NCBI RefSeq assembly: GCF_001304615.2
Contig: NZ_CP032683.1
Span: 620,001 to 684,000 of the forward strand
Length of the DNA: 64,000 bases
Origin: Methanosarcina flavescens
GTDB lineage: Archaea > Halobacteriota > Methanosarcinia > Methanosarcinales > Methanosarcinaceae
Reading direction: 5' to 3'
Position numbers and translations under genes: made by a program. The notes beneath the pieces are model-generated. The model ran no database searches, was not told the DNA's origin, and worked only from the letters and a program-made list of their open reading frames with translations. Below are positions 1 to 64,000 of this stretch, one piece after another (positions within the stretch are counted from its first letter, which is position 1; each line of letters starts with the position of its first letter).

Positions 1-1370
1 TAATGGTTGCAGAAGAGAGCTGGCTCCCAACTGACCCGAATGAAGCAGCCCCGAAGAAAGCCTGCGCCTGCGGTTCAACCGAGTTTGAACCTGAAACCGA
101 TGTGCTGGACACCTGGATGGACTCCTCTATTACAGCATTACATGTCACGGGCTGGGAAAGTGAACGCGAGCTCCGTCTGCCTGCACAGATCCGTCCACAG
201 GGCCATGATATTATAAGGACCTGGGCTTTTTACACGATCCTGCGGAGCCTTGCCCTTGAAGGGAAAAAACCCTGGGACTCTATAGTTATCAACGGCATGG
301 TGCTAGGGCCTGATGGTCATAAAATGAGCAAGTCCCTCGGAAACGTAATTTCCCCGGAAGAAGTTATCTCACAATACAGTGCCGATGCTTTCAGGCAGTG
401 GGGTGCTGTTGGCGGCTCAACAGGCTCGGATATAATGTTCCGATGGAAAGACGTGGTCTCAGCTTCTCGCTTCCTTCAGAAGATGTGGAGTATCTACAGG
501 TTCTCAATGTCTCATCTGAAAGGCTTTGGGCCTGAAGATGCCGATAAATTCCCAACGGATTCCCTCCGTATAATTGACAGGTGGCTTCTGAGTAGGCTGA
601 ACAGGCTTGTGGACACTGCGACAAAAGAGCTTGATGCATACCAGTTTGATTCCACATTTAAGGCTATAAGAGGTTTTGCCTGGGAAGTCCTTGCCGATAA
701 CTATCTGGAACTCGTAAAAGGCAGACTTTACGGCGGTGAGCCTGAAGGCAAGAGAGCAGCGCAGTACGTGCTCTACCAAACAATTAAGACTCTTTCGCTT
801 CTGCTGGCACCATTTATACCCTTCTTTGCGGAGGAACTTTATTCCAGGTTTAGCAATGAGAGTGTCCATACACAGGCCTGGCCTGCAGTCGATGAGAGTT
901 CCATAAACGAAGAAGCCGAAGCCGCAGGAGAGCTTATCAAGGATATAACAGGTGAGGTCCGCAGGTACAAGTCCGAGCTTGGAATGGCACTTAATGCCCC
1001 TCTGAAAAAGGTTGAGATTTATAACATCGATATAGATACAGGAGATATCGCAGGTGCAACGAACTCGGAAGTTGAGTTGATGGAAGGAGCTCCTTCCTTT
1101 GAATATGTACCAGTGGAAGTAAAGCCCAATATGGGTATCCTGGGTCCCAGATTCAGAAAAAATGCAGGCGCTGTCGTGAAAGCTCTCAAGGCAGAAGACC
1201 CTGTTGCTGTTGAAGCCCAGAAAACATCCGGAAAAATAACTGTCACTGTAAATGACGAGCCGGTCGAACTTGAACCCGAAGCCGTGGAGATAAGGAAGGA
1301 AGTGATCTCTGGCGGCAGGGAGGTCGATGTGCTTGAAGTCAGAGGTGCAGTTGTTGTGATTGTAAGGTAA
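1..1370 (+). CDS. valS: Valyl-tRNA synthetase, C-terminal part (5' truncated by window)
   Basis: Charges tRNA-Val with valine in the cytoplasm (class I aminoacyl-tRNA synthetase). The frame is open from the first base, so the start and the HIGH motif lie outside the window. About 455 residues remain. A CACG zinc-ribbon half and the DVLDTWMDSS segment typical of ValRS/IleRS are followed by the catalytic-loop motif KMSKS at residues 107-111 (nt 321-335). Then come the helical anticodon-binding domain (WLLSRLN, PFIPFFAEELY) and a beta-rich C-terminal tail. The gene ends at TAA and runs directly into a terminator hairpin. Identity is secure; ValRS rather than IleRS is chosen from the C-terminal half by family resemblance. 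Confidence 0.93.
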   Translation, partial: MVAEESWLPTDPNEAAPKKACACGSTEFEPETDVLDTWMDSSITALHVTGWESERELRLPAQIRPQGHDIIRTWAFYTILRSLALEGKKPWDSIVINGMVLGPDGHKMSKSLGNVISPEEVISQYSADAFRQWGAVGGSTGSDIMFRWKDVVSASRFLQKMWSIYRFSMSHLKGFGPEDADKFPTDSLRIIDRWLLSRLNRLVDTATKELDAYQFDSTFKAIRGFAWEVLADNYLELVKGRLYGGEPEGKRAAQYVLYQTIKTLSLLLAPFIPFFAEELYSRFSNESVHTQAWPAVDESSINEEAEAAGELIKDITGEVRRYKSELGMALNAPLKKVEIYNIDIDTGDIAGATNSEVELMEGAPSFEYVPVEVKPNMGILGPRFRKNAGAVVKALKAEDPVAVEAQKTSGKITVTVNDEPVELEPEAVEIRKEVISGGREVDVLEVRGAVVVIVR

Positions 1371-1389
1371 GCAGAAGCTTACCTTTTTT
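1366..1389 (+). terminator. Hairpin plus T-run after valS
   Basis: A 7-bp stem (GGTAAGC / GCTTACC) with an AGAA loop is followed at once by six T residues. It overlaps the valS stop codon and looks like an intrinsic terminator. Confidence 0.6.
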
Positions 1390-2174
1390 CATAAAAAATA
1401 TCCTTTATTGCTCAAATTAAGCTTATTTTTTTGCAGTTTTTACGAGCATCTGAAAGCAGGACATCTTAAGGTTAGACTCGTAAACTACTGCTAAACTAAA
1501 TATTTAGTAGCTTCCTAAGTTCACAGATGACCCTTTGGCATATCAGATAGGCTTTAACGGGCAGCTCCTGCCCTACTGAGTTCTGTCCATTCGTCTGTAT
1601 CGGCTTTACATGAAAACGAACCTGTTACAGTGCATTTATTCAAGACCTGTTTAACCCCTGAGATAAAGACCCAGGAGTTTTATGCTCTTCATAAATTTAC
1701 ATTAATGTAAATTTATATGTAAATTCAAATTCCGACTTTAATCCTGCGAACTGTAAAACCTATTTTCCTGAAATAATTTCCCACTATACCGGAATTTATA
1801 TTTCAATGACGGCAAAAATAGATTTTCAGTTTACAATACGAAGGAAAAATTATAAATTGCCCAGCTTAGATTGAGGACTCCTACAAAGTAGAAATTTCAA
1901 AAACGAATCATTTAGAATTAGCCTCCAACTTTAAAAAATTTTTGGCGTCAGAAAGTTCAGGATAACTGTGGGATGATAAAAACAACTATCTAATTTTACA
2001 TTACGATTGAATCAGTTAACCAGATGTAAGTATCCAGACTTCACGGGATATCTTATAGATAAGCAGAATTATTTAAATAAAGTGAAAAAATATGGACTCC
2101 CTTTTTCAATGTGAAACTTTATATACATCTAGGTAATCTGTTTCAGAAATGTATTATTCAGATCAGGAGTTCTT
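1390..2174. other. Intergenic, AT-rich, no gene seen
   Basis: About 785 bp between valS and the DsrE-like gene. No convincing reading frame or RNA gene was found. The only signal recognised is the promoter of the next gene near its right end. Confidence 0.5.
2118..2125 (+). promoter_or_regulatory. TATA box for the DsrE-like gene
   Basis: TTTATATA preceded by a purine-rich GTGAAAC (BRE-like), about 50 bp before the ATG. This implies a leader of roughly 25 nt that contains the AGGAG ribosome site at 2164-2168. Confidence 0.5.
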
Positions 2175-2543
2175 ATGACAAAAGTCGAAAAGGTACTACT
2201 GCTGCTCAAAAACATGGTTTACGAGAGCACCAGCCCACAGGAAACTCTTAAATTTGCGAAGTATTACAGGAGTAAGGGGCTTGACGTGCTTGTTATTCTA
2301 TGGGGACCTATGGGAGTGTTGCTTGCAAAGAAAGACAAAACAAGAGGATCACCCAAATATGATGTTTCTGTTCAGGAATGCATTGACATGGGAGTAGAGT
2401 TCCGATGCTGCCAGCTTGCCTCGGACATGATCGGGCTTAAGAAAGAAGAGTTAATTCCTGGAATCGAGTTCATCTGCTCAAAAGATGTAGCCGAGCTCTT
2501 GTTGACATATGCCGAAGAAAACCAGCTGATCATCAGTTTCTGA
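2175..2543 (+). CDS. DsrE/DsrF-like small protein
   Basis: A 122-residue soluble protein of the DsrE/F-like fold. That family includes sulfur-relay and sulfur-trafficking proteins and many small archaeal members of unknown partner. Visible are an N-terminal beta strand (KVLLLLKNMVY), a helix, a second strand (LDVLVILWGP), a glycine-containing turn, and a cysteine pair at RCCQLASDM about two thirds along. The latter is the position where DsrE-type proteins carry a reactive cysteine. The C-terminus (ELLLTYAEENQLIISF) is a helix plus strand. AGGAG lies 7 nt before the ATG. It appears monocistronic. The fold assignment is fairly sure; sulfur transfer is inferred. Confidence 0.75.
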   Translation: MTKVEKVLLLLKNMVYESTSPQETLKFAKYYRSKGLDVLVILWGPMGVLLAKKDKTRGSPKYDVSVQECIDMGVEFRCCQLASDMIGLKKEELIPGIEFICSKDVAELLLTYAEENQLIISF

Positions 2544-3398
2544 GCCTGAGAAACTTCTAAAAATTAAACCAGGCATTTAAGAAATAAGGATTTTAAGTAA
2601 TTAGATATGTTTTACTGTAGCTCTTTCTTAAGTAAGGTTTTCTTCAATCTAGCTATACCCTACCTAGCTGATTATACCCTGCCAAACTGGCTCTTGAGCC
2701 AGGGATACGTGCCAATAACCGGCCTGTAGATCTTTAAGCTACACCTCAATACATTTCTAGCCATTCTAAATCCTAACTGCTTCCCTGAGCCTGAATTACA
2801 ATTTTTTTCAAAAAAAGTGTTTAAAAAAGCGCTTGATCACAAACTTTTTCAGAAAAAGTTTGATCACAAGCCTTTTCAAAAAAGGCTTGAGCGAAAACGG
2901 CTGGTAGGCGCGGTCGGCGTGATAAACCGGCGCAACGGTTTCGGTCAAACCTTTTCGTAAAAGGGTTGCAGCTCAATGGGCTCTGTAACTGGCAATAAAA
3001 ATTTTTTGATATACCTTAAGTTTTGTGAGAGTTTTATAATATTTTTTCAATTTTTACCTGTATCGACGGAACCTTTAATGTTTGGGATAGTTCAGTTGAA
3101 CAGGTTGGTCATAACAGAAAAAAATCCACTAAGGAATGAATTATATGTAATATGCACATAATTAGAACAAAAATATAAAAACACGGCTCAAACCAGCGAG
3201 TGTTTGTGATTAAACAAGGCAGCGTCTATGATCAAACTAGCAACGTTTGCGAATAATAACTAATGTGCATATAATCAGGATAAAATGGTTTTAACATAAA
3301 ATGTGTGACTTCAAAGTACTAAATTAATATGAATGTTTTAGCTCTTCAGTTAATTAATTTTAAAGTTAGGAAAGAAAATAGGTTAAGCAGGTGGTTTC
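2544..3398. other. Intergenic region with hairpin-rich repeat and hmgA promoter
   Basis: About 855 bp without a supported gene. The middle third is the dispersed hairpin repeat listed separately. The right part is AT-rich and carries TATA-like stretches (for example AAAATATAAAAA near 3170) that could drive hmgA. A 61-codon frame at 2976-3161 has no ribosome site or family resemblance and was not accepted. Confidence 0.45.
2801..2978. repeat. Dispersed hairpin-rich repeat, copy A
   Basis: A run of adjacent inverted repeats: AAACTTTTTCAGAAAAAGTTT, then AAGCCTTTTCAAAAAAGGCTT, then AACCTTTTCGTAAAAGGGTT. They are separated by the connecting words TGATCACAA and GAGCGAAAA. The same words recur at 4663-4763, 44048-44125 and 48764-48835, so this is a family of intergenic elements able to fold as RNA. 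Confidence 0.65.
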
Positions 3399-4655
3399 AT
3401 GTTTTTGCAGGATTATGAGCTGAGCGAGGAAGAGAAAATTCTCTTACAAAAGGTTCTAGATGGAGATGTGGCTCTTCGTAAGATTGAGGAGGTCGCAGAT
3501 CCATTAACATCAGTAAAAATTAGACGGCTTGCAATACAGGAGTTTATAAAACTCGAGTTTGAACATATACAGAATTTTTCCCTTGATGTAGAGGCTATAT
3601 CGAAAAAGAATATCGAAAACATGATAGGGGCAGTTCAGATTCCACTAGGAGTTGCCGGGCTTCTGAGAGTAAATGGTGAATATGCTAACTCCAAATATTA
3701 TATCCCGCTTGCTACAACCGAAGGAGCTCTTGTCGCCAGCGTAAACCGTGGCTGCTCGGTCATCACAAAATCAGGAGGGGCAAACGTCAGGATTTTTGAA
3801 GATGAAATGACAAGAGCTCCTGTTTTTAAGCTTGATAGCCTTGAGAGAGCCAAGAAATTTTATGAATGGGTAAAATGCCCTGAGATTTTTGAGCAGATGA
3901 AAGAAGTTGCCGAAAAGACAACACGTTTTGGAAAACTGATCTCCGTAAAACCTTTCGTAACAGGCACATACGTATACCTCAGATTCTCGTACGATACAAA
4001 AGATGCCATGGGCATGAACATGGTGACTATAGCTACTGATGCAATCATGCACCTGATAGAAGACGAATTCGGCGCACATCCGGTTACCCTCTCAGGAAAT
4101 ATGTGTACTGACAAAAAACCCGCTTCAATAAGCACAATTCTTGGAAGAGGAAAAACAGTTGTAGCCGAGGTCATAATTCCAAAAGAGATTGTCAAAGAAG
4201 TCCTCAAATGTACGCCTGAATCCATGTTTGAGGTAAACTACAGCAAAAACCTGCTTGGCTCAGCAAGAGCAGGAGCACTTGGCTTCAATGCCCATGCTGC
4301 AAATATCATTGCTGCGATTTACCTGGCCTGCGGACAGGATGCAGCTCATGTTGTCGAAGGGAGCACTGCCATTACGAGCATGGAACTTACAAAATATGAG
4401 GAGATTCATTGTTCTGTTACTCTGCCTGCCCTGCCTGTGGGAACTGTTGGGGGAGGCACGGGTCTTGGAACCCAGAGAGATTGCCTGAACATTCTCGGTG
4501 TCTCAGGTGCAGGGGATGTTCCCGGAATAAACTCCAGAAAATTTGCAGAAATCGTAGCTTCCGCCGTGCTTGCAGGAGAAATTTCCCTTATTGGAGCCCA
4601 GGCTGCAGGACATCTGGCCCGTTCTCATGCCCAGCTCGGCCGTGGAAAGTTCTAA
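3399..4655 (+). CDS. hmgA: 3-hydroxy-3-methylglutaryl-CoA reductase (class I)
   Basis: Reduces HMG-CoA to mevalonate with two NADPH, the committed step toward isoprenoid lipid chains of archaeal membranes. The 418-residue protein is a soluble catalytic domain with no membrane anchor, as usual in archaea. Motifs in order: ENMIG near residue 70, TTEGALVAS near 105 (catalytic Glu), DAMGMNM near 200 (NADPH-binding), TDKKPAS near 237 (catalytic Lys), GQDAAHVVEG near 311 (catalytic Asp), the glycine-rich VGTVGGGTGLGTQ, and the C-terminal SHAQL histidine. An AGGTGG ribosome site precedes the ATG. A hairpin repeat follows the stop and may end transcription. Length and all catalytic residues match class I. 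Confidence 0.95.
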   Translation: MFLQDYELSEEEKILLQKVLDGDVALRKIEEVADPLTSVKIRRLAIQEFIKLEFEHIQNFSLDVEAISKKNIENMIGAVQIPLGVAGLLRVNGEYANSKYYIPLATTEGALVASVNRGCSVITKSGGANVRIFEDEMTRAPVFKLDSLERAKKFYEWVKCPEIFEQMKEVAEKTTRFGKLISVKPFVTGTYVYLRFSYDTKDAMGMNMVTIATDAIMHLIEDEFGAHPVTLSGNMCTDKKPASISTILGRGKTVVAEVIIPKEIVKEVLKCTPESMFEVNYSKNLLGSARAGALGFNAHAANIIAAIYLACGQDAAHVVEGSTAITSMELTKYEEIHCSVTLPALPVGTVGGGTGLGTQRDCLNILGVSGAGDVPGINSRKFAEIVASAVLAGEISLIGAQAAGHLARSHAQLGRGKF

Positions 4656-4662
4656 CACGAGC

Positions 4663-4763
4663 GTTGTACCAAAACCGTTGCGCTGCAACCCTTTTTTGAA
4701 AGGGCTTGTGATCAAACTTTTTCTGAAAAAGTTTGCATTAAGCTCTTTTTTGAAAGGCTTTTA
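4663..4763. repeat. Dispersed hairpin-rich repeat, copy B (downstream of hmgA)
   Basis: Contains AACCCTTTTTTGAAAGGGCTT, then AAACTTTTTCTGAAAAAGTTT, joined by TGTGATC, as in copy A. It lies 8 bp after the hmgA stop and could act as terminator or 3'-end stabiliser. The rest of the gap to 5111 is AT-rich with nothing recognised. Confidence 0.6.
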
Positions 4764-5111
4764 GAGATCTAATGGGTAAATTACAATTTAAGAATTTGTT
4801 AAAAAAGCTGGATTTCACTTAGGCAAGAGGTTTCTGTTCTTGATATGCAGAGATGTGCCTAAGGGAATATACCTCCATTATCTTTTATCGGAAGTTTTGA
4901 TTCTTAACTGTTTATCGGGAATATACATCATTTTCTCTGTTAAAACTGCTTTTAGTATTTATGTTCAGGCATTAGAATTTATTTTCATAGAGTTCAACAT
5001 TATTTAAATTCAAGCAGAATAAAAGATATATTGTCAGATTATTATATAATTATTGCATAAATTGGAAACCCTTATTAGAGGGTAGACTTTTAAATTTAAT
5101 ATGGAGGCGGC

Positions 5112-5261
5112 ATGAGCAATCCTGTAGATCTCCTAGTCTGTGCGATAACCTCACTGCTTTGTTTTTTAATAGTATATACTGTGCTGCAGGAGGAGATATT
5201 GATACTTGGAATTGCCCTTGTAGGTTTTATTCTTTTAGGGAAAATTCTGTACTTATTGTAA
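5112..5261 (+). CDS. Small two-helix membrane peptide (49 aa)
   Basis: ATG at 5112 follows a strong GGAGG (5103-5107) and opens a 49-codon frame ending in TAA. It is too short for usual gene callers. The product begins MSNPVDLL. It has two hydrophobic stretches, CAITSLLCFLIVYTVL and ILILGIALVGFILLGKILYL, split by a short QEE turn, so a helical hairpin in the membrane is expected. An AT-rich promoter-like TATATAATT lies about 70 bp upstream. Function unknown; no family recognised. The ribosome site, composition and clean stop make a real gene likely. Neighbours give no functional hint. Confidence 0.6.
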   Translation: MSNPVDLLVCAITSLLCFLIVYTVLQEEILILGIALVGFILLGKILYLL

Positions 5262-5667
5262 CTTTCAGTCTTCAGTTTGCTCAGGCGGTAAGCCACGCAG
5301 CTGTACTGTAAGTATTATGTATTTTAAGTGAATATTTTAATAATATTTTTGACCCAACTTTATAATGTTTTTTCCTCATCAGTTTTCCAAACAACGAGAA
5401 GAAGCAAGATTATTTAAAGTTTAATAATAATATTTTCTCGAGGGATTTAAAGAGGGGAAGGCTAATAGGGTAAGTGACAGCAGAGTAAGGAAAATTAGCC
5501 GATAAAAGTTTCTATATTGCTGTTGCTCATACAATAATGTTCGTATAATTAAATTCGCACAACTAAGACATGAGATCAGGACTCACGCAATTAAAACTTA
5601 CAAGGCAAAAGTGACGTTAAACTGAGCAAGCCAGAAAAACTGAGATAAATCAAAATTAAGAAACAGA
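5262..5667. other. Intergenic, no gene seen
   Basis: About 400 bp of AT-rich DNA upstream of the oxidoreductase operon. Promoter-like T/A stretches occur around 5330-5430, but no element can be assigned with confidence. Confidence 0.4.
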
Positions 5668-7407
5668 TTGGGGGTTAAGTTTCTGGAATATACGCTTCGA
5701 ATAGGAGGAGAAGCCGGACAGGGGCTACAGACAATAGGAGGAGCTCTTGCAAAGGTCTTTTCGCGAATAGGATACCATGTGTTTTCACACCAGGACTACA
5801 TGTCCAGGATACGAGGGGGGCATAACTTTTACCAGATCCGGTTTTCCGACCAGAAAGTAACGGCTTCCAGAGAGATGCTTGACATTCTTCTCGCTCTTGA
5901 CCTGAACACTATTGAGACTCACAGGAAGAGTGTGAAAGACGGAGGATTTATTCTCTATGATTCCGAAATTGCGAAAAAGAAGTTTGAAGAGCCGGAATTC
6001 ATAGACATTCCTTTCCGAAAGATAGCACTGGATGTCGGAAAACATAGCGTTATGGCAAACACCGTAGCAACCGGGGCAGCTCTTGGGCTGCTTGATCTGG
6101 GGCTGGAGGCACTTAAACAGATCCTGAGAGAAACTTTCAGCAGAAAAGGAGAAGAAGTAGTCCAGAGTAACATAGCCTGTGCAGAGGCAGGATACAAATA
6201 TGCTCTTAACAATTGCCCCAGGTGCGAAGCTTTCGGAATCCGTGAGCCCGAAAACAAAAAGCTCATGCTTATAACCGGACTACAGGCAATCTCGATGGGA
6301 GCAATTATGTCAGGATGCAAGTTCTACTCAGCGTATCCTATGTCGCCTTCAACAGGAATTATGGAGTACCTGGCTTCCAGAGCAGAGGAGTATAATCTTG
6401 TTGTTGAGCAGGCTGAAGACGAAATTGCAGCTATTAATATGGCAATAGGAGCTTCTTTTGCAGGTGTAAGGGCTATGACCGGAACGTCCGGAGGAGGATT
6501 CGCTCTCATGGTAGAGGGTCTTGCCCTTGCAGGAATGACCGAAACTCCTCTTGTGATTGCGGAAATGCAGCGCCCTGGACCGGCTACGGGTCTTCCCACA
6601 CGCACCGAGCAGGGAGATTTACTTTTTATTCTTCACGCAGGTCATGGGGAATTTCCAAGAGTGATTTTTGAACCAGGAACTCCTAAACAGGCTCTTTACC
6701 TGACTAATAGAGCTTTCGAACTTGCTGAAAAGTACCAGATCCCTGTGTTCATCCAGTCTGACCAGTATCTTGCAGAATCCGAATGGACCTTTGATAGCCT
6801 TGATTCAGAAAAACTGATCTATAACGATTACCGGATGAGGGAAGAGGATCTTAAAGGCGTTGAGAAGTATGAACGCTACAAATATTCCAGTACAGGAATT
6901 TCTCTGCTTGCGATTCCCGGAGAAGCAGGAAAACACCTCGTCGTGGCGGATAGTGATGAGCATGACGAGGAAGGGCATATTATAGAGGATTCCGAGACCC
7001 GCATCAAAATGGTTCAGAAAAGGCTTCTGAATAAACTGCCATTTATAAAAAATGAAATCGAAGCTCCTTTTTTATATGGAGATCCCTCCCCGAAAATAGT
7101 GCTTGTAGGACACGGATCTACCTACGGCGTGATAAAAGAGGTAGTTGATACCATTCCCAAGGAAAAGAAAGTTGCAATGCTGCACTTCAGCCAGATCTAC
7201 CCTCTTTCCGAACGGGACAGGTTCGATTATATTGAACTTCTTAAAGACGCAGACCTTACAATTTGCATAGAAAACAACGCCACCGGGCAGTTTGCAAAAC
7301 TTATAAGGGCAGAAACCGGATTTGAATTCTCCCATCAGATCAGCAAATACGATGGGAGACCTTTTACAATTGAAAACCTGAAGGAGGAATTGCATGCCTA
7401 CCTCTGA
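5668..7407 (+). CDS. korA: 2-oxoacid:ferredoxin oxidoreductase, fused gamma-alpha subunit
   Basis: Part of a thiamine-diphosphate enzyme that oxidatively decarboxylates a 2-oxoacid to acyl-CoA and reduces ferredoxin, or runs in reverse. Residues 1 to about 190 are the gamma domain (GGEAGQGLQTIGG at the start). From about 195 the alpha domain begins (LITGLQAISMGAIMSGC, YPMSPSTGIMEYLA), with EQAEDEIAAINMAIGAS and the conserved TGTSGGGFALM. The last 110 residues form the transketolase-C-like domain (HFSQIYPLS, ENNATGQFAKLI). The listed start is TTG at 5668. A GGGGGT just after it could instead serve an in-frame CTG at 5683, which would give LEYTLRIGG. The 3' end overlaps the beta subunit gene. 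The substrate (2-oxoglutarate, pyruvate or other) is not decided by sequence. Confidence 0.9.
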   Translation: MGVKFLEYTLRIGGEAGQGLQTIGGALAKVFSRIGYHVFSHQDYMSRIRGGHNFYQIRFSDQKVTASREMLDILLALDLNTIETHRKSVKDGGFILYDSEIAKKKFEEPEFIDIPFRKIALDVGKHSVMANTVATGAALGLLDLGLEALKQILRETFSRKGEEVVQSNIACAEAGYKYALNNCPRCEAFGIREPENKKLMLITGLQAISMGAIMSGCKFYSAYPMSPSTGIMEYLASRAEEYNLVVEQAEDEIAAINMAIGASFAGVRAMTGTSGGGFALMVEGLALAGMTETPLVIAEMQRPGPATGLPTRTEQGDLLFILHAGHGEFPRVIFEPGTPKQALYLTNRAFELAEKYQIPVFIQSDQYLAESEWTFDSLDSEKLIYNDYRMREEDLKGVEKYERYKYSSTGISLLAIPGEAGKHLVVADSDEHDEEGHIIEDSETRIKMVQKRLLNKLPFIKNEIEAPFLYGDPSPKIVLVGHGSTYGVIKEVVDTIPKEKKVAMLHFSQIYPLSERDRFDYIELLKDADLTICIENNATGQFAKLIRAETGFEFSHQISKYDGRPFTIENLKEELHAYL

Positions 7408-8245
7408 AGATTATGAAGGTCAGGTTCCGGCCTGGTGCCCCGGATGTGGGAATTTTCAAATTCTTTCGACTATCAAACAGGCACTTGTAGAACTTGGAAT
7501 TGAGCCCTGGCAGGTCCTTGTTGTTTCGGGGATAGGGCAGGCTGGAAAACTGCCCCATTATATCAAGTGTCATACATTCAACGGGCTGCACGGAAGAACC
7601 CTGCCTGTAGCTACGGCTGCAAAACTTGCCAACCATTCCCTTCACGTGATTGCAGTTGCTGGAGATGGCGATTGTTATGGGGAGGGAGGAAACCATTTTC
7701 TCCATGCAATTCGACGGAACCCGAATATTTCGCTGTTCGTGCATAATAACCAGATATATGGACTGACCAAGGGGCAGGCATCTCCCACTACAGCCGAGGG
7801 AACATACACAACAATTCAGCCTTACGGCGTACTCCAGGAGCCGATGAATCCACTTGCCATGGCAATTTCTCAGAACTGCAGTTTTGTAGCCAGAGGTTTT
7901 GCAGGAGACCAGGAATATCTTAAAGAGCTTATGAAAGCTGCAATAACACACAGAGGCTTTGCTCTGCTTGACATTCTTCAACCCTGTGTTACTTTTAACA
8001 AGATAAATACCTTCAAGTGGTATCGGGATAGAGTTTACAGGCTAGGAGACGACTATGACCCTTCGGACCGTATTAAAGCATTCGAAAAGTCCCTGGAGTG
8101 GGGAGATAAGATTCCTAATGGGATTTTTTACAAATACAAGAGGGACATCTTTGAGGATAGAGTGCCGGCAATTCAGGAAAAGCCACTTGTAAGACAGAAA
8201 TTTTCTCTTGAAGAAACAAAGCACGAGATTGAGAAATTTTATTAA
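7394..8245 (+). CDS. korB: 2-oxoacid:ferredoxin oxidoreductase, beta subunit
   Basis: The TPP- and [4Fe-4S]-binding subunit that pairs with the preceding gamma-alpha protein. Its ATG lies 14 nt inside that gene, with AAGGAGG just upstream, so translation is coupled. The 283 residues show the N-terminal cysteine motif WCPGCGN, the TPP/Mg motif GDGDCYGEGG followed by VHNNQIYGLTKGQ, and the third conserved cysteine at LQPCVTFN. Length matches Kor/Por beta subunits of the short type. No delta (ferredoxin) subunit gene is adjacent, so this is a two-gene enzyme of the KorAB layout. Substrate is unresolved. Confidence 0.92.
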   Translation: MPTSEDYEGQVPAWCPGCGNFQILSTIKQALVELGIEPWQVLVVSGIGQAGKLPHYIKCHTFNGLHGRTLPVATAAKLANHSLHVIAVAGDGDCYGEGGNHFLHAIRRNPNISLFVHNNQIYGLTKGQASPTTAEGTYTTIQPYGVLQEPMNPLAMAISQNCSFVARGFAGDQEYLKELMKAAITHRGFALLDILQPCVTFNKINTFKWYRDRVYRLGDDYDPSDRIKAFEKSLEWGDKIPNGIFYKYKRDIFEDRVPAIQEKPLVRQKFSLEETKHEIEKFY

Positions 8246-8765
8246 ACTTTATCTTTTTACTTTTATTTAAACACTGTTGGAATTCCAGCTTTACGCAGAA
8301 GATGTCAAATTCAGAGTTTTTAGTATAATCAGGAACCGCTATTCTAATTGTTTCATTTCAGAATGGAGTTCATTACAAGGCTTACTCGATAAAACACATT
8401 TACTTCTTCCAAAAATAAAGATGCCAATTTTAAAATTTTCTGTCTATTATTTTACTTGTAGAGCAGTTATAAATTTTTAAAATGTTAATATAATAAGTTA
8501 AAGGTTTAGCAGGAAAAGTTAATAAATTTAAAGAGAATACTCTTTCTAAAAATTATTGTTATGCTTAGCAACTATATTGAGTAACTGATGAAGACCACGC
8601 AATGTGGGTAACTAATACAAAGCCCGATAGATACCATGAAAATTAGCCCCTGTGCACTATTTCCTATACCAAATTTCTGTCTAGAGGCAATAGAGGAGAA
8701 TCGTGGTGTCATACCTTCACGTTTTATAATGCTTTCATTCGGAGGAAAAAGAGGAGTAAGATGGA
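8246..8765. other. Intergenic; promoter of the archaellin gene
   Basis: About 520 bp. The left half is AT-rich with a 67-codon frame that lacks a ribosome site and any family resemblance. A TATA box TTTTATAA at 8722-8729 precedes the archaellin start by about 40 bp, with GAGGAG (8750-8755) as ribosome site. Confidence 0.45.
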
Positions 8766-9365
8766 ATGAAAGGAATTTCCAGTATTTTTAAGAAAGGCGA
8801 AATAGCCTTCACTGCACTTGAATCTGCAATAGTAATGACTGCTTTTTTAGTGATTGCAGTAGTGTTCTCTTATGTGATTGTCGGGGCAGAGCACTCTACT
8901 TTTGAAACAGTTACAACTAATGAGGTTGTAGAACGGTCAGGTCCTTCCATTGAACTTGCGGGAAGCGTGATAGCAAAAGCGAGCGACAGTAAAGTAAACA
9001 ATATTATCCTTACGCTTCAACTCGCGAAAGACCAGCCACCGGTAAATATGGGAGTTGATAGCAGTCAAGGACTGATGATCATATCCTATTTAGACCGTGT
9101 CACTTATGTAGCAAGTACAAACTGGACCAAGAATTTTGTAGGAGAGAATGATGGAGATGAACTGCTGGAGCAATACGAGAAAGTAGAGATCAACATTACT
9201 GCACCAGCTAACTCAACATTGCAGAGCACGGAAGCAGGGGATGTAGTTAACAGTGAATTCAGGCTTGAGATAAAACCAGAGACAGGTGAAGTCATACCTG
9301 TGTCAAGCACTATACCTGCCCAGATCGACACAGTTATGAGCCTGAAGCACACCTCAATGGATTAA
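8766..9365 (+). CDS. Archaellin (archaeal flagellin) FlaB-type
   Basis: Filament subunit of the archaellum or a related type IV pilin-like filament, secreted and assembled outside the cytoplasmic membrane. The 199-residue protein has a short class III signal peptide. Basic residues and glycine (FKKG) are followed by EIAFTALESAIVMTAFLVIAVVFSYVI, the long hydrophobic helix that forms the filament core. Prepilin peptidase should cut after the glycine. Residues 60-199 are a beta-rich domain (SIELAGSVIAK, MIISYLDRVTY) with N-glycosylation sequons such as NIT and NST. Start chosen by GAGGAG; an upstream ATG at 8761 hits a stop after two codons. It stands alone here, with no fla/arl operon beside it. 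Confidence 0.85.
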   Translation: MKGISSIFKKGEIAFTALESAIVMTAFLVIAVVFSYVIVGAEHSTFETVTTNEVVERSGPSIELAGSVIAKASDSKVNNIILTLQLAKDQPPVNMGVDSSQGLMIISYLDRVTYVASTNWTKNFVGENDGDELLEQYEKVEINITAPANSTLQSTEAGDVVNSEFRLEIKPETGEVIPVSSTIPAQIDTVMSLKHTSMD

Positions 9366-9490
9366 ACTGATATTCCTCTCCTTGAAGGCATTAAAACATA
9401 CAGGCAGTATTCATAAAAAAGAAGAAAGAATTCCTTGCCTGAGCATAGATCTGAGAACCTGTCCGCACGCAAAAAGAAAAATGAAAGATA

Positions 9491-9511
9491 GTGACGGGAT
9501 TTTCCCGTCAC
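9491..9511. terminator. Hairpin between convergent genes
   Basis: A perfect 9-bp stem (GTGACGGGA / TCCCGTCAC) with a TTT loop lies between the archaellin gene and the convergent small gene. It probably terminates one or both transcripts. Confidence 0.5.
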
Positions 9512-9556
9512 ACAGATATTAAAAGATCAGTTTTTAAGCTTCAGCTCTTACATCTT

Positions 9557-9775
9557 TCAATGGAGATGGAAAAGCCCTTCTTTTGCCTTGTTGAGATGCT
9601 TGTTAGCTTCCTCGATTTTATTGGCAGCTTCGAGGATATCATTAGAAGCATCGAGAAAACCATCTTTTTTGGCTTTCTGAGCCCATTCCCTGAAGCTCTG
9701 TATGTGGCTTTCGTTATGCTCGATCCAGTGTTCAATTAAACTCGAAAGATTTTTGTTATTGAGTTCTTCAGTAAT
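9557..9775 (-). CDS. Small helical HWIEHN-motif protein (72 aa), apparent ATT start
   Basis: On the minus strand an open frame of 72 codons ends in TGA at 9557. The product reads TEELNNKN, then LIEHWIEHNESH, FREWAQKAKK and LEAANKIEEANKHLNKAKEG. It is an all-helical, charged protein with conserved-looking histidine and tryptophan positions, resembling small archaeal helical domains seen alone or fused to other proteins. No ATG, GTG or TTG occurs between the upstream in-frame TGA and the conserved body. A strong AGGAGGG stands 5-6 nt before an ATT codon, so translation probably begins at ATT. Function unknown. Other frames here give longer but meaningless readings. Confidence 0.62.
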   Translation of the reverse strand: MTEELNNKNLSSLIEHWIEHNESHIQSFREWAQKAKKDGFLDASNDILEAANKIEEANKHLNKAKEGLFHLH

Positions 9776-9969
9776 AGTTGTCCCTCCTGTTAAAATATAT
9801 GCAATTCAAGGTATAAATGTCCGCTGGATATAAACAAAATTTTTATAATGCTTGACAGAAAAAATAAAAGGCAGATAAAAAATAGAAACCATAAGATGAC
9901 AAAAATAGAAAATGTAAGATAGACAAAAAAGTAAAAAATAGATGAAAATCTGGCTTTCGCTTCTAAGAT

Positions 9970-11211
9970 TCAAACTTTCCTGGGGTCAGTGATTTCACCT
10001 GATAGTGCCGAGGCTGCTGCGGTTGCAGGAGACGCAAGGTAGATAAAGCCGCCTTTTCCCATCCTGCCTTTGAAATTCCGGTTTGCAGTTGAGATACAAA
10101 CCTCGCCTTCTCCAAGCACTCCTTGGTGAGCACCAAGGCAGGGTCCGCAGCCAGGGGTTGCAAGCGTGACGCCTGCTTTGAGCAAAGTCTCCATTGTCCC
10201 GTTTTCAATTGCTGCAAGGAGAGTTGTGCGGGATGCAGGAATTACAATAGTCCTGACCGCAACCTTTTTCCCCTTAAGGATTGAGGCTGCGATCTCAAGA
10301 TCCTCAAGTCTCCCGTTTGTGCATGTCCCTATAAATACCTGGTCTACATGGATACCTTCGACCTCTCCCACAGGCTTTACATTGTCTACCTGGTGCGGGC
10401 AGGCGACCTGAGGCTCGATATCATCAGCAGGGTAAGTTAATTCTTCTGCATAGACTGCGTCATGGTCGGCATAAACCGGCTCATAGGGAGCAACTGCCCG
10501 ATTATTCAGGAAATTGAAGGTTTTCTCGTCCGGCGGAACAATCCCGGTTTTTGCTCCCATTTCAATTGCCATGTTGCAGAGCGTCATCCTGCCTGAAATC
10601 GATAGTTCGGAAATAGCCGATCCGTAAAACTCTACAGCCTTATACGTGGCACCATCAATTCCGGTCTTCCCTATCAGATAAAGAGTCAGGTCTTTCGCAT
10701 AAACACCTTCTCCAAGCCCGCCTTCAACCGTGAACCTGAGGCTCTCAGGCACTTTAAACCAGAGCTTGCCTGTGGCGAAAATTTCAGCCATGTCCGTAGC
10801 TCCCACGCCTGTTGCAAAAGCCCCGAATGCCCCATAGGTGCATGAATGCGAATCGGCTCCCACAACCAGTTTCCCTGGCAGTGCGAATCCGTTCTCAGGA
10901 AGTACCTGATGGCAGATTCCTTCCCCCATCTCATAGAAGTTCGGAATGCCCTGCTCCCTTACCCATTCTCTGATCTCTTTTTGTAGTGTCGCTGACGTTT
11001 CATTATTTGCAGGCGCAATGTGGTCGAAAGGAATTACTATCCTTGAGGAGTCCCAGACCTTTTTCATCTCCATTTCCTTGAAAGCATTAACTGTAAGTAT
11101 CGAGGTGCCGTCGTGCGCCATCGCATAATCGATATCTGCCAGGACAAAATCATTTGCCTTTGCCTCTGTTCCCGCTGCCCGGGAGAAGATTTTTTCACTA
11201 ATTGTTCCCAA
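9970..11211 (-). CDS. leuC: 3-isopropylmalate/homoaconitate dehydratase-type large subunit
   Basis: Aconitase-family large subunit that isomerises 2-isopropylmalate (leucine synthesis) or related citramalate/homocitrate intermediates, working with a separate small subunit not present here. Motifs: [30 protein letters not shown], the cysteine of FIGTCTNGR, and [14 protein letters not shown], which supplies the other two [4Fe-4S] ligands. C-terminal [10 protein letters not shown] and [12 protein letters not shown] are family hallmarks. I prefer the TTG at 11211 because GGAG sits just upstream of it; a TTG at 11244 would add 11 residues with no ribosome site. 413 residues is normal length. LeuC versus a homoaconitase (AksD-like) role is not resolvable here. 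Confidence 0.85.
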
Positions 11212-11844
11212 AAGTAAGTCTCCTGTCTGATGATCAAATGACAATATGATATGAGGAAAAATTCAGATTTCTGAATTCATTATAAATGAAATATAATATC
11301 TTTTTGATACCTTTGAGATAAGAAGAGTTAAATAACTTCCCACTTTTTAGCTGTTGTCAGGCATGTTATATGAGCATTGCCAGTAATTTGCTTACTTAAC
11401 ATGTTAATAGAGCATTAATTACAAGCTTGCTTAACCAGTCAATGCCCGTCCCTCGCTTACGAGAGTGCTCTGCTCTTGATATGAGCATTCTTGGTTAATA
11501 AAAGCATTAAGTGAATTATTGCTTCGTATGTATTCCGTAGATCGTGCTAACAGTTATTGCAGGAAGTATGAGAGTAATTTTGTATTAAACATCTGAGTGC
11601 GATTATTGAATGCCTCTGCAAAAGAAACATTGTACGAGGAATCAATAACGCTTTATATACCATAAAATTGTTTATCCGACTCTTTTGGAATTAACAGGTA
11701 GTATAATTATATGTTTCGGCATATGTATTTGAAGCACAAATTGATCCAAGAAATAATAAAACAAAGCAGAAAGATATTTTTAATACCGGATTATCGATAT
11801 TTCGTTTGAATCTTATTCATCGAAGCTTCTCTGCCTGCACAATT
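11212..11844. other. Intergenic, AT-rich
   Basis: About 630 bp between two minus-strand genes. It contains several imperfect repeats of the word AGCATT (for example TATGAGCATT near 11370 and 11479) and an AT-rich promoter-like stretch for the LeuC gene. No reading frame or RNA gene is supported. Confidence 0.4.
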
Positions 11845-13644
11845 TCATATATTTATCAATAAGTCCCCAGCAGAAAATAGCATATAGACCTTGATTTTCA
11901 AATTTTCATAAAATTCCATTATTGATGAGAAAAAAGTCTGTAATATAGACTCTCCGGGTGGTTCTACATGAGCAGTACCGTGACCGGTACTGCTGCCTTC
12001 TGCATTATTTTTAGTAACTTCTGGGTTTTGAATGTTTTTGATTGTGATTCCGGAGGGGGAATTAGATGAACTCACATTTATTAAGTTATTGTTTTGTATT
12101 TTCACAACGCTATTTGTGAAAGAATTCCCATCTATATATATTCCATCTTGCTTTATGTTCTCAAAAGTATTATCAGAAATTTCTAAGTTTACTCCATCTA
12201 TTAAAAATTTCTGATATATTCCTTGATGAGAAAGATTACTAAAAGTGTTCCCACTTATCAGTATATCCCTGAAACTTCCTTCAAAAGGAAAAATAACTCC
12301 ATGCATTCCACTGTTTTGAATATTATTTCTGATTATAAGCTTGCTGTCGGTTCCATTTCCTCCCTCGTACATATTACCTAATATACCATTAAATCTGTTA
12401 TTTTCATAAATATGTACACCATCATTTACAGCACCACGTTTGAATATTCCTCCAAATCCGCCAAAAACTTCATTATCGGAAAAGACAGAGTGTTGTGTAC
12501 CATCTGAGAATGCAAAATAGTATGGAAGCTCCTGTATGTACCTGTAATCATAAAGTTTGCAGTAGTGCAGGGTTTCAGGTGTTATTTGCGGGTATATCCT
12601 ATTTCCAGTTACTACGAAATTAATAGTATTAGCATGAGCATCAATAACATTTGAACCAGTGATTTTTGCCCCAATCAAAGTGTTATCGGTAATAAAGATA
12701 TCTCGATTTAAAGATTTGAGTTCAGCTGAATTAGCTGTTATAGCATGCCTGCAATTCTCTATGTGATTATTTTCGATATTAACAAGAGCAGAACCGCTGG
12801 CTACATTCACACCATATCCACTTCCGGGAAGAAGTGAATTGTAAATTTCGTTATTGCTAATATCCACGTTAAAACAGGAATACAGACAAATCGCACCAAA
12901 TCCACTGTTATTGAACCAAGAATTAGTAACAGAACTGTCCTTGCAATATTGCATTACTAGTCCATGGTGAGACATCGTCGCACCAGTGTCTTCCAACCTT
13001 ATATTCTTTATATTTACTTGTACAGGTCTATATACTTCTACCTGTACCGTATCGGATAGGTTATAGTCTCTAAGAAGTGGTTCATTTAAAGTGACGACAT
13101 TTTCATTTACACTTTTAACAGCGTATATTTCACCTGTCATTTGACCAGGATAATTATCAGGATAATCTAAAGGACACCACTGAACGTTTTTCCAGATCTT
13201 AATCAGGTCATTAGGGCGGACCTGATAAGCATCAGTTAAAGTCACCTGAGATGAACCTTTTCTAGCGTCGGTATATAGAGTATTGCTTGTGACAAGTGAC
13301 CCGCCGAAATAAATCTCGTTAATTTCTTTCTCAGAAGTCTGAATGTAAAAAGTTACATTTCCTTCTCCGATTATATTCAGATTTTTATCTTTTTGAAATA
13401 TTCCTTTTGTGATGTAGTAATTCCCTTCGCGAATAGTTATCGTATCTCCGCTTTTTGAGTAGTCCAGTGCTGCCTGAATACAGGCTGCATCGTTTGCATA
13501 ATTGGGTGTATGAAAAATACCGGGCTCAACTGGTCCGGGCTGTTTATCAATCACGATATTTGCCGCCAGAGCTGCAGGGCTACTTAATGCAAGATAAAAA
13601 AGAGTAAGGGCAAATATTATCGTTAAGTTCTTTAATTTTTTCAC
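11845..13644 (-). CDS. Secreted right-handed beta-helix (NosD/pectate-lyase-fold) surface protein
   Basis: A 599-residue exported protein. It starts at GTG with AAGGAG about 10 nt upstream. Residues 1-28 are a Sec signal peptide (KKLKNLTIIFALTLFYLAL, ending AALAA). The body begins with the motif for tabulated segments (AACIQAALDYSKSGDTITI, then EGNYYITKGI). It continues as many turns of a parallel beta-helix rich in IxNNxI and SGNTF repeats, as in NosD and CASH-domain proteins. The tail is hydrophobic and basic (FYENLKIKVYMLFSAG) with no sortase-type motif. Methanosarcina genomes carry many such cell-surface proteins. Carbohydrate binding or cleavage is possible; no catalytic residues can be named. 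Confidence 0.8.
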   Translation of the reverse strand: MKKLKNLTIIFALTLFYLALSSPAALAANIVIDKQPGPVEPGIFHTPNYANDAACIQAALDYSKSGDTITIREGNYYITKGIFQKDKNLNIIGEGNVTFYIQTSEKEINEIYFGGSLVTSNTLYTDARKGSSQVTLTDAYQVRPNDLIKIWKNVQWCPLDYPDNYPGQMTGEIYAVKSVNENVVTLNEPLLRDYNLSDTVQVEVYRPVQVNIKNIRLEDTGATMSHHGLVMQYCKDSSVTNSWFNNSGFGAICLYSCFNVDISNNEIYNSLLPGSGYGVNVASGSALVNIENNHIENCRHAITANSAELKSLNRDIFITDNTLIGAKITGSNVIDAHANTINFVVTGNRIYPQITPETLHYCKLYDYRYIQELPYYFAFSDGTQHSVFSDNEVFGGFGGIFKRGAVNDGVHIYENNRFNGILGNMYEGGNGTDSKLIIRNNIQNSGMHGVIFPFEGSFRDILISGNTFSNLSHQGIYQKFLIDGVNLEISDNTFENIKQDGIYIDGNSFTNSVVKIQNNNLINVSSSNSPSGITIKNIQNPEVTKNNAEGSSTGHGTAHVEPPGESILQTFFSSIMEFYENLKIKVYMLFSAGDLLINI

Positions 13645-14368
13645 TAGAAATTACTCCTTAACCTTTTTAACTCGAAGCCTAGACAAAAGTGCTGCGATAA
13701 CTAATTTTTACAATAACATATCCAAAGCGGATAGAGACTCAATATCAGAGTTCTAATATGCTTTACATTATGCCATTTTGACCTCTGAAAAGGCTATAAA
13801 GAAATCTAAATAATTAATTTAAGAATTTTGTGTTTTACTTTAATTAAGCTTTATTAATTATTTCAATAATTATTTCATGAATTACCAAATTTCCTATTTT
13901 ATTTAAAAACGTAACTCTTTAGAAGCTATTTTTATGACTACTAAAAACAAATTTAGTGGGAAAAATACTAAATCAGAATAAAATTGCGACACCTAATGAG
14001 CCTTATTACAACGTATTAAAGAATATTTTTTTGGCTTGAAGATATTTGTCTTTATGATACAATTCCTATAAATTAACGAGTTTTATAAAATGAAAAACTA
14101 AAAAGGAAAAATTTAAAAACTTTTTGTAAAATATGCATTCAGATAATTTATTTTTAAAAATTTTAATATTATATAAAAATTTCGAGATATCAATGTGAAT
14201 TTCAAGAATATTATACTCAAATTGTTTAATTGCAACGACCTTTGTATCAATTCTAATTATATCTTTAGTAATTATACCAGAGCTGGTATGTGTATGTTTC
14301 TATACTTCGTTTGATGCCATATCCGGATTATACAAATTATCTACAACAGATTGAAAATCGAGGCTGAA
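13645..14368. other. Intergenic, very AT-rich, divergent promoters
   Basis: About 720 bp between divergently transcribed surface-protein genes, so both promoters should lie here. It is unusually AT-rich. TATA-like stretches are too frequent to choose one. No gene seen. Confidence 0.4.
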
Positions 14369-15655
14369 ATGAGACTGTCGATAAAAATAACAGGTTTACT
14401 TTTAACCTTTGTTCTGCTGACATCATGTGAAGCAGCAACTGAAAATAAAGATCTCCCAACGAAAGAAGAGATAACTGATTTTATTGCTGGTATACCAGTA
14501 ACTGATAACTATATTAACACAGTATACGATGCCGTGATAGATAAGCATCCGACATGGAACTGTGATATATGGAAAGATAAGAACGGAAATCAGTTACTCA
14601 GTTTGTATTACATAAATCCTAGCTCAGCAAAAGGATATGGCAGCATATACATCAATGAGTTTGGGAAAGAGATCTCCACGAGTGGAGTTGAAATCGTGCC
14701 CGTACCAGTAAAAAGTTATGTAGGAAAAGCTGTTTCTGAAGAAACTGCTAATAATAATATACAGATAGCTGATGAGACTGTACAGACGAGGCATGAGACT
14801 GCACAGACGGATGATGGGAATGTGCAGACGGATAATGGAAATATACAGACTACTTATAGGACTGTAAATAAATACCTCCCGACAAAAGAAGAAGTAACTG
14901 ATTTTATTGCTAGTATACCAGTAACTGATAACTATATTAACACAGTATACGATGCCGTGATAGATGAACACCCGGCATGGAACTGTGATATATGGAAAGA
15001 TAAGAACGGAAATCAGTTACTCAGTTTGTATTATATAAATCCAAGCTCAGCAAAAGGATATGGCAGCATATACATCAATGAGCTTGGGAATGAGATCTCC
15101 ACGCGTGAAGTTGAAATTGAGCCAGTACCAATAAAAAGTCACGTAGGAAAAGCTGCTGCTGAAGAAACCACTTCTGTAAAAACTACTCCTGCAAAAACCA
15201 CTCTTGTAAAAACCACTCCTGTGAAAACCACACCTAGTTCAACTGAAGAACAATTGTCTGAGAAGGAAGCCCAAACAGTTGAGGAAAAGCCCCAGACGGT
15301 TGGGGATGAACGAATGGCTGAGTATGAGGAACGAATGGCTGAGTATGAGGAGCGACTGGCTGAATATGAGGAGAAGCAATCGGTTGGGTATAAACAGCAG
15401 ATTATAAATACAGTCCAATCGATTGATGGGAAAGATCAGTCGGCTGAGTATGAGGAGTTGCTAGATGAGTATAAGGAGTTGCTGGATGTGTATAAGGAAG
15501 CCAAGAAGGTTGGAGATGTGCCTCCGCCGACTAATCCTGAAGAAACAAAATGGAATAAAATCTTTACTTTGTTTTTTGTTCCACTAGTTGTACTCATAAT
15601 TGGGAACTTAATTTATGACTCAATAAAGAGATTTATAAACCGTCATTGGAATTAA
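14369..15655 (+). CDS. Membrane-anchored lipoprotein with tandem-duplicated domain and coiled coil
   Basis: A 428-residue exported protein of unknown function. Start ATG at 14369 is preferred over TTG at 14351 because GAGG lies 6 nt before it. Residues 1-20 form a lipoprotein signal (GLLLTFVLLTSC). Two nearly identical domains of about 85 residues follow. Each starts LPTKEE and contains IPVTDNYINTVYDAVID, WNCDIWKDKNGNQLLSLYY and KGYGSIYINE. They are joined by a QT-rich linker. Then come a threonine/lysine-rich repeat (KTTPVKTTP), a charged coiled coil with MAEYEER repeats, a proline patch, and a C-terminal membrane helix (LFFVPLVVLIIGNLIY) with basic tail. It is thus tethered at the C-terminus and probably by lipid at the N-terminus. 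Confidence 0.7.
   Translation: MRLSIKITGLLLTFVLLTSCEAATENKDLPTKEEITDFIAGIPVTDNYINTVYDAVIDKHPTWNCDIWKDKNGNQLLSLYYINPSSAKGYGSIYINEFGKEISTSGVEIVPVPVKSYVGKAVSEETANNNIQIADETVQTRHETAQTDDGNVQTDNGNIQTTYRTVNKYLPTKEEVTDFIASIPVTDNYINTVYDAVIDEHPAWNCDIWKDKNGNQLLSLYYINPSSAKGYGSIYINELGNEISTREVEIEPVPIKSHVGKAAAEETTSVKTTPAKTTLVKTTPVKTTPSSTEEQLSEKEAQTVEEKPQTVGDERMAEYEERMAEYEERLAEYEEKQSVGYKQQIINTVQSIDGKDQSAEYEELLDEYKELLDVYKEAKKVGDVPPPTNPEETKWNKIFTLFFVPLVVLIIGNLIYDSIKRFINRHWN
14451..15155 (+). repeat. In-gene tandem duplication of a ~281-bp domain
   Basis: Bases 14451-14732 and 14874-15155 align without gaps of note and differ at only a small fraction of positions, including synonymous ones. They are separated by about 140 bp encoding a QT-rich linker. 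The near identity at DNA level indicates recent duplication or gene conversion. Confidence 0.8.
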
Positions 15656-16126
15656 TAACTAGTAGTCAATCTATAGATTAAATGACTTCTACAATTGGAG
15701 AGGATTTATACGCACTTAATGTAGAAAATTAACTGTATTAATTAAATATTATGGTTTAAATTTAAATTTGAACTTTGGTGTTTAGTGTTATTATTTTTCA
15801 GTTCAAATGCATGAGTCCTATCCCAGTTGTAGGATCAGGTTTAATTTTAAAACGCGCTCTGAGAGAGCAAAAAACAAAGCGCACCAGAGCTGTATCCCTC
15901 TACTGACGAAAAATAGAATCATAACCTTTCCCCTATTATATATTTTCAATCAATGGTTAAAAAGGCATCGGATTCTATATTTTTGTGTAGGTTGAAGTTA
16001 ATTTTCCAGTTGAAAAGAAATAAACCAAAAAGACAAACATTGATTTTGAATGTAATTCCCCACTTTCAAATATTATATACTACACGCATATTTAGAATGT
16101 AACTATAAATTCCTCACTCAAAATAG
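15656..16126. other. Intergenic, no gene seen
   Basis: About 470 bp of AT-rich DNA between the lipoprotein and the hdrB fragment. A 62-codon frame at 15807-15995 has no ribosome site and no recognisable product. Confidence 0.4.
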
Positions 16127-16410
16127 TGGAAAAACCCATCCCGCAAGTAAGAGTGCGGTCTTCGTACCAGCGCACAGGCTCGGTTCCGCAGGCTGCAGCT
16201 ATGGTATCTATTAACTGGGGATTTTCAGGGTGTCCGAGGACATCGAGATACTTAACTTTATAGTAATGGCAGGCATGGTGGGCTGCAGCTTTGGTACCTG
16301 AGAAGTCGAATTTCTTCTGCTTCTTGATCTAGTTGACTTTGCTTAAGAGAATCTCTACTGCATGGTAGAAGTTAGTCCTCAGGTTCATGTCATCTTTTTC
16401 GTAAACAAGA
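16127..16410 (-). pseudogene. Copied internal fragment of hdrB
   Basis: This 284-bp stretch matches bases 18191-18474 inside the intact hdrB gene downstream, in the same orientation, with about 15 mismatches by eye. It covers the middle of the protein (KDDMNPRTNFYH to the region around LTCGMGF). It lacks both ends, has no start, and carries an in-frame TAG where the parent has GAA (VNEIK). It is a dead partial duplicate rather than a gene. It lies just left of a MITE and of a second pseudogene, so the 16.1-17.6 kb stretch is a decay zone. Confidence 0.88.
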
Positions 16411-16525
16411 AATCCATATGGAAATATTGGAGAATATACAAATAAAAGATATATATCCAGATTCATCAAATGGATTAAAGGTCTGTTATTCTAATCCAAA
16501 ATTTTACATCTAATCCAGATTTTTC

Positions 16526-16648
16526 GGCTCTGTAGAAAACCTATCTAAATAAGTATTATGGGGCTGAAACCAACTATGGAAAATATAGATCATAAGGTTC
16601 AGTTCAAATTAATGTAGATTTGTTATTCCACAGGTTTTCTACAGAGCC
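16526..16648. mobile_element. MITE (123 bp) with 8-bp target duplication
   Basis: The terminal inverted repeats GGCTCTGTAGAAAACCT and AGGTTTTCTACAGAGCC bound a 123-bp non-coding element. The flanks are a perfect direct duplication GATTTTTC (16518-16525 and 16649-16656). The same termini with a different 8-bp duplication occur at 28751-29014. An 8-bp duplication and GG...CTGT ends are reminiscent of IS6- or IS1595-type elements, which may mobilise it; no transposase is in the window. Confidence 0.85.
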
Positions 16649-16732
16649 GATTTTTCCTCAAGTTTTACTGAATTGCTATCAAAACTCAAAAATTCTCGTT
16701 CTCTTAGATTCTAGCTCTATCTCATTTAGATT

Positions 16733-17572
16733 TCACATTCTTTTGTTCCCAAGGTTCCTTCTTTTTCTTACATCATCTTGCTTCCCAACTCTATCTACTG
16801 CTCTCTCTAATTCCCGTACTTTTTTAGCATCCTGTATCCACAGATTATCATTATCAATCTTTGCAGTAAGGAATATCAAACCCCATATTAACGCAACAAT
16901 TGCAAAGATAAGTAGGTAAATACCCGAGTCGTTTACATCTATAGCTCCCAGTGAATGAAGGATCAATAATATTGCAGAGAAAGATAATAGGGAAGTTCTG
17001 TATAAAAAAGGCCTGATATCCTTTTTTCCTTCTATTTTGTTACCTGTATAGATACTGCCTTTTAACTCGCCTGTTCCAAATGGAAATAACCAGTTGATCC
17101 CAGAAACCGTGCAGGAATCTTCAAGCAGGTGTAGGAATTAACCAAATATCAAACCTAAAAATAAGAAACCTATAAGAGTGGCATTTATTTCACGGAAAAT
17201 GAGATAGCCAACTGTTATTGCCAATAAAGTGAGTACAAAAGAACTTATGAATACCCCCATCGGAGAATGCATTACGCCTCTATGCTGCTCCTCTACTATG
17301 TGTTCAAGGTTCATTTTCTCTTTAAGATTGAAGAAGCTGAAAGAAAAAACTATCAGCTTATGGAGAGGAACCATGATATCATAAATGATTTTGAAATTAT
17401 AGTATAACTTGGACTTTCCATCACTGTCTGCATCAGGTGCAAGCGAGCCTATGATAGCGGCTATGAGTACACAGAATCCATACATCGGCTGTGAATACTC
17501 TGAAAATATTAGTGGAATCGTAAATGGAAATATTGTTCCAAGTGTTATTGAAACATGATCTTTCCCTAACAT
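16733..17572 (-). pseudogene. Membrane-bound metal-dependent hydrolase (YdjM/DUF457-like), broken by TAA
   Basis: A minus-strand frame of about 279 codons reads through as one protein except for a TAA at 17138-17140. The first part has MLGKDHVSITLG, several hydrophobic helices, PDADSDGKSKLYY and HRGVMHSP. These carry the conserved His/Asp residues of the YdjM family. After the stop the same frame continues FLHLLEDSCTVSGINWLFPFG, exactly the next family motif, where a tyrosine normally precedes FLHLL. A single TAT-to-TAA change explains it. The C-terminal part has one more membrane helix pair and a charged tail. TAA is not the pyrrolysine codon, so read-through by that route is excluded. Confidence 0.8.
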
Positions 17573-17900
17573 ACAGAAAATATGTGTATTACACTATTTT
17601 AATTTATTGAAGTTGTATTCAGAAAAATCTTATATGAGCATTCTGAAATAGAAAGATTTCTCAATGAGAAAAATGGTTGATCATCAAGCAAAAAACTAGA
17701 AAACATATTCGTCTGTTTCCAGTTTGCTCAATATGATCGATGAAAGCCCATTATTTATAGGCGCAATAGGAAAAGCTATACATTCCCAAAACTTCAGAAA
17801 AAACTCCTTACGCAGTGTTCCGATAATGGAACGCGTGAAAGATATTTTTGGACTAAAAGGGATCAGAGTTTATCTAAAGATGAAAGAATCTACAACTTTT
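17573..17900. other. Intergenic, no supported gene
   Basis: About 330 bp between minus-strand genes. A plus-strand frame of 73 codons (17724-17945) runs into the 3' end of hdrB on the opposite strand. It has no ribosome site and is not accepted. Confidence 0.35.
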
Positions 17901-18845
17901 TCAGATTATCCCGTGTTTTTCCAGGAATTCCTCAAGAGGCACTGAATGAGTCTGGAAGCCGCATACTTTGTAGGGGTCAGCACCCATTGAAAGAGCTACG
18001 AACTGGGCAATATTCATGTGAACCATATCATACTTTACGTCAAACTCTTCCTCAATAACAGGCTGGTAGCGGTCATACTGGATATGGCAGTTCGGGCACA
18101 TATGAATCATAAGTTCCACACCTGCTTTCTGGAGGCTATCGAGTTTTGTCTTTGTCACCTGAAGCGAGGTGTCTTTGTTGAGGTGGAGCTGGGAAAAACC
18201 CATCCCGCAAGTAAGAGTGCGGTCTTCATACCAGCGCACAGACTCGGCTCCGCAGGCTGAAGCTATGGTATCTATTAACTGGGGATTCTCAGAGTTTCCG
18301 AGGACATCGAGATACTTAACTTTATAGTAATGGCAGGCATGGTGGGCTGCAGCTTTGGTCCCTGAGAAGTCGAATTTCTTCTGCTTCTTGATTTCGTTGA
18401 CTTTGCTTAAGAGAATCTCTACTGCATGGTAGAAGTTTGTCCTCGGGTTCATATCGTCTTTTTCGTAAACAAGATTTTCAAGGCCATGTTCCCTGAAGAT
18501 AGAGTTAACTTTCTCCCGTATCTCGGTATTGGTGTTAAGAACTTCACATGCCTCCTTGTTTATGGCATAACAGGTTGAACAGAGGCAGGTTATATTGGGA
18601 TAGCCGCATCTTCTTGCGACTGCGAAGTTCCGGGCTGCAATGGCTGTTGTTGTCAGTCCCTCAAAGATGTCAGTATAATGTCCTATTCCTGTGCAGCAGG
18701 ACTGCTCATCGTTAATACTGTAACCTACTCCAAGCCTGTCAAACACGTAACAGGTTGAGGTCTCCACTCCTGGATACTCCTGCCCGACCATGCAGCTTTT
18801 AAATAGTAAAAGCTGGCTGTCCGGGATATTCTCTATCGCTTTCAA
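17901..18845 (-). CDS. hdrB: Heterodisulfide reductase subunit B (soluble type)
   Basis: Catalytic subunit that handles the CoM-S-S-CoB heterodisulfide at a special [4Fe-4S] site formed by CCG domains, in the cytosolic HdrABC complex. The 314 residues contain two cysteine-rich regions. The first has KSCMVG, QSCCTGIGHY and CLCSTCY. The second has HHACHYYK, LTCGMGF and MCPNCHIQY. In the second domain the usual double cysteine is read here as Thr-Cys (LTCG). The start lies 47 nt inside hdrC, so the two are translationally coupled. It is last in the minus-strand operon hdrA-hdrC-hdrB. A 284-bp piece of it is duplicated at 16127-16410. The paralog assignment (the HdrA2B2C2 type of Methanosarcina) is an inference. 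Confidence 0.9.
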   Translation of the reverse strand: MKAIENIPDSQLLLFKSCMVGQEYPGVETSTCYVFDRLGVGYSINDEQSCCTGIGHYTDIFEGLTTTAIAARNFAVARRCGYPNITCLCSTCYAINKEACEVLNTNTEIREKVNSIFREHGLENLVYEKDDMNPRTNFYHAVEILLSKVNEIKKQKKFDFSGTKAAAHHACHYYKVKYLDVLGNSENPQLIDTIASACGAESVRWYEDRTLTCGMGFSQLHLNKDTSLQVTKTKLDSLQKAGVELMIHMCPNCHIQYDRYQPVIEEEFDVKYDMVHMNIAQFVALSMGADPYKVCGFQTHSVPLEEFLEKHGII

Positions 18846-19509
18846 AGCCGAAGTCTCCGCTTTTATTTTCCTTTTTGATGCACTTATTCTTCAGGAGCTG
18901 ATGCGAACGTTTTTCCTGTATTTTTGCTTTGAACCATTTTTCCCTTTCAAAATATCCTGTAGCCTCAAGAATAGCCTGAACTTCTCCATGGGTATTCCTT
19001 ACATCCCTGGAACTGAGCCCCAGTTCAACACGGGTTGATTCAAGATTCTTTTTAATCCTTATCCAGCGCTCTCCCAGATCTCTTTCCATATTCTTAATTC
19101 CGGCGCCTGGTACTTTGCTGGCTCCTTTTTCTGCAAGATATTCTCCTATCTCAAGGAAATAGACAAGCTTTTCAACTCCTATACCATGGTTAATAGCCAT
19201 CTGCCTCAGCACCTGCACAATTGTTACAGGGCTGTTATTTCTGGGACAGCGCAGGTTGCAGGAATAGCAATAGAAGCAGGACCAGATCATTTCGGACTCA
19301 AGCACACTCCGGTCGTTTTCCAGCACCTTTTTCACAATCTGACGCGGATTGTAGTCGGTAAATCGAGCTGCAGGACAGGAAGCCGTGCAGGCTCCGCATT
19401 GAATACAGCGGTCAAGCCCCAGAGAGGCAGGTGTCCGGACGCTCTTCTTTGCGGTTTCTGCTAGGGTATTACATTCCGGTGTATCATACTCGTTTACATA
19501 TGGAATCAT
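18799..19509 (-). CDS. hdrC: Heterodisulfide reductase subunit C (soluble type)
   Basis: Electron-transfer subunit linking HdrA to HdrB. The 236 residues carry two [4Fe-4S] motifs near the N-terminus: CIQCGACTASCP followed by NPRQIVKKVL, and CFYCYSCNLRCP. A helical C-terminal part contains the IxxQVLRQMAI type segment. Its ATG overlaps the hdrA stop codon (ATGA), and its 3' end overlaps hdrB, so the three are one operon. The C-terminal 60 residues are lysine-rich and longer than in minimal HdrC proteins. Confidence 0.9.
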   Translation of the reverse strand: MIPYVNEYDTPECNTLAETAKKSVRTPASLGLDRCIQCGACTASCPAARFTDYNPRQIVKKVLENDRSVLESEMIWSCFYCYSCNLRCPRNNSPVTIVQVLRQMAINHGIGVEKLVYFLEIGEYLAEKGASKVPGAGIKNMERDLGERWIRIKKNLESTRVELGLSSRDVRNTHGEVQAILEATGYFEREKWFKAKIQEKRSHQLLKNKCIKKENKSGDFGFESDREYPGQPAFTI

Positions 19510-21917
19510 TGTATCATCTCCTCCCCTTCCCGGGCAAGGCTGGTAAAAGTGCCTGCTAACCCTTTTGTATCTGGAACATAAGCTTTCTTGAAATAGACTC
19601 GATTTCCTGAATCTCTAATTTCTTCTTTCATTTTCTCGAAATGGCTGACAGTTAAAGGATATATAATCTCGGCTTTCGGGCTGTCTGGAGGATCCTCAAT
19701 AAACAGGACAGCCGATGCCCCGCATTTGAAGGCGTGAAGCAGCAGGTCTTTGTCAACTACAAGGTTTGTTGGTACCTTAATTAACTTGACATTTGAAGGA
19801 TAGTTCAATGCATTATTTCCGATATTGTCACAGGTCAAAGATGCAATCCCACTGTTTACAAAGCCTAGTAGGTCTCCTTGACTGATCACGCCCTCAATTT
19901 CGGCTTTTAGCTGGCTTTTTGTAAAACCTGCAATCTGGATAGCTCCACTCTGACAGAGCCCTGTACAGTAACCGCATCCCGTACAGGCAAGCGGGTCTAC
20001 AGTAACCTTTCCACTCTCATTTATGGAAAAAGCCTCGAACGGACATCTGAGGCATTCCTTACACTGAGTACATAAAAGCGGATTGATAATCGGAATTTCA
20101 TTAATCAAGGTTTTTGGACTGTCTGCAATAAATGCCCTTCCCCTTACCGCCGCAAGCCCTGCCTGGGAAATCGTATCTGTAATATCCTTGGGGCTCTGGG
20201 CAGTGCCGCAGACAAAGATCCCATCAAGTGAGCTGTCTACAGGTCTCAGTTTTGAATGCCTTTCCTTGATAAAACCGCTTTCATCCTGGCTGATATTCAG
20301 TATACTGGCAATTTTTCTGGTTCCCTTAGAAGGAACCATAGCTGCAGATAGTACAACGAGGTCGGCGGGAAGTTCTTTTACTTGCTGGGATAAGGTATCT
20401 TCAAGTTTAACTACAAGGCTCTTATCCTGTTTTTCCACAATTTCCGCTGGTCTTCCCCTTACAAATCTGATACCCATATCCTGAACTGCCCTATAGTAGT
20501 TCTCGTAAAAGCCGAGCGCCCGCAAATCAACATAGCAAATCGTGATCTCAGTACCCGGATATTTTTTCATTATAAGGTTGGAGTGCTTCAGAGCTGCCAT
20601 GCAGCAGTATCTGGAGCAGTAGCGGTTACCACCTTCTTTTTCGTCCCTTGAGCCCACGCACTGGATCATAACTATCCTTTTCGGAGTTCCTGAGTTCTCA
20701 TCAGAAGAATTCTCAGATGAACTTTCGTTCCCACAGATGCCTGTTGAACTGACAGTATCAGGGTAAACGCTGAAATCCGAAGGTCTGAGCAGTGCCCCTT
20801 TTGTAGGACCATTAATCCCAAGCATTCTGGCAAGTTCCATCTGGGTCATTACGTTTTTGAAAATCCCATATCCGTACTGGGGTTTCTGGGATGCGTCATA
20901 CTCTTCAAATCCTGTAGCAACAACAACTGCACCAACATTGAGCTCAATAATCTCTTCTTTTTGCGAAAAATCGATTGCTCCGGATTTGCAGGCTTCCTCA
21001 CATTTTCCACACGTTTCGCCATTTAACTGCAGACATTGATCTGGGTCTATGCAGTAAGTCTTTGGGACGGATTGTGAAAAACGCAGGGAAATTGCTTTTT
21101 TGTCCATATGCCCGCAGTTGAACTCATTTTCAACCAGAACAGGACACATCCGACTGCACCGCCCACAGCCCGTACAGTTGTCACGAACATATCTGGGTTT
21201 TTTCCTTAACCTGACTGTAAAGTTGCCAGCACTTCCGTTTAAGCGTTCTACTTCAGTCAAGGTCAGGAGAGTTATTTTAGGGTTAGCCACTACCTCATTC
21301 ATCAACGGGCTTAAGGAGCACATTGCGCACTCTTCTGCAAGCTTGTCAGGAGAAAAGACCTTGCCTATTTTTGCCATATTCCCACCGATACTGGAATCCT
21401 TCTCAACAAGATAGGTGGGAATTCCATTGTCTGCGAGGTTCACTGCTGCGGTTATCCCTGCAATCCCTCCGCCGATGACAAGGACCTGCGGGACAATATT
21501 TACTTTTATTTCTTCAAGGGGCTCAAGTTTTTCCAGGCGTTTGAGTTTTCCTCGAAGAAGTGAGAGAGCTTTTTCAGTGGCTTTGGCTTTATCCGGATGT
21601 ACCCAGGCACAGTGCTCCCTGAGGTTTGCAATTTCGAGCATTGCACGGTTCAAACCTGCCTCCTGAATGCATTTTTTAAACAGTGTGCCGTGTTTTGAAG
21701 GAGTACACGAACCAATTACTATCCGGTCAAGGTTCCTTTCAGAAATTTTATTTTTGATAAGGGTCTGTCCCTCTCTCGAACAGAGATACTCGTAATCGAA
21801 GACCGGGATCCCTTCTGCCTTAAGAGTTTTCTTAATAGAATTAATTTCGATATGTTCGGAAATATTCCCACTGCAATGGCAGATAAATACAGCGGCTTTG
21901 TCCAGGGCAGAGTTCAT
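19506..21917 (-). CDS. hdrA: Heterodisulfide reductase subunit A, with C-terminal MvhD-like remnant
   Basis: Flavin-containing subunit of cytosolic HdrABC, the site of electron bifurcation or confurcation in this family. The 803-residue protein has an N-terminal cysteine domain (FICHCSGNIS, GSCTPSKH) and an FAD motif GGGIAG at residues 149-154. Iron-sulfur motifs follow: ECAMCSLSP, CTGCGRCSRMCP, CLQLNGETCGKCEEAC, and near residues 620-655 CTQCKECLRCP and CTGCGYCTGLC. The last 120 residues resemble the MvhD/FlpD domain (NYPSNVKLIKVP, LLLHAFKCGASAVLFIED) but lack its [2Fe-2S] cysteine pattern. Such fusions are known for the F420H2- and ferredoxin-linked HdrA of Methanosarcina. A TATA-like CTTAAATAC lies upstream; no ribosome site is evident at the ATG. 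Confidence 0.9.
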   Translation of the reverse strand: MNSALDKAAVFICHCSGNISEHIEINSIKKTLKAEGIPVFDYEYLCSREGQTLIKNKISERNLDRIVIGSCTPSKHGTLFKKCIQEAGLNRAMLEIANLREHCAWVHPDKAKATEKALSLLRGKLKRLEKLEPLEEIKVNIVPQVLVIGGGIAGITAAVNLADNGIPTYLVEKDSSIGGNMAKIGKVFSPDKLAEECAMCSLSPLMNEVVANPKITLLTLTEVERLNGSAGNFTVRLRKKPRYVRDNCTGCGRCSRMCPVLVENEFNCGHMDKKAISLRFSQSVPKTYCIDPDQCLQLNGETCGKCEEACKSGAIDFSQKEEIIELNVGAVVVATGFEEYDASQKPQYGYGIFKNVMTQMELARMLGINGPTKGALLRPSDFSVYPDTVSSTGICGNESSSENSSDENSGTPKRIVMIQCVGSRDEKEGGNRYCSRYCCMAALKHSNLIMKKYPGTEITICYVDLRALGFYENYYRAVQDMGIRFVRGRPAEIVEKQDKSLVVKLEDTLSQQVKELPADLVVLSAAMVPSKGTRKIASILNISQDESGFIKERHSKLRPVDSSLDGIFVCGTAQSPKDITDTISQAGLAAVRGRAFIADSPKTLINEIPIINPLLCTQCKECLRCPFEAFSINESGKVTVDPLACTGCGYCTGLCQSGAIQIAGFTKSQLKAEIEGVISQGDLLGFVNSGIASLTCDNIGNNALNYPSNVKLIKVPTNLVVDKDLLLHAFKCGASAVLFIEDPPDSPKAEIIYPLTVSHFEKMKEEIRDSGNRVYFKKAYVPDTKGLAGTFTSLAREGEEMIQ

Positions 21918-22485
21918 TATACTAAACTTTTAGGGATTTGTATTTAAGATTTGCCAAAATAACCGATATTAATGTCACAATAAGGTAAAAATATGAGTCT
22001 TATCTGCAAAAAGAGGACAAATTCTGAGAAAAAAGGGTCTTTGACTTTCCATTTATTAAATTAGTTACATAATTATATTCACTCAGCAAAAGAAAGTTGA
22101 CACTTTTATCTTCAGGCTAAAGACTCAAGGGTTTTACACTGCTTAATATAAACGAACTTTTAGGTCAGGATTTATAATCTATTATTAATTCTGCAAATTG
22201 GGGATTTCTGTGCCTAAAAGAATAGGATGTATTATTGTCAGGAAGTTTTTATACGCATATAATTATATATAAGGAGAAAGTATTATTTAAATCAACTGAG
22301 AAAAACAGATTTTGTTAGATACTCCACAGATCCGAAACTCATATAAATAGAAATATATTTAATAAAGGCAATAAAAGATAGTAAAAATAACATATCTAAA
22401 ATAATATGTTTCTATTAATCTGATAATACTGGACGAGAAAGGCATTTGAAGCGATTACAAGCTGCTCTTCCAGTATAAATGGTAG
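21918..22485. other. Divergent promoter region between hdrA and a regulator gene
   Basis: About 570 bp with promoters facing both ways. On the plus side TTTTATACGCATATAATTATATATAAGGAG (in pieces, 22249-22275) is strongly TATA-like. On the minus side TTAAATAC lies about 30 bp before the hdrA ATG. No gene seen. Confidence 0.45.
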
Positions 22486-22887
22486 ATGATAATTGTGGCA
22501 GATAATGAGTTTACATCAGAGGACAATGACTTTAAGATGGGAGAGGTTGAGTATGAGATAGTAGAGCTTTTAAGAAAGCTTAATATCAGCAGGCCAGTAG
22601 CTCTCACCCTTGCATGCCTCTCCAAAGGAGAGGAGATCTCTTCCCAGTGTATCGAGATGGTATCAGGTTTGAGGCAGCCAGAAGTTAGCATTGCAATGCG
22701 CTATCTTCGTGAAAATGACTGGGTAGACATGCGGGAAGAAAAGAAGAACCAGGGCAAAGGCAGACCTATCAAGTTGTATAAACTGACGGTCCAGATGGAA
22801 ACGATTATCAACACAATAGAGGAAAACGTAATGGCTGAAAGTAAGGCAGTACTTCAGAATATAGAGCGCCTTAAGAATCTTTCCTGA
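22486..22887 (+). CDS. Winged-helix transcriptional regulator, paralog 1
   Basis: A 133-residue DNA-binding protein. A central winged helix-turn-helix reads NISRPVALTLACLSKGEEISS, then SGLRQPEVSIAMRYLRENDWVD (recognition helix), with the wing EEKKNQGKGRPIKLYKL. It is followed by a C-terminal helix likely for dimerisation (ETIINTIEENVMAES). This resembles archaeal ArsR/TrmB-like regulators specific to Methanosarcina. It has a close paralog 730 bp downstream and lies divergent from the hdr operon, so control of hdr is possible but unproven. An out-of-frame ATG seven bases upstream is followed by a stop. Confidence 0.75.
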   Translation: MIIVADNEFTSEDNDFKMGEVEYEIVELLRKLNISRPVALTLACLSKGEEISSQCIEMVSGLRQPEVSIAMRYLRENDWVDMREEKKNQGKGRPIKLYKLTVQMETIINTIEENVMAESKAVLQNIERLKNLS

Positions 22888-23618
22888 GACCAGCTAAAAA
22901 TTGAGATGTAACAGATATTTTAACAGATGTTTTCCGTAAATCTTCAAAAACTAGTTTTAATATTTGAGTCTGGGTTTTATAACCCGGATACGACTTCTTA
23001 TAGCTTATATAGGTATTAAACCGTTTATAGACCTTCCGTACTCTTCTAGAATTATATTGCTCATTATCCTTTCTTATAAAATCTTTTTCCATCCCTATAG
23101 TATTAATTTTTTCATCCGGGTATGAATTCGAGAAGGACAGAGGAGGGTAAAATTTCTCGAATAGAGGATTAAGAATACAAACTATACCGGGAAGAAACAT
23201 CTTAATAGAGATAAAGAGGGCATCTTGAAAACTTGATGAGTTTTTGCTTAAAGGGTATACTATAATTTCTTTTTACAGTCTAATAAATTTAGGAGATTGG
23301 TGGAGTAGAAAGCATTGAAACAACCTCAAGCCTTCCTGAAGGCATAAGCTTTCTTTTTTTGATGTTAGATTCTCAAAGCTGAGATTGTGGAGAAACCTTT
23401 GGAAAAGGAATATTACAAAAACTTCTAAAATATATAGTTCCAGAAAATAAAAATTATCAAGTTTTGCCGGAATGAATAAACAGTATTATTCGACCATTTT
23501 AGAATAGGGGAATATTAAAAACAACCTAAAGCATGAGTATAAATCAATAAATATTAAAAAGAAAACATAAGTAAACATTTATATTAATTTACTCTATAAT
23601 GCTTCTTTGGGCGATTAA
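22888..23618. other. Intergenic between the two regulator paralogs
   Basis: About 730 bp. A minus-strand frame of 109 codons (22871-23200) lacks a ribosome site, has no recognisable family and overlaps the regulator 3' end, so it is not accepted. The right end is AT-rich and contains the promoter of the second paralog (TTTATATTAATTTAC near 23577-23592). Confidence 0.4.
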
Positions 23619-24032
23619 ATGGTAGATAAAAGCGGTCCAATAATGGATAATTCTAACACAAAAAATGAGATTCCAGCATCCATGGGATCAAGTGAATATG
23701 AGATGATAGAATTGTTTAGAAGAATTAATGTCAGCAGGCCAATTGCTCTTACGCTTGCATGTCTTTCAAAAGGAGGGGAGATCTCATCCCAAAACATTGA
23801 AATGTTATCAGGCCTGAGGCAACCAGAGGTTAGTGTCGCAATGCGTTATCTCCGCGAAAATAACTGGATTGATATTCGAGAAGAAAAGAAGTCAAAAGGT
23901 AAAGGCAGACCAGTAAAATTATACAGGCTTATAGTGCCAATGGATTGTATTGTCAGCAAGATTGAAGAAGAAATCATAGCCGAAAGCAAAGTCGTGCTCA
24001 GAAATATTGAGCGCCTGAAAAACATTGCCTGA
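23619..24032 (+). CDS. Winged-helix transcriptional regulator, paralog 2
   Basis: A 137-residue protein co-linear with the previous regulator over residues 20-135. The HTH (NVSRPIALTLACLSKGGEISS, SGLRQPEVSVAMRYLRENNWID) and the wing (EEKKSKGKGRPVKLYRL) are almost identical; divergence is concentrated at the N-terminus and in the last helix. The near-identical recognition helix suggests the two bind the same or very similar operators. The N-terminal arm differs (VDKSGPIMDNSN). The spacing and separate upstream AT-rich regions indicate separate transcripts. Target genes are unknown. Confidence 0.75.
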   Translation: MVDKSGPIMDNSNTKNEIPASMGSSEYEMIELFRRINVSRPIALTLACLSKGGEISSQNIEMLSGLRQPEVSVAMRYLRENNWIDIREEKKSKGKGRPVKLYRLIVPMDCIVSKIEEEIIAESKVVLRNIERLKNIA

Positions 24033-24242
24033 AGTTCTTCAAGGGGAATTACCCCACTCAAACTTTTCCCTGGATTAAACTTTTCTGTTGCACTCCTGAT
24101 TTATTAAATAAACCTCTGGAAATTTTACTATTGATTGTGGTGTCTTTAAACTCATTTATACTCAATTTGCGACCCTTTTGAGAAGCAGGATAGAGATATT
24201 AAAAATGAGTAAAAGATGGATAAAGATTCAAAAAATATGTGG

Positions 24243-24316
24243 TGGGCCCGCTGCGATTCGAACGCAGGACCTCACGGTTATCAGCCGTGCGCTCCACCAG
24301 GCTAAGCTACGGGCCC
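24243..24316 (-). tRNA. tRNA-Ile (GAT anticodon), copy 1
   Basis: A 74-nt cloverleaf on the minus strand. The acceptor stem is GGGCCCG / CGGGCCC. The anticodon loop CTGATAA gives GAT. The T-arm is GCGTTCGAATCGC. CCA is encoded directly after the discriminator A (24240-24242). The sequence is identical to copy 2. Confidence 0.95.
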
Positions 24317-24379
24317 AAATGAAGGACAAATACGGTTGTAAAAACCTGAAGTTTTCCTGAAAAAGGATATTGAATTTGG

Positions 24380-24453
24380 TGGGCCCGCTGCGATTCGAAC
24401 GCAGGACCTCACGGTTATCAGCCGTGCGCTCCACCAGGCTAAGCTACGGGCCC
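24380..24453 (-). tRNA. tRNA-Ile (GAT anticodon), copy 2
   Basis: Identical 74-nt gene 137 bp upstream of copy 1 on the same strand, also with encoded CCA (24377-24379). A TATA-like ACTATAAGTAG on the minus strand near 24545 may serve both. Confidence 0.95.
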
Positions 24454-24622
24454 AAATGGCAGGTTTTTTAGAATTATCGAAGTTGAAAGCTTTTTTGGGA
24501 AAGCATCCCAATCCGACAACACTTCTAATACTCAATTTACTACTTATAGTTTTTGCTTGAAGATTTTAAGTCTCTAAATTCCAAAAGTTTATTTACAGGA
24601 TGCCGAGTTTAATAGCGACAGG

Positions 24623-24630
24623 TTTATATA
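24623..24630 (+). promoter_or_regulatory. TATA box for tRNA-Ala
   Basis: TTTATATA about 46 bp before the mature 5' end of tRNA-Ala, a normal archaeal tRNA promoter spacing with a short 5' leader. Confidence 0.55.
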
Positions 24631-24675
24631 AGATACCGAGTGTATGAGGGATGCTGGTTTAAGCAAGCCTTACAT

Positions 24676-24747
24676 GGGCCGGTAGATCAGGGGAAGATCG
24701 CTACCTTGGCATGGTAGAGGCCTCGGGTTCAATTCCCGACCGGTCCA
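24676..24747 (+). tRNA. tRNA-Ala (GGC anticodon)
   Basis: A 72-nt cloverleaf. The acceptor is GGGCCGG / CCGGTCC with one G-T pair. The anticodon arm CTACC-TTGGCAT-GGTAG gives GGC. The T-arm is CGGGTTCAATTCCCG. The discriminator is A and no CCA is encoded. The last 12 nt of the gene and the next two bases are repeated at 28570-28583. Confidence 0.93.
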
Positions 24748-24749
24748 CT
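24736..24749 (+). repeat. Direct repeat at the tRNA-Ala 3' end, left copy (possible att site)
   Basis: CCGACCGGTCCACT spans the last 12 nt of tRNA-Ala and 2 nt beyond. An exact copy lies at 28570-28583, enclosing the methyltransferase and nitrogenase-like cluster. No integrase gene is present. Confidence 0.5.
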
Positions 24750-24934
24750 TAAATATTTTTAACATTCCTGATCAATATCATTATTTTAAGCTTCTTTTTA
24801 CATTATTTAATGAGAGCAAAATGCATTTTTACGAGTTGAGAAGAAGATAGAGGAGTTCTTCTATAACCTACGCGATACCAAACTAAAAAGTAGATATGAT
24901 TTGTTAGAAAACAGGTTTGAGAATTTCAACGAAA

Positions 24935-25567
24935 CTAGCATCTTTTAGAAAATGAATAAATGACGTAATGAGATGCAAATTTAGTGTTAATTTCTATGGG
25001 TTTTAGTTCTTTTATAGCAAAATAAGGTGAAAAAAGATCTCTTATCTCAGACTCTGAAGAAAAATACAGCACAGTTCCCAATTGTGTTTTCCGGAATTTA
25101 CCCGATCCACCAAAGTGTGGATCCTTCTCAGAAAAGCAGACGGAAAGATACTTTGCTCCAGGTTTCAGAAGATTGTATACATTTTCTACATATTTTTTCC
25201 GGTCTTCAGGAAATATGTGGTGCAAGAGTTCCCAGTCATACCCAAATTCAAAAGTTTCTTTTACCTCATGCAGGTCACCAAGGAGATCAGCGACAATAAA
25301 CCTGCACCTGACTCCACGTTTTTGTGCGTTTTCAGTAGCGATCTTTATTGCGGTAGGAGAGCTATCAATACCGGTGACTTCAAATCCCTCGACTGCGAGG
25401 TATATTGCATAGTTGCCGGCACCACAGCCGAGATCGATGGTCTTGCAGGGCTGGACTTTTCCACTATGTACCAGCTCAACAAGTGCATCTGGAGGCATTC
25501 CGCTATTCCAGGGGATTTTATCAAGCGGTACCTTCTGGTAAATTCCATCTACATCGACATACTTCAT
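24935..25567 (-). CDS. Class I SAM-dependent methyltransferase
   Basis: A 210-residue cytosolic methyltransferase. The AdoMet site is motif I TIDLGCGAGNYAIYLA near residue 45, with the acidic ribose-binding residue at EVTGIDSSPTAI. Motif post-II is FIVADLLGD and motif IV is FGYDWELLHH. The C-terminal half (CFSEKDPHFGG, KFRKTQLGTVLYFSS) matches thiopurine/halide-type or small-molecule methyltransferases more than protein or RNA enzymes. GGAGG precedes the ATG. It follows the nitrogenase-like gene by 30 bp on the same strand, so it was the last gene of that operon. Unlike the two genes upstream it is intact. Its substrate is unknown. Confidence 0.78.
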   Translation of the reverse strand: MKYVDVDGIYQKVPLDKIPWNSGMPPDALVELVHSGKVQPCKTIDLGCGAGNYAIYLAVEGFEVTGIDSSPTAIKIATENAQKRGVRCRFIVADLLGDLHEVKETFEFGYDWELLHHIFPEDRKKYVENVYNLLKPGAKYLSVCFSEKDPHFGGSGKFRKTQLGTVLYFSSESEIRDLFSPYFAIKELKPIEINTKFASHYVIYSFSKRC

Positions 25568-25597
25568 AAATGCTACCTCCGTGAGATGATTGATTTT

Positions 25598-27022
25598 TTA
25601 TCTCTTTGCCAGGCATTGCCGGTACATTGTCTCAAGCTCTACAAGGTCGTTTATCGGTGTCGGGATCACCCGCGAGTCATTTTTCATAATCGCTTTTGCG
25701 AGGTCCCGGAAGATTTCTGCTTCCTCTGAAACAGGCTCAGGATACCGTTATATCCGAAGTATTCCCGGTTGATCATCCTGAACTGTCGCACCATCCTGAC
25801 TACCTCAACTACATAGGCAACAGAAAGCCCTTCACTTGCGTGCCTTTCGATAGTACTGCCGAACACGACCTGTGGACTGACCTTCTGGAGATTCTTCCGT
25901 GTTTTATACATGTCTGTTCCATACACGACCTCAGGATTAAGCCTGAGGTTTTTAAGTTCCTTCTCCAGCAATTCCCGTACTGGTCGTTGTGAAGTATAGA
26001 GAGCAATGAGTTCTGGAGTCATCTCCATCTCCTCGGTGATAAAACGAACCAGTGGAATCCCTATTGTAGCATCGGAAACAATTGCTGCCGGGGTTCGGTA
26101 TAGGAATTTTGCCATTGGCCATTTGCGCCTGCATGTCGCCATTATCATACGTTCGCTTTCAACAACCATCTCTTCCGCCATTTTCATCAAATCGAATCTC
26201 TCTCCTAAAGCGGTCAGCCAGCGTTCTGTGTTTGTCATCCCTATAGGCAGGGGTATCCCTTTACAGACCTGCTCTATGCCATATGCTGCAGAAAGGTAAT
26301 CCGCTGCTTTTTGCCCGGCATCATGACTCAAAAGGAGGGACATTTCGGCGGACGCAATATTCTCGACCTCAGCAATTGGGGTTTGGTGTGTGAGCGTGGC
26401 TACAACCTTAATGCCCATCTGGGAGAGAACCTGTTTTACCCACGCGAGGTCTGCTGGCCATGTAGGATTGGCATTTGCGTGAGGAGGGACAAGACAAACC
26501 GAATTCGGGACTTTCTCAACGTCATCTTTTACCAGATTCTTCAGGATTGTATCCAGCGCGATGTCGATGCCATCATACTGACCCCCTAAATCCGGCGCAT
26601 TCAATAGGGACGAGCCTGAACTTTACTTCTGGTTGCAAGGACTCACACACCCCCACGATATCATCTCCAATTATCTCAGGGCCACATGCACTGAGTACAA
26701 ACAGGGCTGAGATCGGCAGATCCTTTGCCTCCCGGATAGTGAGGGCAAGTATAAGTATATCCTCTCCACCATGTACGATCTCGTCCACACATAGCTTCGT
26801 ACATAGGGTCATCGTCTCCATGTAGTCGCATTCCTGTGAGGCAAAAGCATTGTCGACAAGGTACTCGCATCCTTGAGGAGAATGGGCTAACAAGGAAGAA
26901 TTAGATATACCAAGTGCCGTGAGGGCAGCGCCATTGAAAGCACAGCGGAGGTAAGGGTCAGTACAGGCCTCCGAAGATGAAGCCGACGGCACAACTTGTT
27001 CCTTATTTGGTTTTTGTTCCAT
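25598..27022 (-). pseudogene. Nitrogenase component 1-like beta (NifK/NifN-type) gene, frameshifted
   Basis: Reconstructed length is about 475 codons. ATG at 27022 begins MEQKPNKEQ and overlaps the end of the alpha-like gene. The first segment has HSPQGCEYL and SACGPEIIGDD (P-cluster-type cysteines) and ends at CAGFRG. There a run of five G (26582-26586) shifts the frame. Deleting one G restores GFRGQYDGIDIALDTIL. The frame then holds for about 290 codons to YNGILSLFQ, near 25712. There a second shift leads to EEAEIFRDLAKAIM and the true end LAKR at 25598. The sequence is nitrogenase-like, not dark-operative or CfbC/D length. With two lesions it is a pseudogene unless these are sequencing errors. 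Confidence 0.85.
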
Positions 27023-28427
27023 AGAGCATCCCCTTAAATAAGCGTGAACGTGGGAGGTCTTTGTTTTCAAGGGCCTGCCTGACGAGAGCTGCAATATTCT
27101 TTATTCCTCTGAAACCATACTGGGCTGGAATGCTGGGTTCATTAGTGTTAAGTTTACTACCGGACAGGGAGGGAACCTACCGGAATTCCCGAAAAATATG
27201 GGATTATCATATCCTTTTACAATTTCTTCGAGTTCGTCTTCGGTCTCTTTTGATGACTGAAAACTTCCCAGACTGAAGAGCCCCTTTGTCAGAATGATTT
27301 CAGGATAAACCCCGGTTTCCAGAAGAAACTTGATGCTGGGCATACGTTCCTTGATAGTATATGGTGGACGTTAATTACGACAGGATGGGCTCCAAAATCT
27401 GCCGCCATGCGTGCAAGGGAAAGAGCTCGTATTGGCCCTGGGAACTCTGATATCTCTACAACAGCTGTTTTCCCGGAAAGAGCCTTTCTTAGATATTGAA
27501 TTTCCGATTCCACTCCCTTTATTTCTTGTTCAATTACCTTAACGGCTTCAGCTTCCATTCCAAGAGATGTTGCCACTCCGAGCAGCCATTCCTTTGTGGC
27601 TTCGGGCCCATATGGCTGTCCGGTTTTGCTATATGGAATACCGAACCGTTCCTGCATCAGGTCGCCTAACTTCTGTCCCCAATCAAAGCACCACAAGGTG
27701 TTCAGTTCAACCTCTCTAGCATGCTTTATTTGCTCGACAGTGCATCCTCCAGCTATGATGGCATTAATCTTTATTCCGACTTCACCAAGGAGTCGCTCGA
27801 TTTCATCCATGTCCCAGTTGAACTCTGTGGGGGTAGGATCCCAACGGGCTCCAAGGATGTTAATCGTTCCTTTCATCTTTGTTTCAGGAGGCTCCATCAG
27901 ATCCATAATGAGCTTGAAAGCATCCTCATAACCGCTTCGGAAATCCCCACCGAATCCTTCGCTGCGGAGCGCCAGCACCCGGCAACCAACCAGCTTCTCT
28001 GCCTCACGGGCAATGCTTTCAACGTCGTCACCGATGATCCCTGAGCAGCAGCAAGAGAGGATAACAATGAGGTCTGGGTGATACTTATTGTATGCTTCCT
28101 TACTGCTTCCAGAAGTTATCCCTCACCCCCATAAATAATGTTGCTTTCATCAAGAGCTGTGCAGGCTGTGGGTTCGAGAGGAACCCCACGGATCTCACAG
28201 CACTCCCGCGTCCTGACAGAGTCCGACATGTACAGCGGACATCCAGTCGGACCGTGGACAAGAGGAACAACATGACGAATCCCACTGATGACATAATATG
28301 AAGTAAAAAATTTACACATGGGAGCGTGCGAAGCCTGCAGTTTGGGAATCATCTCACCCGTTTCTACTTTTTTCAATAACTGCTGCAGGTCACCATGAAA
28401 AACTATGAAATTGTTCTCCGGATTCAC
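27003..28427 (-). pseudogene. Nitrogenase component 1-like alpha (NifD/NifE-type) gene, nonsense and frameshifts
   Basis: About 475 codons from GTG at 28427. The N-terminus has VPLVHGPTGCPLY and TALDESNIIYGGEG. A TAA (28116-28118) then replaces a probable lysine codon. Within 20 bp one base is missing, and the frame resumes as KEAYNKYHPDLIVILSCCCSGIIGDDVES. The long middle part (FGGDFRSGYEDAFKL, ILGARWDPTPTEF) runs to VHH near 27365. There two extra bases shift it to TIKERMPSIKF. A further shift near 27145 leads from PVVNLT to NEPSIPAQYGFRGIKN and the true end GTKTK. At least four lesions mark decay. It is upstream of, and overlaps, the beta-like gene. No NifH-type reductase gene is adjacent. 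Confidence 0.87.
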
Positions 28428-28750
28428 ACATTCTCAATTATTGTATGGGGATAAATGTTTCTCCAAATTTTATCGGTTACAAGGAGGAATAGGAATCTAA
28501 TACCTTAGAGGTAGCCAGCTAGGAGCCTCTCGAGCCAGCCATGCCATTATAAATTGGCAGCTAATAGGGCCGACCGGTCCACTCAAAAACATCTGAACGT
28601 TGAAAAGAGGCGGTATTCTGGTTAAATTTTCAGTTATTATCCCCCCTTTACAATAAAGAGCCACACATCCAGAGAATAACAAAAAAGAGAATAATGAAAG
28701 AGAATAATAAGAGAGAATAATAAAAGAGAGTAATAAAAGAGAGTAATAAG
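28428..28750. other. Intergenic; tRNA-Ala 3'-end repeat and GAATAATA-type microrepeats
   Basis: No gene is supported. It holds the right copy of the 14-bp repeat and, from about 28681, a run of AGAGAATAATAA / AGAGAGTAATAAA words that ends exactly at the MITE insertion point and resumes after it. Confidence 0.5.
28570..28583 (+). repeat. Direct repeat of the tRNA-Ala 3' end, right copy (possible att site)
   Basis: Exact 14-bp copy of 24736-24749 in the same orientation, about 3.8 kb away on the far side of the nitrogenase-like pseudogenes. The flanking bases are not otherwise tRNA-like. Confidence 0.5.
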
Positions 28751-29014
28751 GGCTCTGTAGAAATCCTTAATTTAATCCATAATAATTCTATTACTTTTTT
28801 GTTTATATTATAGACTATTAGTGGCTCTGTAAAAATCCTTAATTTAATCCATAATAATTCTATTACTTTTTTGTTTATATTATAGACTATTAGTGGCTCT
28901 GTAGAAATCCTCTGAAATAACCAATCTTAACAAATTAAAACTGAATTGCCTGATTCAATTTTGCTGAGAACTTTAAGTCTATTAATGACGATTAAGTAGG
29001 TTTTCTACAGAGCC
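28751..29014. mobile_element. MITE (264 bp) with 8-bp target duplication and internal 72-bp tandem repeat
   Basis: It begins GGCTCTGTAGAAA and ends TTTTCTACAGAGCC, the same termini as the element at 16526. It is flanked by a perfect GTAATAAG duplication (28743-28750 and 29015-29022). The left terminus is repeated. A 72-bp unit starting with GGCTCTGTA occurs at 28751-28822 and 28823-28894 with one mismatch, and a third start is at 28895. The element is non-coding. Confidence 0.85.
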
Positions 29015-29110
29015 GTAATAAGAGAGAATAATAAAAGGGAGTAGAAGATTATTAGGACATTCTCTGAAGCAAATACCATCTATGCACAATAATATAAAGC
29101 TACTATAAAC

Positions 29111-29650
29111 TCAATTGCAAATGCCCCTTTCAAGCAGCTCCCTTTTCCCGATATTATCTTCTCCCCAGATTTGTTTCACTTCGTCGCTCCACTGGAGTTT
29201 AAATTCTCCTATCATGGACTTTGGGATTGCAAAAACGTTTGCTCGCCTGGTTCTGGAAACCACAGATTTTGACAATTTATACTTATTTGATTTCACATCG
29301 TATACCATTTGGGAATCAAGCCCAATAGAACTTAATTTCTCGGAAAATTTACAGTTAACCCGGCTCGATTTTTTACCAATCTCTTTCCCCCGCCTTCGCT
29401 TTCTTTTTTCTAATTCAATTTCTTCTTTTCTTATGTCTTCTAGATACCATAAGCTTCTGTCAATCTCGTTTTTAAAAACAATCATATGCCATTTCAAGGA
29501 CAGCGGATAAGGTTTTCTTAAAAGTTCCTGTAATTCCACAATCAGATCATAATCATCTGTTGTACTTTCAATTTCTTCCATTATTCTTTTCATTCTTGCC
29601 AGATTTGCCTTCTGTCTTTCCCGACTTGTTGCCATAACTTCCCACCACAC
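29111..29650 (-). CDS. Hypothetical basic protein (179 aa)
   Basis: A soluble, charged protein with no recognised family. The N-terminal half is helical (RERQKANLARMKRIMEEIES, LIVELQELLRK). It then has a strongly basic stretch EKRKRRRGKEIGKKSSR, and the C-terminal half has the motif-like RTRRANVFAIPKSMIGEF and WSDEVKQIWGEDNIGKREL. The basic patch suggests nucleic-acid binding, which is only an inference. The ATG at 29650 is used; an in-frame ATG at 29635 would give MATSRERQ. A TATA-like TATACTGTATATATCG lies upstream. The antisense frame is a shadow. Confidence 0.55.
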   Translation of the reverse strand: MWWEVMATSRERQKANLARMKRIMEEIESTTDDYDLIVELQELLRKPYPLSLKWHMIVFKNEIDRSLWYLEDIRKEEIELEKRKRRRGKEIGKKSSRVNCKFSEKLSSIGLDSQMVYDVKSNKYKLSKSVVSRTRRANVFAIPKSMIGEFKLQWSDEVKQIWGEDNIGKRELLERGICN

Positions 29651-30118
29651 ATTAATTTTGTTTATACTGTATATATCGTAGTATATTTTAATCCTTCGTT
29701 TATGGTGAATAAAGACAAAAAATAGTCAGAAAATAGACATTTCATTCTATAGTACGGCAAAAATAAATGCGTATAAATTTTTATAATTCAAAAATCTAAA
29801 GCGATTTAAAGAAAAATTAAGCATAAATTTTTATATGTTTGACTCAAAAACTTCCCGAAATCTTAAAGCTTTTCATTTATACTTTAAAAAAGTTAATCAT
29901 TTTAAAAATAGTTAATGGTTATGTAATATGAGACAGACAACTCGAAATTCTATGCTACCGAATTCAAGATCTCTTAAGCAACAGTAAAGCCTCAAAATAT
30001 TTTAGATCCTAAAATATAAATAACATACATTTATACTTCCGACAGTGTATTTCCAGATATTTGTTAGCATATTGAAGTTTCCAATTTTTTAAATAATTGA
30101 AAAATCTTAATAACTTAT
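29651..30118. other. Divergent promoter region, no gene seen
   Basis: About 470 bp of AT-rich DNA between divergently transcribed genes. It should hold promoters for both but shows no other feature. Confidence 0.4.
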
Positions 30119-30772
30119 ATGCGTAAAGCTACAGCTGTAATCACAGGACTGATCCTTCTTTCTTTTATAGTTTCAATTTATTTTTACCCGCATGTGCCTG
30201 ACCCGATGGCAACCCACTGGAACTACCGGGGAGAGGTCGATGGATATATGTCGAAGTTCTGGGGAGTTTTCTTCATGCCTTTAGTAATTACAGGACTTGC
30301 TGTATTGTTCCTGGTAATTCCCAGAATCGATCCTATGAGAGACAATATAACTAAATTCAGAAAGTATTATGATGGATTTATAATTATTTTTATTTTCTTT
30401 ATGCTTGCTGTCCATCTCCAGATACTGCTCTGGAATACAGGCATCCAGATTAGCCCAAACGCCGTGATTCCCCTGGGAACGGGGCTTCTGTTTTACTACA
30501 TAGGAATCCTTATGGAAAATGCGGAGAGAAACTGGTTCATTGGCATAAGGACTCCCTGGACTCTCAGCAGCGATAGGGTCTGGAGGAAAACTCATCGGCT
30601 TGGAGGAAAGTTGTTCAGGATTGCAGGAGCAGTTGCTGTGCTGGGAATTTTTTTCCAGGACCTTGCATTCTTTTTCATTCTCGTGCCTGCACTCTTTAAT
30701 GCGGGGTTCACGGCTGTTTACTCATACATTGAATATCAAAAAGAACTGAAAGAGACGAAATCCTCCGATTAA
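30119..30772 (+). CDS. SdpI/DUF1648-type membrane protein
   Basis: A 217-residue integral membrane protein with about six hydrophobic helices. The N-terminal DUF1648 signature is clear (helix 1, then YPHVPDPMATHWNYRGEVDGYMSK). The SdpI part follows in the second half (NWFIGIRTPWTLSSDRVWRKTHRLGGKLF). In Bacillus, SdpI gives immunity to a toxin peptide and acts in signalling; in archaea the role is unknown. Translation starts at ATG with hardly any leader. It is followed 30 bp later by the FKBP series, perhaps co-transcribed. Length and both motifs fit the family well. Confidence 0.85.
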   Translation: MRKATAVITGLILLSFIVSIYFYPHVPDPMATHWNYRGEVDGYMSKFWGVFFMPLVITGLAVLFLVIPRIDPMRDNITKFRKYYDGFIIIFIFFMLAVHLQILLWNTGIQISPNAVIPLGTGLLFYYIGILMENAERNWFIGIRTPWTLSSDRVWRKTHRLGGKLFRIAGAVAVLGIFFQDLAFFFILVPALFNAGFTAVYSYIEYQKELKETKSSD

Positions 30773-30899
30773 AACCTGAAAAAGAAAATTTCAGGGATTA
30801 TTGTGTTTACCATTCCTGGAATTCCTTTTTAACCGATCTTTGACTTTTATTTTATCAGCACGTTTATCTAGCATGTTCTCGTTTGTTTTATTGATTCTT

Positions 30900-31391
30900 A
30901 TGGCTGAGGATATAACAAAAGATACCAGCAAGACAATTGAGAGAGGGGACACCATCTCGGTTGATTATATTGGAAGACTTGAAGACGGCACAATTTTCGA
31001 TACTTCCGTAAAGGAAGCAGCTATGGAAGCAGGGATATACAACCAGATGAGAGAGTATAAGCCCCTCACATTCACGGTCGGGGCAGGCCAGATGATAAAA
31101 GGGTTTGATGAAGGCGTTATCGGGATGAAAACGGGAGAAGAAAAAACTATTACAATCCCGCCTGAAGAAGCATATGGGGAATACAGACAGGAGTTAGCAA
31201 GAGAGTTACCTGTTGATGCTGTTAAGTTTACTCCTGAAGTCGGGATGAGGCTGGCTACGGACAGTGGCCTGACAGGCACAGTCACAGAAGTAAATAGTAA
31301 TAACTTTGTTGTGGACTTCAACCACGCGCTTGCAGGAAAAACTCTGGTCTTCCTGGTCAGAATAATCTCTGTGGAGGAAAGAAAGGAATGA
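30900..31391 (+). CDS. FKBP-type peptidyl-prolyl isomerase, cytosolic
   Basis: Speeds cis-trans isomerisation of proline peptide bonds and acts as a folding helper. From the chosen ATG (30900, MAEDITKDTSK) the protein has 163 residues. It has the FKBP core DTISVDYIGRLEDGTIFDTS, then FTVGAGQMIKGFDEGVIGMKTGEEKTITIPPEEAYG. An insert-in-flap domain (GMRLATDSGLTGTVTEV) and the closing NHALAGKTLVFLVRII make it SlyD-like. The frame is open farther upstream, but the added residues are hydrophobic with no ribosome site. It overlaps the next FKBP gene by ATGA. Confidence 0.87.
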   Translation: MAEDITKDTSKTIERGDTISVDYIGRLEDGTIFDTSVKEAAMEAGIYNQMREYKPLTFTVGAGQMIKGFDEGVIGMKTGEEKTITIPPEEAYGEYRQELARELPVDAVKFTPEVGMRLATDSGLTGTVTEVNSNNFVVDFNHALAGKTLVFLVRIISVEERKE

Positions 31392-31957
31392 AGCCCGGAA
31401 AAGGAGCAGTTTTCTTTATAGCGGTACTGCTCCTGGTAAGCACAATTCTCGCGAGCGGATGCACAGACAGTGGGAGTGAGGGAGGAGATAGCAGAGAAGT
31501 AAAATCCGGAGATACGGTCCAGGTAGACTATACAGGAAAGCTTGAAAACGGCACTGTTTTTGACACTTCAAGAGAGGACGTCGCAAAACAGGAGGGTATG
31601 TACGTTGAAGGAAGGGAATACGCCCCTCTGACCTTCGTAGCAGGTTCAGGTCAGGTAATTCAGGGTTTTGACGAAGGTGTAATCGGAATGAAAGTAGGAG
31701 AAGAAAAAACAATCGAGATTCCTCCGGAAGAAGCGTATGGAGAATACAATGAAGCAGGGATCCTGGTTATTCCTATTGAGGAATTAAATATTACAAATCG
31801 CTCCGAACTTCCTCAAGCAGGGCAAACTTTCACAGATATGTACGGAAGACCGTTCAAAATAACGGCTGTAAATGATACCCATATCACTATTGATACTAAC
31901 CACCCGCTTGCAGGCAAAACCCTGATTTTTGATATAAAACTCGTCTCAATAGAATAA
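31388..31957 (+). CDS. FKBP-type peptidyl-prolyl isomerase, lipoprotein
   Basis: An exported FKBP of 189 residues. The N-terminal signal is GAVFFIAVLLLVSTILASGC, whose lipobox cysteine (residue 25) should anchor it outside the cytoplasmic membrane. After a Ser/Gly linker the isomerase core reads DTVQVDYTGKLENGTVFDTS, VAGSGQVIQGFDEGVIGMKVGEEKTIEIPPEEAYGEY, then an insert-in-flap domain and NHPLAGKTLIFDIKLVSIE. Its ATG overlaps the stop of the preceding FKBP gene, so the cytosolic and surface forms are made from one message. It probably assists folding of secreted proteins. Confidence 0.9.
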   Translation: MKPGKGAVFFIAVLLLVSTILASGCTDSGSEGGDSREVKSGDTVQVDYTGKLENGTVFDTSREDVAKQEGMYVEGREYAPLTFVAGSGQVIQGFDEGVIGMKVGEEKTIEIPPEEAYGEYNEAGILVIPIEELNITNRSELPQAGQTFTDMYGRPFKITAVNDTHITIDTNHPLAGKTLIFDIKLVSIE

Positions 31958-32081
31958 ATTTAAGTTCCTGGAAGTCAAATTGAGAATTGTAACATTTCTT
32001 CAAAATGTGCATCCTTTCGGTATCCAGGCAGATTTTGAAACGGCAGAATACCGGAAGGAGAATGCACAGGAGAAAGGGAAA

Positions 32082-32552
32082 ATGGAAAATTCTCGCACTG
32101 TAAAAAAAGGAGACTATCTTCTTATTGACTATACTGGAAAATTCGAAGATGGAACAGTATTCGATACCACTTCTAAGGAAAAAGCCCTTGAAACAGGCAT
32201 ATATGACGAAGAAAAGGATTATAGACCTTTATTTTTCCGGGTGGATGCACGTCAGGTAATAAAAGGTATCGATCAGGGCGTACTTGGAATGAAAGAGGGA
32301 GAAGAAAAAATCCTTATAATCCCGCCTGAAGACGCCTATGGAAAATATAAGGACTATCTTGTCCAGAAGATTCCTCTGGCAAGGCTTGAACTCCAGACAC
32401 CTCCTGAGCCGGGAAAGAAAATCACAACACCCGGCGGCAGAGAAGTCAGGGTGCTCAACTCCACGGAAACTGCTGCCACCCTGGATTTTAACCATGAACT
32501 TGCAGGCAAAACCCTGATCCTTGAGATAAAACTTGTCTCGATTGTAAAATAA
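32082..32552 (+). CDS. FKBP-type peptidyl-prolyl isomerase, third paralog
   Basis: A 156-residue FKBP from ATG at 32082 (MENSRTVKKGDY), preceded by GGAG and AAAGGG purine stretches. A longer reading from 31980 adds an unrelated N-terminus. The core is DYLLIDYTGKFEDGTVFDTTS, then RVDARQVIKGIDQGVLGMKEGEEKILIIPPEDAYGKY, an insert-in-flap domain, and NHELAGKTLILEIKLVSI. There is no signal peptide, so it is cytosolic. It is third in the tandem array and about equally distant from the other two. The short 129-bp gap suggests the same transcript. Confidence 0.88.
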   Translation: MENSRTVKKGDYLLIDYTGKFEDGTVFDTTSKEKALETGIYDEEKDYRPLFFRVDARQVIKGIDQGVLGMKEGEEKILIIPPEDAYGKYKDYLVQKIPLARLELQTPPEPGKKITTPGGREVRVLNSTETAATLDFNHELAGKTLILEIKLVSIVK

Positions 32553-32583
32553 TTCCAGATCCCGGAAATGCAGGAGATAAAAT

Positions 32584-33000
32584 ATGGAAAAAGAAGAAAA
32601 AGTTATGGTACTGCTTTTATTTATGACACTAACTTCTCTTATGACAGCTTATCTCTGCTTCGGATCGGGATTTACAGCATCTGGACAGGAGTCAGGGAAA
32701 GAAATCAGGCAGTACAGCAGGGAATCCGGTGTAGGGGAAAAAGTATTCCTTGAAGCCGAAGTTCTGAGCAAACGGTTTACTTATACAGGCGGACACCTGC
32801 TTTTACAGGTAGACTGCGACTCCGAAGTCCTGAGCGTTTTTATCCCAAAGACCGCAGGTGCAGACGCCCTGAATATGTCAATCCAGGAAGGAGATTTTAT
32901 CGGTTTAACGGGTACAGTCTCGGAATATAAAGGGAAAAGAGAAATCACGGTGGAAAGAAAAGAAGATATTCTTTTGAGTGATGATTATTCTACGAAATGA
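32584..33000 (+). CDS. Membrane-anchored OB-fold protein
   Basis: A 138-residue protein with an N-terminal hydrophobic helix (VMVLLLFMTLTSLMTAYLCFG). It has a linker and a C-terminal OB-fold resembling the tRNA_anti/nucleic-acid-binding type (KVFLEAEVLSKRFTYTGGHLLLQVDCDSE, then VFIPKTAG, EGDFIGLTGTVSEYKGKREITV, ERKEDI). The anchor places the fold outside the membrane, where nucleic-acid binding is uncertain. GGAG stands 7 nt before the ATG. It is 31 bp behind the third FKBP and likely the last gene of that operon. Confidence 0.7.
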   Translation: MEKEEKVMVLLLFMTLTSLMTAYLCFGSGFTASGQESGKEIRQYSRESGVGEKVFLEAEVLSKRFTYTGGHLLLQVDCDSEVLSVFIPKTAGADALNMSIQEGDFIGLTGTVSEYKGKREITVERKEDILLSDDYSTK

Positions 33001-33135
33001 TTACCACCCTTCTTCGATGTGATTACCTTTTTCTTTAAATAGTATTATCTTGAGTAATCATTATCAATAACTTTTCAGATAAAGATAACAGTCTATTGTA
33101 AATAATATATTCATACAGGAACATATGGGAAAAAT

Positions 33136-34314
33136 ATGAAAGCGTGTATCATGTGCGGAGGAGCAGGGACAAGACTCAGGCCGCTGACATTCAAGCACCC
33201 TAAACCGAGCATACCGATTCTTAATAAGCCGTCAGTCCTGCATCTGATAGAGCATCTTTCAAGAGAAGGGTTTAATGAAATAGTTATAACCCTGGGATAT
33301 ATGGGAGAACTCATAGAAGAGCAACTCGGGGATGGGCACATGTTTGGGGTACATATCGATTATGTGTACGAGAGAGAAAAGCTCGGAACGGCAGGGGGGG
33401 TAAAAAATGCCGAGGCATACCTGAAAGACGAGCCGTTTATTGTGCTTGGGGGAGATCATGTTCTCAACCTTAACCTGAGAGAGATGTACCGTTTCCATGA
33501 ATCGAACGATGCTCTGGTAACTATAGGGCTTCTTTCAATAGACGACCCTAGAGAATTCGGAATTGCGGATATGGATATAAATAACCGGATTCATCGTTTC
33601 CTGGAAAAACCAAAAGCAGGCCAGATATTCAGCAACCTTGCAAGTACGGGAATATACGTTTGTGATCCTTTGATTTTTGAATGGATCCCCAGACACAGAA
33701 AATTTGACTTCGCAAAAGACCTCTTTCCCTGCATGCTTGAAGCCGACAAGAAAATCAACGGCGTGCTTGTGCGGGGGCAATGGACTGATGTCGGAAGTTC
33801 GGCAGCTTACAGGCAGGCACAGCGCTGGATGCTCGATGCCCTTCCCGGAACGACAATCGAAGGGCACTTCACGACCCGGAATGCAAGAATAAAAGGACCG
33901 CTTTCCATAGGAAACAACGTGTGCATAGGTTCGAACTCTTCCCTTGTGGGACCAATAGTCATAGGGGAAAATACAACTATAGGCGACAATGTTCTTATCG
34001 GGCCTTACAGTGTTATAGGCTCAAATTGTATTATAGAGGATAACGCAAAGATTCTCTCATCTTATCTATTCGATAATGTGTCCATAGGAAAGGATTCCAA
34101 TATTTCAGGCGGGGTAGTATCAGACGAAACCGTAATTGGAGACCACTGTTTCCTTGAAAATGGAACTGTTATTGGGCATAAAGTAACTATTGGAAACAAT
34201 TCAACAATACACTCAGGGGTTAAGGTCTGGCCTGAAGTCACTATAGGGGAAAACTCAAACATAAAGGATATCGTAATTAATCCCGATTATGATACTGCAC
34301 ATGAAGGCTCGTAA
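33136..34314 (+). CDS. Sugar-phosphate nucleotidyltransferase (mannose-1-phosphate guanylyltransferase-like)
   Basis: Forms NDP-sugars from sugar 1-phosphate and NTP for glycan and glycolipid synthesis. The 392-residue protein has the N-terminal Rossmann-like domain with GGAGTRLRPLT at residues 8-18, KPSIPILNKP (lysine ligand), GTAGGVKNA, and the metal aspartate in VLGGDHVLN. From about residue 240 it is a left-handed beta-helix of hexapeptide repeats (IGNNVCIG, IGENTTIGDNVLIG, IEDNAKI), as in ManC/GlmU-like archaeal enzymes. The base and sugar specificity cannot be read from motifs; guanylyl transfer to mannose 1-phosphate is the usual annotation. It appears monocistronic with its own upstream AT-rich promoter region. 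Confidence 0.88.
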   Translation: MKACIMCGGAGTRLRPLTFKHPKPSIPILNKPSVLHLIEHLSREGFNEIVITLGYMGELIEEQLGDGHMFGVHIDYVYEREKLGTAGGVKNAEAYLKDEPFIVLGGDHVLNLNLREMYRFHESNDALVTIGLLSIDDPREFGIADMDINNRIHRFLEKPKAGQIFSNLASTGIYVCDPLIFEWIPRHRKFDFAKDLFPCMLEADKKINGVLVRGQWTDVGSSAAYRQAQRWMLDALPGTTIEGHFTTRNARIKGPLSIGNNVCIGSNSSLVGPIVIGENTTIGDNVLIGPYSVIGSNCIIEDNAKILSSYLFDNVSIGKDSNISGGVVSDETVIGDHCFLENGTVIGHKVTIGNNSTIHSGVKVWPEVTIGENSNIKDIVINPDYDTAHEGS

Positions 34315-34484
34315 GATTCCAGTTTCAGAGGATGGAATCCGGTACGGATAAATTAACCGGATTCCCTATCGGCTTTTTCGTTTTGTTTAATATTGGGTAT
34401 ACCCGCCGGAAAAGATACACAGCAACGAAGAAAATACAGAAACAGATATAACTTTATACTATAACCCTCACAGATTCTTTTGCC

Positions 34485-35081
34485 ATGCCGTCCAGAGAAT
34501 TTATCCTGGAACTTCTGAGAAAAAGTGTGCATCTGGTCTCAATCCTTATCGTGATCATCTACGAATTTTTCGGAAAGGAAGCCGTGCTGTGGGTGCTCAT
34601 ACTATTTCTTGTAACTGTTCTTGTTCTTGACTATTTCCGGATTGAGCATAAAATTCGAATACCTCTTTTCTATATCATGTACAGAAAAACTGAAGCCGAC
34701 CGCTTTGGAGGCCATATCTTCTTTACGCTCGGAGCTATTTCCGTAATATCACTTTTCAGCCGGGAAATCGCTTATGCTGCTATCCTTATGACGACCTTCG
34801 GTGACCTGGCTGCGGCTCTGATAGGGAAATTCTACGGGAAAAGACGGGTTTTTCAAAAAATATTTAAAAACGATAAATCAATTGAGGGCTCCGCCTCGGA
34901 ATTCATTATCGATTTCCTTATCGGGATGCTTATAGTCGGAAATCCCATAGTCTCCCTGGTAATGGCTTTCTTTGCAACCCTTATGGAAACCGCAGTCAAC
35001 AAAATTGATGATAACCTTATAGTGCCGGTTTTCGCCGGTTTTTTCGGACAGGTAACCCTAGCTCTTCTGGCGTGTTTATAA
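34485..35081 (+). CDS. Dolichol-kinase/phosphatidate-cytidylyltransferase-like membrane protein
   Basis: A 198-residue polytopic membrane protein with about six helices. The signature is TFGDLAAALIGKFYGKRRV followed by KSIEGSASEF. This matches the CTP-dependent polyprenol/diacylglycerol kinase and CDP-archaeol-type group (D-xx-A-x(3)-G...K-S-x-E-G). The N-terminus (ELLRKSVHLVS) also fits that family. The probable role is phosphorylation of an isoprenoid alcohol or lipid intermediate at the membrane. It follows the nucleotidyltransferase by 170 bp, perhaps a glycosylation-related pair. It is convergent with the von Willebrand A gene cluster. Confidence 0.8.
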   Translation: MPSREFILELLRKSVHLVSILIVIIYEFFGKEAVLWVLILFLVTVLVLDYFRIEHKIRIPLFYIMYRKTEADRFGGHIFFTLGAISVISLFSREIAYAAILMTTFGDLAAALIGKFYGKRRVFQKIFKNDKSIEGSASEFIIDFLIGMLIVGNPIVSLVMAFFATLMETAVNKIDDNLIVPVFAGFFGQVTLALLACL

Positions 35082-35284
35082 CAGATTTTAAAAAATTATA
35101 AAAGAGTGTCCTTAATTTGAAGGATGTTTTAGAAGGATGCTATAGAAGTACACCATGGTTTGAAGAATTTTTTTCCCCTATGGGTACTCCGTGAAGGAAA
35201 TTTCCTGAACATTTAAAGAGCCCCAACATTTAAAGAGCCCATTAGGGGTTCTTATGTTCATGTTTCTGCCTCAACCTGCGCATT

Positions 35285-37741
35285 TTAAAGCTTTCTCATC
35301 TCCTTTATGCGCCTTGCAAGGATTTCACCCAGGTAAAGCACAAGCGCCGCAAGGAGCACAGGCATCTTCAAGCTCACAGGCTCGTCTGACTGCCTTTCCG
35401 AGTTTTGCCGAGCATCTTTCAGGAGAAGGGCTCTTGCATCCTTTTCAGTATATATCTTCCCTCCGGTTGCAAGGATAAGAGACTTTATATCCTCATTAAC
35501 CCCTACATCCCGGTACTCAAGCTGGTAATTTACCGCAAGCGGATAGCCTGAGATATCATGTATTCCAATGGTCTCTGGGTTTACACTTGCCTCATAGGTG
35601 TTCCTTCCGGTTAAAGCAAGATCTAGAGGGCTTCCATCCATTTTAAGCTCAGGGATTCCCTCATCGTACATTGTAAGAGTCAGGTCGGAAGGCGTGCCGA
35701 GCCAGGTATCCGGACTATCCAGCGCAGCCCCTTCTTCAGCTCTCGGGTTTCCTATTGCCCAGTTCGTAGTGCCTGAAATAAGCCTCGCGCTTGAGCCGTT
35801 ATATAGGGCAGATGCCCAGCGGGAGCCTGCTCCTTCTCCATTGTCCGTGGTAAAGGCTGCAACCCTGCCAAGCCCGAAGCGCCAGGTGGTAAGAACAGGC
35901 TTTCCGGTGACAGTGATAACAAGACGCTCAGCTCCGGCTTTCGGAGTAACATCGTTATATCCTGTAATAGTGGCATTTGAAAGATTCACATTCTTTGTAA
36001 TGAAGTGGTCTGGAGAGTACTCAAGCAGGGGGTAAGCATCAAGCTCGACTTCCTCTTCTTCTCCCTCCTCTTCAGGAGGCTCTGCCGGCGGCTCAAAGCC
36101 TATATTTGCCCTTTCTCCTTTGTTAATGTGGAAGTAGTTATTTTCAAGCCCGAGCTCTTTCATCAGGTTCTCAGCGTAATAGTTTCTGGTTTTATCAGTC
36201 TGGGAAGGAGCTACCGACTGGATATGGATAAAGTACAGATTTACACCCAGTTCCTGAAGTTCTCTTGCAGCCTGAAGGCTTGGGTCATAGGAATCCTCAA
36301 TTGCTCCATCTGAGATAATAATAGCATCAAGTTCCCCATCGCTGCCTGCAAGCATATCCTTTGCAGTATTGAGACCCTCGTTTAAGGAAGTTTTACTCTG
36401 CTCATCAGAGATCAGCTTAGAGATCTTGTCTTCCAGAATTTCCCTGTTCTGGGAAAGTCCCAGGAACACGAATCCTCCTGAGACGTCATATCCTTCACTT
36501 CCGAATGCTATAACCCCTACGTTTGCATCTCTTAGGTTTTCATTCTGGATAATATAGATCGCATTTGCCAAGATATCTGCCTGGGCTCCATGGGCAGCAG
36601 TACTTGGAGAAACATCAAGTATGAGGACGAGGTTTCTTCCACCTTTATATTCGGAAGGCTTTGAAAGCACAGGCAGGATTTCTTCAAACGAGGAATTAAG
36701 GTAATTCCCATAGTTGTAAGCCTGCTTTCCTCCCAAGACTACAAGCCCGCCTCCGTTGCTGACATAATTTTTGATTTCTTTCATCTGGGCTTCGGAAAAG
36801 GAGCTCATTACCTGATTATCAAGCACAAGAACCTTGCTGCTTTCAAGAGCTGCTGCTCCGGGATAGGTGCTGACTGCTGAAACATTGTAAAGGTTATCCA
36901 GAATCCTGCCTAGAGGCGAATCCGGCTCATTAGTAACAAGGGTGAGCTTGGGCTTTGGAATAACATAAACGGACTTGAAGAACTCATTGTTAACCGCATT
37001 GCGGTCCTCTCCATGCGGAGTGATTTTTACCCTGAGATTATGGGCGCCCAGGGTGGTAAAAGCCTGATTAATCGGGATTGGATTCTCGCTGTTGTTCCTG
37101 CCCTCCAGGGTAAAATCCCTGCTCTGAGAAAGCTGCCCATCCACAAATACCTCAAGGAAATAGCTGACACTCTGGTTTGAAGCCTGGCGGACAACTATCC
37201 CGAACTCGTTTCGGTTATCCACAACAACAGTCTTGTCCCCGATAATCTCGACACTGAGATCATTTGTTGTGAGTTCGGGCTCGACAAGATAGACAGGCGT
37301 GTTGGTCTCTTTTGCAAACTCCAGAGCTTCAGAGAGATCCTTGCCAGCGTTATTGTTTCCGTCGCTGATCAGAACTATCTGGTTGCCGCTGCCTGCGTAC
37401 TGCGTAATTGTATCCCCAAGCGAGGTTTTATCCCCGGTTAGCTGGACTAAAGCTGTCGGGGTACTGGCTACAAGGGCTTTATATAGTTCACTGCCTGCTT
37501 CTTCAGAAAAAATACCCATGCTTGATGTCTGGTCCTGAACCAGCACAAGCGAGGGGTTTTCTTCGCTTATGGTCTGTGTAATCGTGGTATAGGGAGAAGC
37601 AAGGGCAAGCACAAGCAGGAAAGCTACAAGCATTCTCCATTCTACAAGTTTCGTTTTTGTCTTCCGCAGGAAATAGAATCCCGCAATAATAACAGGGATT
37701 ATCAGGAAGAGCATCTCTGGATGTTCAAGCGAGAGGTTCAT
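35285..37741 (-). CDS. Large von Willebrand A-domain membrane protein (BatB/GATase-like)
   Basis: An 818-residue membrane protein. Residues 1-55 hold two helices (LFLIIPVIIAGFYFL, MLVAFLLVLALASPY), as in Bat proteins. A degenerate vWA-like domain follows (LVLVQDQTSSMGIF, IVLISDGNNNAG). Further on are a glutamine-amidotransferase-like segment (VLVLDNQVMSSFS, GGGLVVLGGKQAYNYG) and a clear second vWA domain with MIDAS (LVLILDVSPSTAAHGAQA, IIISDGAIEDS). A glutamate-rich stretch EEEGEEEEVELD and a C-terminal helix come next. Its ATG overlaps the stop of the upstream gene. It ends the minus-strand moxR-DUF58-vWA operon and probably forms a surface complex with it. Confidence 0.82.
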   Translation of the reverse strand: MNLSLEHPEMLFLIIPVIIAGFYFLRKTKTKLVEWRMLVAFLLVLALASPYTTITQTISEENPSLVLVQDQTSSMGIFSEEAGSELYKALVASTPTALVQLTGDKTSLGDTITQYAGSGNQIVLISDGNNNAGKDLSEALEFAKETNTPVYLVEPELTTNDLSVEIIGDKTVVVDNRNEFGIVVRQASNQSVSYFLEVFVDGQLSQSRDFTLEGRNNSENPIPINQAFTTLGAHNLRVKITPHGEDRNAVNNEFFKSVYVIPKPKLTLVTNEPDSPLGRILDNLYNVSAVSTYPGAAALESSKVLVLDNQVMSSFSEAQMKEIKNYVSNGGGLVVLGGKQAYNYGNYLNSSFEEILPVLSKPSEYKGGRNLVLILDVSPSTAAHGAQADILANAIYIIQNENLRDANVGVIAFGSEGYDVSGGFVFLGLSQNREILEDKISKLISDEQSKTSLNEGLNTAKDMLAGSDGELDAIIISDGAIEDSYDPSLQAARELQELGVNLYFIHIQSVAPSQTDKTRNYYAENLMKELGLENNYFHINKGERANIGFEPPAEPPEEEGEEEEVELDAYPLLEYSPDHFITKNVNLSNATITGYNDVTPKAGAERLVITVTGKPVLTTWRFGLGRVAAFTTDNGEGAGSRWASALYNGSSARLISGTTNWAIGNPRAEEGAALDSPDTWLGTPSDLTLTMYDEGIPELKMDGSPLDLALTGRNTYEASVNPETIGIHDISGYPLAVNYQLEYRDVGVNEDIKSLILATGGKIYTEKDARALLLKDARQNSERQSDEPVSLKMPVLLAALVLYLGEILARRIKEMRKL

Positions 37742-39618
37742 AATTCACCTCGCTGTCGCACAATAAGGATTTCAAGCAGTATTAGCAGGAACAAAACTCC
37801 TATCAGGTAGTTGGTAATGTCATTCTTGGCAGTGTAAGTATCAGCCCTCACAAGTTTGGGCTCATCGTCCGAAACAGCCCTTTTCATCAATTCCGAGGCG
37901 TCAACCGTAGTATTCGATTCCCTGTCATTGTACAGATTGACTGCAATTCTTTTACCTGCAAGTTCATAGATTCCGGCTTCGTCAAAAAGAATGCGGTTTG
38001 AAGTGAAGGTCTTTGTAGGCGTACGGATTTCCTCGGTTTTCGAAAGTGAGGTCAGTGAACCGGTTTTCAGGTTGTATTCCGAGATATCGCCTGCTCCTCC
38101 AAGCCACTGGACAAGTTTTATCCAGAAAACGGGGTACTCGGGCAGGTTATGGAAATTGTTCCAGGAATTTTCCCCAAGCTCATCGCTCAGCCCCATATAA
38201 AAAACCGTTCCACTGCCTACCTGCCAATAACTCAGTAAAGGGACATTGTTTTCTTTCAGTGCTACCAGAGTTGTCGAGCCTGTCCTTTCAGTTGCATTCA
38301 AGTATCTGCGTACCGAGATTTCGTCACTCCTTATATCCTTCGTAATGCTACTCTTCAGGACTTCTTCAACCTCAAGTCCGTTTTCGGCGTCCTCAAGCCT
38401 CTGAGGTTTCACAGGCAGGATCTTAATAAGGTCGACCTCCGTTTTCTCGGGAACCAGGGCTCCACTTACAATAAATACCGCATTGCCTCCGTTCCTGACA
38501 TAGCTTTCTATTCTTTCTACCGAGTTATTCCCTATAGGGGTCTCTTTCTGCGCAAGCACGACAAGTGTGTAATTATCAAGCTCAGCAGGCACGGATTCTG
38601 AAACGGTCATGTTACTGTTCGGGAGCAGGGAGAGTGCGGTTTTCGAAGGCAGCTTTCCGTTATCGGTAATATAGAGTATGCGCTGGTTTGAGGTCTCTGG
38701 AATGGAAATATAGGCTTTATTGTCAACAGGCAGGCTGTCTTCGACATTAAGCCGAACCGTTGTAAGGCCTGGCCCGAGATTCCCGAGAGTGAACTGGTTT
38801 GTTCCACCTGCAGGGACATCCAGGGTAAAGGACGTTGATGCGTTTCCTGAAGTGCCTCTCCCAGTCTCGATTTCAACTTTCTGGTTGCTGTTCCTGTAGT
38901 TCTTGATCACACCAGTATAGCCGTAATTGCCATCCATAGCTTCAATCCAGCCATTGATAATTCCAATATTGTCGGCAGGATTCCCTACTTTTATGAAATT
39001 CACCTTAATCCCGTAGGACTCGGCAAGGTTCTTGGAAGCAACTGGATCATCGCCTTTTGAGTTCGTGAAGTCCGAAACAACGATAATTCTTCCGCCTTCC
39101 GTGGAAAGAGCTCGCATGCCTGTGGTAATTGCTGCAGACAGGTCGGCAGTGCCTGCACTCGGTCTGATCTTCTTGAAAATATCATGGGCAGCTGAAGCGC
39201 TCCCTCCTTTAAGAACAGTCAAAGGCATATCCGAAGCAAGAATTATGCTGTTCTTCTTGCTTACATAGCCGTCAGCAATACCGACTGCATCCTCAAAACG
39301 GGAATCGACCTGCATGCTTGCAGAGGTATCGAGGATAAGTACGGTATGCTCTCCGCTCAGAGGCTCCTCCGAGTTGTAGTAATAGCCTGCTGCCGCAATG
39401 GAGAGCAGGATAAGCACTAGAAGCTGAACCAGGAAAAGTGGATCCTGTACGATCTTGGTGAGCGAAGCATAAACCCGTTTTCTTTCCCTCTCAAGCTTAA
39501 GGACAAACATGAGTGTTGGAATTGCAAGTACCGTCGGCTTCGGGCGGAGCATGTAGATAATAATAAGCGGGATGACACTCAGGAGAGCGACAAGAGCAAA
39601 AGGGTTCTCAAAAGGCAT
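37738..39618 (-). CDS. BatA-like von Willebrand A-domain membrane protein
   Basis: A 626-residue membrane protein. The N-terminal BatA domain is two helices with the family motif FENPFALVALLSVIPLIIIYMLRP, then a juxtamembrane VPTLMF-type stretch. The vWA domain follows with MIDAS DTSASM (VLILDTSASMQVDS) and GTADLSAAI, IIVVSDFTN. The extracytoplasmic middle is beta-rich and repeats a GATase-like segment (NYTLVVLAQKETPIG, GGNAVFIVSG). A C-terminal helix (LIGVLFLLILLEILIV) re-enters the membrane. It overlaps the next gene by 4 nt and follows the DUF58 gene by 2 nt. MoxR-linked vWA proteins generally take part in assembling or maturing other complexes; the client here is unknown. Confidence 0.85.
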   Translation of the reverse strand: MPFENPFALVALLSVIPLIIIYMLRPKPTVLAIPTLMFVLKLERERKRVYASLTKIVQDPLFLVQLLVLILLSIAAAGYYYNSEEPLSGEHTVLILDTSASMQVDSRFEDAVGIADGYVSKKNSIILASDMPLTVLKGGSASAAHDIFKKIRPSAGTADLSAAITTGMRALSTEGGRIIVVSDFTNSKGDDPVASKNLAESYGIKVNFIKVGNPADNIGIINGWIEAMDGNYGYTGVIKNYRNSNQKVEIETGRGTSGNASTSFTLDVPAGGTNQFTLGNLGPGLTTVRLNVEDSLPVDNKAYISIPETSNQRILYITDNGKLPSKTALSLLPNSNMTVSESVPAELDNYTLVVLAQKETPIGNNSVERIESYVRNGGNAVFIVSGALVPEKTEVDLIKILPVKPQRLEDAENGLEVEEVLKSSITKDIRSDEISVRRYLNATERTGSTTLVALKENNVPLLSYWQVGSGTVFYMGLSDELGENSWNNFHNLPEYPVFWIKLVQWLGGAGDISEYNLKTGSLTSLSKTEEIRTPTKTFTSNRILFDEAGIYELAGKRIAVNLYNDRESNTTVDASELMKRAVSDDEPKLVRADTYTAKNDITNYLIGVLFLLILLEILIVRQRGEL

Positions 39619-39620
39619 TT

Positions 39621-40502
39621 TTAACGTCTCCTTCTCCTGATGGTATGGTAGAAAGCGTCAAAGATAGGGGTATCGGTTGTAAAACTGTAAAACTCAGCCC
39701 CTGCTCTCATACAGGCTTTTTTAATTCTTGCGCCATGGTCTTCAAGCTTTTCAAGATATTTCTCTTTGAATCTCTCACTGACGTACGTTCGGATCTCTTC
39801 TCCGGTTTCAAGGTCTATAAGCTTGCTGTTACCCTGAAGAGGGAGCATTTTTTCCGTGGGGTCGAGCACCTGGATAAGAATCAGGTCATGGCTCGATAGC
39901 CTGGAAACTGCAGCTTCTATTGCCTCGGGTTCCTGAAGAAAGTCCGAGATAAGGATTACAAGGGACCTGGATTTGATTTCCTGGCTGTACTTTATAACAG
40001 CTTCCCCTATAGAGGTTCCTCCTGACAGTTCGAGCTTTCCAAGCCTGTCGATTGCCCAGAGAAGATTTTTTCGCCCACGTCTTGGCTTATTTATATCGAC
40101 TTCCTGTGTAAATGTCGAGATCGCAAACCTATCGTTATATTTTGTTACCATGTAGGCATAACCTGCGGCAAGCATGGCAGCGTACTCAAACTTTGAAGTT
40201 CCTTTTTCAGGGTAATCCATACTTTTGCTGGCATCCAGAAGGATATGGGTCGTAAGGGTTTTTTCTTCCTCAAACTGGCGCACATAAAGTTTTTCAGTCC
40301 TCGCATAGGCTTTCCAGTCGATATCTTTCAGGCTGTCATTAAGGTCATATTCCCTGAACCCGATGGTATCAATGCCATGCCCGCTCCGGGTAGACGGGCG
40401 GTTTCCGGCGTAAACAGTCGATACCCTCTTCCGGACAGAAAATGTAAAGCGGTCAAGCTGCCTGAAGAAGTCCGTTTCAATATTTTGTTTTATGCGAGTC
40501 AT
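39621..40502 (-). CDS. DUF58 domain protein (MoxR-associated)
   Basis: A 293-residue cytosolic protein with the DUF58 hallmark SGHGIDTIGFREYDLNDSLKDIDWKAYARTEKLYVRQFEEEK (in part). It is followed by a vWA-like domain with a MIDAS-like DASKSM and ILISDFLQEPEAI. DUF58 proteins are nearly always encoded next to MoxR ATPases and Bat/vWA membrane proteins, as here, and are thought to act with them in protein-complex maturation. It lies between moxR and the BatA-like gene in one minus-strand operon, with a 2-bp gap to the latter. Confidence 0.88.
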   Translation of the reverse strand: MTRIKQNIETDFFRQLDRFTFSVRKRVSTVYAGNRPSTRSGHGIDTIGFREYDLNDSLKDIDWKAYARTEKLYVRQFEEEKTLTTHILLDASKSMDYPEKGTSKFEYAAMLAAGYAYMVTKYNDRFAISTFTQEVDINKPRRGRKNLLWAIDRLGKLELSGGTSIGEAVIKYSQEIKSRSLVILISDFLQEPEAIEAAVSRLSSHDLILIQVLDPTEKMLPLQGNSKLIDLETGEEIRTYVSERFKEKYLEKLEDHGARIKKACMRAGAEFYSFTTDTPIFDAFYHTIRRRRR

Positions 40503-40623
40503 TCTGGATCGTCAATAAAAAGCTCGGTTTGCCCCGGACTCGGGTAAAACCTTCTGGGTATTAAATTTATTTAATTTATTTGCAGTTCCTTTTCCTGACC
40601 AGAAATCGGCCAGGGTTCAGGTT

Positions 40624-41598
40624 TTACTTTACTTTCTTAATAATATCCTCAATAGCCTGGTCAGGAGTTATTCCGCTTCTTTCGGCTTCGAAGGTCAGGA
40701 TAAGCCTGTGGCGGAGGACAGGGTATGCCATGTAATCAATATCCTCTTTGCTTACGAAGTTCCTGCCCTCTATAAGGGCTCTGGCTTTTGCAGCAAGAAT
40801 GAGGCCTATTGACGCTCTCGGAGAAGCTCCATACTCGATACGTGCTTTATCCTTTCTTGTCATACCAACAATAGTAAGGACGCGCTGTTTGAGTTCCTCG
40901 GAGATCGGAACCTGCCGAGTGAGTTTCTGCAAATCCAGAAGTGTGGTTTTATCCAGTGCCCTGGAAATTTTCGGAACTTCGGATTTCGTATAGCGGTTTA
41001 TTATTTCCATTTCTTCCTCATAGGAGGGATAATCTACAAGAATCTTTAAAAGAAAACGGTCAAGCTGGGCTTCAGGCAGAGGATACGTGCCTTCCATTTC
41101 TATGGGATTCTGAGTGGCAAGGATGAAGAAGGGGCTGTCCAGCAGGAAGGTATCATTTCCGACTGTTACCTGTTTTTCCTGCATCGCTTCCAGCAGAGCT
41201 GACTGGGTCTTTGGGGATGCCCTGTTAATCTCATCCGCAAGTACGACGTTTGAGAAAACTGGTCCTGGCTGGAACCTGAATTCCTTTTTGTGGTCCGTCT
41301 CTTCAATGACGTTTGTCCCTGTAATGTCAGAAGGCATGAGGTCAGGAGTACACTGAATCCTGCTGAACTTCAGGTTCATTGCCTTTGAGACTGTGGAAAT
41401 CATAAGTGTTTTTCCAAGCCCTGGATTACTCTCAACGAGGGCATGCCCTTCACAGAGTATAGCAATTACTATCTGCTCCACCACTCTGTTTTGGCCTACA
41501 ATAACATTTCCGATCTCTTCAAAAAAACTTTTGAAAATCCTGCCTGCGTTCTGATAGGTCGTGGCAGCCTGCCCGGAGACGGTAATATTCTCACTCAT
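40624..41598 (-). CDS. MoxR-type AAA+ ATPase
   Basis: A 324-residue AAA+ chaperone. Walker A is SNPGLGKTLM near residue 60 and Walker B is VVLADEINRASPKTQSALLEAM. The sensor is ILATQNPIEMEGTYPLPEAQLDRFL, typical of MoxR, and sensor 2 is YGASPRASIGLI. MoxR proteins work with vWA proteins to insert cofactors or remodel partners, and the operon downstream supplies DUF58 and two vWA membrane proteins. It is separated from DUF58 by 120 bp. Start ATG at 41598 gives MSENITVSG. Identity is secure; the client is unknown. Confidence 0.92.
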   Translation of the reverse strand: MSENITVSGQAATTYQNAGRIFKSFFEEIGNVIVGQNRVVEQIVIAILCEGHALVESNPGLGKTLMISTVSKAMNLKFSRIQCTPDLMPSDITGTNVIEETDHKKEFRFQPGPVFSNVVLADEINRASPKTQSALLEAMQEKQVTVGNDTFLLDSPFFILATQNPIEMEGTYPLPEAQLDRFLLKILVDYPSYEEEMEIINRYTKSEVPKISRALDKTTLLDLQKLTRQVPISEELKQRVLTIVGMTRKDKARIEYGASPRASIGLILAAKARALIEGRNFVSKEDIDYMAYPVLRHRLILTFEAERSGITPDQAIEDIIKKVK

Positions 41599-41774
41599 AT
41601 CTGCTTCACCCTTTAGGTTTCTGTTTTTAGAGGCTTAAAGCCAGCTTTTCCGAACTTTACCTGTTTCTGCAACAGTGTGCCTCCAAAACACTGCTTGTTA
41701 TTCAAAAACTGCTTTCAGACAATCTTCGAGAAAACTGAATGCAGGTAAATCCGGCTTTATATAGATTTTCCAAA

Positions 41775-42734
41775 TTATTCTTCTGCAAGTTCTTCAAAGT
41801 AACTCTGGATAACATTCCGATATCCTTCCGGCAAATTCTCATAATAAGATTGGGAGGCAACCGCTTCAGGGTTTACAGGACCTGACTGGATAAATGATCC
41901 GTTAATCTGTTCTCCTGTTTCCTGGCTTGTAAAACCCTGCCCCGCGCCTGGAGGAATTTTCAGGTCAACTTCCTTGCCTTCCACAACGATAACAGCAGGC
42001 TCTCCGAAAATGTCTTCCTGGCTCTCATTATTCGAGGTCCCACCGTTCTCCTCTACAGGGTAAAGCTCGCTGTTCGAATCCGAGACAAAGGGAATATTTT
42101 CAATCACTCCATTAAGGTCGGTGGGGCTGAACGCTGTCTGGTATCCGGTTCCTGCAACGTATGCAAGAACGGTAAATGCAAATACTATTACAACCAGATC
42201 TCTTGCAAGCTTTTTCCGATTAAGAAAGGAAGAGGACTTTACGGATTTCGAATCGATTATTACCCCGCCTATAAGGTCCCGGACAATAATATTGTCAGTA
42301 TTACGGTTATCGTATGCAGTCCTCAATCTTTCCTTAAGTACAGGATGCGTTTCCTCTATGAGGGCAATCGCATCTTTCTTTTCAGCCCTATGGTGTCTGA
42401 CGGCTGTTAGGATAAGAGAGAGGATAAAAGCCAAGGAAATAAGCCCCAGCGTCTCAAAAAGAGCATTGAAGCCCAGAATATTGTATCTTGCACCGGTATA
42501 AGGTTCGAAGGTGCTAAACATTAGAAATAAATCTTGTATGTTGAAAAGCACGAAAAGGACATAAATTACAAGAAAACTTGCAAACAGGTCTGCAAAAGCA
42601 TAGAGTCCTCTATATTTTTTTAGGGTTGATTCGTGTCTTTTTACTATTTCTTCAATACTCAGAGCAACCTCGCTCCTTTTTGCAGCCTGGAAAACGGCTG
42701 TGATAATGAATAATCGTAAGTAAGACCTGTGCAT
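41775..42734 (-). CDS. Membrane protein of the MoxR cluster, function unknown
   Basis: A membrane protein with three hydrophobic helices (LFASFLVIYVLFVLF, ETLGLISLAFILSLILTAV, LVVIVFAFTVLAYVAG). The cytosolic loop contains HHRAEKKDAIALIEETHPVLKERLRTAYDNRN. The C-terminal extracytoplasmic half has an acidic linker and GKEVDLKIPPGAGQGF. A longer frame begins at 42821, but a TATA-like TTTATATACTAT lies inside that extension, so the start must be downstream. I list the ATG at 42734. A later start near LSIEEIVKRHES (about 42648), after AGGAG, is also possible. No family name can be given. It is 176 bp upstream of moxR on the same strand, so it is a likely operon member. Confidence 0.65.
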   Translation of the reverse strand: MHRSYLRLFIITAVFQAAKRSEVALSIEEIVKRHESTLKKYRGLYAFADLFASFLVIYVLFVLFNIQDLFLMFSTFEPYTGARYNILGFNALFETLGLISLAFILSLILTAVRHHRAEKKDAIALIEETHPVLKERLRTAYDNRNTDNIIVRDLIGGVIIDSKSVKSSSFLNRKKLARDLVVIVFAFTVLAYVAGTGYQTAFSPTDLNGVIENIPFVSDSNSELYPVEENGGTSNNESQEDIFGEPAVIVVEGKEVDLKIPPGAGQGFTSQETGEQINGSFIQSGPVNPEAVASQSYYENLPEGYRNVIQSYFEELAEE

Positions 42735-42954
42735 GAAACATGCAAATATACTATAAGAAGATCTTCTAGAAAGATAGTATAGAAAGATAGTATATAAAAG
42801 TACACGTTCTGGAACATGCATTTTTCAGATCTGTGCACTAAACCGGTATTTAGAAAACACTGTATGTAGATTCATGCCTTCTAATATGCAGACATCTTAT
42901 TACCGCCTTCTGTAAATAATAACATAAGCAGTGCGGAATTCTAAAGCTGAGTAA

Positions 42955-43905
42955 TTATGGCTTTTTAAAAGCGGGATATGAACCCAGTATTTTTAGTGTA
43001 TGGATTTTGTTCTTTATTTCTTTTAATGCATTTTTTATAAGTGGATCGCTGGCTCTCCCTTCAAAATCGATGTAGAAGTAATAGTCCCCGAGTTCCTTTT
43101 TTGAAGGCCTTGATTCGATCCTTGTGAGATTAATTCTGCTTTTTGCAAATGCCCCGAGAATTTCGTATAATGCACCAGGTCTGTCTTTCTCAAGATATAC
43201 TATAATAGAGGTTTTGCAGGCTGAAAGGCTGGAGTTATCAGGCTCGATTTTACTCTCAGGATAAAACTCGTGCCCCGATTCCTGTTCAGAGCTGGAATAT
43301 GATTTTACGTTATCAGATTTATTTTCTGCAATAAAGGAAACTTGCTGAACCCGATTCGTCTCTGAGGCTCGCAAAACAATGAAACGGGTGTAATTCTCCT
43401 TCCGGTCCTGAACGTTTGAGAGAAGCACTTTTAACCCATAGCATTCGGCAGCCTCGGGGGAGGCTATCGCTGCCATCTCTTCAAACTCGCCTGCAAGCCT
43501 TGCTGCGTGGGAAGTGCTGCCTGTACTCCTGAGTTCTGCCTCAGGAAAGTTGGTTTTCAGGAAGTGCCTGCACTGGGCGAGCCCCTGTGGATGCGAAAGT
43601 ATAACCCTGATTTTCTCAGGCTCGCCTTTTGAGAGCAGGCAGTGCTCGATTTTGACAACAATTTCTCCGATTATTTCAGCCCCGTTCTCAAGAAGCAGAT
43701 CGAGAGTAACCCCTACCGAGCCCTCAATAGAGTTTTCTATCGGAATTACTGAAAAATCGGATTTTCCCTGTACAACTGCCAGAAACGCATCCTCTATATC
43801 TGCAAAATAATGGATTTCGGCGCCATCAAGCATGTTTTTCTGAACCCATAATTTTGCAGCTTTTTCCGAGTACGAGCCCTCGGGACCCATTACACCTATA
43901 ATCAT
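42955..43905 (-). CDS. pheA: Prephenate dehydratase
   Basis: Converts prephenate to phenylpyruvate in phenylalanine synthesis. The 316-residue protein has the dehydratase domain (MGPEGSYSEKAA at the start, PIENSIEGSVGVTLDLL, SHPQGLAQC, and the catalytic NYTRFIVL near residue 180). After a low-complexity insert it has a C-terminal ACT regulatory domain (DRPGALYEILGAFAKSRINLTRIESRP, with the ESRP motif for phenylalanine binding). Feedback inhibition by phenylalanine is therefore expected. There is no chorismate mutase domain. The serine-rich insert between domains (SYSSSEQESGHEF) is longer than usual. It stands alone. Confidence 0.94.
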   Translation of the reverse strand: MIIGVMGPEGSYSEKAAKLWVQKNMLDGAEIHYFADIEDAFLAVVQGKSDFSVIPIENSIEGSVGVTLDLLLENGAEIIGEIVVKIEHCLLSKGEPEKIRVILSHPQGLAQCRHFLKTNFPEAELRSTGSTSHAARLAGEFEEMAAIASPEAAECYGLKVLLSNVQDRKENYTRFIVLRASETNRVQQVSFIAENKSDNVKSYSSSEQESGHEFYPESKIEPDNSSLSACKTSIIVYLEKDRPGALYEILGAFAKSRINLTRIESRPSKKELGDYYFYIDFEGRASDPLIKNALKEIKNKIHTLKILGSYPAFKKP

Positions 43906-44262
43906 CTCAAGGGTTAATTGCCGGCATGATAATAATAAGTTTTTGCGCCCGAGTCCCGTCTCGGGAGGACGGTGCCCTTTTCGCTTCGCTCAAGAGGGCT
44001 TATTTGGGGGATAGAAATTTTACGTATTTTTGCTCAGTCCCGCAGATTTTTAAGAAAGATTCGATCGCAAGCCTTTTTTGAAAAGACTTGAGCGAAAAAC
44101 CTCCAGCAACGGCTTTGGTCAAGTGGGCTAAACAAAGAATATTTGTTACTGTTTTTCTGTTTTTCTGTTTTTCTATTTTTCTATTTTTTTCGTATCCTTG
44201 TTGGTTTTTTGTGGTCACCTGGGTGTAGAGTCTCTATTTGACAGTTTGATGTTGTTTTTGTT
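43906..44262. other. Intergenic with hairpin repeat and pyrimidine microrepeat
   Basis: No gene. It contains copy C of the dispersed hairpin repeat and, at about 44148-44190, a tandem run of TGTTTTTC / TATTTTTC words (roughly five units of 8 bp) that makes one strand nearly all pyrimidine. Confidence 0.5.
44048..44125. repeat. Dispersed hairpin-rich repeat, copy C
   Basis: Shows GATCGCAAGCCTTTTTTGAAAAG...CTTGAGCGAAAA followed by CAGCAACGGCTTTGGTCAA, the same words in the same order as copy A at 2870-2965. Confidence 0.55.
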
Positions 44263-45783
44263 TTAATAGTTGCGTTCTACGGTGTAGGTGATTTTCTTTG
44301 AGCTGTCCGCGGGGACGGTTACTTCCCATTCGGCGGTAAAGGCATCTTTTTTCACGTATGGGTCAGAGGTGTTTGTGATTTTCCATTCGCCGTAGAAATG
44401 CTCCAGAACCTTCACTTTCTGGGGCTGAGATTTATGGTTTTTGATTTCGGTCTCATAACTCTCTTTCCAGGCGTATTTGGTCAGTCTGTCGTAGTTGGTC
44501 CGGGTTCTTTTGCCTGTTACATCAAAAGCATTTCCGACAAAAACCTCTACCTCTTCATCTTTTGGGGTATGCTCTATCCGGTCTTCCCCGAGGAACTGAA
44601 GCTGTCCCTGAGAATCAGCTTTATAAACCCTCATAGTCCCGGCAGGAAGGGGCATTCCAAGACCTCTTTCTTTTGAATTGTTCAGAGTAAGGACTGCCCG
44701 GACATCGTTGCTTTTTGTGACATCGAACACGAGTTCCTTTTTTACAGGCACGGCATCGGCAGAGAGCAGAGAAAGCTGTTTTACCTGGTTGTTTTTGAGG
44801 GTGGCTGGCCTCTCAAGAGTATAGAGATGGTATTCAAAAAGGGACTCCTCAACAAAACTATCCTTTGCCCCTATAGATTCTTCTGCGACTTCTACCACAG
44901 CTTCACCCTCATATAGGGGATATGTGGGCGCGACTACGCGGTGAACTTCCCCTGCAACAAGTTTCAGCCTGGCATTCTCATAGGTTGTGCCTGCAGAATT
45001 ATCTATGCTGACCCAACCCTGGATGTCGGCTTTCGTATCGTCTGCATTTGTTTTTACGATATAATCAGCTTTCCAACTCATACCGCCCGTAAGATAGGAA
45101 GTAAGGACATCTCGCTTACCTGCCGCAGGCGAATAGACCTGCCAGACTAAAGTGGGTTTTGTAAGCAGGTCAGCCGAATCCGGGAATTCAACTTTCGAGA
45201 CTTCGGAAATCGTTACGACTTTACCATCACTCAACCTGAGTACTACCACGCCGTCGTAACTCAATAATGTGCCTGTATATGTGTCCCCTTCTTTTTCGGT
45301 TACGGTAATTTCCCTGTCCCGGAATTTCTGCAGAAGCTTTTGCCCGCTTACAAGATCGTATTCGTAGTTCTGTTCCAGCACGGCAGTGTCCTTATTCCTC
45401 GTATCCTCAAACATTACTGATGTAGGATCAATAAGGGCAGCAACATCGGTATACTTGACCGTGTTAACCCCGGAATTGAGCTCAAACTCCCTTCTTTCCT
45501 TTACAAGAGCAAGGTTATTGTTATAAACAGTAACCTCAGTGCCTGAGTCTATTGTCGCAGCATCTGCTTTAAGAATAACCAGAGGGTTTGGATATTCGAC
45601 CTCAGTAACGATGCTTGAACTGGATTTAATTCCGTTAACTGCAGTCTCAGACCTATCTGCCTGATCCCTGTCTTCCGTAAAATCAGGATGCAAGGCAAAA
45701 CCGGGATACACGAAAGCTGCAGACGCGGTTAAAAAAAGGCTTAATGCCAGAATAAACCAGAGATAACTTTTTTGTCTTTTCAT
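44263..45783 (-). CDS. DUF4139 domain secreted protein
   Basis: A 506-residue exported protein of unknown function. ATG at 45783 is chosen because a TATA box (TATAAATAA) lies about 30 bp before it, inside the alternative longer frame from 45831. Residues 1-30 are a signal peptide (YLWFILALSLFLTASAAFVYPG). The body matches the DUF4139 family. An N-terminal segment has VTVYNNNLALVKERREFELN and VKYTDVAALIDPTSV. A central segment has VLTSYLTGGMSWKADYIVKTN and GWVSIDNSAGTTYENARLKLVAGEVHR. The C-terminal beta domain contains RTNYDRLTKYAWKESYE and PADSSKKITYTVE. It has no membrane anchor at the C-terminus, so it may be released or bound to the S-layer. Confidence 0.85.
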   Translation of the reverse strand: MKRQKSYLWFILALSLFLTASAAFVYPGFALHPDFTEDRDQADRSETAVNGIKSSSSIVTEVEYPNPLVILKADAATIDSGTEVTVYNNNLALVKERREFELNSGVNTVKYTDVAALIDPTSVMFEDTRNKDTAVLEQNYEYDLVSGQKLLQKFRDREITVTEKEGDTYTGTLLSYDGVVVLRLSDGKVVTISEVSKVEFPDSADLLTKPTLVWQVYSPAAGKRDVLTSYLTGGMSWKADYIVKTNADDTKADIQGWVSIDNSAGTTYENARLKLVAGEVHRVVAPTYPLYEGEAVVEVAEESIGAKDSFVEESLFEYHLYTLERPATLKNNQVKQLSLLSADAVPVKKELVFDVTKSNDVRAVLTLNNSKERGLGMPLPAGTMRVYKADSQGQLQFLGEDRIEHTPKDEEVEVFVGNAFDVTGKRTRTNYDRLTKYAWKESYETEIKNHKSQPQKVKVLEHFYGEWKITNTSDPYVKKDAFTAEWEVTVPADSSKKITYTVERNY

Positions 45784-46180
45784 AAGAGAAGGATATGCAA
45801 CTGTTTTATTTATACTTGGCTTTGACTGCAAATATAGTTGAAGTTATCCACCAGGTTTTCTCCTCGATTTTCTATAGGGCTTCCTGTGTAGTGTCCTATC
45901 AGATTCCCTACCCTGTTCCTGTTTTTTAGAAGTACTGTGATCAGGAAATTCTATTTGGAGGTTGAAATAAAAAATAAAAAACAGTTATAATAATATACAT
46001 CAACACATAATTAATAATTTTAAGCGGTTATAGAACATATTTGGAAGCGAGTGAAATTACAGATAACGTGCCGGAAAACAAATTAAACGGAAATAAGCCG
46101 GGAAGAAATCAATAGTAAATATGTGCTAAAAAAGAATCAGGTACAAAAAAGACATTAAAAATAATTGTGGATTCATTTCT
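45784..46180. other. Divergent promoter region, no gene seen
   Basis: About 400 bp between the divergent DUF4139 and PGF-type genes. It contains the TATA box of the former on the minus strand near 45810 and AT-rich stretches (around 46000-46020) that may serve the latter. Confidence 0.45.
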
Positions 46181-47533
46181 ATGAACATTACCAGGGTTTT
46201 CAAGACTAAAAGCAGGATTAAATTGCCTGGCTTTGTATCAGGTTTCGCTTTGATTTTTCTGCTTGTCTGGGCGGTTCTCCCCACCTCAGCCGCAGAGATA
46301 GAAGCAAGCAGGGAAATCTCTGCCGAAACAGTTTACCCAGGCGAGAGTTTTGCGGTAACTGTACATATAAAGGCAGACCACGAGCTTGGAGCCCTGGTAC
46401 TTGATGAGGATCTCCCTGGCGGGTGGCATGTAAACTATTCAGAGAATAATGGGACTATATTTCCGGAAATCAACTTTTTTAAAGCAACCACTCTGGAATG
46501 GATATGGATTGAGAACCTCTCAGCCGGAGAAGAAAAGACAGTTATGTATAATGTGACTGTGCCTTTAAATTCCCAGCCTGGTAACTTTTCAATTACGGGC
46601 AGAGTCTCCGCTTACTCCGTTCCAGATGTCCCTGTAGAAGGGTTTTCAGAAGTAACAATTACTTATCCTCCTTCTGAGGTTGATATCTCTGCAAGTAACG
46701 GAGGCGAAGGAAGTGAAGGAGAAAGTAGCGGAAGCAGAGGAAGTGAAGGAGAAAATAGCGGAAGCGGAGGAAGTGAAGGAGAAAATAGCGGAAGCGGAGG
46801 AAGTAGAGGAGGAAGTGGAGGAGGAGGAGGTGCAGGCTCTCCGGAATCAACCAAGAATATTGAACTAAAGGAAGTTTCGAGTGAACAGGTTTTCAAAGGT
46901 ACTCACACATGCTTTACTTTTAAAGGCGAGATAAATGATATAGCTACTGTAGAATTCGACCCAAAAAAGAACTTCGGAAAAACAACTGCCATTGTAGAGA
47001 TACTGAAAAACACATCTTCAATCGTTAAGGAACCTGCACCGGGAGCAGTTTACAGAAACATAAACATCTGGATCGGAAATAGCGGCTTCTCAAGTCCTGA
47101 GAATTTTGAAAATGCTAGAATAAATTTCAGAGTGAGTAAAGCCTGGATTGCCGATCACCGGGTTAGAGAAAATACTGTGAATCTTTACCGGTACGATAAG
47201 GGCTTATGGAATCCGCTGTCCACATCCCTCAATGGGGAAGATGAAAATTACTTCTATTTTACCGCAGAAACTCCAGGCTTTTCTCCTTTTGCAATCTCAG
47301 GGATTGAAGAGAAGATCCAATCGGTTGAAATTTCAACAGCCAGAACAGGAGAAAACCGGACTCTGAGCAAAGAAGACATTTCTGACGATAAGACAAACTT
47401 TGACAAAGAAAAACAGGGAGTCACTGCTTCAGATATAGAAAAAAAAGAAAAGAAAAGCTCTCCCGAGCCTGGAGCAACCTTTGCGGTGGCTGAATTACTG
47501 ATTTTGTATGGTATATTGAAGAAAAAAATGTAA
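46181..47533 (+). CDS. PGF-pre-PGF domain surface protein with Gly/Ser/Glu repeat
   Basis: A 450-residue exported surface protein. The signal peptide spans residues 12-38 (FALIFLLVWAVLPTSAA). A beta-sandwich of the NEW3/alpha-galactosidase-like type follows (VYPGESFAVTVHIKADHELGALVL, LSAGEEKTVMYNVTVPLNSQPGNFSITG). A low-complexity linker of 10-residue GSEGENSGSG repeats comes next. After it is the PGF-pre-PGF domain (FKGEINDIATVEFDPKKNF, GNSGFSSPENFENARINFRVSKAWI, VNLYRYDKGLWNPL, YFYFTAETPGFSPFAI). The C-terminus (PEPGATFAVAELLILYGILKKKM) looks like a modified PGF-CTERM anchor: PG motif, hydrophobic helix, basic end. It probably decorates the cell envelope. Confidence 0.85.
   Translation: MNITRVFKTKSRIKLPGFVSGFALIFLLVWAVLPTSAAEIEASREISAETVYPGESFAVTVHIKADHELGALVLDEDLPGGWHVNYSENNGTIFPEINFFKATTLEWIWIENLSAGEEKTVMYNVTVPLNSQPGNFSITGRVSAYSVPDVPVEGFSEVTITYPPSEVDISASNGGEGSEGESSGSRGSEGENSGSGGSEGENSGSGGSRGGSGGGGGAGSPESTKNIELKEVSSEQVFKGTHTCFTFKGEINDIATVEFDPKKNFGKTTAIVEILKNTSSIVKEPAPGAVYRNINIWIGNSGFSSPENFENARINFRVSKAWIADHRVRENTVNLYRYDKGLWNPLSTSLNGEDENYFYFTAETPGFSPFAISGIEEKIQSVEISTARTGENRTLSKEDISDDKTNFDKEKQGVTASDIEKKEKKSSPEPGATFAVAELLILYGILKKKM
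46709..46798 (+). repeat. 30-bp minisatellite inside the PGF-pre-PGF gene
   Basis: Three head-to-tail copies of GGAAGTGAAGGAGAAAATAG plus CGGAAGCGGA with few differences encode GSEGENSGSG, followed by a glycine-rich tail. In-frame slippage would change linker length. Confidence 0.85.
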
Positions 47534-47686
47534 TCCGAGAAAGGAAAGACAAACAGGGCAAAAACTAAGTTATCAAAGGTCTCTTTTGGGAAGACACTTT
47601 TTTGGATTCCATTTGTCTTCTGGCTCGTTCTCTTACCCGGAATACACGAGATAAAGTTCAAATCCCTCTAATTGACGTTTTACTCT

Positions 47687-48628
47687 TCAAAGATATCCGC
47701 ACTTCTCAAGCCAGGTGAGAGATCTTATCCATTCCCCTTTTGGCTCCCTGGAGGTGCCCACAACAAGCCGCTTGATGTCTCCTACTTCTTCGACAATGCC
47801 GCAGGCTTCTATAAGCTCTCCGGGAAGAGCCTGACCTGCATAGGTATGGGTATATGAGAGCACATGGTCGATCACATCGTGTTCGACTTTGTAGTAAGCA
47901 GGGCTGTCAAAAGCGAAATCGGCATTCTTGACCCTGGCTTCAATTTTCATATTTACGGTATCCTCTCCGCGCAGGAGAGGCTCTTTTATCTGGTCCCATT
48001 CCCTCACAAAGAGAAGGTCAAAATAAGTGCCCTCAACCATTCCCCGGTTGCCTTTTCTGGACTCATGCAGCATGAACTCATCAAATGAGATGTCTGGGAT
48101 TCTCTTCCTGTAGATTCTCTGCCACATCTCATCATCGATTTCTTCAATGGGTCCTTCCTGTCGTTTTGCAGCAGTTATTGCATCTCTTGCCCTGAACCAC
48201 ATGGGGCCGTATACAACAAAGTCAATGTCCGAGTTTTCATTCTGGAGACCTGCAAGCATTGAGCCCGTAACTCCCATGCTTGTCCTGGGAATGCCTGCCA
48301 GATCGAGTGCCTTTACAATTGCCCTTACGCGGTGGTCAGAGTTAACAAGTTTGGGAATCACGTCGGAAGGACGAAGCACCTGTTTTACCTCGGATTCAGG
48401 AACTACATGGACATCCTGCACCCACTCAGGCCTGTGCTCCCTCATGAATTCGAAAGCCGGGCCAAAGTCATATTTTTTGTATCGTAATCCGTTTAACTCC
48501 CTCTCCCCATTTTTATCGGGCACGTAACGGAGTGTAGCCCGGATTCCATCGGTGCGGAAATAGTCTGAAACTGCAAAAAGCCAGTTATCTTTCGTGACAA
48601 GGAAATCCCTCAGGCGTGTTTTGAGCAT
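47687..48628 (-). CDS. Nucleotidyltransferase-domain protein
   Basis: A 313-residue cytosolic protein. The central nucleotidyltransferase motif is GVTGSMLAGLQNENSDIDFVVYG near residues 130-150, the G-S-x(9)-D-x-D pattern with two metal-binding aspartates. This is as in the MNT/DNA polymerase beta-like group. The flanking N-terminal part (LRDFLVTKDNWLFAVSDYFRTDG, YVPDKNGERELNGLRYKKYDF) and the C-terminal part (SPAYYKVEHDVIDHVLSYTHTYAGQ, RLVVGTSREPKGEWIRSLTW) are typical of a conserved archaeal family of unknown substrate. It stands alone, convergent with the PGF gene. Confidence 0.78.
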   Translation of the reverse strand: MLKTRLRDFLVTKDNWLFAVSDYFRTDGIRATLRYVPDKNGERELNGLRYKKYDFGPAFEFMREHRPEWVQDVHVVPESEVKQVLRPSDVIPKLVNSDHRVRAIVKALDLAGIPRTSMGVTGSMLAGLQNENSDIDFVVYGPMWFRARDAITAAKRQEGPIEEIDDEMWQRIYRKRIPDISFDEFMLHESRKGNRGMVEGTYFDLLFVREWDQIKEPLLRGEDTVNMKIEARVKNADFAFDSPAYYKVEHDVIDHVLSYTHTYAGQALPGELIEACGIVEEVGDIKRLVVGTSREPKGEWIRSLTWLEKCGYL

Positions 48629-49054
48629 TTTATATCATCCCTGTAGCTTACAAGAGAACCAAAAAGTACCCGGATTTTAAGGAATTTCAACAGCCGGGCT
48701 TTATAAGAATTTATAATAAACACAAGGAAATGTATTGTACAATTCATGTATATAACTATCAGGTTTTTAACAAAAACCTTTTAAAAAAGGCTTTAGCGAA
48801 AAGTACGGGATCAAATAGTGTGATAAAGCCAGGTAAATAATAAGTCGGAGTAATATACCTGAACTTACAAATATTTAAGGAGAATATACTCTGGAATAAA
48901 ATAAAACACAAATAAAGTATATTAAAATAGTGCATTGTAAATTAAAAGATTATTAAGATTACAAACAGTGAGTATTACGGACAGTAAATGTAACCAGAAA
49001 TAAATGTTACAGATCAGAAACGGAATAGACTGCAGGTGCAGAACATCCGAGGTA
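48629..49054. other. Intergenic with hairpin-repeat remnant
   Basis: About 425 bp. The part at 48764-48835 is a short copy of the dispersed repeat; the rest is AT-rich, with promoter-like sequence for the amidohydrolase gene. No other gene is seen. Confidence 0.4.
48764..48835. repeat. Dispersed hairpin-rich repeat, copy D (short)
   Basis: AAACCTTTTAAAAAAGGCTTTAGCGAAAAGTACGG (in pieces) followed by GTGTGATAAAGCC shares the hairpin and the GCGAAAA and GTGATAAA words with copy A. Confidence 0.5.
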
Positions 49055-50305
49055 ATGCTTTTGAGAGAGAACCCCAGTGTAGAAGCGCTTGAAACCTGGA
49101 TTATACAGCTCAGGCGCGAGTTTCACAGATACCCTGAACTCAGTTTTGAGGAGTACGAGACCCAGAAGCGAATCCAGAAAATACTCGAGGAACTGGGAAT
49201 AGAAGCCAGAAAAATTGCAGACACAGGCGTACTTGCAAGCATCAGAGGAACTTTACCCGGTCCCTGTATTGCACTTCGATCTGATATGGATGGGCTGCAG
49301 GTGCAGGAAGAGTTAACTGAAAGGAATAGCGAATACATATCCAGAAATAAGGGAGTAATGCACGCCTGCGGGCATGACGGGCACATGGCAATGCTTTTCG
49401 GGGCTGCGAAGCTATTTCAGGAAAAGCGGGATTTTCCAGGTGAAGTCCGCCTTATCTTCCAGCCTGCTGAAGAGATCCCTCCTGGAGGTGCTGAAAGGGT
49501 AATTGCAGAAGGCGGGCTTGAGGGCGTGGATGCGATTATGGGGATGCATATATTCACCAATCATGAATCAGGAAGTGTGGGCTTCCGTTCAGGACCGTTC
49601 ATGGCAAGCACCAACAGATTTGAGATTACCCTTACAGGAAAGGGAGGCCACATCTCAAAACCTGAAAATTGCATTGACCCTGTCCGGATGGCAACGGATT
49701 TTCTAAACAGCTTTTATCCTGCTCTGGAAAAACAGCTTGAGCCAGATAAATATATTATTGGAGTGGGGAGGATTCAAGGGGGAGCCCAATTCAATAGAAT
49801 TCCTGATACTGTAGAGATCCTTGGAAGTTATCGGACCTTTGACCGGGAGACTACAGATATCATCGACAGGACAATAGAGGAATGCCTGAAAAAAGTGGTA
49901 AAAAGATATGTAAAGCCTGGAGAAGAATTTTCAGGCCTCCCTGACTACAAGCTTGATATACTGCACGGTTATCCTGTCCTTGTCAATGACCCGGTGTTTA
50001 CAAACGCGGTAAACTCAAAGCTTCAGGAGAATTTCCCGGAGCTCACAATCTATCCTGAGATCGAAAAAACCTTTGCCGCCGAAGATTTTGCAAGTTACCT
50101 GCAGAAAATTCCAGGAATTTTCCTTTCCCTGGGTACCCGCAATCCGGAAAAAAATATCGTGGAAATCAATCACTCATGCACATTCGATATTGATGAGGCT
50201 ATCCTCATTACGGGCACGGAGATATTTTATACTATATCGCTGGATTTCCTTAATAATCCGGAAAAATATCTCAATCCCGTAACTACTTCAACCCCGAGCC
50301 GTTAA
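49055..50305 (+). CDS. M20-family amidohydrolase (N-acyl amino acid / IAA-amino-acid hydrolase type)
   Basis: A metal-dependent amidohydrolase of peptidase family M20D, acting on N-acyl amino acids or similar amides in the cytosol. The 416-residue product has the metal ligands in HACGHDGHMAML (Cys/His), FQPAEEIPPGGAE (Glu pair), GMHIF (His) and, near the end, NHSCTFDID (His). The dimerisation (lid) domain is in the middle (FEITLTGKGGHISKPENCIDP, GGAQFNRIPDTVEILGSYR). The conserved domain starts at SVEALETWIIQLRREFHRYPELSFEE, so I choose ATG at 49055; a frame from 49004 adds 17 unmatched residues. Neither start has an ideal ribosome site. Confidence 0.88.
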   Translation: MLLRENPSVEALETWIIQLRREFHRYPELSFEEYETQKRIQKILEELGIEARKIADTGVLASIRGTLPGPCIALRSDMDGLQVQEELTERNSEYISRNKGVMHACGHDGHMAMLFGAAKLFQEKRDFPGEVRLIFQPAEEIPPGGAERVIAEGGLEGVDAIMGMHIFTNHESGSVGFRSGPFMASTNRFEITLTGKGGHISKPENCIDPVRMATDFLNSFYPALEKQLEPDKYIIGVGRIQGGAQFNRIPDTVEILGSYRTFDRETTDIIDRTIEECLKKVVKRYVKPGEEFSGLPDYKLDILHGYPVLVNDPVFTNAVNSKLQENFPELTIYPEIEKTFAAEDFASYLQKIPGIFLSLGTRNPEKNIVEINHSCTFDIDEAILITGTEIFYTISLDFLNNPEKYLNPVTTSTPSR

Positions 50306-50367
50306 GAAAAAGCCTGAAAACCGATAAGTGAGAAATAACGGGACTGCCCTGTTTGCGGAGGAAATAA

Positions 50368-50826
50368 ATGATAATCCAGAGATATGAAGACTCCAGAAAG
50401 GAAGAAGTCCGTGAGGTTGTTCTTGAAGTTTTGCAGGAGCATGGTTTTGAACCCGACAGGCTAAAAGATGCTGACCTTAACGACATAAACGGCTATTACT
50501 TCGGAAGCGGTGGCATGTTTTTCGTAGGAATCGTCGATGACAAAGTTATAGGTACGGCAGGCGTCCGAAAACTCGATGAAAATTGGTGCGAAATCCGCCG
50601 TATCTACCTTAAAAAAGCCTTCCGGAGCAAAGGCAATGGAAAAAAACTCTTCAGGGCTGCTCTCGATTTTGCTGAAAAAAACTGCTCGGCTGTAGTCCTT
50701 AAAACCGACTCAACCCTCACGAAAGCAATTGATATGTATCTCAAACACGGCTTCACTTTCCAGAAAGAAGAAACAGGATACCTGTATTTCGAAAAAAAGT
50801 TTGATCAAAAACCAAAAATCGTGTGA
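50368..50826 (+). CDS. GNAT-family N-acetyltransferase
   Basis: A 152-residue acetyl-CoA-dependent N-acetyltransferase. The GNAT core is visible as VGIVDDKVIGTAGVRKLDENWCEIRRIYLKKAFRSKGNGKKLFRAALDFAE. This contains the acetyl-CoA pyrophosphate loop of the R/Q-x-x-G-x-G/A type (RSKGNGKKL), followed by strand and helix CSAVVLKTDSTLTKAIDMYLKHGF. GGAGG stands 6 nt before the ATG. It starts 62 bp after the amidohydrolase on the same strand, so both may act on related amines or amino acids. The last codons (KKFDQKPKIV) run through AAAAAAAGTTTGATC, a word of the dispersed hairpin repeat. Confidence 0.87.
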   Translation: MIIQRYEDSRKEEVREVVLEVLQEHGFEPDRLKDADLNDINGYYFGSGGMFFVGIVDDKVIGTAGVRKLDENWCEIRRIYLKKAFRSKGNGKKLFRAALDFAEKNCSAVVLKTDSTLTKAIDMYLKHGFTFQKEETGYLYFEKKFDQKPKIV

Positions 50827-50912
50827 TCAAATTTTTTATGGATTTTATTTGTGAATATTCAGGACGAGTAATTTTTTCACTGAGCGTTAATGCCCCTCCT
50901 GATGCATGTCAA

Positions 50913-51233
50913 TCACCACGGATATCTAGCCATTTTTGCTTTTGCCTTTCTCACAGCTTCTGCCAGCCTTTCCATGCTCAGAAAACCATGCTGGCTGAGA
51001 ACTGCACCGAGATATTCATCATTTTCATTGAACACAGGGTAATGCAATGGATCCATTGTATACCAGCTGACGTTTACTTTTTTCGGATAGCCGGTTCTGT
51101 TTATGTTCATTGTTATTGTACCATCAGCAGCGTTGAAGTAATATTCACGTTCAGGCTCACTGGATAGTATTTCTCCGAGTATTTCTTTTACAGCCTGGTT
51201 CCTTCTGCCATTCAATCCGGTTTCATAAATCAT
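50913..51233 (-). CDS. Hypothetical protein (106 aa)
   Basis: A small soluble protein without a recognised family. It begins MIYETGLNGRRNQAVKEILGEIL. It has a beta-rich middle (REYYFNAADGTITMNINRTGYPKKVNVSWYTMDPLHYPVF) and a helical end (LSMERLAEAVRKAKAKMARYPW). AGGAG lies 11 nt before the ATG. It is convergent with the GNAT gene and marks the left edge of the accessory stretch before the CRISPR locus. Confidence 0.6.
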   Translation of the reverse strand: MIYETGLNGRRNQAVKEILGEILSSEPEREYYFNAADGTITMNINRTGYPKKVNVSWYTMDPLHYPVFNENDEYLGAVLSQHGFLSMERLAEAVRKAKAKMARYPW

Positions 51234-51358
51234 CCGGTACCAACTCCTGTAGTTTTACGGGCTCAAACAATATCAGCATACTCGAGAGACATGGCAGTTC
51301 AATTTCTATTATGTGCATCCTGAGAATGCTTCATTGGTTTTTAGTAATCTGAGGGTAA

Positions 51359-51625
51359 TTAACATACCCTTAAGGAACGTAGTATCCGTTCTTTAGACGA
51401 GAGGGTTTCATCTTTCAAAATTTCAAGTTTTTTATATAATTCTCCCAAATGGATTTTTTTCTCTCTTATGATTTCCATTGTTTCGTCATAATGAGGTCCT
51501 TCTGTTATATTTTGGGTAGCTAGATCCTCTGTATAGCCTTTAATGTCTTCTTCATCAAGCTCGATCAACGTTTGAATGTTTTTTATCTGACCTTCCAATG
51601 CTATTCTATCCATGTCTTCAGTCAT
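51359..51625 (-). CDS. Small coiled-coil protein (88 aa)
   Basis: An acidic, almost fully helical protein: MTEDMDRIALEGQIKNIQTLIELDEEDIKGY, then ETMEIIREKKIHLGELYKKLEILKDE. Two heptad-like helices suggest a dimeric or hairpin coiled coil. GAGG precedes the ATG by 9 nt. It is the third minus-strand gene of a small-gene run, downstream of a two-repeat CRISPR remnant that separates it from the 37-residue gene. Function unknown. Confidence 0.6.
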   Translation of the reverse strand: MTEDMDRIALEGQIKNIQTLIELDEEDIKGYTEDLATQNITEGPHYDETMEIIREKKIHLGELYKKLEILKDETLSSKERILRSLRVC

Positions 51626-51651
51626 GTTTTTATTCCTCTTCTACAGTCCAG

Positions 51652-51746
51652 GTTTCAATCCCTCTAAGGCCTGATTTTAACTGTTTTATTTTACATTCTT
51701 CCAAATCTGAGCAAGTGTTTCACTCCCTCTAAGGCTTGATTTTAAC
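51652..51746. CRISPR. Two-repeat remnant array, 30-bp repeat
   Basis: GTTTCAATCCCTCTAAGGCC plus TGATTTTAAC at 51652-51681 and a variant (GTTTCACTCC..., GGCTTG) at 51717-51746 enclose one 35-bp spacer. A third copy stands alone at 55686-55715. The repeat differs from the 37-bp main repeat except for the first ten bases. It is probably the remnant of a second CRISPR array without its own cas genes here. Confidence 0.65.
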
Positions 51747-51855
51747 CCGTCTCTTGCTTTTGTTTTTTCACTTTATCCGACTTTGCATTGTTAGCAATTC
51801 GAAATATTTCATTTAGTAATTCATCACTCATGCTGCCATCTTCTCTAAGACTCAT
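51742..51855 (-). CDS. Coupled 37-aa peptide
   Basis: ATG at 51855 overlaps the stop of the upstream membrane-protein gene (ATGA). The 37-codon frame reads MSLREDGSMSDELLNEIFRI, then ANNAKSDKVKKQKQETG, amphipathic and ending basic. Its last two codons lie in the second remnant CRISPR repeat, so the natural 3' end may have been replaced. Function unknown. Confidence 0.5.
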   Translation of the reverse strand: MSLREDGSMSDELLNEIFRIANNAKSDKVKKQKQETG

Positions 51856-52304
51856 TTAATTTCACTCACTTCTATAACATATCTGTTACTCTTTTCTTCT
51901 TTTCTCACATATCCAATTACTGTTACAGCTTTACCACTTGAAAAATCAATATCGTTATTCAAGGCTAGATAAACACCTTCTTTTGCGGAATATACTTTAT
52001 AATTTTCAAAAATCGGAACATAAGTAACATTCGTGTATGTTGTAGTTGTTGTTCCTGAAGATGTTGTATATGGAATGAATATAGGCATCATAAAACTAAG
52101 CTTAGTACCTTCATCTATATGTTCTTGAATTATGAGAGTTACACTTACTTTTTGGTTTATGTGATTTCCGACATCGTTAGCGTCTATATTGATTGGAGGT
52201 TTCGCATCGGCTATTAGTGCCGAAACTGCCATTAGTGCCAAAACTATTATACCAACAACTGCCAAGACTACCATTAATCCCATTATTAGCTCATATGAAT
52301 CCAT
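51852..52304 (-). CDS. Small membrane-anchored OB-like protein (150 aa)
   Basis: From ATG at 52304, with GAGG 6 nt upstream, the protein begins MDSYELIMGLMVVLAVVGII. It has one long membrane helix (to about residue 35), then a beta-rich domain: NHINQKVSVTLIIQEHIDEGTKLSFMM, a threonine-rich turn SSGTTTTTYTNV, VYSAKEGVYLALNNDIDFSSGKAVTVIGYVRKEEKSNRYVIEVSEI. The last part looks like a membrane-anchored OB-like fold similar in style to the protein at 32584, though not alignable by eye. A longer frame to 52394 adds a basic, unrelated N-terminus. Function unknown. Confidence 0.62.
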   Translation of the reverse strand: MDSYELIMGLMVVLAVVGIIVLALMAVSALIADAKPPINIDANDVGNHINQKVSVTLIIQEHIDEGTKLSFMMPIFIPYTTSSGTTTTTYTNVTYVPIFENYKVYSAKEGVYLALNNDIDFSSGKAVTVIGYVRKEEKSNRYVIEVSEIK

Positions 52305-52416
52305 TTTTACCTCATTTTTAGTGAAAAACGCTTTCCAACAGAAGTGTTGGAGGCGGTTAGATTTTCTTTTGATTGGTCTTTTCTTGTTGGTCATATTATC
52401 ACTTCAAAAAAAAGAT

Positions 52417-52650
52417 ATGGGGTTAAACCTCACGCACACTGACCTTATACCTCCCATTGGGATAATCCACAGTTTTATAGTAATAATCCTCGCCAATATT
52501 AATATTCTATACTGGCTATCCGTGACGAGTAGCCATCCGTATAAATCCGTCACCACAATACAGCGTTATTGCGATATCATCTGTCCTTACTGCAATGAGA
52601 AGTCTGGTAGATGGTTAAAGCTGAAAAAATATATAGAAAACAATTCATAG
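52417..52650 (+). CDS. Possible small membrane protein with Cys pair (77 aa)
   Basis: A frame from ATG at 52417 has one hydrophobic helix (IIHSFIVIILANINILYWLSV) and a CPYCNEKSGRW zinc-knuckle-like end. There is no ribosome site, so it is listed with low confidence as a possible gene or gene piece. Confidence 0.3.
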   Translation: MGLNLTHTDLIPPIGIIHSFIVIILANINILYWLSVTSSHPYKSVTTIQRYCDIICPYCNEKSGRWLKLKKYIENNS

Positions 52651-52692
52651 GGGCTTAGAGTTGCCTGTGTGGATACCCAACGAGGTTAACAA

Positions 52693-52917
52693 ATGCCAGA
52701 AAGAAAAGCTTTAGGGCAAAACGAAGGAGAAAGAAACTTCTACACCGGGGGATTTGTCAGAACCGGATATAAATTCCGGGGAAAGGTAGAGAAATACATC
52801 AAAGGCTACCAGGGCAGGCGTGAAGATGCGTATAAGCCTCTTGTAACTGATTATAAGCTTTCAAAACCCACAAAAGTAAGAAATTTATGGAAGAAGGAGG
52901 AAGTTAAGGATGTTTGA
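52693..52917 (+). CDS. Small basic protein (74 aa), first of a coupled set
   Basis: MPERKALGQNEGERNFYTGG opens a 74-residue basic, aromatic-rich protein (FVRTGYKFRGKVEKYIKGYQGRREDAYKPL, then KPTKVRNLWKKEE). GAGG stands 7 nt before the ATG. It overlaps the next 38-codon gene by 8 nt, and that gene overlaps a 45-codon gene by ATGA. They are therefore one translationally coupled three-gene unit. The sequence suggests an RNA- or DNA-binding small protein, which is inference only. No family recognised. Confidence 0.6.
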   Translation: MPERKALGQNEGERNFYTGGFVRTGYKFRGKVEKYIKGYQGRREDAYKPLVTDYKLSKPTKVRNLWKKEEVKDV

Positions 52918-53026
52918 AGAACCTGTTATGGATATTTCAAAAATCGACGAAGAAAAGGCAAAAAAGCAAATGAATAAGGAAATAGCTGATTCAATTAAGT
53001 GCAGGTTTCGTGGGGCTCATAGATGA
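52910..53026 (+). CDS. Coupled 38-aa peptide
   Basis: ATG at 52910 after AAGGAGG. The product is MFEEPVMDISKIDEEKAKKQ, then MNKEIADSIKCRFRGAHR: an acidic helix turning basic at the end with one cysteine. It overlaps both neighbours. Too short for routine callers; no family recognised. Confidence 0.5.
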   Translation: MFEEPVMDISKIDEEKAKKQMNKEIADSIKCRFRGAHR

Positions 53027-53160
53027 CGAAGAGTAAAATTAACTTGCTTAAAACCCCTATAAAGCCATTCTCTGCTATATTTTGGGCTGCTGTTATTGTG
53101 GTTATGGCTGTTTTCGGGCTGTTATTGAGAAGGAAGAAAGCAGACCTGAGAAAAAAGTAA
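53023..53160 (+). CDS. Coupled 45-aa single-helix membrane peptide
   Basis: ATG at 53023 overlaps the previous stop (ATGA). The product has a basic N-terminus (MTKSKINLLKTPIKP), one membrane helix (AIFWAAVIVVMAVFGLLL) and a basic C-terminus (RRKKADLRKK). It is the last gene of the three-gene set. Confidence 0.55.
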   Translation: MTKSKINLLKTPIKPFSAIFWAAVIVVMAVFGLLLRRKKADLRKK

Positions 53161-53243
53161 TTTTTGCCTTTCCTTTTTATACAGGATTTTCCTTATTTTT
53201 ATAAATCGCTTGCTTGCAACTTTGGCGCAAGTTTCTTTCTTAA

Positions 53244-53453
53244 CTACTCCTCTGCTAATAGCTGTTTTTCCATAGCATATTGTTTTTGCAGGTTCTCGAT
53301 ATCTCTATATACTAATTCTAATAGTCTCGGATCTTTTTTCCCTGTATGCGCTTTTTCTGGCTCCCGAGCTGGCCTATCTTCTTTTGCCTGGACTTCTGGC
53401 TTGACCTCTTCTGTGTTGGCCTCTGATCTTTTGTAATCCTGGCTTTTGAAATA
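53244..53453 (-). pseudogene. Truncated coiled-coil gene without start
   Basis: The minus strand is open for 69 codons between a TAA (53454-53456) and a TAG (53244-53246). It has protein-like content: SQDYKRSEANTEEVKPEVQA, a charged linker, then DPRLLELVYRDIENLQKQYAMEKQLLAEE. No usable start codon or ribosome site precedes it, so the 5' part is probably lost. Past the TAG the frame continues with plausible residues (LRKKLAPKLQ) to TAA at 53199. In this genus that leaves open a pyrrolysine read-through, but decay is simpler. Confidence 0.45.
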
Positions 53454-53644
53454 TTATAAAAAATTTAAGTTAACTTTGATCGTCTGAGGGTCTTCCCCTG
53501 ACGGTTACAAAAAACAAAAAAATAAAAGGGAGAGTTTTTCGTTTTTAAAAAAGCCTGTCGGAAGCTCCTTTCCAATGGGTAAGGTGAAAGTACCTTTCCT
53601 TTCTGATCCCATTATAATGAGCTTGTCTGTAGGCCTTAGAGATA

Positions 53645-54187
53645 TTAAGCCATTTCAGGATGCTTTTTCTTAAAGTCTTCTATCATTGTTTTATACTCTG
53701 CATAGTATTCGTTTCCTCTTATCAGAGATTCTGCCGCGTCTTCTATTGTGACTTCTGCTAATGCTGTGTTTCCTGCGTTAATATGTTCGAGAGATATGTC
53801 TATACGCTTTGCAAAAGCTCCATAAGAGCCCATCATATCAGCATATTTCTGTACTGCTGGTTCCAGGTCATCATCATAATAATAAAATGCGCTCTCATAG
53901 CTTGATTTGTTTGATTCCGTGATAATGTATGCTGTAAGAGCTGTTATTTGCGATAGATCTTCTGGATTACTTAGAACAGTTGCAAGTTCGTTTGCAGCAC
54001 TGGATACATTCTCTGCATCCGAGCTTGTTTTCTGCATCCATTCCTTGCTCTGGTCTGTGTGCTCCTCTGCAGGGCTGCCTGTGTTGTCCGTTGTCTTTTG
54101 GGTTGATGATTGACTAGAACATCCAGCAACAAAGATCACAGCAGCAATAAGAAGAAGAATTGCTAAAGTTTTCTGAGTTTTATTCAT
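53645..54187 (-). CDS. Lipoprotein of unknown function (180 aa)
   Basis: An exported lipoprotein. ATG at 54187 (MNKTQKTLAIL) follows a GGAAG ribosome site; a longer frame starts at 54208. The signal peptide ends in the lipobox VAGC, residue 23. After a Thr/Ser/Gln linker the protein is all helical (WMQKTSSDAENVSSAANELATVLSN, ISLEHINAGNTALAEVTIEDAAESLIRGNEYYAEYKTMIEDFKKKHPEM), as in substrate-free helical-bundle lipoproteins. Function unknown. It lies alone in the accessory stretch. Confidence 0.72.
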   Translation of the reverse strand: MNKTQKTLAILLLIAAVIFVAGCSSQSSTQKTTDNTGSPAEEHTDQSKEWMQKTSSDAENVSSAANELATVLSNPEDLSQITALTAYIITESNKSSYESAFYYYDDDLEPAVQKYADMMGSYGAFAKRIDISLEHINAGNTALAEVTIEDAAESLIRGNEYYAEYKTMIEDFKKKHPEMA

Positions 54188-54255
54188 TGTTCTTCCTTCC
54201 TTTAGCAAAAAGAAAGAAGATAAGTAATTAAAAACCTTTTTATTTTTTTAGTAAT

Positions 54256-54472
54256 GCACTTCCTCAAAGAATCCATCAAAGATCTGGCCTGAACTCTAGA
54301 GCCTGAAAATAAAGCTGTTTTTTAAAAAGAATGAAAACTATTACTGATAATGTTTTTATCAGTCCTTGATGGACTCAAGCAGAGAGCTCTGCTCAGGAAT
54401 AGGGCATTAAAATGATATTCCAGACTTGCAGGTCAACCAGGAACCGCACTTCCTCAAGGAGTCCATCAAGGA
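54256..54472. repeat. Repeated GCACTTCCTCAA...CCATCAA word in gene debris
   Basis: GCACTTCCTCAAAGAATCCATCAA (in part) at 54256-54282 recurs with three changes at 54446-54472. An inverted partial copy TCCTTGATGGACTCAAG is at 54363-54379. Read in frame both direct copies give HFLKESIK, so they may be pieces of a repeated coding sequence. Confidence 0.4.
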
Positions 54473-54509
54473 ACACAGAATATGGAGCTCGGCTTCGTGT
54501 GTGCAACTC

Positions 54510-54737
54510 TCAGCGTAGTTTAAAAAGACCGCGTTTAATTCCATCTTCTATAATAGAATTTATTTCAGAAAGACCAAATTCTTTTCCATGATCTGGATAT
54601 TTCAAAATAAATGCTTGAGCAATTATTAAGGAATTTGGAAGATCTCGATAATATGTTTTAGAGATGAAACTAGTAAGGTCATTAAAAACTAAATCGGATA
54701 TTTTTTGTGGGACCATCATATACCAAAAGTCAAACAC
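54510..54737 (-). CDS. Hypothetical protein (75 aa), possibly a fragment
   Basis: GTG at 54737 opens MFDFWYMMVPQKISDLVFND, then LTSFISKTYYRDLPNSLIIAQAFILKYPDHGKEFGLSEINSIIEDGIKRGLFKLR (in part). It looks like a helical globular end of a larger protein. An in-frame ATG at 54719 is the alternative start. No ribosome site is evident. No family recognised. Confidence 0.42.
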   Translation of the reverse strand: MFDFWYMMVPQKISDLVFNDLTSFISKTYYRDLPNSLIIAQAFILKYPDHGKEFGLSEINSIIEDGIKRGLFKLR

Positions 54738-55474
54738 TATAACACCATGATGTTTTCCATGATGTGTATAAACCTGGTATACCTAAATTCCAAGCGAAAA
54801 AAAGCGTCTAACAATACTAGCATACATCTTATATTATATAAATTGATGTATTTTCAATACTGCCTGACATCTTCAATCATTTTTCATGAATCTTTTTTCC
54901 TTCCCTTCTCAGATCTTCTGTTCTCTTATCCTTCTCTTCGAGTAACACTTGAAGCTCTTCAATCTGAGCTCTCAATTATGGGGATATAAGCTATAATTCT
55001 CTCTAAATATTGCCTGTGTGTTTCTCATAGTTTTTTTTCTGTTAACGTATACCTTATCGGCAGGTAAAATATCAAGGTCGAAATATCAAGGCTCTAGCTA
55101 ACGATTTCTAAAAGTGTGTCTATAGTCTTTGGAATGACTTGTGAACAAAACACATAGGTACGTTTAACCGATAGCGTTTATTTTCGTTGAGTGAACAAAA
55201 CCACTAAATTTTTCAGGTTCAATTTGTCATTTTTGAAGGATGCCTTAAATTTCAGTTTTCCACAGGAAATGGAGGTTAAAACCAGACATGTATATAAGTA
55301 CAGTATTACGAATTGTTTAAGATTTCATACTATTTTTGTGAAAATGAAAGTTTATTTTTGACAGGCAATTGCAGGAAGAATTTAGAGGATTTTGTAAAGG
55401 TGTGTTTCCTATAGAGCCTGTGGAACTCTTGAAATCTATATTTTCTTCATTCCTAAATAATTTATCGGTTTTAC
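54738..55474. other. Accessory intergenic region with gene debris
   Basis: About 740 bp without a supported gene. On the minus strand 54877-54975 is a 32-codon frame with a coiled-coil-like reading (AQIEELQVLLEEKDKRTEDL), perhaps a gene remnant. The words AACAAAAC and ACTAAATTT around 55145-55210 are repeated imperfectly. The plus-strand frame at 54705-54989 is antisense to this and not accepted. Confidence 0.4.
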
Positions 55475-55588
55475 TTATTCTTTCTGATGTTTGATAAGCT
55501 TGTATATCCGCGTCATTATAAGAATAAAAAGAAGAATTACTAATATGACCAGTATAAGTTCTGCTGTGCTTATAATCGAGACCCCCAT
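55475..55588 (-). CDS. Possible 37-aa single-helix membrane peptide
   Basis: The frame from ATG at 55588 reads MGVSIISTAELILVILVILL, then FILIMTRIYKLIKHQKE: one membrane helix with a basic tail. There is no ribosome site, so confidence is limited; it could be leaderless. Confidence 0.35.
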   Translation of the reverse strand: MGVSIISTAELILVILVILLFILIMTRIYKLIKHQKE

Positions 55589-55685
55589 GATTTGTTATTA
55601 TTATTGATATTATTTTTATTTTTAATATATTATTTGCTATCCTTATTTCCTTACATATGTTCCTTCTTCAGCTAAATAGACCCAA

Positions 55686-55715
55686 GTTTCAATCCCTCTA
55701 AGGTCTGATTTTAAC
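55686..55715. repeat. Solo 30-bp CRISPR-type repeat
   Basis: GTTTCAATCCCTCTAAGGTC plus TGATTTTAAC matches the two remnant repeats at 51652-51746 with one or two differences. No second copy is next to it. It lies 150 bp outside the distal end of the main array. Confidence 0.65.
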
Positions 55716-55868
55716 TATTGCTCTGGAGCATGTAAGGAAGCATACCGCCGAAAAATGAAAAAAGAAGACATGGTATAAGTTTTGATAATATGATTCCTAA
55801 CGGTTTTGTTTTTTTGAATATTCTGCGGCAAGTAATGACAATAAAACAAATATCAATAACCTACTTAG

Positions 55869-58527
55869 GTTTCAATCCTTGTTTTAATGGATCTTGCTCT
55901 CGAATCCTCTGGAAATCTCCGACCCACATATCACGGTCTAGTTTCAATCCTTGTTTTAATGGATCTTGCTCTCGAATCTCATACACAAAATACTTCTTTC
56001 CTTTGTATTCTGTAGTTTCAATCCTTGTTTTAATGGATCTTGCTCTCGAATTATACTTTGCGTGCATAGTATGTATTGTACACGGGGGTTTCAATCCTTG
56101 TTTTAATGGATCTTGCTCTCGAATCTATAGCCTAGTTATAGCAAAACAACTATTTATAAGTTTCAATCCTTGTTTTAATGGATCTTGCTCTCGAATTGCA
56201 ATGCTATCCTGCCTCATTGCAGGATAGCGATGTTTCAATCCTTGTTTTAATGGATCTTGCTCTCGAATTGCTGGGCTTGGGACAAATCTATAATGGGGAT
56301 ATTTGTTTCAATCCTTGTTTTAATGGATCTTGCTCTCGAATTGCGAAAGGTGCGTCCGGTACGACTACCGTAATACGTTTCAATCCTTGTTTTAATGGAT
56401 CTTGCTCTCGAATGATTGTAGAAGACATGAAAGAAAATGGGTGGTGTGGGTTTCAATCCTTGTTTTAATGGATCTTGCTCTCGAATAAAATGCTACCAAC
56501 ATGTACCCCGGAAGATTGGTGAGTTTCAATCCTTGTTTTAATGGATCTTGCTCTCGAATGAGAAAACGGTATTCAGCTAGCCAATGAAAGTAAGTTTCAA
56601 TCCTTGTTTTAATGGATCTTGCTCTCGAATTATTTACTATATCCCCTTCGCCGATAGGGCCGGTAGGTTTCAATCCTTGTTTTAATGGATCTTGCTCTCG
56701 AATAAGGGTGTACACGGAGTGCGCGCCCTTATCAAGTTTGGTTTCAATCCTTGTTTTAATGGATCTTGCTCTCGAATTCATTTACATGATTCCCACAAGA
56801 ACATTGAAGTCCTGGTTTCAATCCTTGTTTTAATGGATCTTGCTCTCGAATGATCTTTTCTCATTGTACATTAGAAATGGTACAAGTTTCAATCCTTGTT
56901 TTAATGGATCTTGCTCTCGAATACAGCCGTCACTTTTGTACCAAATCCTTATGAGAAGTTTCAATCCTTGTTTTAATGGATCTTGCTCTCGAATGTCTGT
57001 AACGATTCCTAGAGCATCTGAGAGCGATTGTTTCAATCCTTGTTTTAATGGATCTTGCTCTCGAATAGGCTGTAGAGGAATAAATGAACTACTGGAACCA
57101 CGGTTTCAATCCTTGTTTTAATGGATCTTGCTCTCGAATTGGGTGGGGCATATGCAGAATGTTATGCCAGATTAAAGTTTCAATCCTTGTTTTAATGGAT
57201 CTTGCTCTCGAATGGAATCATGGCACTATTGTTGGTGGGGTCACTAAATGTTTCAATCCTTGTTTTAATGGATCTTGCTCTCGAATTTGTCATTGAGTAC
57301 GCGCTCAACATACTCAATAGGTTTCAATCCTTGTTTTAATGGATCTTGCTCTCGAATTGGTCGGCGTTCTCACCTTTCGATGCTATGATCTTCTGTTTCA
57401 ATCCTTGTTTTAATGGATCTTGCTCTCGAATCCGGACAGGTCCCTTTTAATTTGTGAGAGTGACATTAGTTTCAATCCTTGTTTTAATGGATCTTGCTCT
57501 CGAATTCTGTAATGGTCCCGCGATAGGTATAATTGACGTAGGTTTCAATCCTTGTTTTAATGGATCTTGCTCTCGAATCAGTTAATCAGCAGGGGAAACA
57601 GAGTCCTCTCGTATAGTTTCAATCCTTGTTTTAATGGATCTTGCTCTCGAATCTGAGCCGTATAACGAGTACCTGAGCCCAGGATACTAGTTTCAATCCT
57701 TGTTTTAATGGATCTTGCTCTCGAATAAAAAGAAACTTTATTGAATATATCGAAAAGCCATAGTTTCAATCCTTGTTTTAATGGATCTTGCTCTCGAATC
57801 AGGAAATACGGGGTGATCACATGTCCGAAATATGTTTCAATCCTTGTTTTAATGGATCTTGCTCTCGAATCTGACAAAATATGACAAACGCACTTGCAAC
57901 TTTCAGGTTTCAATCCTTGTTTTAATGGATCTTGCTCTCGAATTCTTAACTAACTGCTGATAGCGGAAAAATCTATTATGTTTCAATCCTTGTTTTAATG
58001 GATCTTGCTCTCGAATACGATACTTATGACATGTCAGATATAGAGGTTTACGGGTTTCAATCCTTGTTTTAATGGATCTTGCTCTCGAATTTTTCCTTTT
58101 TAGTTTGGTTATACGAAATATAACAGTTTCAATCCTTGTTTTAATGGATCTTGCTCTCGAATAAGTCTGTAAAGTCTTTTTTCCCATCAGTTAATTCAGG
58201 TTTCAATCCTTGTTTTAATGGATCTTGCTCTCGAATTTTTTACGACTTCCCCGCCGTCCCTAGTGGACTGAGGTTTCAATCCTTGTTTTAATGGATCTTG
58301 CTCTCGAATTTGTAAGTTACAAGGGAGATATAATAGCATGAAATGTTTCAATCCTTGTTTTAATGGATCTTGCTCTCGAATAATTATGGATCATTTCTTG
58401 GTAAGCTTCGTGTTTCTGTTTCAATCCTTGTTTTAATGGATCTTGCTCTCGAATCTAACAATTTCCTTGATAGCTCCGAGGTCCGAGATGGTTTCAATCC
58501 TTGTTTTAATGGATCTTGCTCTCGAAT
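55869..58527 (-). CRISPR. Type I-B CRISPR array: 37 repeats of 37 bp, 36 spacers
   Basis: The unit begins GTTTCAATCCTTGTTTTAAT and ends GGATCTTGCTCTCGAAT on the plus strand, repeated 37 times with no difference seen. The mean period is about 73 bp and spacers are 34-37 bp. On the minus strand the repeat ends ATTGAAAC, the 8-nt crRNA 5' handle expected for type I-B with Cas6b. Transcription should therefore run right to left from the leader beside cas4, and new spacers should enter at the 58.5-kb end. Frames called inside the array are artefacts of the repeat. Confidence 0.97.
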
Positions 58528-58640
58528 AGGGCAAAATTTTCCGTTATTTGGCTAGAAAAAGCCTGAGATTAGCCCTATATTAAAACTAAATTTCTTGTTG
58601 GGATATTATCAAACCCTTTATAAATACAAGAAAAACCTCT
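58528..58640 (-). promoter_or_regulatory. CRISPR leader with TATA box
   Basis: 113 bp of AT-rich DNA between the cas4 stop and the first repeat. On the minus strand ATTTATAAAG (58617-58625) is a good TATA box about 90 bp before the first repeat. A polyA/T-rich stretch next to the array is typical of leaders. It is short compared with many. Confidence 0.65.
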
Positions 58641-59330
58641 TCATACGCAGATATTACGGTAACAGCAATCTACGCACTTTCTAGAAGATCTAGAGGTCTT
58701 TGGATATAAGCCTTTTTGAATTATATCAAGGATTTCCTGTATAATCTTTTCGGCTTTTTTGAAATCAGAGGTTGTGATTTCTATTTCTTTGACAAGGCTG
58801 TTGCTGCGTGTAAAACAAATATATGCGCGATTAACTTCAATATTGTAGTTTTCCCGGATCAGAAGCGCCTGCAAGACGAGTTGAAACTTATAGGTTTTAA
58901 AGACCTTCTCTTTGTATTCGGCAAATTTGTATTCAAGGGGAGCGGCGGTTCCGTCTTCCAGAAACAGGACTTCATCAACAATTCCTTTTATATGGCGTTT
59001 TTTTGAGGCAATAAAAACATTGCTTTCTTTCCTGATGCAATCCAGACTTCTCCGGAGGTAGTCCCTGTTTGTAAGCTTTCTGGTCTCATGAACTTCGCGA
59101 CCTTTCAAGACTTTAAACCTTTTTTCTTCGTGCTGCGGAATATCAAGACAGTACATATAATAAATGAAACGAGAACAAAACAAATACTCAAGCACGTCTG
59201 AAATTCTGATTATTGTTCCGAAATCCGTTTCAGCATATATACTGTCATCGCCTCCGATGTCGCTTTCAACATCTATTTGAGTGCCTGCTCTCAGACCATC
59301 CTCAACTATTATGGGCTCAGATTTTGTCAT
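58641..59330 (-). CDS. cas4: CRISPR-associated exonuclease Cas4
   Basis: A RecB-like nuclease that trims prespacers with the correct PAM before Cas1-Cas2 integration. The 229-residue protein has the first cysteine near residue 52 (LEYLFCSRFIYY). The nuclease motifs are GREVHE, GIVDEVLFLEDG, PLEYKFAEYKEKVFKTYKFQLVLQALL (Asp, Glu-x-Lys and Gln). The C-terminal cysteine cluster is KCVDCCYRNIC, which with the first cysteine binds a [4Fe-4S] cluster. The N-terminus carries about 35 extra acidic residues (VEDGLRAGTQIDVESDIGGDD) not seen in minimal Cas4. It is the cas gene nearest the array and 38 bp after cas2. Confidence 0.93.
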   Translation of the reverse strand: MTKSEPIIVEDGLRAGTQIDVESDIGGDDSIYAETDFGTIIRISDVLEYLFCSRFIYYMYCLDIPQHEEKRFKVLKGREVHETRKLTNRDYLRRSLDCIRKESNVFIASKKRHIKGIVDEVLFLEDGTAAPLEYKFAEYKEKVFKTYKFQLVLQALLIRENYNIEVNRAYICFTRSNSLVKEIEITTSDFKKAEKIIQEILDIIQKGLYPKTSRSSRKCVDCCYRNICV

Positions 59331-59368
59331 ATCTTCCCTCTGGAAAACTTAGAGAAATTCGGAAAAAT

Positions 59369-59689
<321 letters not shown>

Positions 59690-59740
59690 TCATATTATAA
59701 TATTTTAGGATCTCATCGTGTGACTTATTGTTTTACTGTT

Positions 59741-60712
59741 CTATTTTCCAATCAGGCTGTTCGCAATCCTGTGGCAGTCGAACTGGATCGTGTTTCCGAT
59801 TTTTATGTTCCTGCCCCCGTAACTTATTTCTTTCTCGAAGGTTTCATTGACAGCCTGGATCAGGACAGCTTTTCCTTCTTTATTAAGGGTTAACCCATTT
59901 GGAATCGTATCGAAAAAGCTGTCCATCACCTGTTTCTTTGAAAAAAGGTTGAAAACAGTCCTATCGATATGAATGCGGTACATTTCGATCAGGTCAAACA
60001 CAAAAGATTTCTTGTTATAGTCGTCCGTGTGGTTGAAACCAACATAAGGGTCAAGCCCAGCGATAATACACGCCTTTTCCACCTTCGAATATAAAACCCC
60101 ATACCCATAATTCAAAAGGCAGTTAAATTCGTCCTTTGCAGGGTTCCGGCTTCTGCCATTGAATTTCCATTTATCGGGCAGAAGGAAGCTCAAGGCCCCA
60201 AAATAATTTCTGGAAGCCATGCCCTCAAGCCCCATAATTTTCCCGCGCATCTCGTCAAGAGTTCCCTCAAGCGCTTCAAGCTGGGCTTTTGTCTCGATCA
60301 TTGAAGCAATATAATCATCGAGTTCATCTTTCTGCTCAGGTCTGTTCTTTTTAAGGTCTTTCAGGAAAAGGATCTGGTTCTCGACTTTCTGCTCAACCCA
60401 CCCTTTTGCCAGCCTGAACCCTTCCGATCCTTCCGAAATCTCAAGCTGCCTTCTTCTTATATAGGTCGTGCTTCCCAGCTTTGAATGCCAAACCCGTCCG
60501 TAAGGGTCCCCGAAATTGTCCAGAAAAACGATATCGATATTATTTTCCACCGCAAATTTGATTGCGTCGGTGGTAATGGTTGCAGAAGTTGTAATGAGGA
60601 TGCTGTCCACTTTCTTTTCCGAGACTTCGAAGATTTTGTCTTCGTTTTTGACAAGGAAACAGTTATTCTGCTTTTTCAGGAAAGAGCCGTGAGAATTGAT
60701 TACAAGCTGCAT
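59741..60712 (-). CDS. cas1: CRISPR-associated endonuclease/integrase Cas1
   Basis: The integrase that inserts new spacers at the leader end. The 323-residue protein has an N-terminal beta domain (INSHGSFLKKQNNCFLVKN, ILITTSATITTDAIKFAVENNIDIVFLD). The catalytic helical domain has metal ligands Glu near residue 162 (GLEGMASRNYFGAL), His near 228 (VGFNHTDDYNKKSFVFDLIE) and the acidic residue following in FDLIE. Length and motifs fit Cas1 of type I-B. It is 14 bp after cas6b and upstream of cas2 and cas4. Confidence 0.96.
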   Translation of the reverse strand: MQLVINSHGSFLKKQNNCFLVKNEDKIFEVSEKKVDSILITTSATITTDAIKFAVENNIDIVFLDNFGDPYGRVWHSKLGSTTYIRRRQLEISEGSEGFRLAKGWVEQKVENQILFLKDLKKNRPEQKDELDDYIASMIETKAQLEALEGTLDEMRGKIMGLEGMASRNYFGALSFLLPDKWKFNGRSRNPAKDEFNCLLNYGYGVLYSKVEKACIIAGLDPYVGFNHTDDYNKKSFVFDLIEMYRIHIDRTVFNLFSKKQVMDSFFDTIPNGLTLNKEGKAVLIQAVNETFEKEISYGGRNIKIGNTIQFDCHRIANSLIGK

Positions 60713-60726
60713 GATATAACCCCTCC

Positions 60727-61392
60727 TTATATTTTTTTAATTGAACCATATCCCCTGGAAACAGATTTTCCAATTCCAATGTAATTAGGGAGACTAAAGT
60801 TAGATTTGAATTCGCCCCTAAAGCCAACCATTACTTTGCCCTTAAAATTTAATCTCATTGGCTTGACATTCAGCTTAACTCTAATTTCATCCTCAACCCT
60901 AAAGTTAAGATATTTTGCCATTGAAAGCAAATTTCCAATTAGAATCTTTGTTAATAAATCGTCTTTTTCAATTTCATCTGCAGCGTTGTACTTTGTTATG
61001 TTTTCCTGATTTAAAGCGAGCCAAGGAGTTTTAAAAACATACTGACTGATCTTATCAGTAGTGCCAAAGATAGTAGATTCAGTAATTATCTCTGCTCTAT
61101 CGAGACAAAATCGAGTACCTTCAATATTTAGTTCTTCCTCACAAATACCGATATCCAAAATAAGATTTGAACCTTCATCTAATCCGAGAAGCGTGGGTAT
61201 ACCATCAATCACTTTATACTGGACTAAGGGATACCTGTAAATGTTCATATCTTCTCTATGATTATGCATAAGCTCTTCAGAGGAATATTTTTTTGCGAAG
61301 AAACCTCTCAGCTTTGAACCATCACGCATACGCAGACGGACATCTGGATACTGTAGACAAGTGTAGTTTATATACAAAAAACAAGTCTCCAT
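60727..61392 (-). CDS. cas6: CRISPR pre-crRNA endoribonuclease Cas6b
   Basis: Cleaves the repeat RNA to release crRNAs with the 8-nt ATTGAAAC handle. From ATG at 61392 the protein has 221 residues; a TTG at 61407 would add five. The N-terminal half has SKLRGFFAKKY, then HNHREDMNIYRYPLVQYKVIDG with His43, His45 and Tyr52/54. This matches the active-site pattern of Methanococcus Cas6b. The C-terminal half ends with the glycine-rich loop IGKSVSRGYGSIKKI. It overlaps the cas3 stop and precedes cas1. Its place between cas3 and cas1, rather than at the head of the operon, is less usual. Confidence 0.85.
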   Translation of the reverse strand: METCFLYINYTCLQYPDVRLRMRDGSKLRGFFAKKYSSEELMHNHREDMNIYRYPLVQYKVIDGIPTLLGLDEGSNLILDIGICEEELNIEGTRFCLDRAEIITESTIFGTTDKISQYVFKTPWLALNQENITKYNAADEIEKDDLLTKILIGNLLSMAKYLNFRVEDEIRVKLNVKPMRLNFKGKVMVGFRGEFKSNFSLPNYIGIGKSVSRGYGSIKKI

Positions 61393-61393
61393 A

Positions 61394-63826
61394 TCATAAT
61401 ATTTCAATAGATTTGGCTTCTGAAACTATACCTATACTAGGTGAATAAAGTACTCTAGTACCAGACTTGAGTGGAAGATATTCGGTATCGAATCCACTTA
61501 TCTTAAGAAGATCATCAGATATTGACAAGTAAGTGCTTTCATATATAGAGATTTTATATTGATTCAGACGGCGAAATAAATTCTTAACTTTAAAATTATA
61601 CTCCCATTTATTTTTAGTTAATAATTTATCTCTTTTAAGTTCAGAGATTTCTTTAATAATTTGAGAACATTCAGCATCTGCTTCAATAACAATATCTCTT
61701 TTGAAAGCATACTCATTCTTGATCAGTTCAAAAGAGTCTCTTAGTTTTTTAAAGTCAATATTTTTGATATGTTCAAGGATTTCAATCGACTTATCTTGAC
61801 TAACTTTCTGGGTAATTTTTTCCGCATAAGCTTCATTAAGAGAAAAAATATCTTTTTCTTGGACAATCTCTTTGCCTTCAAGAATATTTCTAGTAATATC
61901 GGTAATAAACGCTGGATATATATAATTATGGAAATAACGGCCTTTTTCATCATCCTTTAGTCTATAGATATGAACTTCACTGGAGTCCTCACCCACTCCA
62001 TTTCTATTTGCTCTCCCTGCCGTTTGATTTATCGAACTTAAAGGAGAGAAATCTCTATAAACAACATCCAGATCAATATCAACACCTGCTTCTATCAGCT
62101 GTGTTGAGACAACTACAAATTTTTTATTAGGATTTTTCTTGCGACAATTCTTAATTAAATTGATTTTATCAAGTCTTGCTTTTGGATATATCTCAGTTGA
62201 CAGATATAGGCAACTTCGAGAGGTATTTTTTTGAAGGAATTCAAATATTTCCTTTGATGATTTAATCGTATTGAGCACAATCAAGAAACTTTTATCTTTT
62301 CGGCATTCGATATCTTTTATTAGTATATTTTTAAAATCACTAACTGATACGTCCTCTTTAATATGATTACAAATCCTGATCCGATTGAGGCTCTCAAAAT
62401 AAATTTTCCTTCTAGGTACCAGTTCATGCGTTCCAATTAGCAAAGGCATTGTTGCAGTCACAAAAATAAACTTAACATTATATTTCTTTGCTAGTAATTC
62501 AAAAAAGGCACGAATTATTGAGTAGTACTTTTCATCCACTGCCTGAATCTCGTCAAGGATTATTATTGAATTTACGATTCGATTAAAACGGTGTGCGATG
62601 GAATTATCTCCGACCTTGAATATAGTATTAAACAACTGCACAAAAGTAGTAGTTATAATTTTGCTTTGCCAGTTATCGTAACAAAATCTAGCGTCATAAT
62701 CTTTATACTCTTTTTCATCTGATTCATATTTTATTTCCGAAAGAGAATGGTGTTTTAATATCTCCGTATCCTTCGGTTCTTCATCGGTTTTTTGGTTGAA
62801 CTTGATAATATTTATTAACTCATTGTAGTTTTGATCAATTATACTCATATAAGGAAGAGAATATATAACTCTTGATTGCTCCCCATAGAGGTTTTTAAGT
62901 TTCTCAGCAAAATAAAGAGCAGAGTAATAAGCAAGGAATGTTTTTCCAGAACCGGTTGGAACATTGATCGAAAAAAATGATTCAGAACTCAAATCAATTC
63001 TATCAAGCTCTTCTTTCATTTCCCTGAATATCTCATCCCTTATCTTGAATATTTGAGAGTCTGCAATGGCTGGGTTTTCAAACAGTAGGTTAGAACGTAT
63101 ATGGTCTTTATATTTTTCAACGAACCAGCAAGGTTTTTGATTCGGTATCGTCGGTAATTCAGATATCAGTTGCATTTTATCCGCAGTAAGTAAGAGAGAA
63201 TAAAAATAATTAAAATCTAAAGTGTCTTCTACAGAAAAGTTGTTTAACTGCCAAACTTTACGAAAACGTTTTTTAATTAACTTTAGATTACTTTCATTGA
63301 CAAACTCAAAAAATTCATTCAAATTTAAACAGTAAATATTCTCAAGTTCCTTCTGGCTAAATTTTTGAATATCTTGTATTTGTTCCTCGATGACGCTATA
63401 ATCATCTGTTAAGTCAAATTCATCACGGGCATCTTTTACACTTCCATGATGTCTTTTTATAATCAAATAGCCAAACAAGTTGTACTCTTCTGGAAGCCAC
63501 CAGTAAGCAAAAAGAGCAGACAAAAGAGCGTGATTTTTATTTGGTCCAAAAACTTTATCCTTTTTCCCAAAATCACCCTTTTCTTTTGCCTCTTGGAAGT
63601 CAAGATACTCTTGAAAAAAAGAAGTTGCTTTTCCAAAGTCATGAGCCATACAGATTTTGTTGACAATATCTCTCTTTTCACTATCATCATTCTGGGAATC
63701 GTAAATATAAGTTGCTATAGAAGTGACTTCTTCCAAATGGTCTTTTAACGATTGATGAAAATGTGACCTCAAGATAAAACCATTATTCAAAGAAGAAAAC
63801 GATGTTCTCATCAACTTTATACACAT
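61394..63826 (-). CDS. cas3: CRISPR-associated helicase-nuclease Cas3
   Basis: Single-strand nuclease and helicase recruited by Cascade to degrade target DNA. The 810-residue protein starts with the HD nuclease: His near residue 30, HDFGK at 62-66, NHALLSALFAYWW and IKRHHGSV. The helicase follows with Walker A VPTGSGKTF near 287, motif II DEIQAVD near 422, VTATMP, and motif VI TAGRANRNG near 605. HD and helicase are fused, as in most type I-B systems. The N-terminal 44 nt overlap the 3' end of the upstream gene (probable cas5), and the stop is just before cas6b. A purine-rich AAAAAGGG lies before the ATG. Confidence 0.95.
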   Translation of the reverse strand: MCIKLMRTSFSSLNNGFILRSHFHQSLKDHLEEVTSIATYIYDSQNDDSEKRDIVNKICMAHDFGKATSFFQEYLDFQEAKEKGDFGKKDKVFGPNKNHALLSALFAYWWLPEEYNLFGYLIIKRHHGSVKDARDEFDLTDDYSVIEEQIQDIQKFSQKELENIYCLNLNEFFEFVNESNLKLIKKRFRKVWQLNNFSVEDTLDFNYFYSLLLTADKMQLISELPTIPNQKPCWFVEKYKDHIRSNLLFENPAIADSQIFKIRDEIFREMKEELDRIDLSSESFFSINVPTGSGKTFLAYYSALYFAEKLKNLYGEQSRVIYSLPYMSIIDQNYNELINIIKFNQKTDEEPKDTEILKHHSLSEIKYESDEKEYKDYDARFCYDNWQSKIITTTFVQLFNTIFKVGDNSIAHRFNRIVNSIIILDEIQAVDEKYYSIIRAFFELLAKKYNVKFIFVTATMPLLIGTHELVPRRKIYFESLNRIRICNHIKEDVSVSDFKNILIKDIECRKDKSFLIVLNTIKSSKEIFEFLQKNTSRSCLYLSTEIYPKARLDKINLIKNCRKKNPNKKFVVVSTQLIEAGVDIDLDVVYRDFSPLSSINQTAGRANRNGVGEDSSEVHIYRLKDDEKGRYFHNYIYPAFITDITRNILEGKEIVQEKDIFSLNEAYAEKITQKVSQDKSIEILEHIKNIDFKKLRDSFELIKNEYAFKRDIVIEADAECSQIIKEISELKRDKLLTKNKWEYNFKVKNLFRRLNQYKISIYESTYLSISDDLLKISGFDTEYLPLKSGTRVLYSPSIGIVSEAKSIEIL

Positions 63827-64000
63827 CCCTTTTTAGATTACCCATCAAACTACAGGCTTTCTCTTTTTTACAAGTATGATCCTCTCTGAAAGCAAACAAA
63901 ATCTTCTCGTAACTTATATACTCCCTCTTTTCATTATTAGATACAGGAATATTATCTGTAAATAGATGATAATCAGAGTGCTGAAGATCTATAAAACGAG
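63783..64000 (-). CDS. Probable Cas5, C-terminal part (cut by window end)
   Basis: The minus strand is open from the window edge to TAA at 63783-63785, giving the last 71 residues. These include EKREYISYEKILFAFREDH and a final VYKVDENIVFFFE. The overlap of 44 nt with cas3 and the usual order cas8b-cas7-cas5-cas3 point to Cas5, and the beta-strand ending fits. The fragment is too short for motif proof. Confidence 0.6.
   Translation of the reverse strand, partial: RFIDLQHSDYHLFTDNIPVSNNEKREYISYEKILFAFREDHTCKKEKACSLMGNLKRDVYKVDENIVFFFE

What the first reader, a model, noticed from the sequence alone, without database searches (positions are those of the whole stretch)
16526..16648. New MITE family, copy 1, perfect 8-bp target duplication
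The termini GGCTCTGTAGAAA...TTTCTACAGAGCC flank 123 bp of non-coding DNA, with GATTTTTC duplicated on both sides. The same termini occur at 28751. The perfect duplication implies a fairly recent insertion by a transposase that makes 8-bp staggered cuts.
Basis: seen in the sequence. Interest (0 to 1): 0.5.

Follow-up and report, generated by a model that had tools for sequence, protein, structure and literature searches.

The report
Archaeal mini-transposon driven by an IS
A 123-base non-coding mini-transposon in a methane-producing archaeon has most likely been copied around the chromosome by the enzyme of a larger jumping gene with the same ends; this is an ordinary kind of mobile DNA, with the mildly unusual twist that it sometimes fuses with that jumping gene and moves as one piece.

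Summary
Window 16526-16648 is a 123-bp non-coding element with perfect 13-bp inverted ends and a perfect 8-bp duplication, GATTTTTC. It also holds 26 near-complete MITEs of several subfamilies; 17 of the 21 stand-alone copies have perfect 8-bp duplications. MITE and IS share only their tips.

The site at 28751 is not a simple second copy. It is a 264-bp composite: two tandem 72-bp pieces of the IS right end fused to a MITE of another subfamily, the whole flanked by GTAATAAG. Two identical 281-bp MITE-spacer-IS-end composites sit at two other sites with different perfect duplications. One transposase therefore evidently pairs an IS end with a MITE end.

The MITE interior recurs in 26 of 30 Methanosarcina genomes searched and in a neighbouring genus, so the lineage is old. 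Archaeal MITEs that share only their tips with their IS are already described; this is a new member of that kind.

The parts
16526..16648 (+). MITE copy 1, subfamily a, 123 bp
16526..16538 (+). left terminal inverted repeat, 13 bp perfect
16636..16648 (-). right terminal inverted repeat, 13 bp perfect
16518..16525 (.). target duplication GATTTTTC, left
16649..16656 (.). target duplication GATTTTTC, right
28751..29014 (+). 264-bp IS-MITE composite
28751..28822 (-). IS right-end piece (IS 937-1008), first copy
   Evidence: 99% to the IS
28823..28894 (-). IS right-end piece (IS 937-1008), tandem second copy with one changed base in the end
   Evidence: 97% to the IS
28895..29014 (+). MITE of subfamily b, 120 bp; six other copies in the genome are identical
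28743..28750 (.). target duplication GTAATAAG of the composite, left
29015..29022 (.). target duplication GTAATAAG of the composite, right

Best explanation
Copy 1 is a non-autonomous miniature inverted-repeat element (MITE) moved in trans by the transposase of an IS5-family insertion sequence that is numerous in the same genome. The transposase recognises the shared tips, joins them to an 8-bp staggered cut in A+T-rich target DNA, and gap repair gives the 8-bp duplication. Shown in sequence: shared tips, same duplication length, transposase genes mostly without in-frame stops, near-identical copies at different sites, and composite units bounded by one IS end and one MITE end with their own perfect duplications. 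Inferred: that this enzyme is the one at work (no assay), and that composites such as 28751-29014 arose when a MITE landed in or beside an IS and the transposase then paired the outer MITE end with the IS right end.
For: 21 full-length IS copies, 99-100% identical to the reference copy, perfect 8-bp duplications in 15 of 21 IS, 17 of 21 stand-alone MITEs and 3 of 5 composites (a degenerate 136-bp MITE left out). Transposase 313 aa: NF033579 IS5 family 226 bits against a cut-off of 140, PF01609; 20 of the 21 full-length matches in G000 have no stop in the matched stretch. MITE tips equal IS tips for 13 bp, one end of subfamily b for 21 of 22. Composites: two identical 281-bp units at two sites with different perfect duplications, and the 264-bp unit in the window; a similar IS-MITE unit with AAATTATC on both sides in another genome (L230 1908-3102). 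Seven identical subfamily-b MITEs.
Against: No transposition assay and no clean empty site. MITE and IS share only tips, so the MITE interior does not come from this IS, and its own autonomous ancestor was not found. 4 of 21 MITEs, 6 of 21 IS and 2 of 5 composites lack a matching duplication. Several genomes hold MITEs without any transposase match of this kind, e.g. G021, G023, G024, G027, G029, so other drivers must have acted there or the driver was lost.
Confidence: 0.92

Rival explanations
1. A different transposase, not the IS found here, moves the MITE; the shared tips reflect common ancestry only.
For: The interiors of MITE and IS are unrelated (inner-profile control: IS left -3.0 bits, IS right no hit), and some genomes have MITEs but no match to this transposase.
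Against: Composites bounded by one IS end and one MITE end with perfect duplications need one enzyme that takes both; duplication length is the same. PF13610 (IS6-type) has no match in the genome.
Confidence: 0.05
2. Composites arose by recombination, deletion or slippage between neighbouring elements, not by transposase pairing an IS end with a MITE end.
For: 2 of 5 composites in G000 lack a matching duplication; the tandem 72-bp pieces at 28751 and 28823 look like a tandem duplication; an IS and a MITE do stand side by side at 2192582-2193717 with CTATATTT before, between and after.
Against: Deletion may well form the junction, but the identical 281-bp units at two sites with different duplications, and GTAATAAG round the 264-bp unit, show that the fused units were inserted as wholes.
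Confidence: 0.15
3. The repeat is mainly a conserved regulatory or RNA element kept by selection.
For: Steady length (56 of 60 copies fetched from other genomes measure 118-124 bp, ends sought near the match boundaries), a core recognisable in a neighbouring genus, and a possible left-arm hairpin paired in 163 of 217 cells against 12-40% for slid versions.
Against: No Rfam match at the element in six loci searched; the consensus fold gave zero energy on both strands (uninformative); the hairpin was read off the consensus, so its excess is partly built in, and many changes break it. Scattered sites with fresh duplications are what a transposon gives.
Confidence: 0.04

Closest known systems
Archaeal MITEs with IS partners, including Methanosarcina (Kamoun et al. 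2013, PMC3852290; section 16 read, other passages seen)
   Same: Short non-coding elements, multicopy, whose borders alone (mostly under 20 nt) match an autonomous IS; three Methanosarcina rows have IS5-family partners.
   Different: No row of its Table 4 combines about 120 bp, an IS5-family partner and 8-bp repeats; the IS5 rows for Methanosarcina are 147, 140 and 252 bp with repeats of 0, 3 and 0. The table gives no sequences, so identity could not be tested. Table 4 lists only the new MITEs; the 26 earlier ones are not in it.
ISH1 subgroup of the IS5 family (one member, ISTth7, tabulated in PMC6352166; passages seen)
   Same: IS5 family, 900-1150 bp, 8-bp repeats, one ORF; the driver here has 1004-1008 bp, 8 bp, one ORF.
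   Different: Subgroup placement by tree was not done; sequence not compared.
TIMEs, Tn3-derived miniature elements that build mosaic transposons (PMC4133298; abstract and section list seen)
   Same: Miniature elements whose ends bound larger composite units that move as wholes.
   Different: Tn3-family 38-bp ends, 5- or 6-bp duplications, bacteria, shown by experiment; here IS5-family tips, 8 bp, archaea, and one partner end belongs to the IS itself.

Membership tests
MITE | short, non-coding, terminal inverted repeats | tested here: met
   123 bp, 13-bp perfect ends, no plausible gene
MITE | multicopy with target duplications | tested here: met
   26 near-complete copies in G000; 17 of 21 stand-alone copies with perfect 8-bp duplications
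MITE | autonomous partner with matching ends | tested here: met
   IS of 1004-1008 bp, 21 copies
MITE | mobilised in trans | not testable with these tools
   no assay; composites are indirect evidence
IS5 family (driver) | family transposase above curated cut-off | tested here: met
   NF033579 226.2 bits, cut-off 140
IS5 family (driver) | Y-x2-R-x3-E-x6-K signature (motif recalled) | tested here: met
   YNRRNIVETIISVVK at residue 250
ISH1 subgroup of IS5 | 8-bp duplication, 900-1150 bp, one ORF | tested here: met
   compared with one tabulated member
ISH1 subgroup of IS5 | placement in the subgroup by phylogeny | not tested
   no ISfinder sequences at hand
IS6 family (considered because similar ends and 8-bp duplications are recalled for it) | DDE_Tnp_IS240 transposase, PF13610 | tested here: not met
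   0 matches in G000; the same search gave matches in 5 of 14 control genomes

The most novel reading that the evidence does not exclude
A single MITE lineage, older than the genus, has outlived successive IS5-family drivers while keeping its own core and a length near 120 bp, and works as an exchangeable end module: by nesting in or beside an IS it gives that IS a new end, and the transposase then moves IS-MITE chimeras as units.
Probability: 0.35. Interest if true: 0.45.

Novelty: new member of a known kind. Interest (0 to 1): 0.28.

Why it matters
Parasite and driver sit in one genome with fresh duplications, so trans-mobilisation of an archaeal MITE could be tested directly in Methanosarcina, which is genetically tractable (recalled). 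The composites show in natural sequence how a miniature element and an IS can trade ends. The spread of one MITE core through the genus, in genomes where matches to this transposase are often partial, broken or missing, bears on how non-autonomous elements persist when their drivers decay.

Tried and rejected
IS6-family driver: rejected, no PF13610 match in the genome.

Autonomous parent carrying the MITE core: 20 places where one search had matched only part of the MITE were fetched. The profile search showed 10 to be near-full diverged MITEs, 2 to be split or patchy, and 8 to keep one arm. For those 8 no partner end (up to 2 mismatches) lay within 2.5 kb inward; their ORFs were printed but not identified by a family search. 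Two of the 8 pairs are shared sites (below). Among the 30 transposase loci L140-L169, the MITE profile matched the IS ends only at the tips, about 17-24 bp, and up to 33 bp weakly in L149. No parent found.

Empty sites: joined flanks of both window copies were searched in 30 genomes. Copy 1: the left flank matches a gene fragment found elsewhere, and no listed match outside G000 spans the junction. Copy 2: homology in G028 begins at window 29023, just after the duplication, but the left flank is not conserved there; the only listed matches across the junction are short, 69-86% hits to the AATAA-rich repeat. No clean empty site.

RNA function: Rfam at E up to 1 on six loci gave one sub-threshold match outside the element. 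RNAalifold gave zero energy on both strands, uninformative. The left-arm hairpin is not convincing.

Rows dropped or not seen: a degenerate 136-bp copy (2385327-2385462, flanks differing at 3 of 8) is left out of the 21 stand-alone MITEs; fragments at 2076247, 1380574, 3260153 and 447802 were left out. One search listed 100 of 117 end matches. Of the MITE matches outside G000, 60 were fetched with flanks and aligned. Lists were cut. One search scored at most 7 candidates per genome in most genomes.

Prior description: searches. No listing showed this element, but sequences and ISfinder could not be searched, and a review of archaeal insertion sequences sought by id is not held.

Full report
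WHAT WAS CHECKED. The element at window 16526-16648 has the stated termini, GGCTCTGTAGAAA and its reverse complement, and GATTTTTC on both sides. The window is 620001-684000 of a 3,283,688-bp single-contig genome, G000. Of 29 titled loci that encode a relative of its IS transposase, 28 are labelled Methanosarcina, so the host is taken to be a Methanosarcina; its size is close to that recalled for M. flavescens, which was not verified. The 13-bp end is well above chance in the window (8 sites, shuffled mean 1.89) and in the genome (117 sites with up to one mismatch, 8 for the control).

THE DRIVER. Many ends come in pairs about 1008 bp apart. These bound an insertion sequence: 21 full-length copies of 1004-1008 bp, 99-100% identical to the reference copy. 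The reference (L051 501-1508) has one long ORF of 313 aa, a match to NF033579, IS5 family transposase (226.2 bits, cut-off 140), and to PF01609, with a Y-x2-R-x3-E-x6-K signature (motif recalled). In one search, 20 of the 21 full-length matches in G000 have no stop in the matched stretch. Perfect 8-bp duplications flank 15 of 21. An ISH1-subgroup member of the IS5 family is tabulated with 900-1150 bp, 8-bp repeats and one ORF (PMC6352166, passages seen), which fits. An IS6-type driver was tested and not found.

THE MITES. G000 holds 26 near-complete MITEs of 120-123 bp: 21 alone and 5 inside composites. Of the 21, 17 have perfect 8-bp duplications (one degenerate 136-bp copy left out). Copy 1 is in subfamily a with two other copies, 98% identical to it. 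Subfamily b has 16 copies, seven of them identical, the window's among them. The 35 perfect duplications of IS, MITEs and composites, 34 distinct, are strongly A+T rich at positions 2-7 with more G or C at the outer positions. At the tips, 13 bases are common to IS and MITEs; copy 1 matches the IS at 16 of 17 at both ends (by reading), and one end of subfamily b matches the IS left end at 21 of 22. The interiors do not match.

THE SITE AT 28751. It is a composite: two tandem 72-bp pieces of the IS right end (IS 937-1008), the second with a changed base in its tip, directly joined to a subfamily-b MITE, with GTAATAAG on both outer sides. Four more composites occur in G000. Those at 754941 and 1042854 are identical over 281 bp and have different perfect duplications, so the unit MITE-spacer-IS end moved as a whole. 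Those at 832622 and 2511245 lack a matching duplication (2 and 6 mismatches). In all five the IS piece runs to the IS right terminus. In genome G013 a decayed IS (leftmost match at IS position 371) has a MITE about where its left end should be, and AAATTATC lies on both sides of the whole (L230 1908-3102); that the MITE replaced the IS left end is inferred. At genome 2192582-2193717 an IS and a MITE stand in tandem with CTATATTT before, between and after them, as if one had inserted into the duplication beside the other.

HOW IT WORKS. The best reading is trans-mobilisation: the IS transposase takes the shared tips and inserts with an 8-bp stagger. That one IS end and one MITE end can bound a unit with its own duplication is the strongest evidence that one enzyme handles both. 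The route to a composite is inferred: a MITE lands in or beside an IS, and its outer end is then paired with the IS right end; deletion may form some junctions. The second 72-bp piece may be a later tandem duplication.

AGE AND SPREAD. With copy 1 as query, 26 of 30 Methanosarcina genomes, G000 included, match; exact ends at MITE spacing occur in 6 of 30. Sixty matches from other genomes were fetched and aligned with 25 from G000; they fall into 44 clusters at 90% identity, at least six of which visibly span more than one genome. Of the 60, 56 measure 118-124 bp, with ends sought near the match boundaries. Two truncated insertions are shared between species in conserved flanks (L239 and L242, 86% over 2089 bp; L233 and L245, 95% over 2589 bp). 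With a consensus query 67 of 111 genomes of the family match, in 10 of 14 genera, but many of these matches are weak. Seven elements outside the genus were tested without their terminal 20 bp: three of genus g5 (66.2, 63.8, 56.7 bits) and one of g7 (42.3 bits) keep the core, 0 of 500 shuffles each; two are weak (8.0 and 7.2 bits, 0 of 500); one is not distinguishable (1.5 bits, 4 of 500). The g7 genome concerned has 5% estimated contamination. Transposase matches occur in 23 of 30 genomes; besides G000 and G028, full-length matches without stops were listed only in G017, G003 and G019, and most other listed rows are partial or carry stops. So the MITE core is older than the present IS burst and is not a shortened form of this IS; its own autonomous ancestor was not found.

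COMPARISON. Kamoun et al. 2013 (PMC3852290, section 16 read) describe archaeal MITEs, several from Methanosarcina and some with IS5-family partners, that share only borders with their IS. This element is of that kind; none of the rows of their Table 4 has its combination of size, partner family and repeat length. Mosaic units built by miniature elements are known for TIMEs (PMC4133298, abstract). A 2024 review of prokaryotic MITEs does not name Methanosarcina (PMC10969869, term search). No listing of this element was found in the searches named in Tried and rejected; ISfinder could not be consulted.

VERDICT. Observation confirmed; interpretation supported with corrections; a new member of a known kind, with natural IS-MITE composites and an old, widely spread MITE core as the points of mild interest.

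Noticed in passing
G000 156766-157772 and 212665-213672: Two IS copies with unmatched flanks that match each other reciprocally (GTTTTTTG/CATTTTTC and CAAAAAAC/GAAAAATG), as expected after inversion of the 56 kb between them.
   Followed up: partly
G000 1304746-1305753 and 1366888-1367895: A second candidate inversion pair: left flanks are exact reverse complements, right flanks agree only if shifted by one base.
   Followed up: partly
window 16128-16410 and 18192-18474: The left flank of copy 1 holds a 95% identical duplicate of a piece of the gene at 17901-18845 (looks like a heterodisulfide-reductase B-type protein, name recalled).
   Followed up: partly
L051 580-1521: The transposase ORF has no stop inside the IS (which ends at 1508); the stop is supplied by the flanking target DNA.
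   Followed up: no
L234 2000-2230: In genome G005 one MITE end is expanded into about eight tandem 15-bp repeats of the terminal sequence.
   Followed up: no
L255 620-1326: A 67% identical transposase piece on a 3-kb contig labelled Candidatus Cloacimonadota; misbinning is as likely as transfer.
   Followed up: no
window 25684-28427, minus strand: Neighbouring ORFs that look like nitrogenase-type component proteins but are split into several pieces (names from reading, no family search).
   Followed up: no
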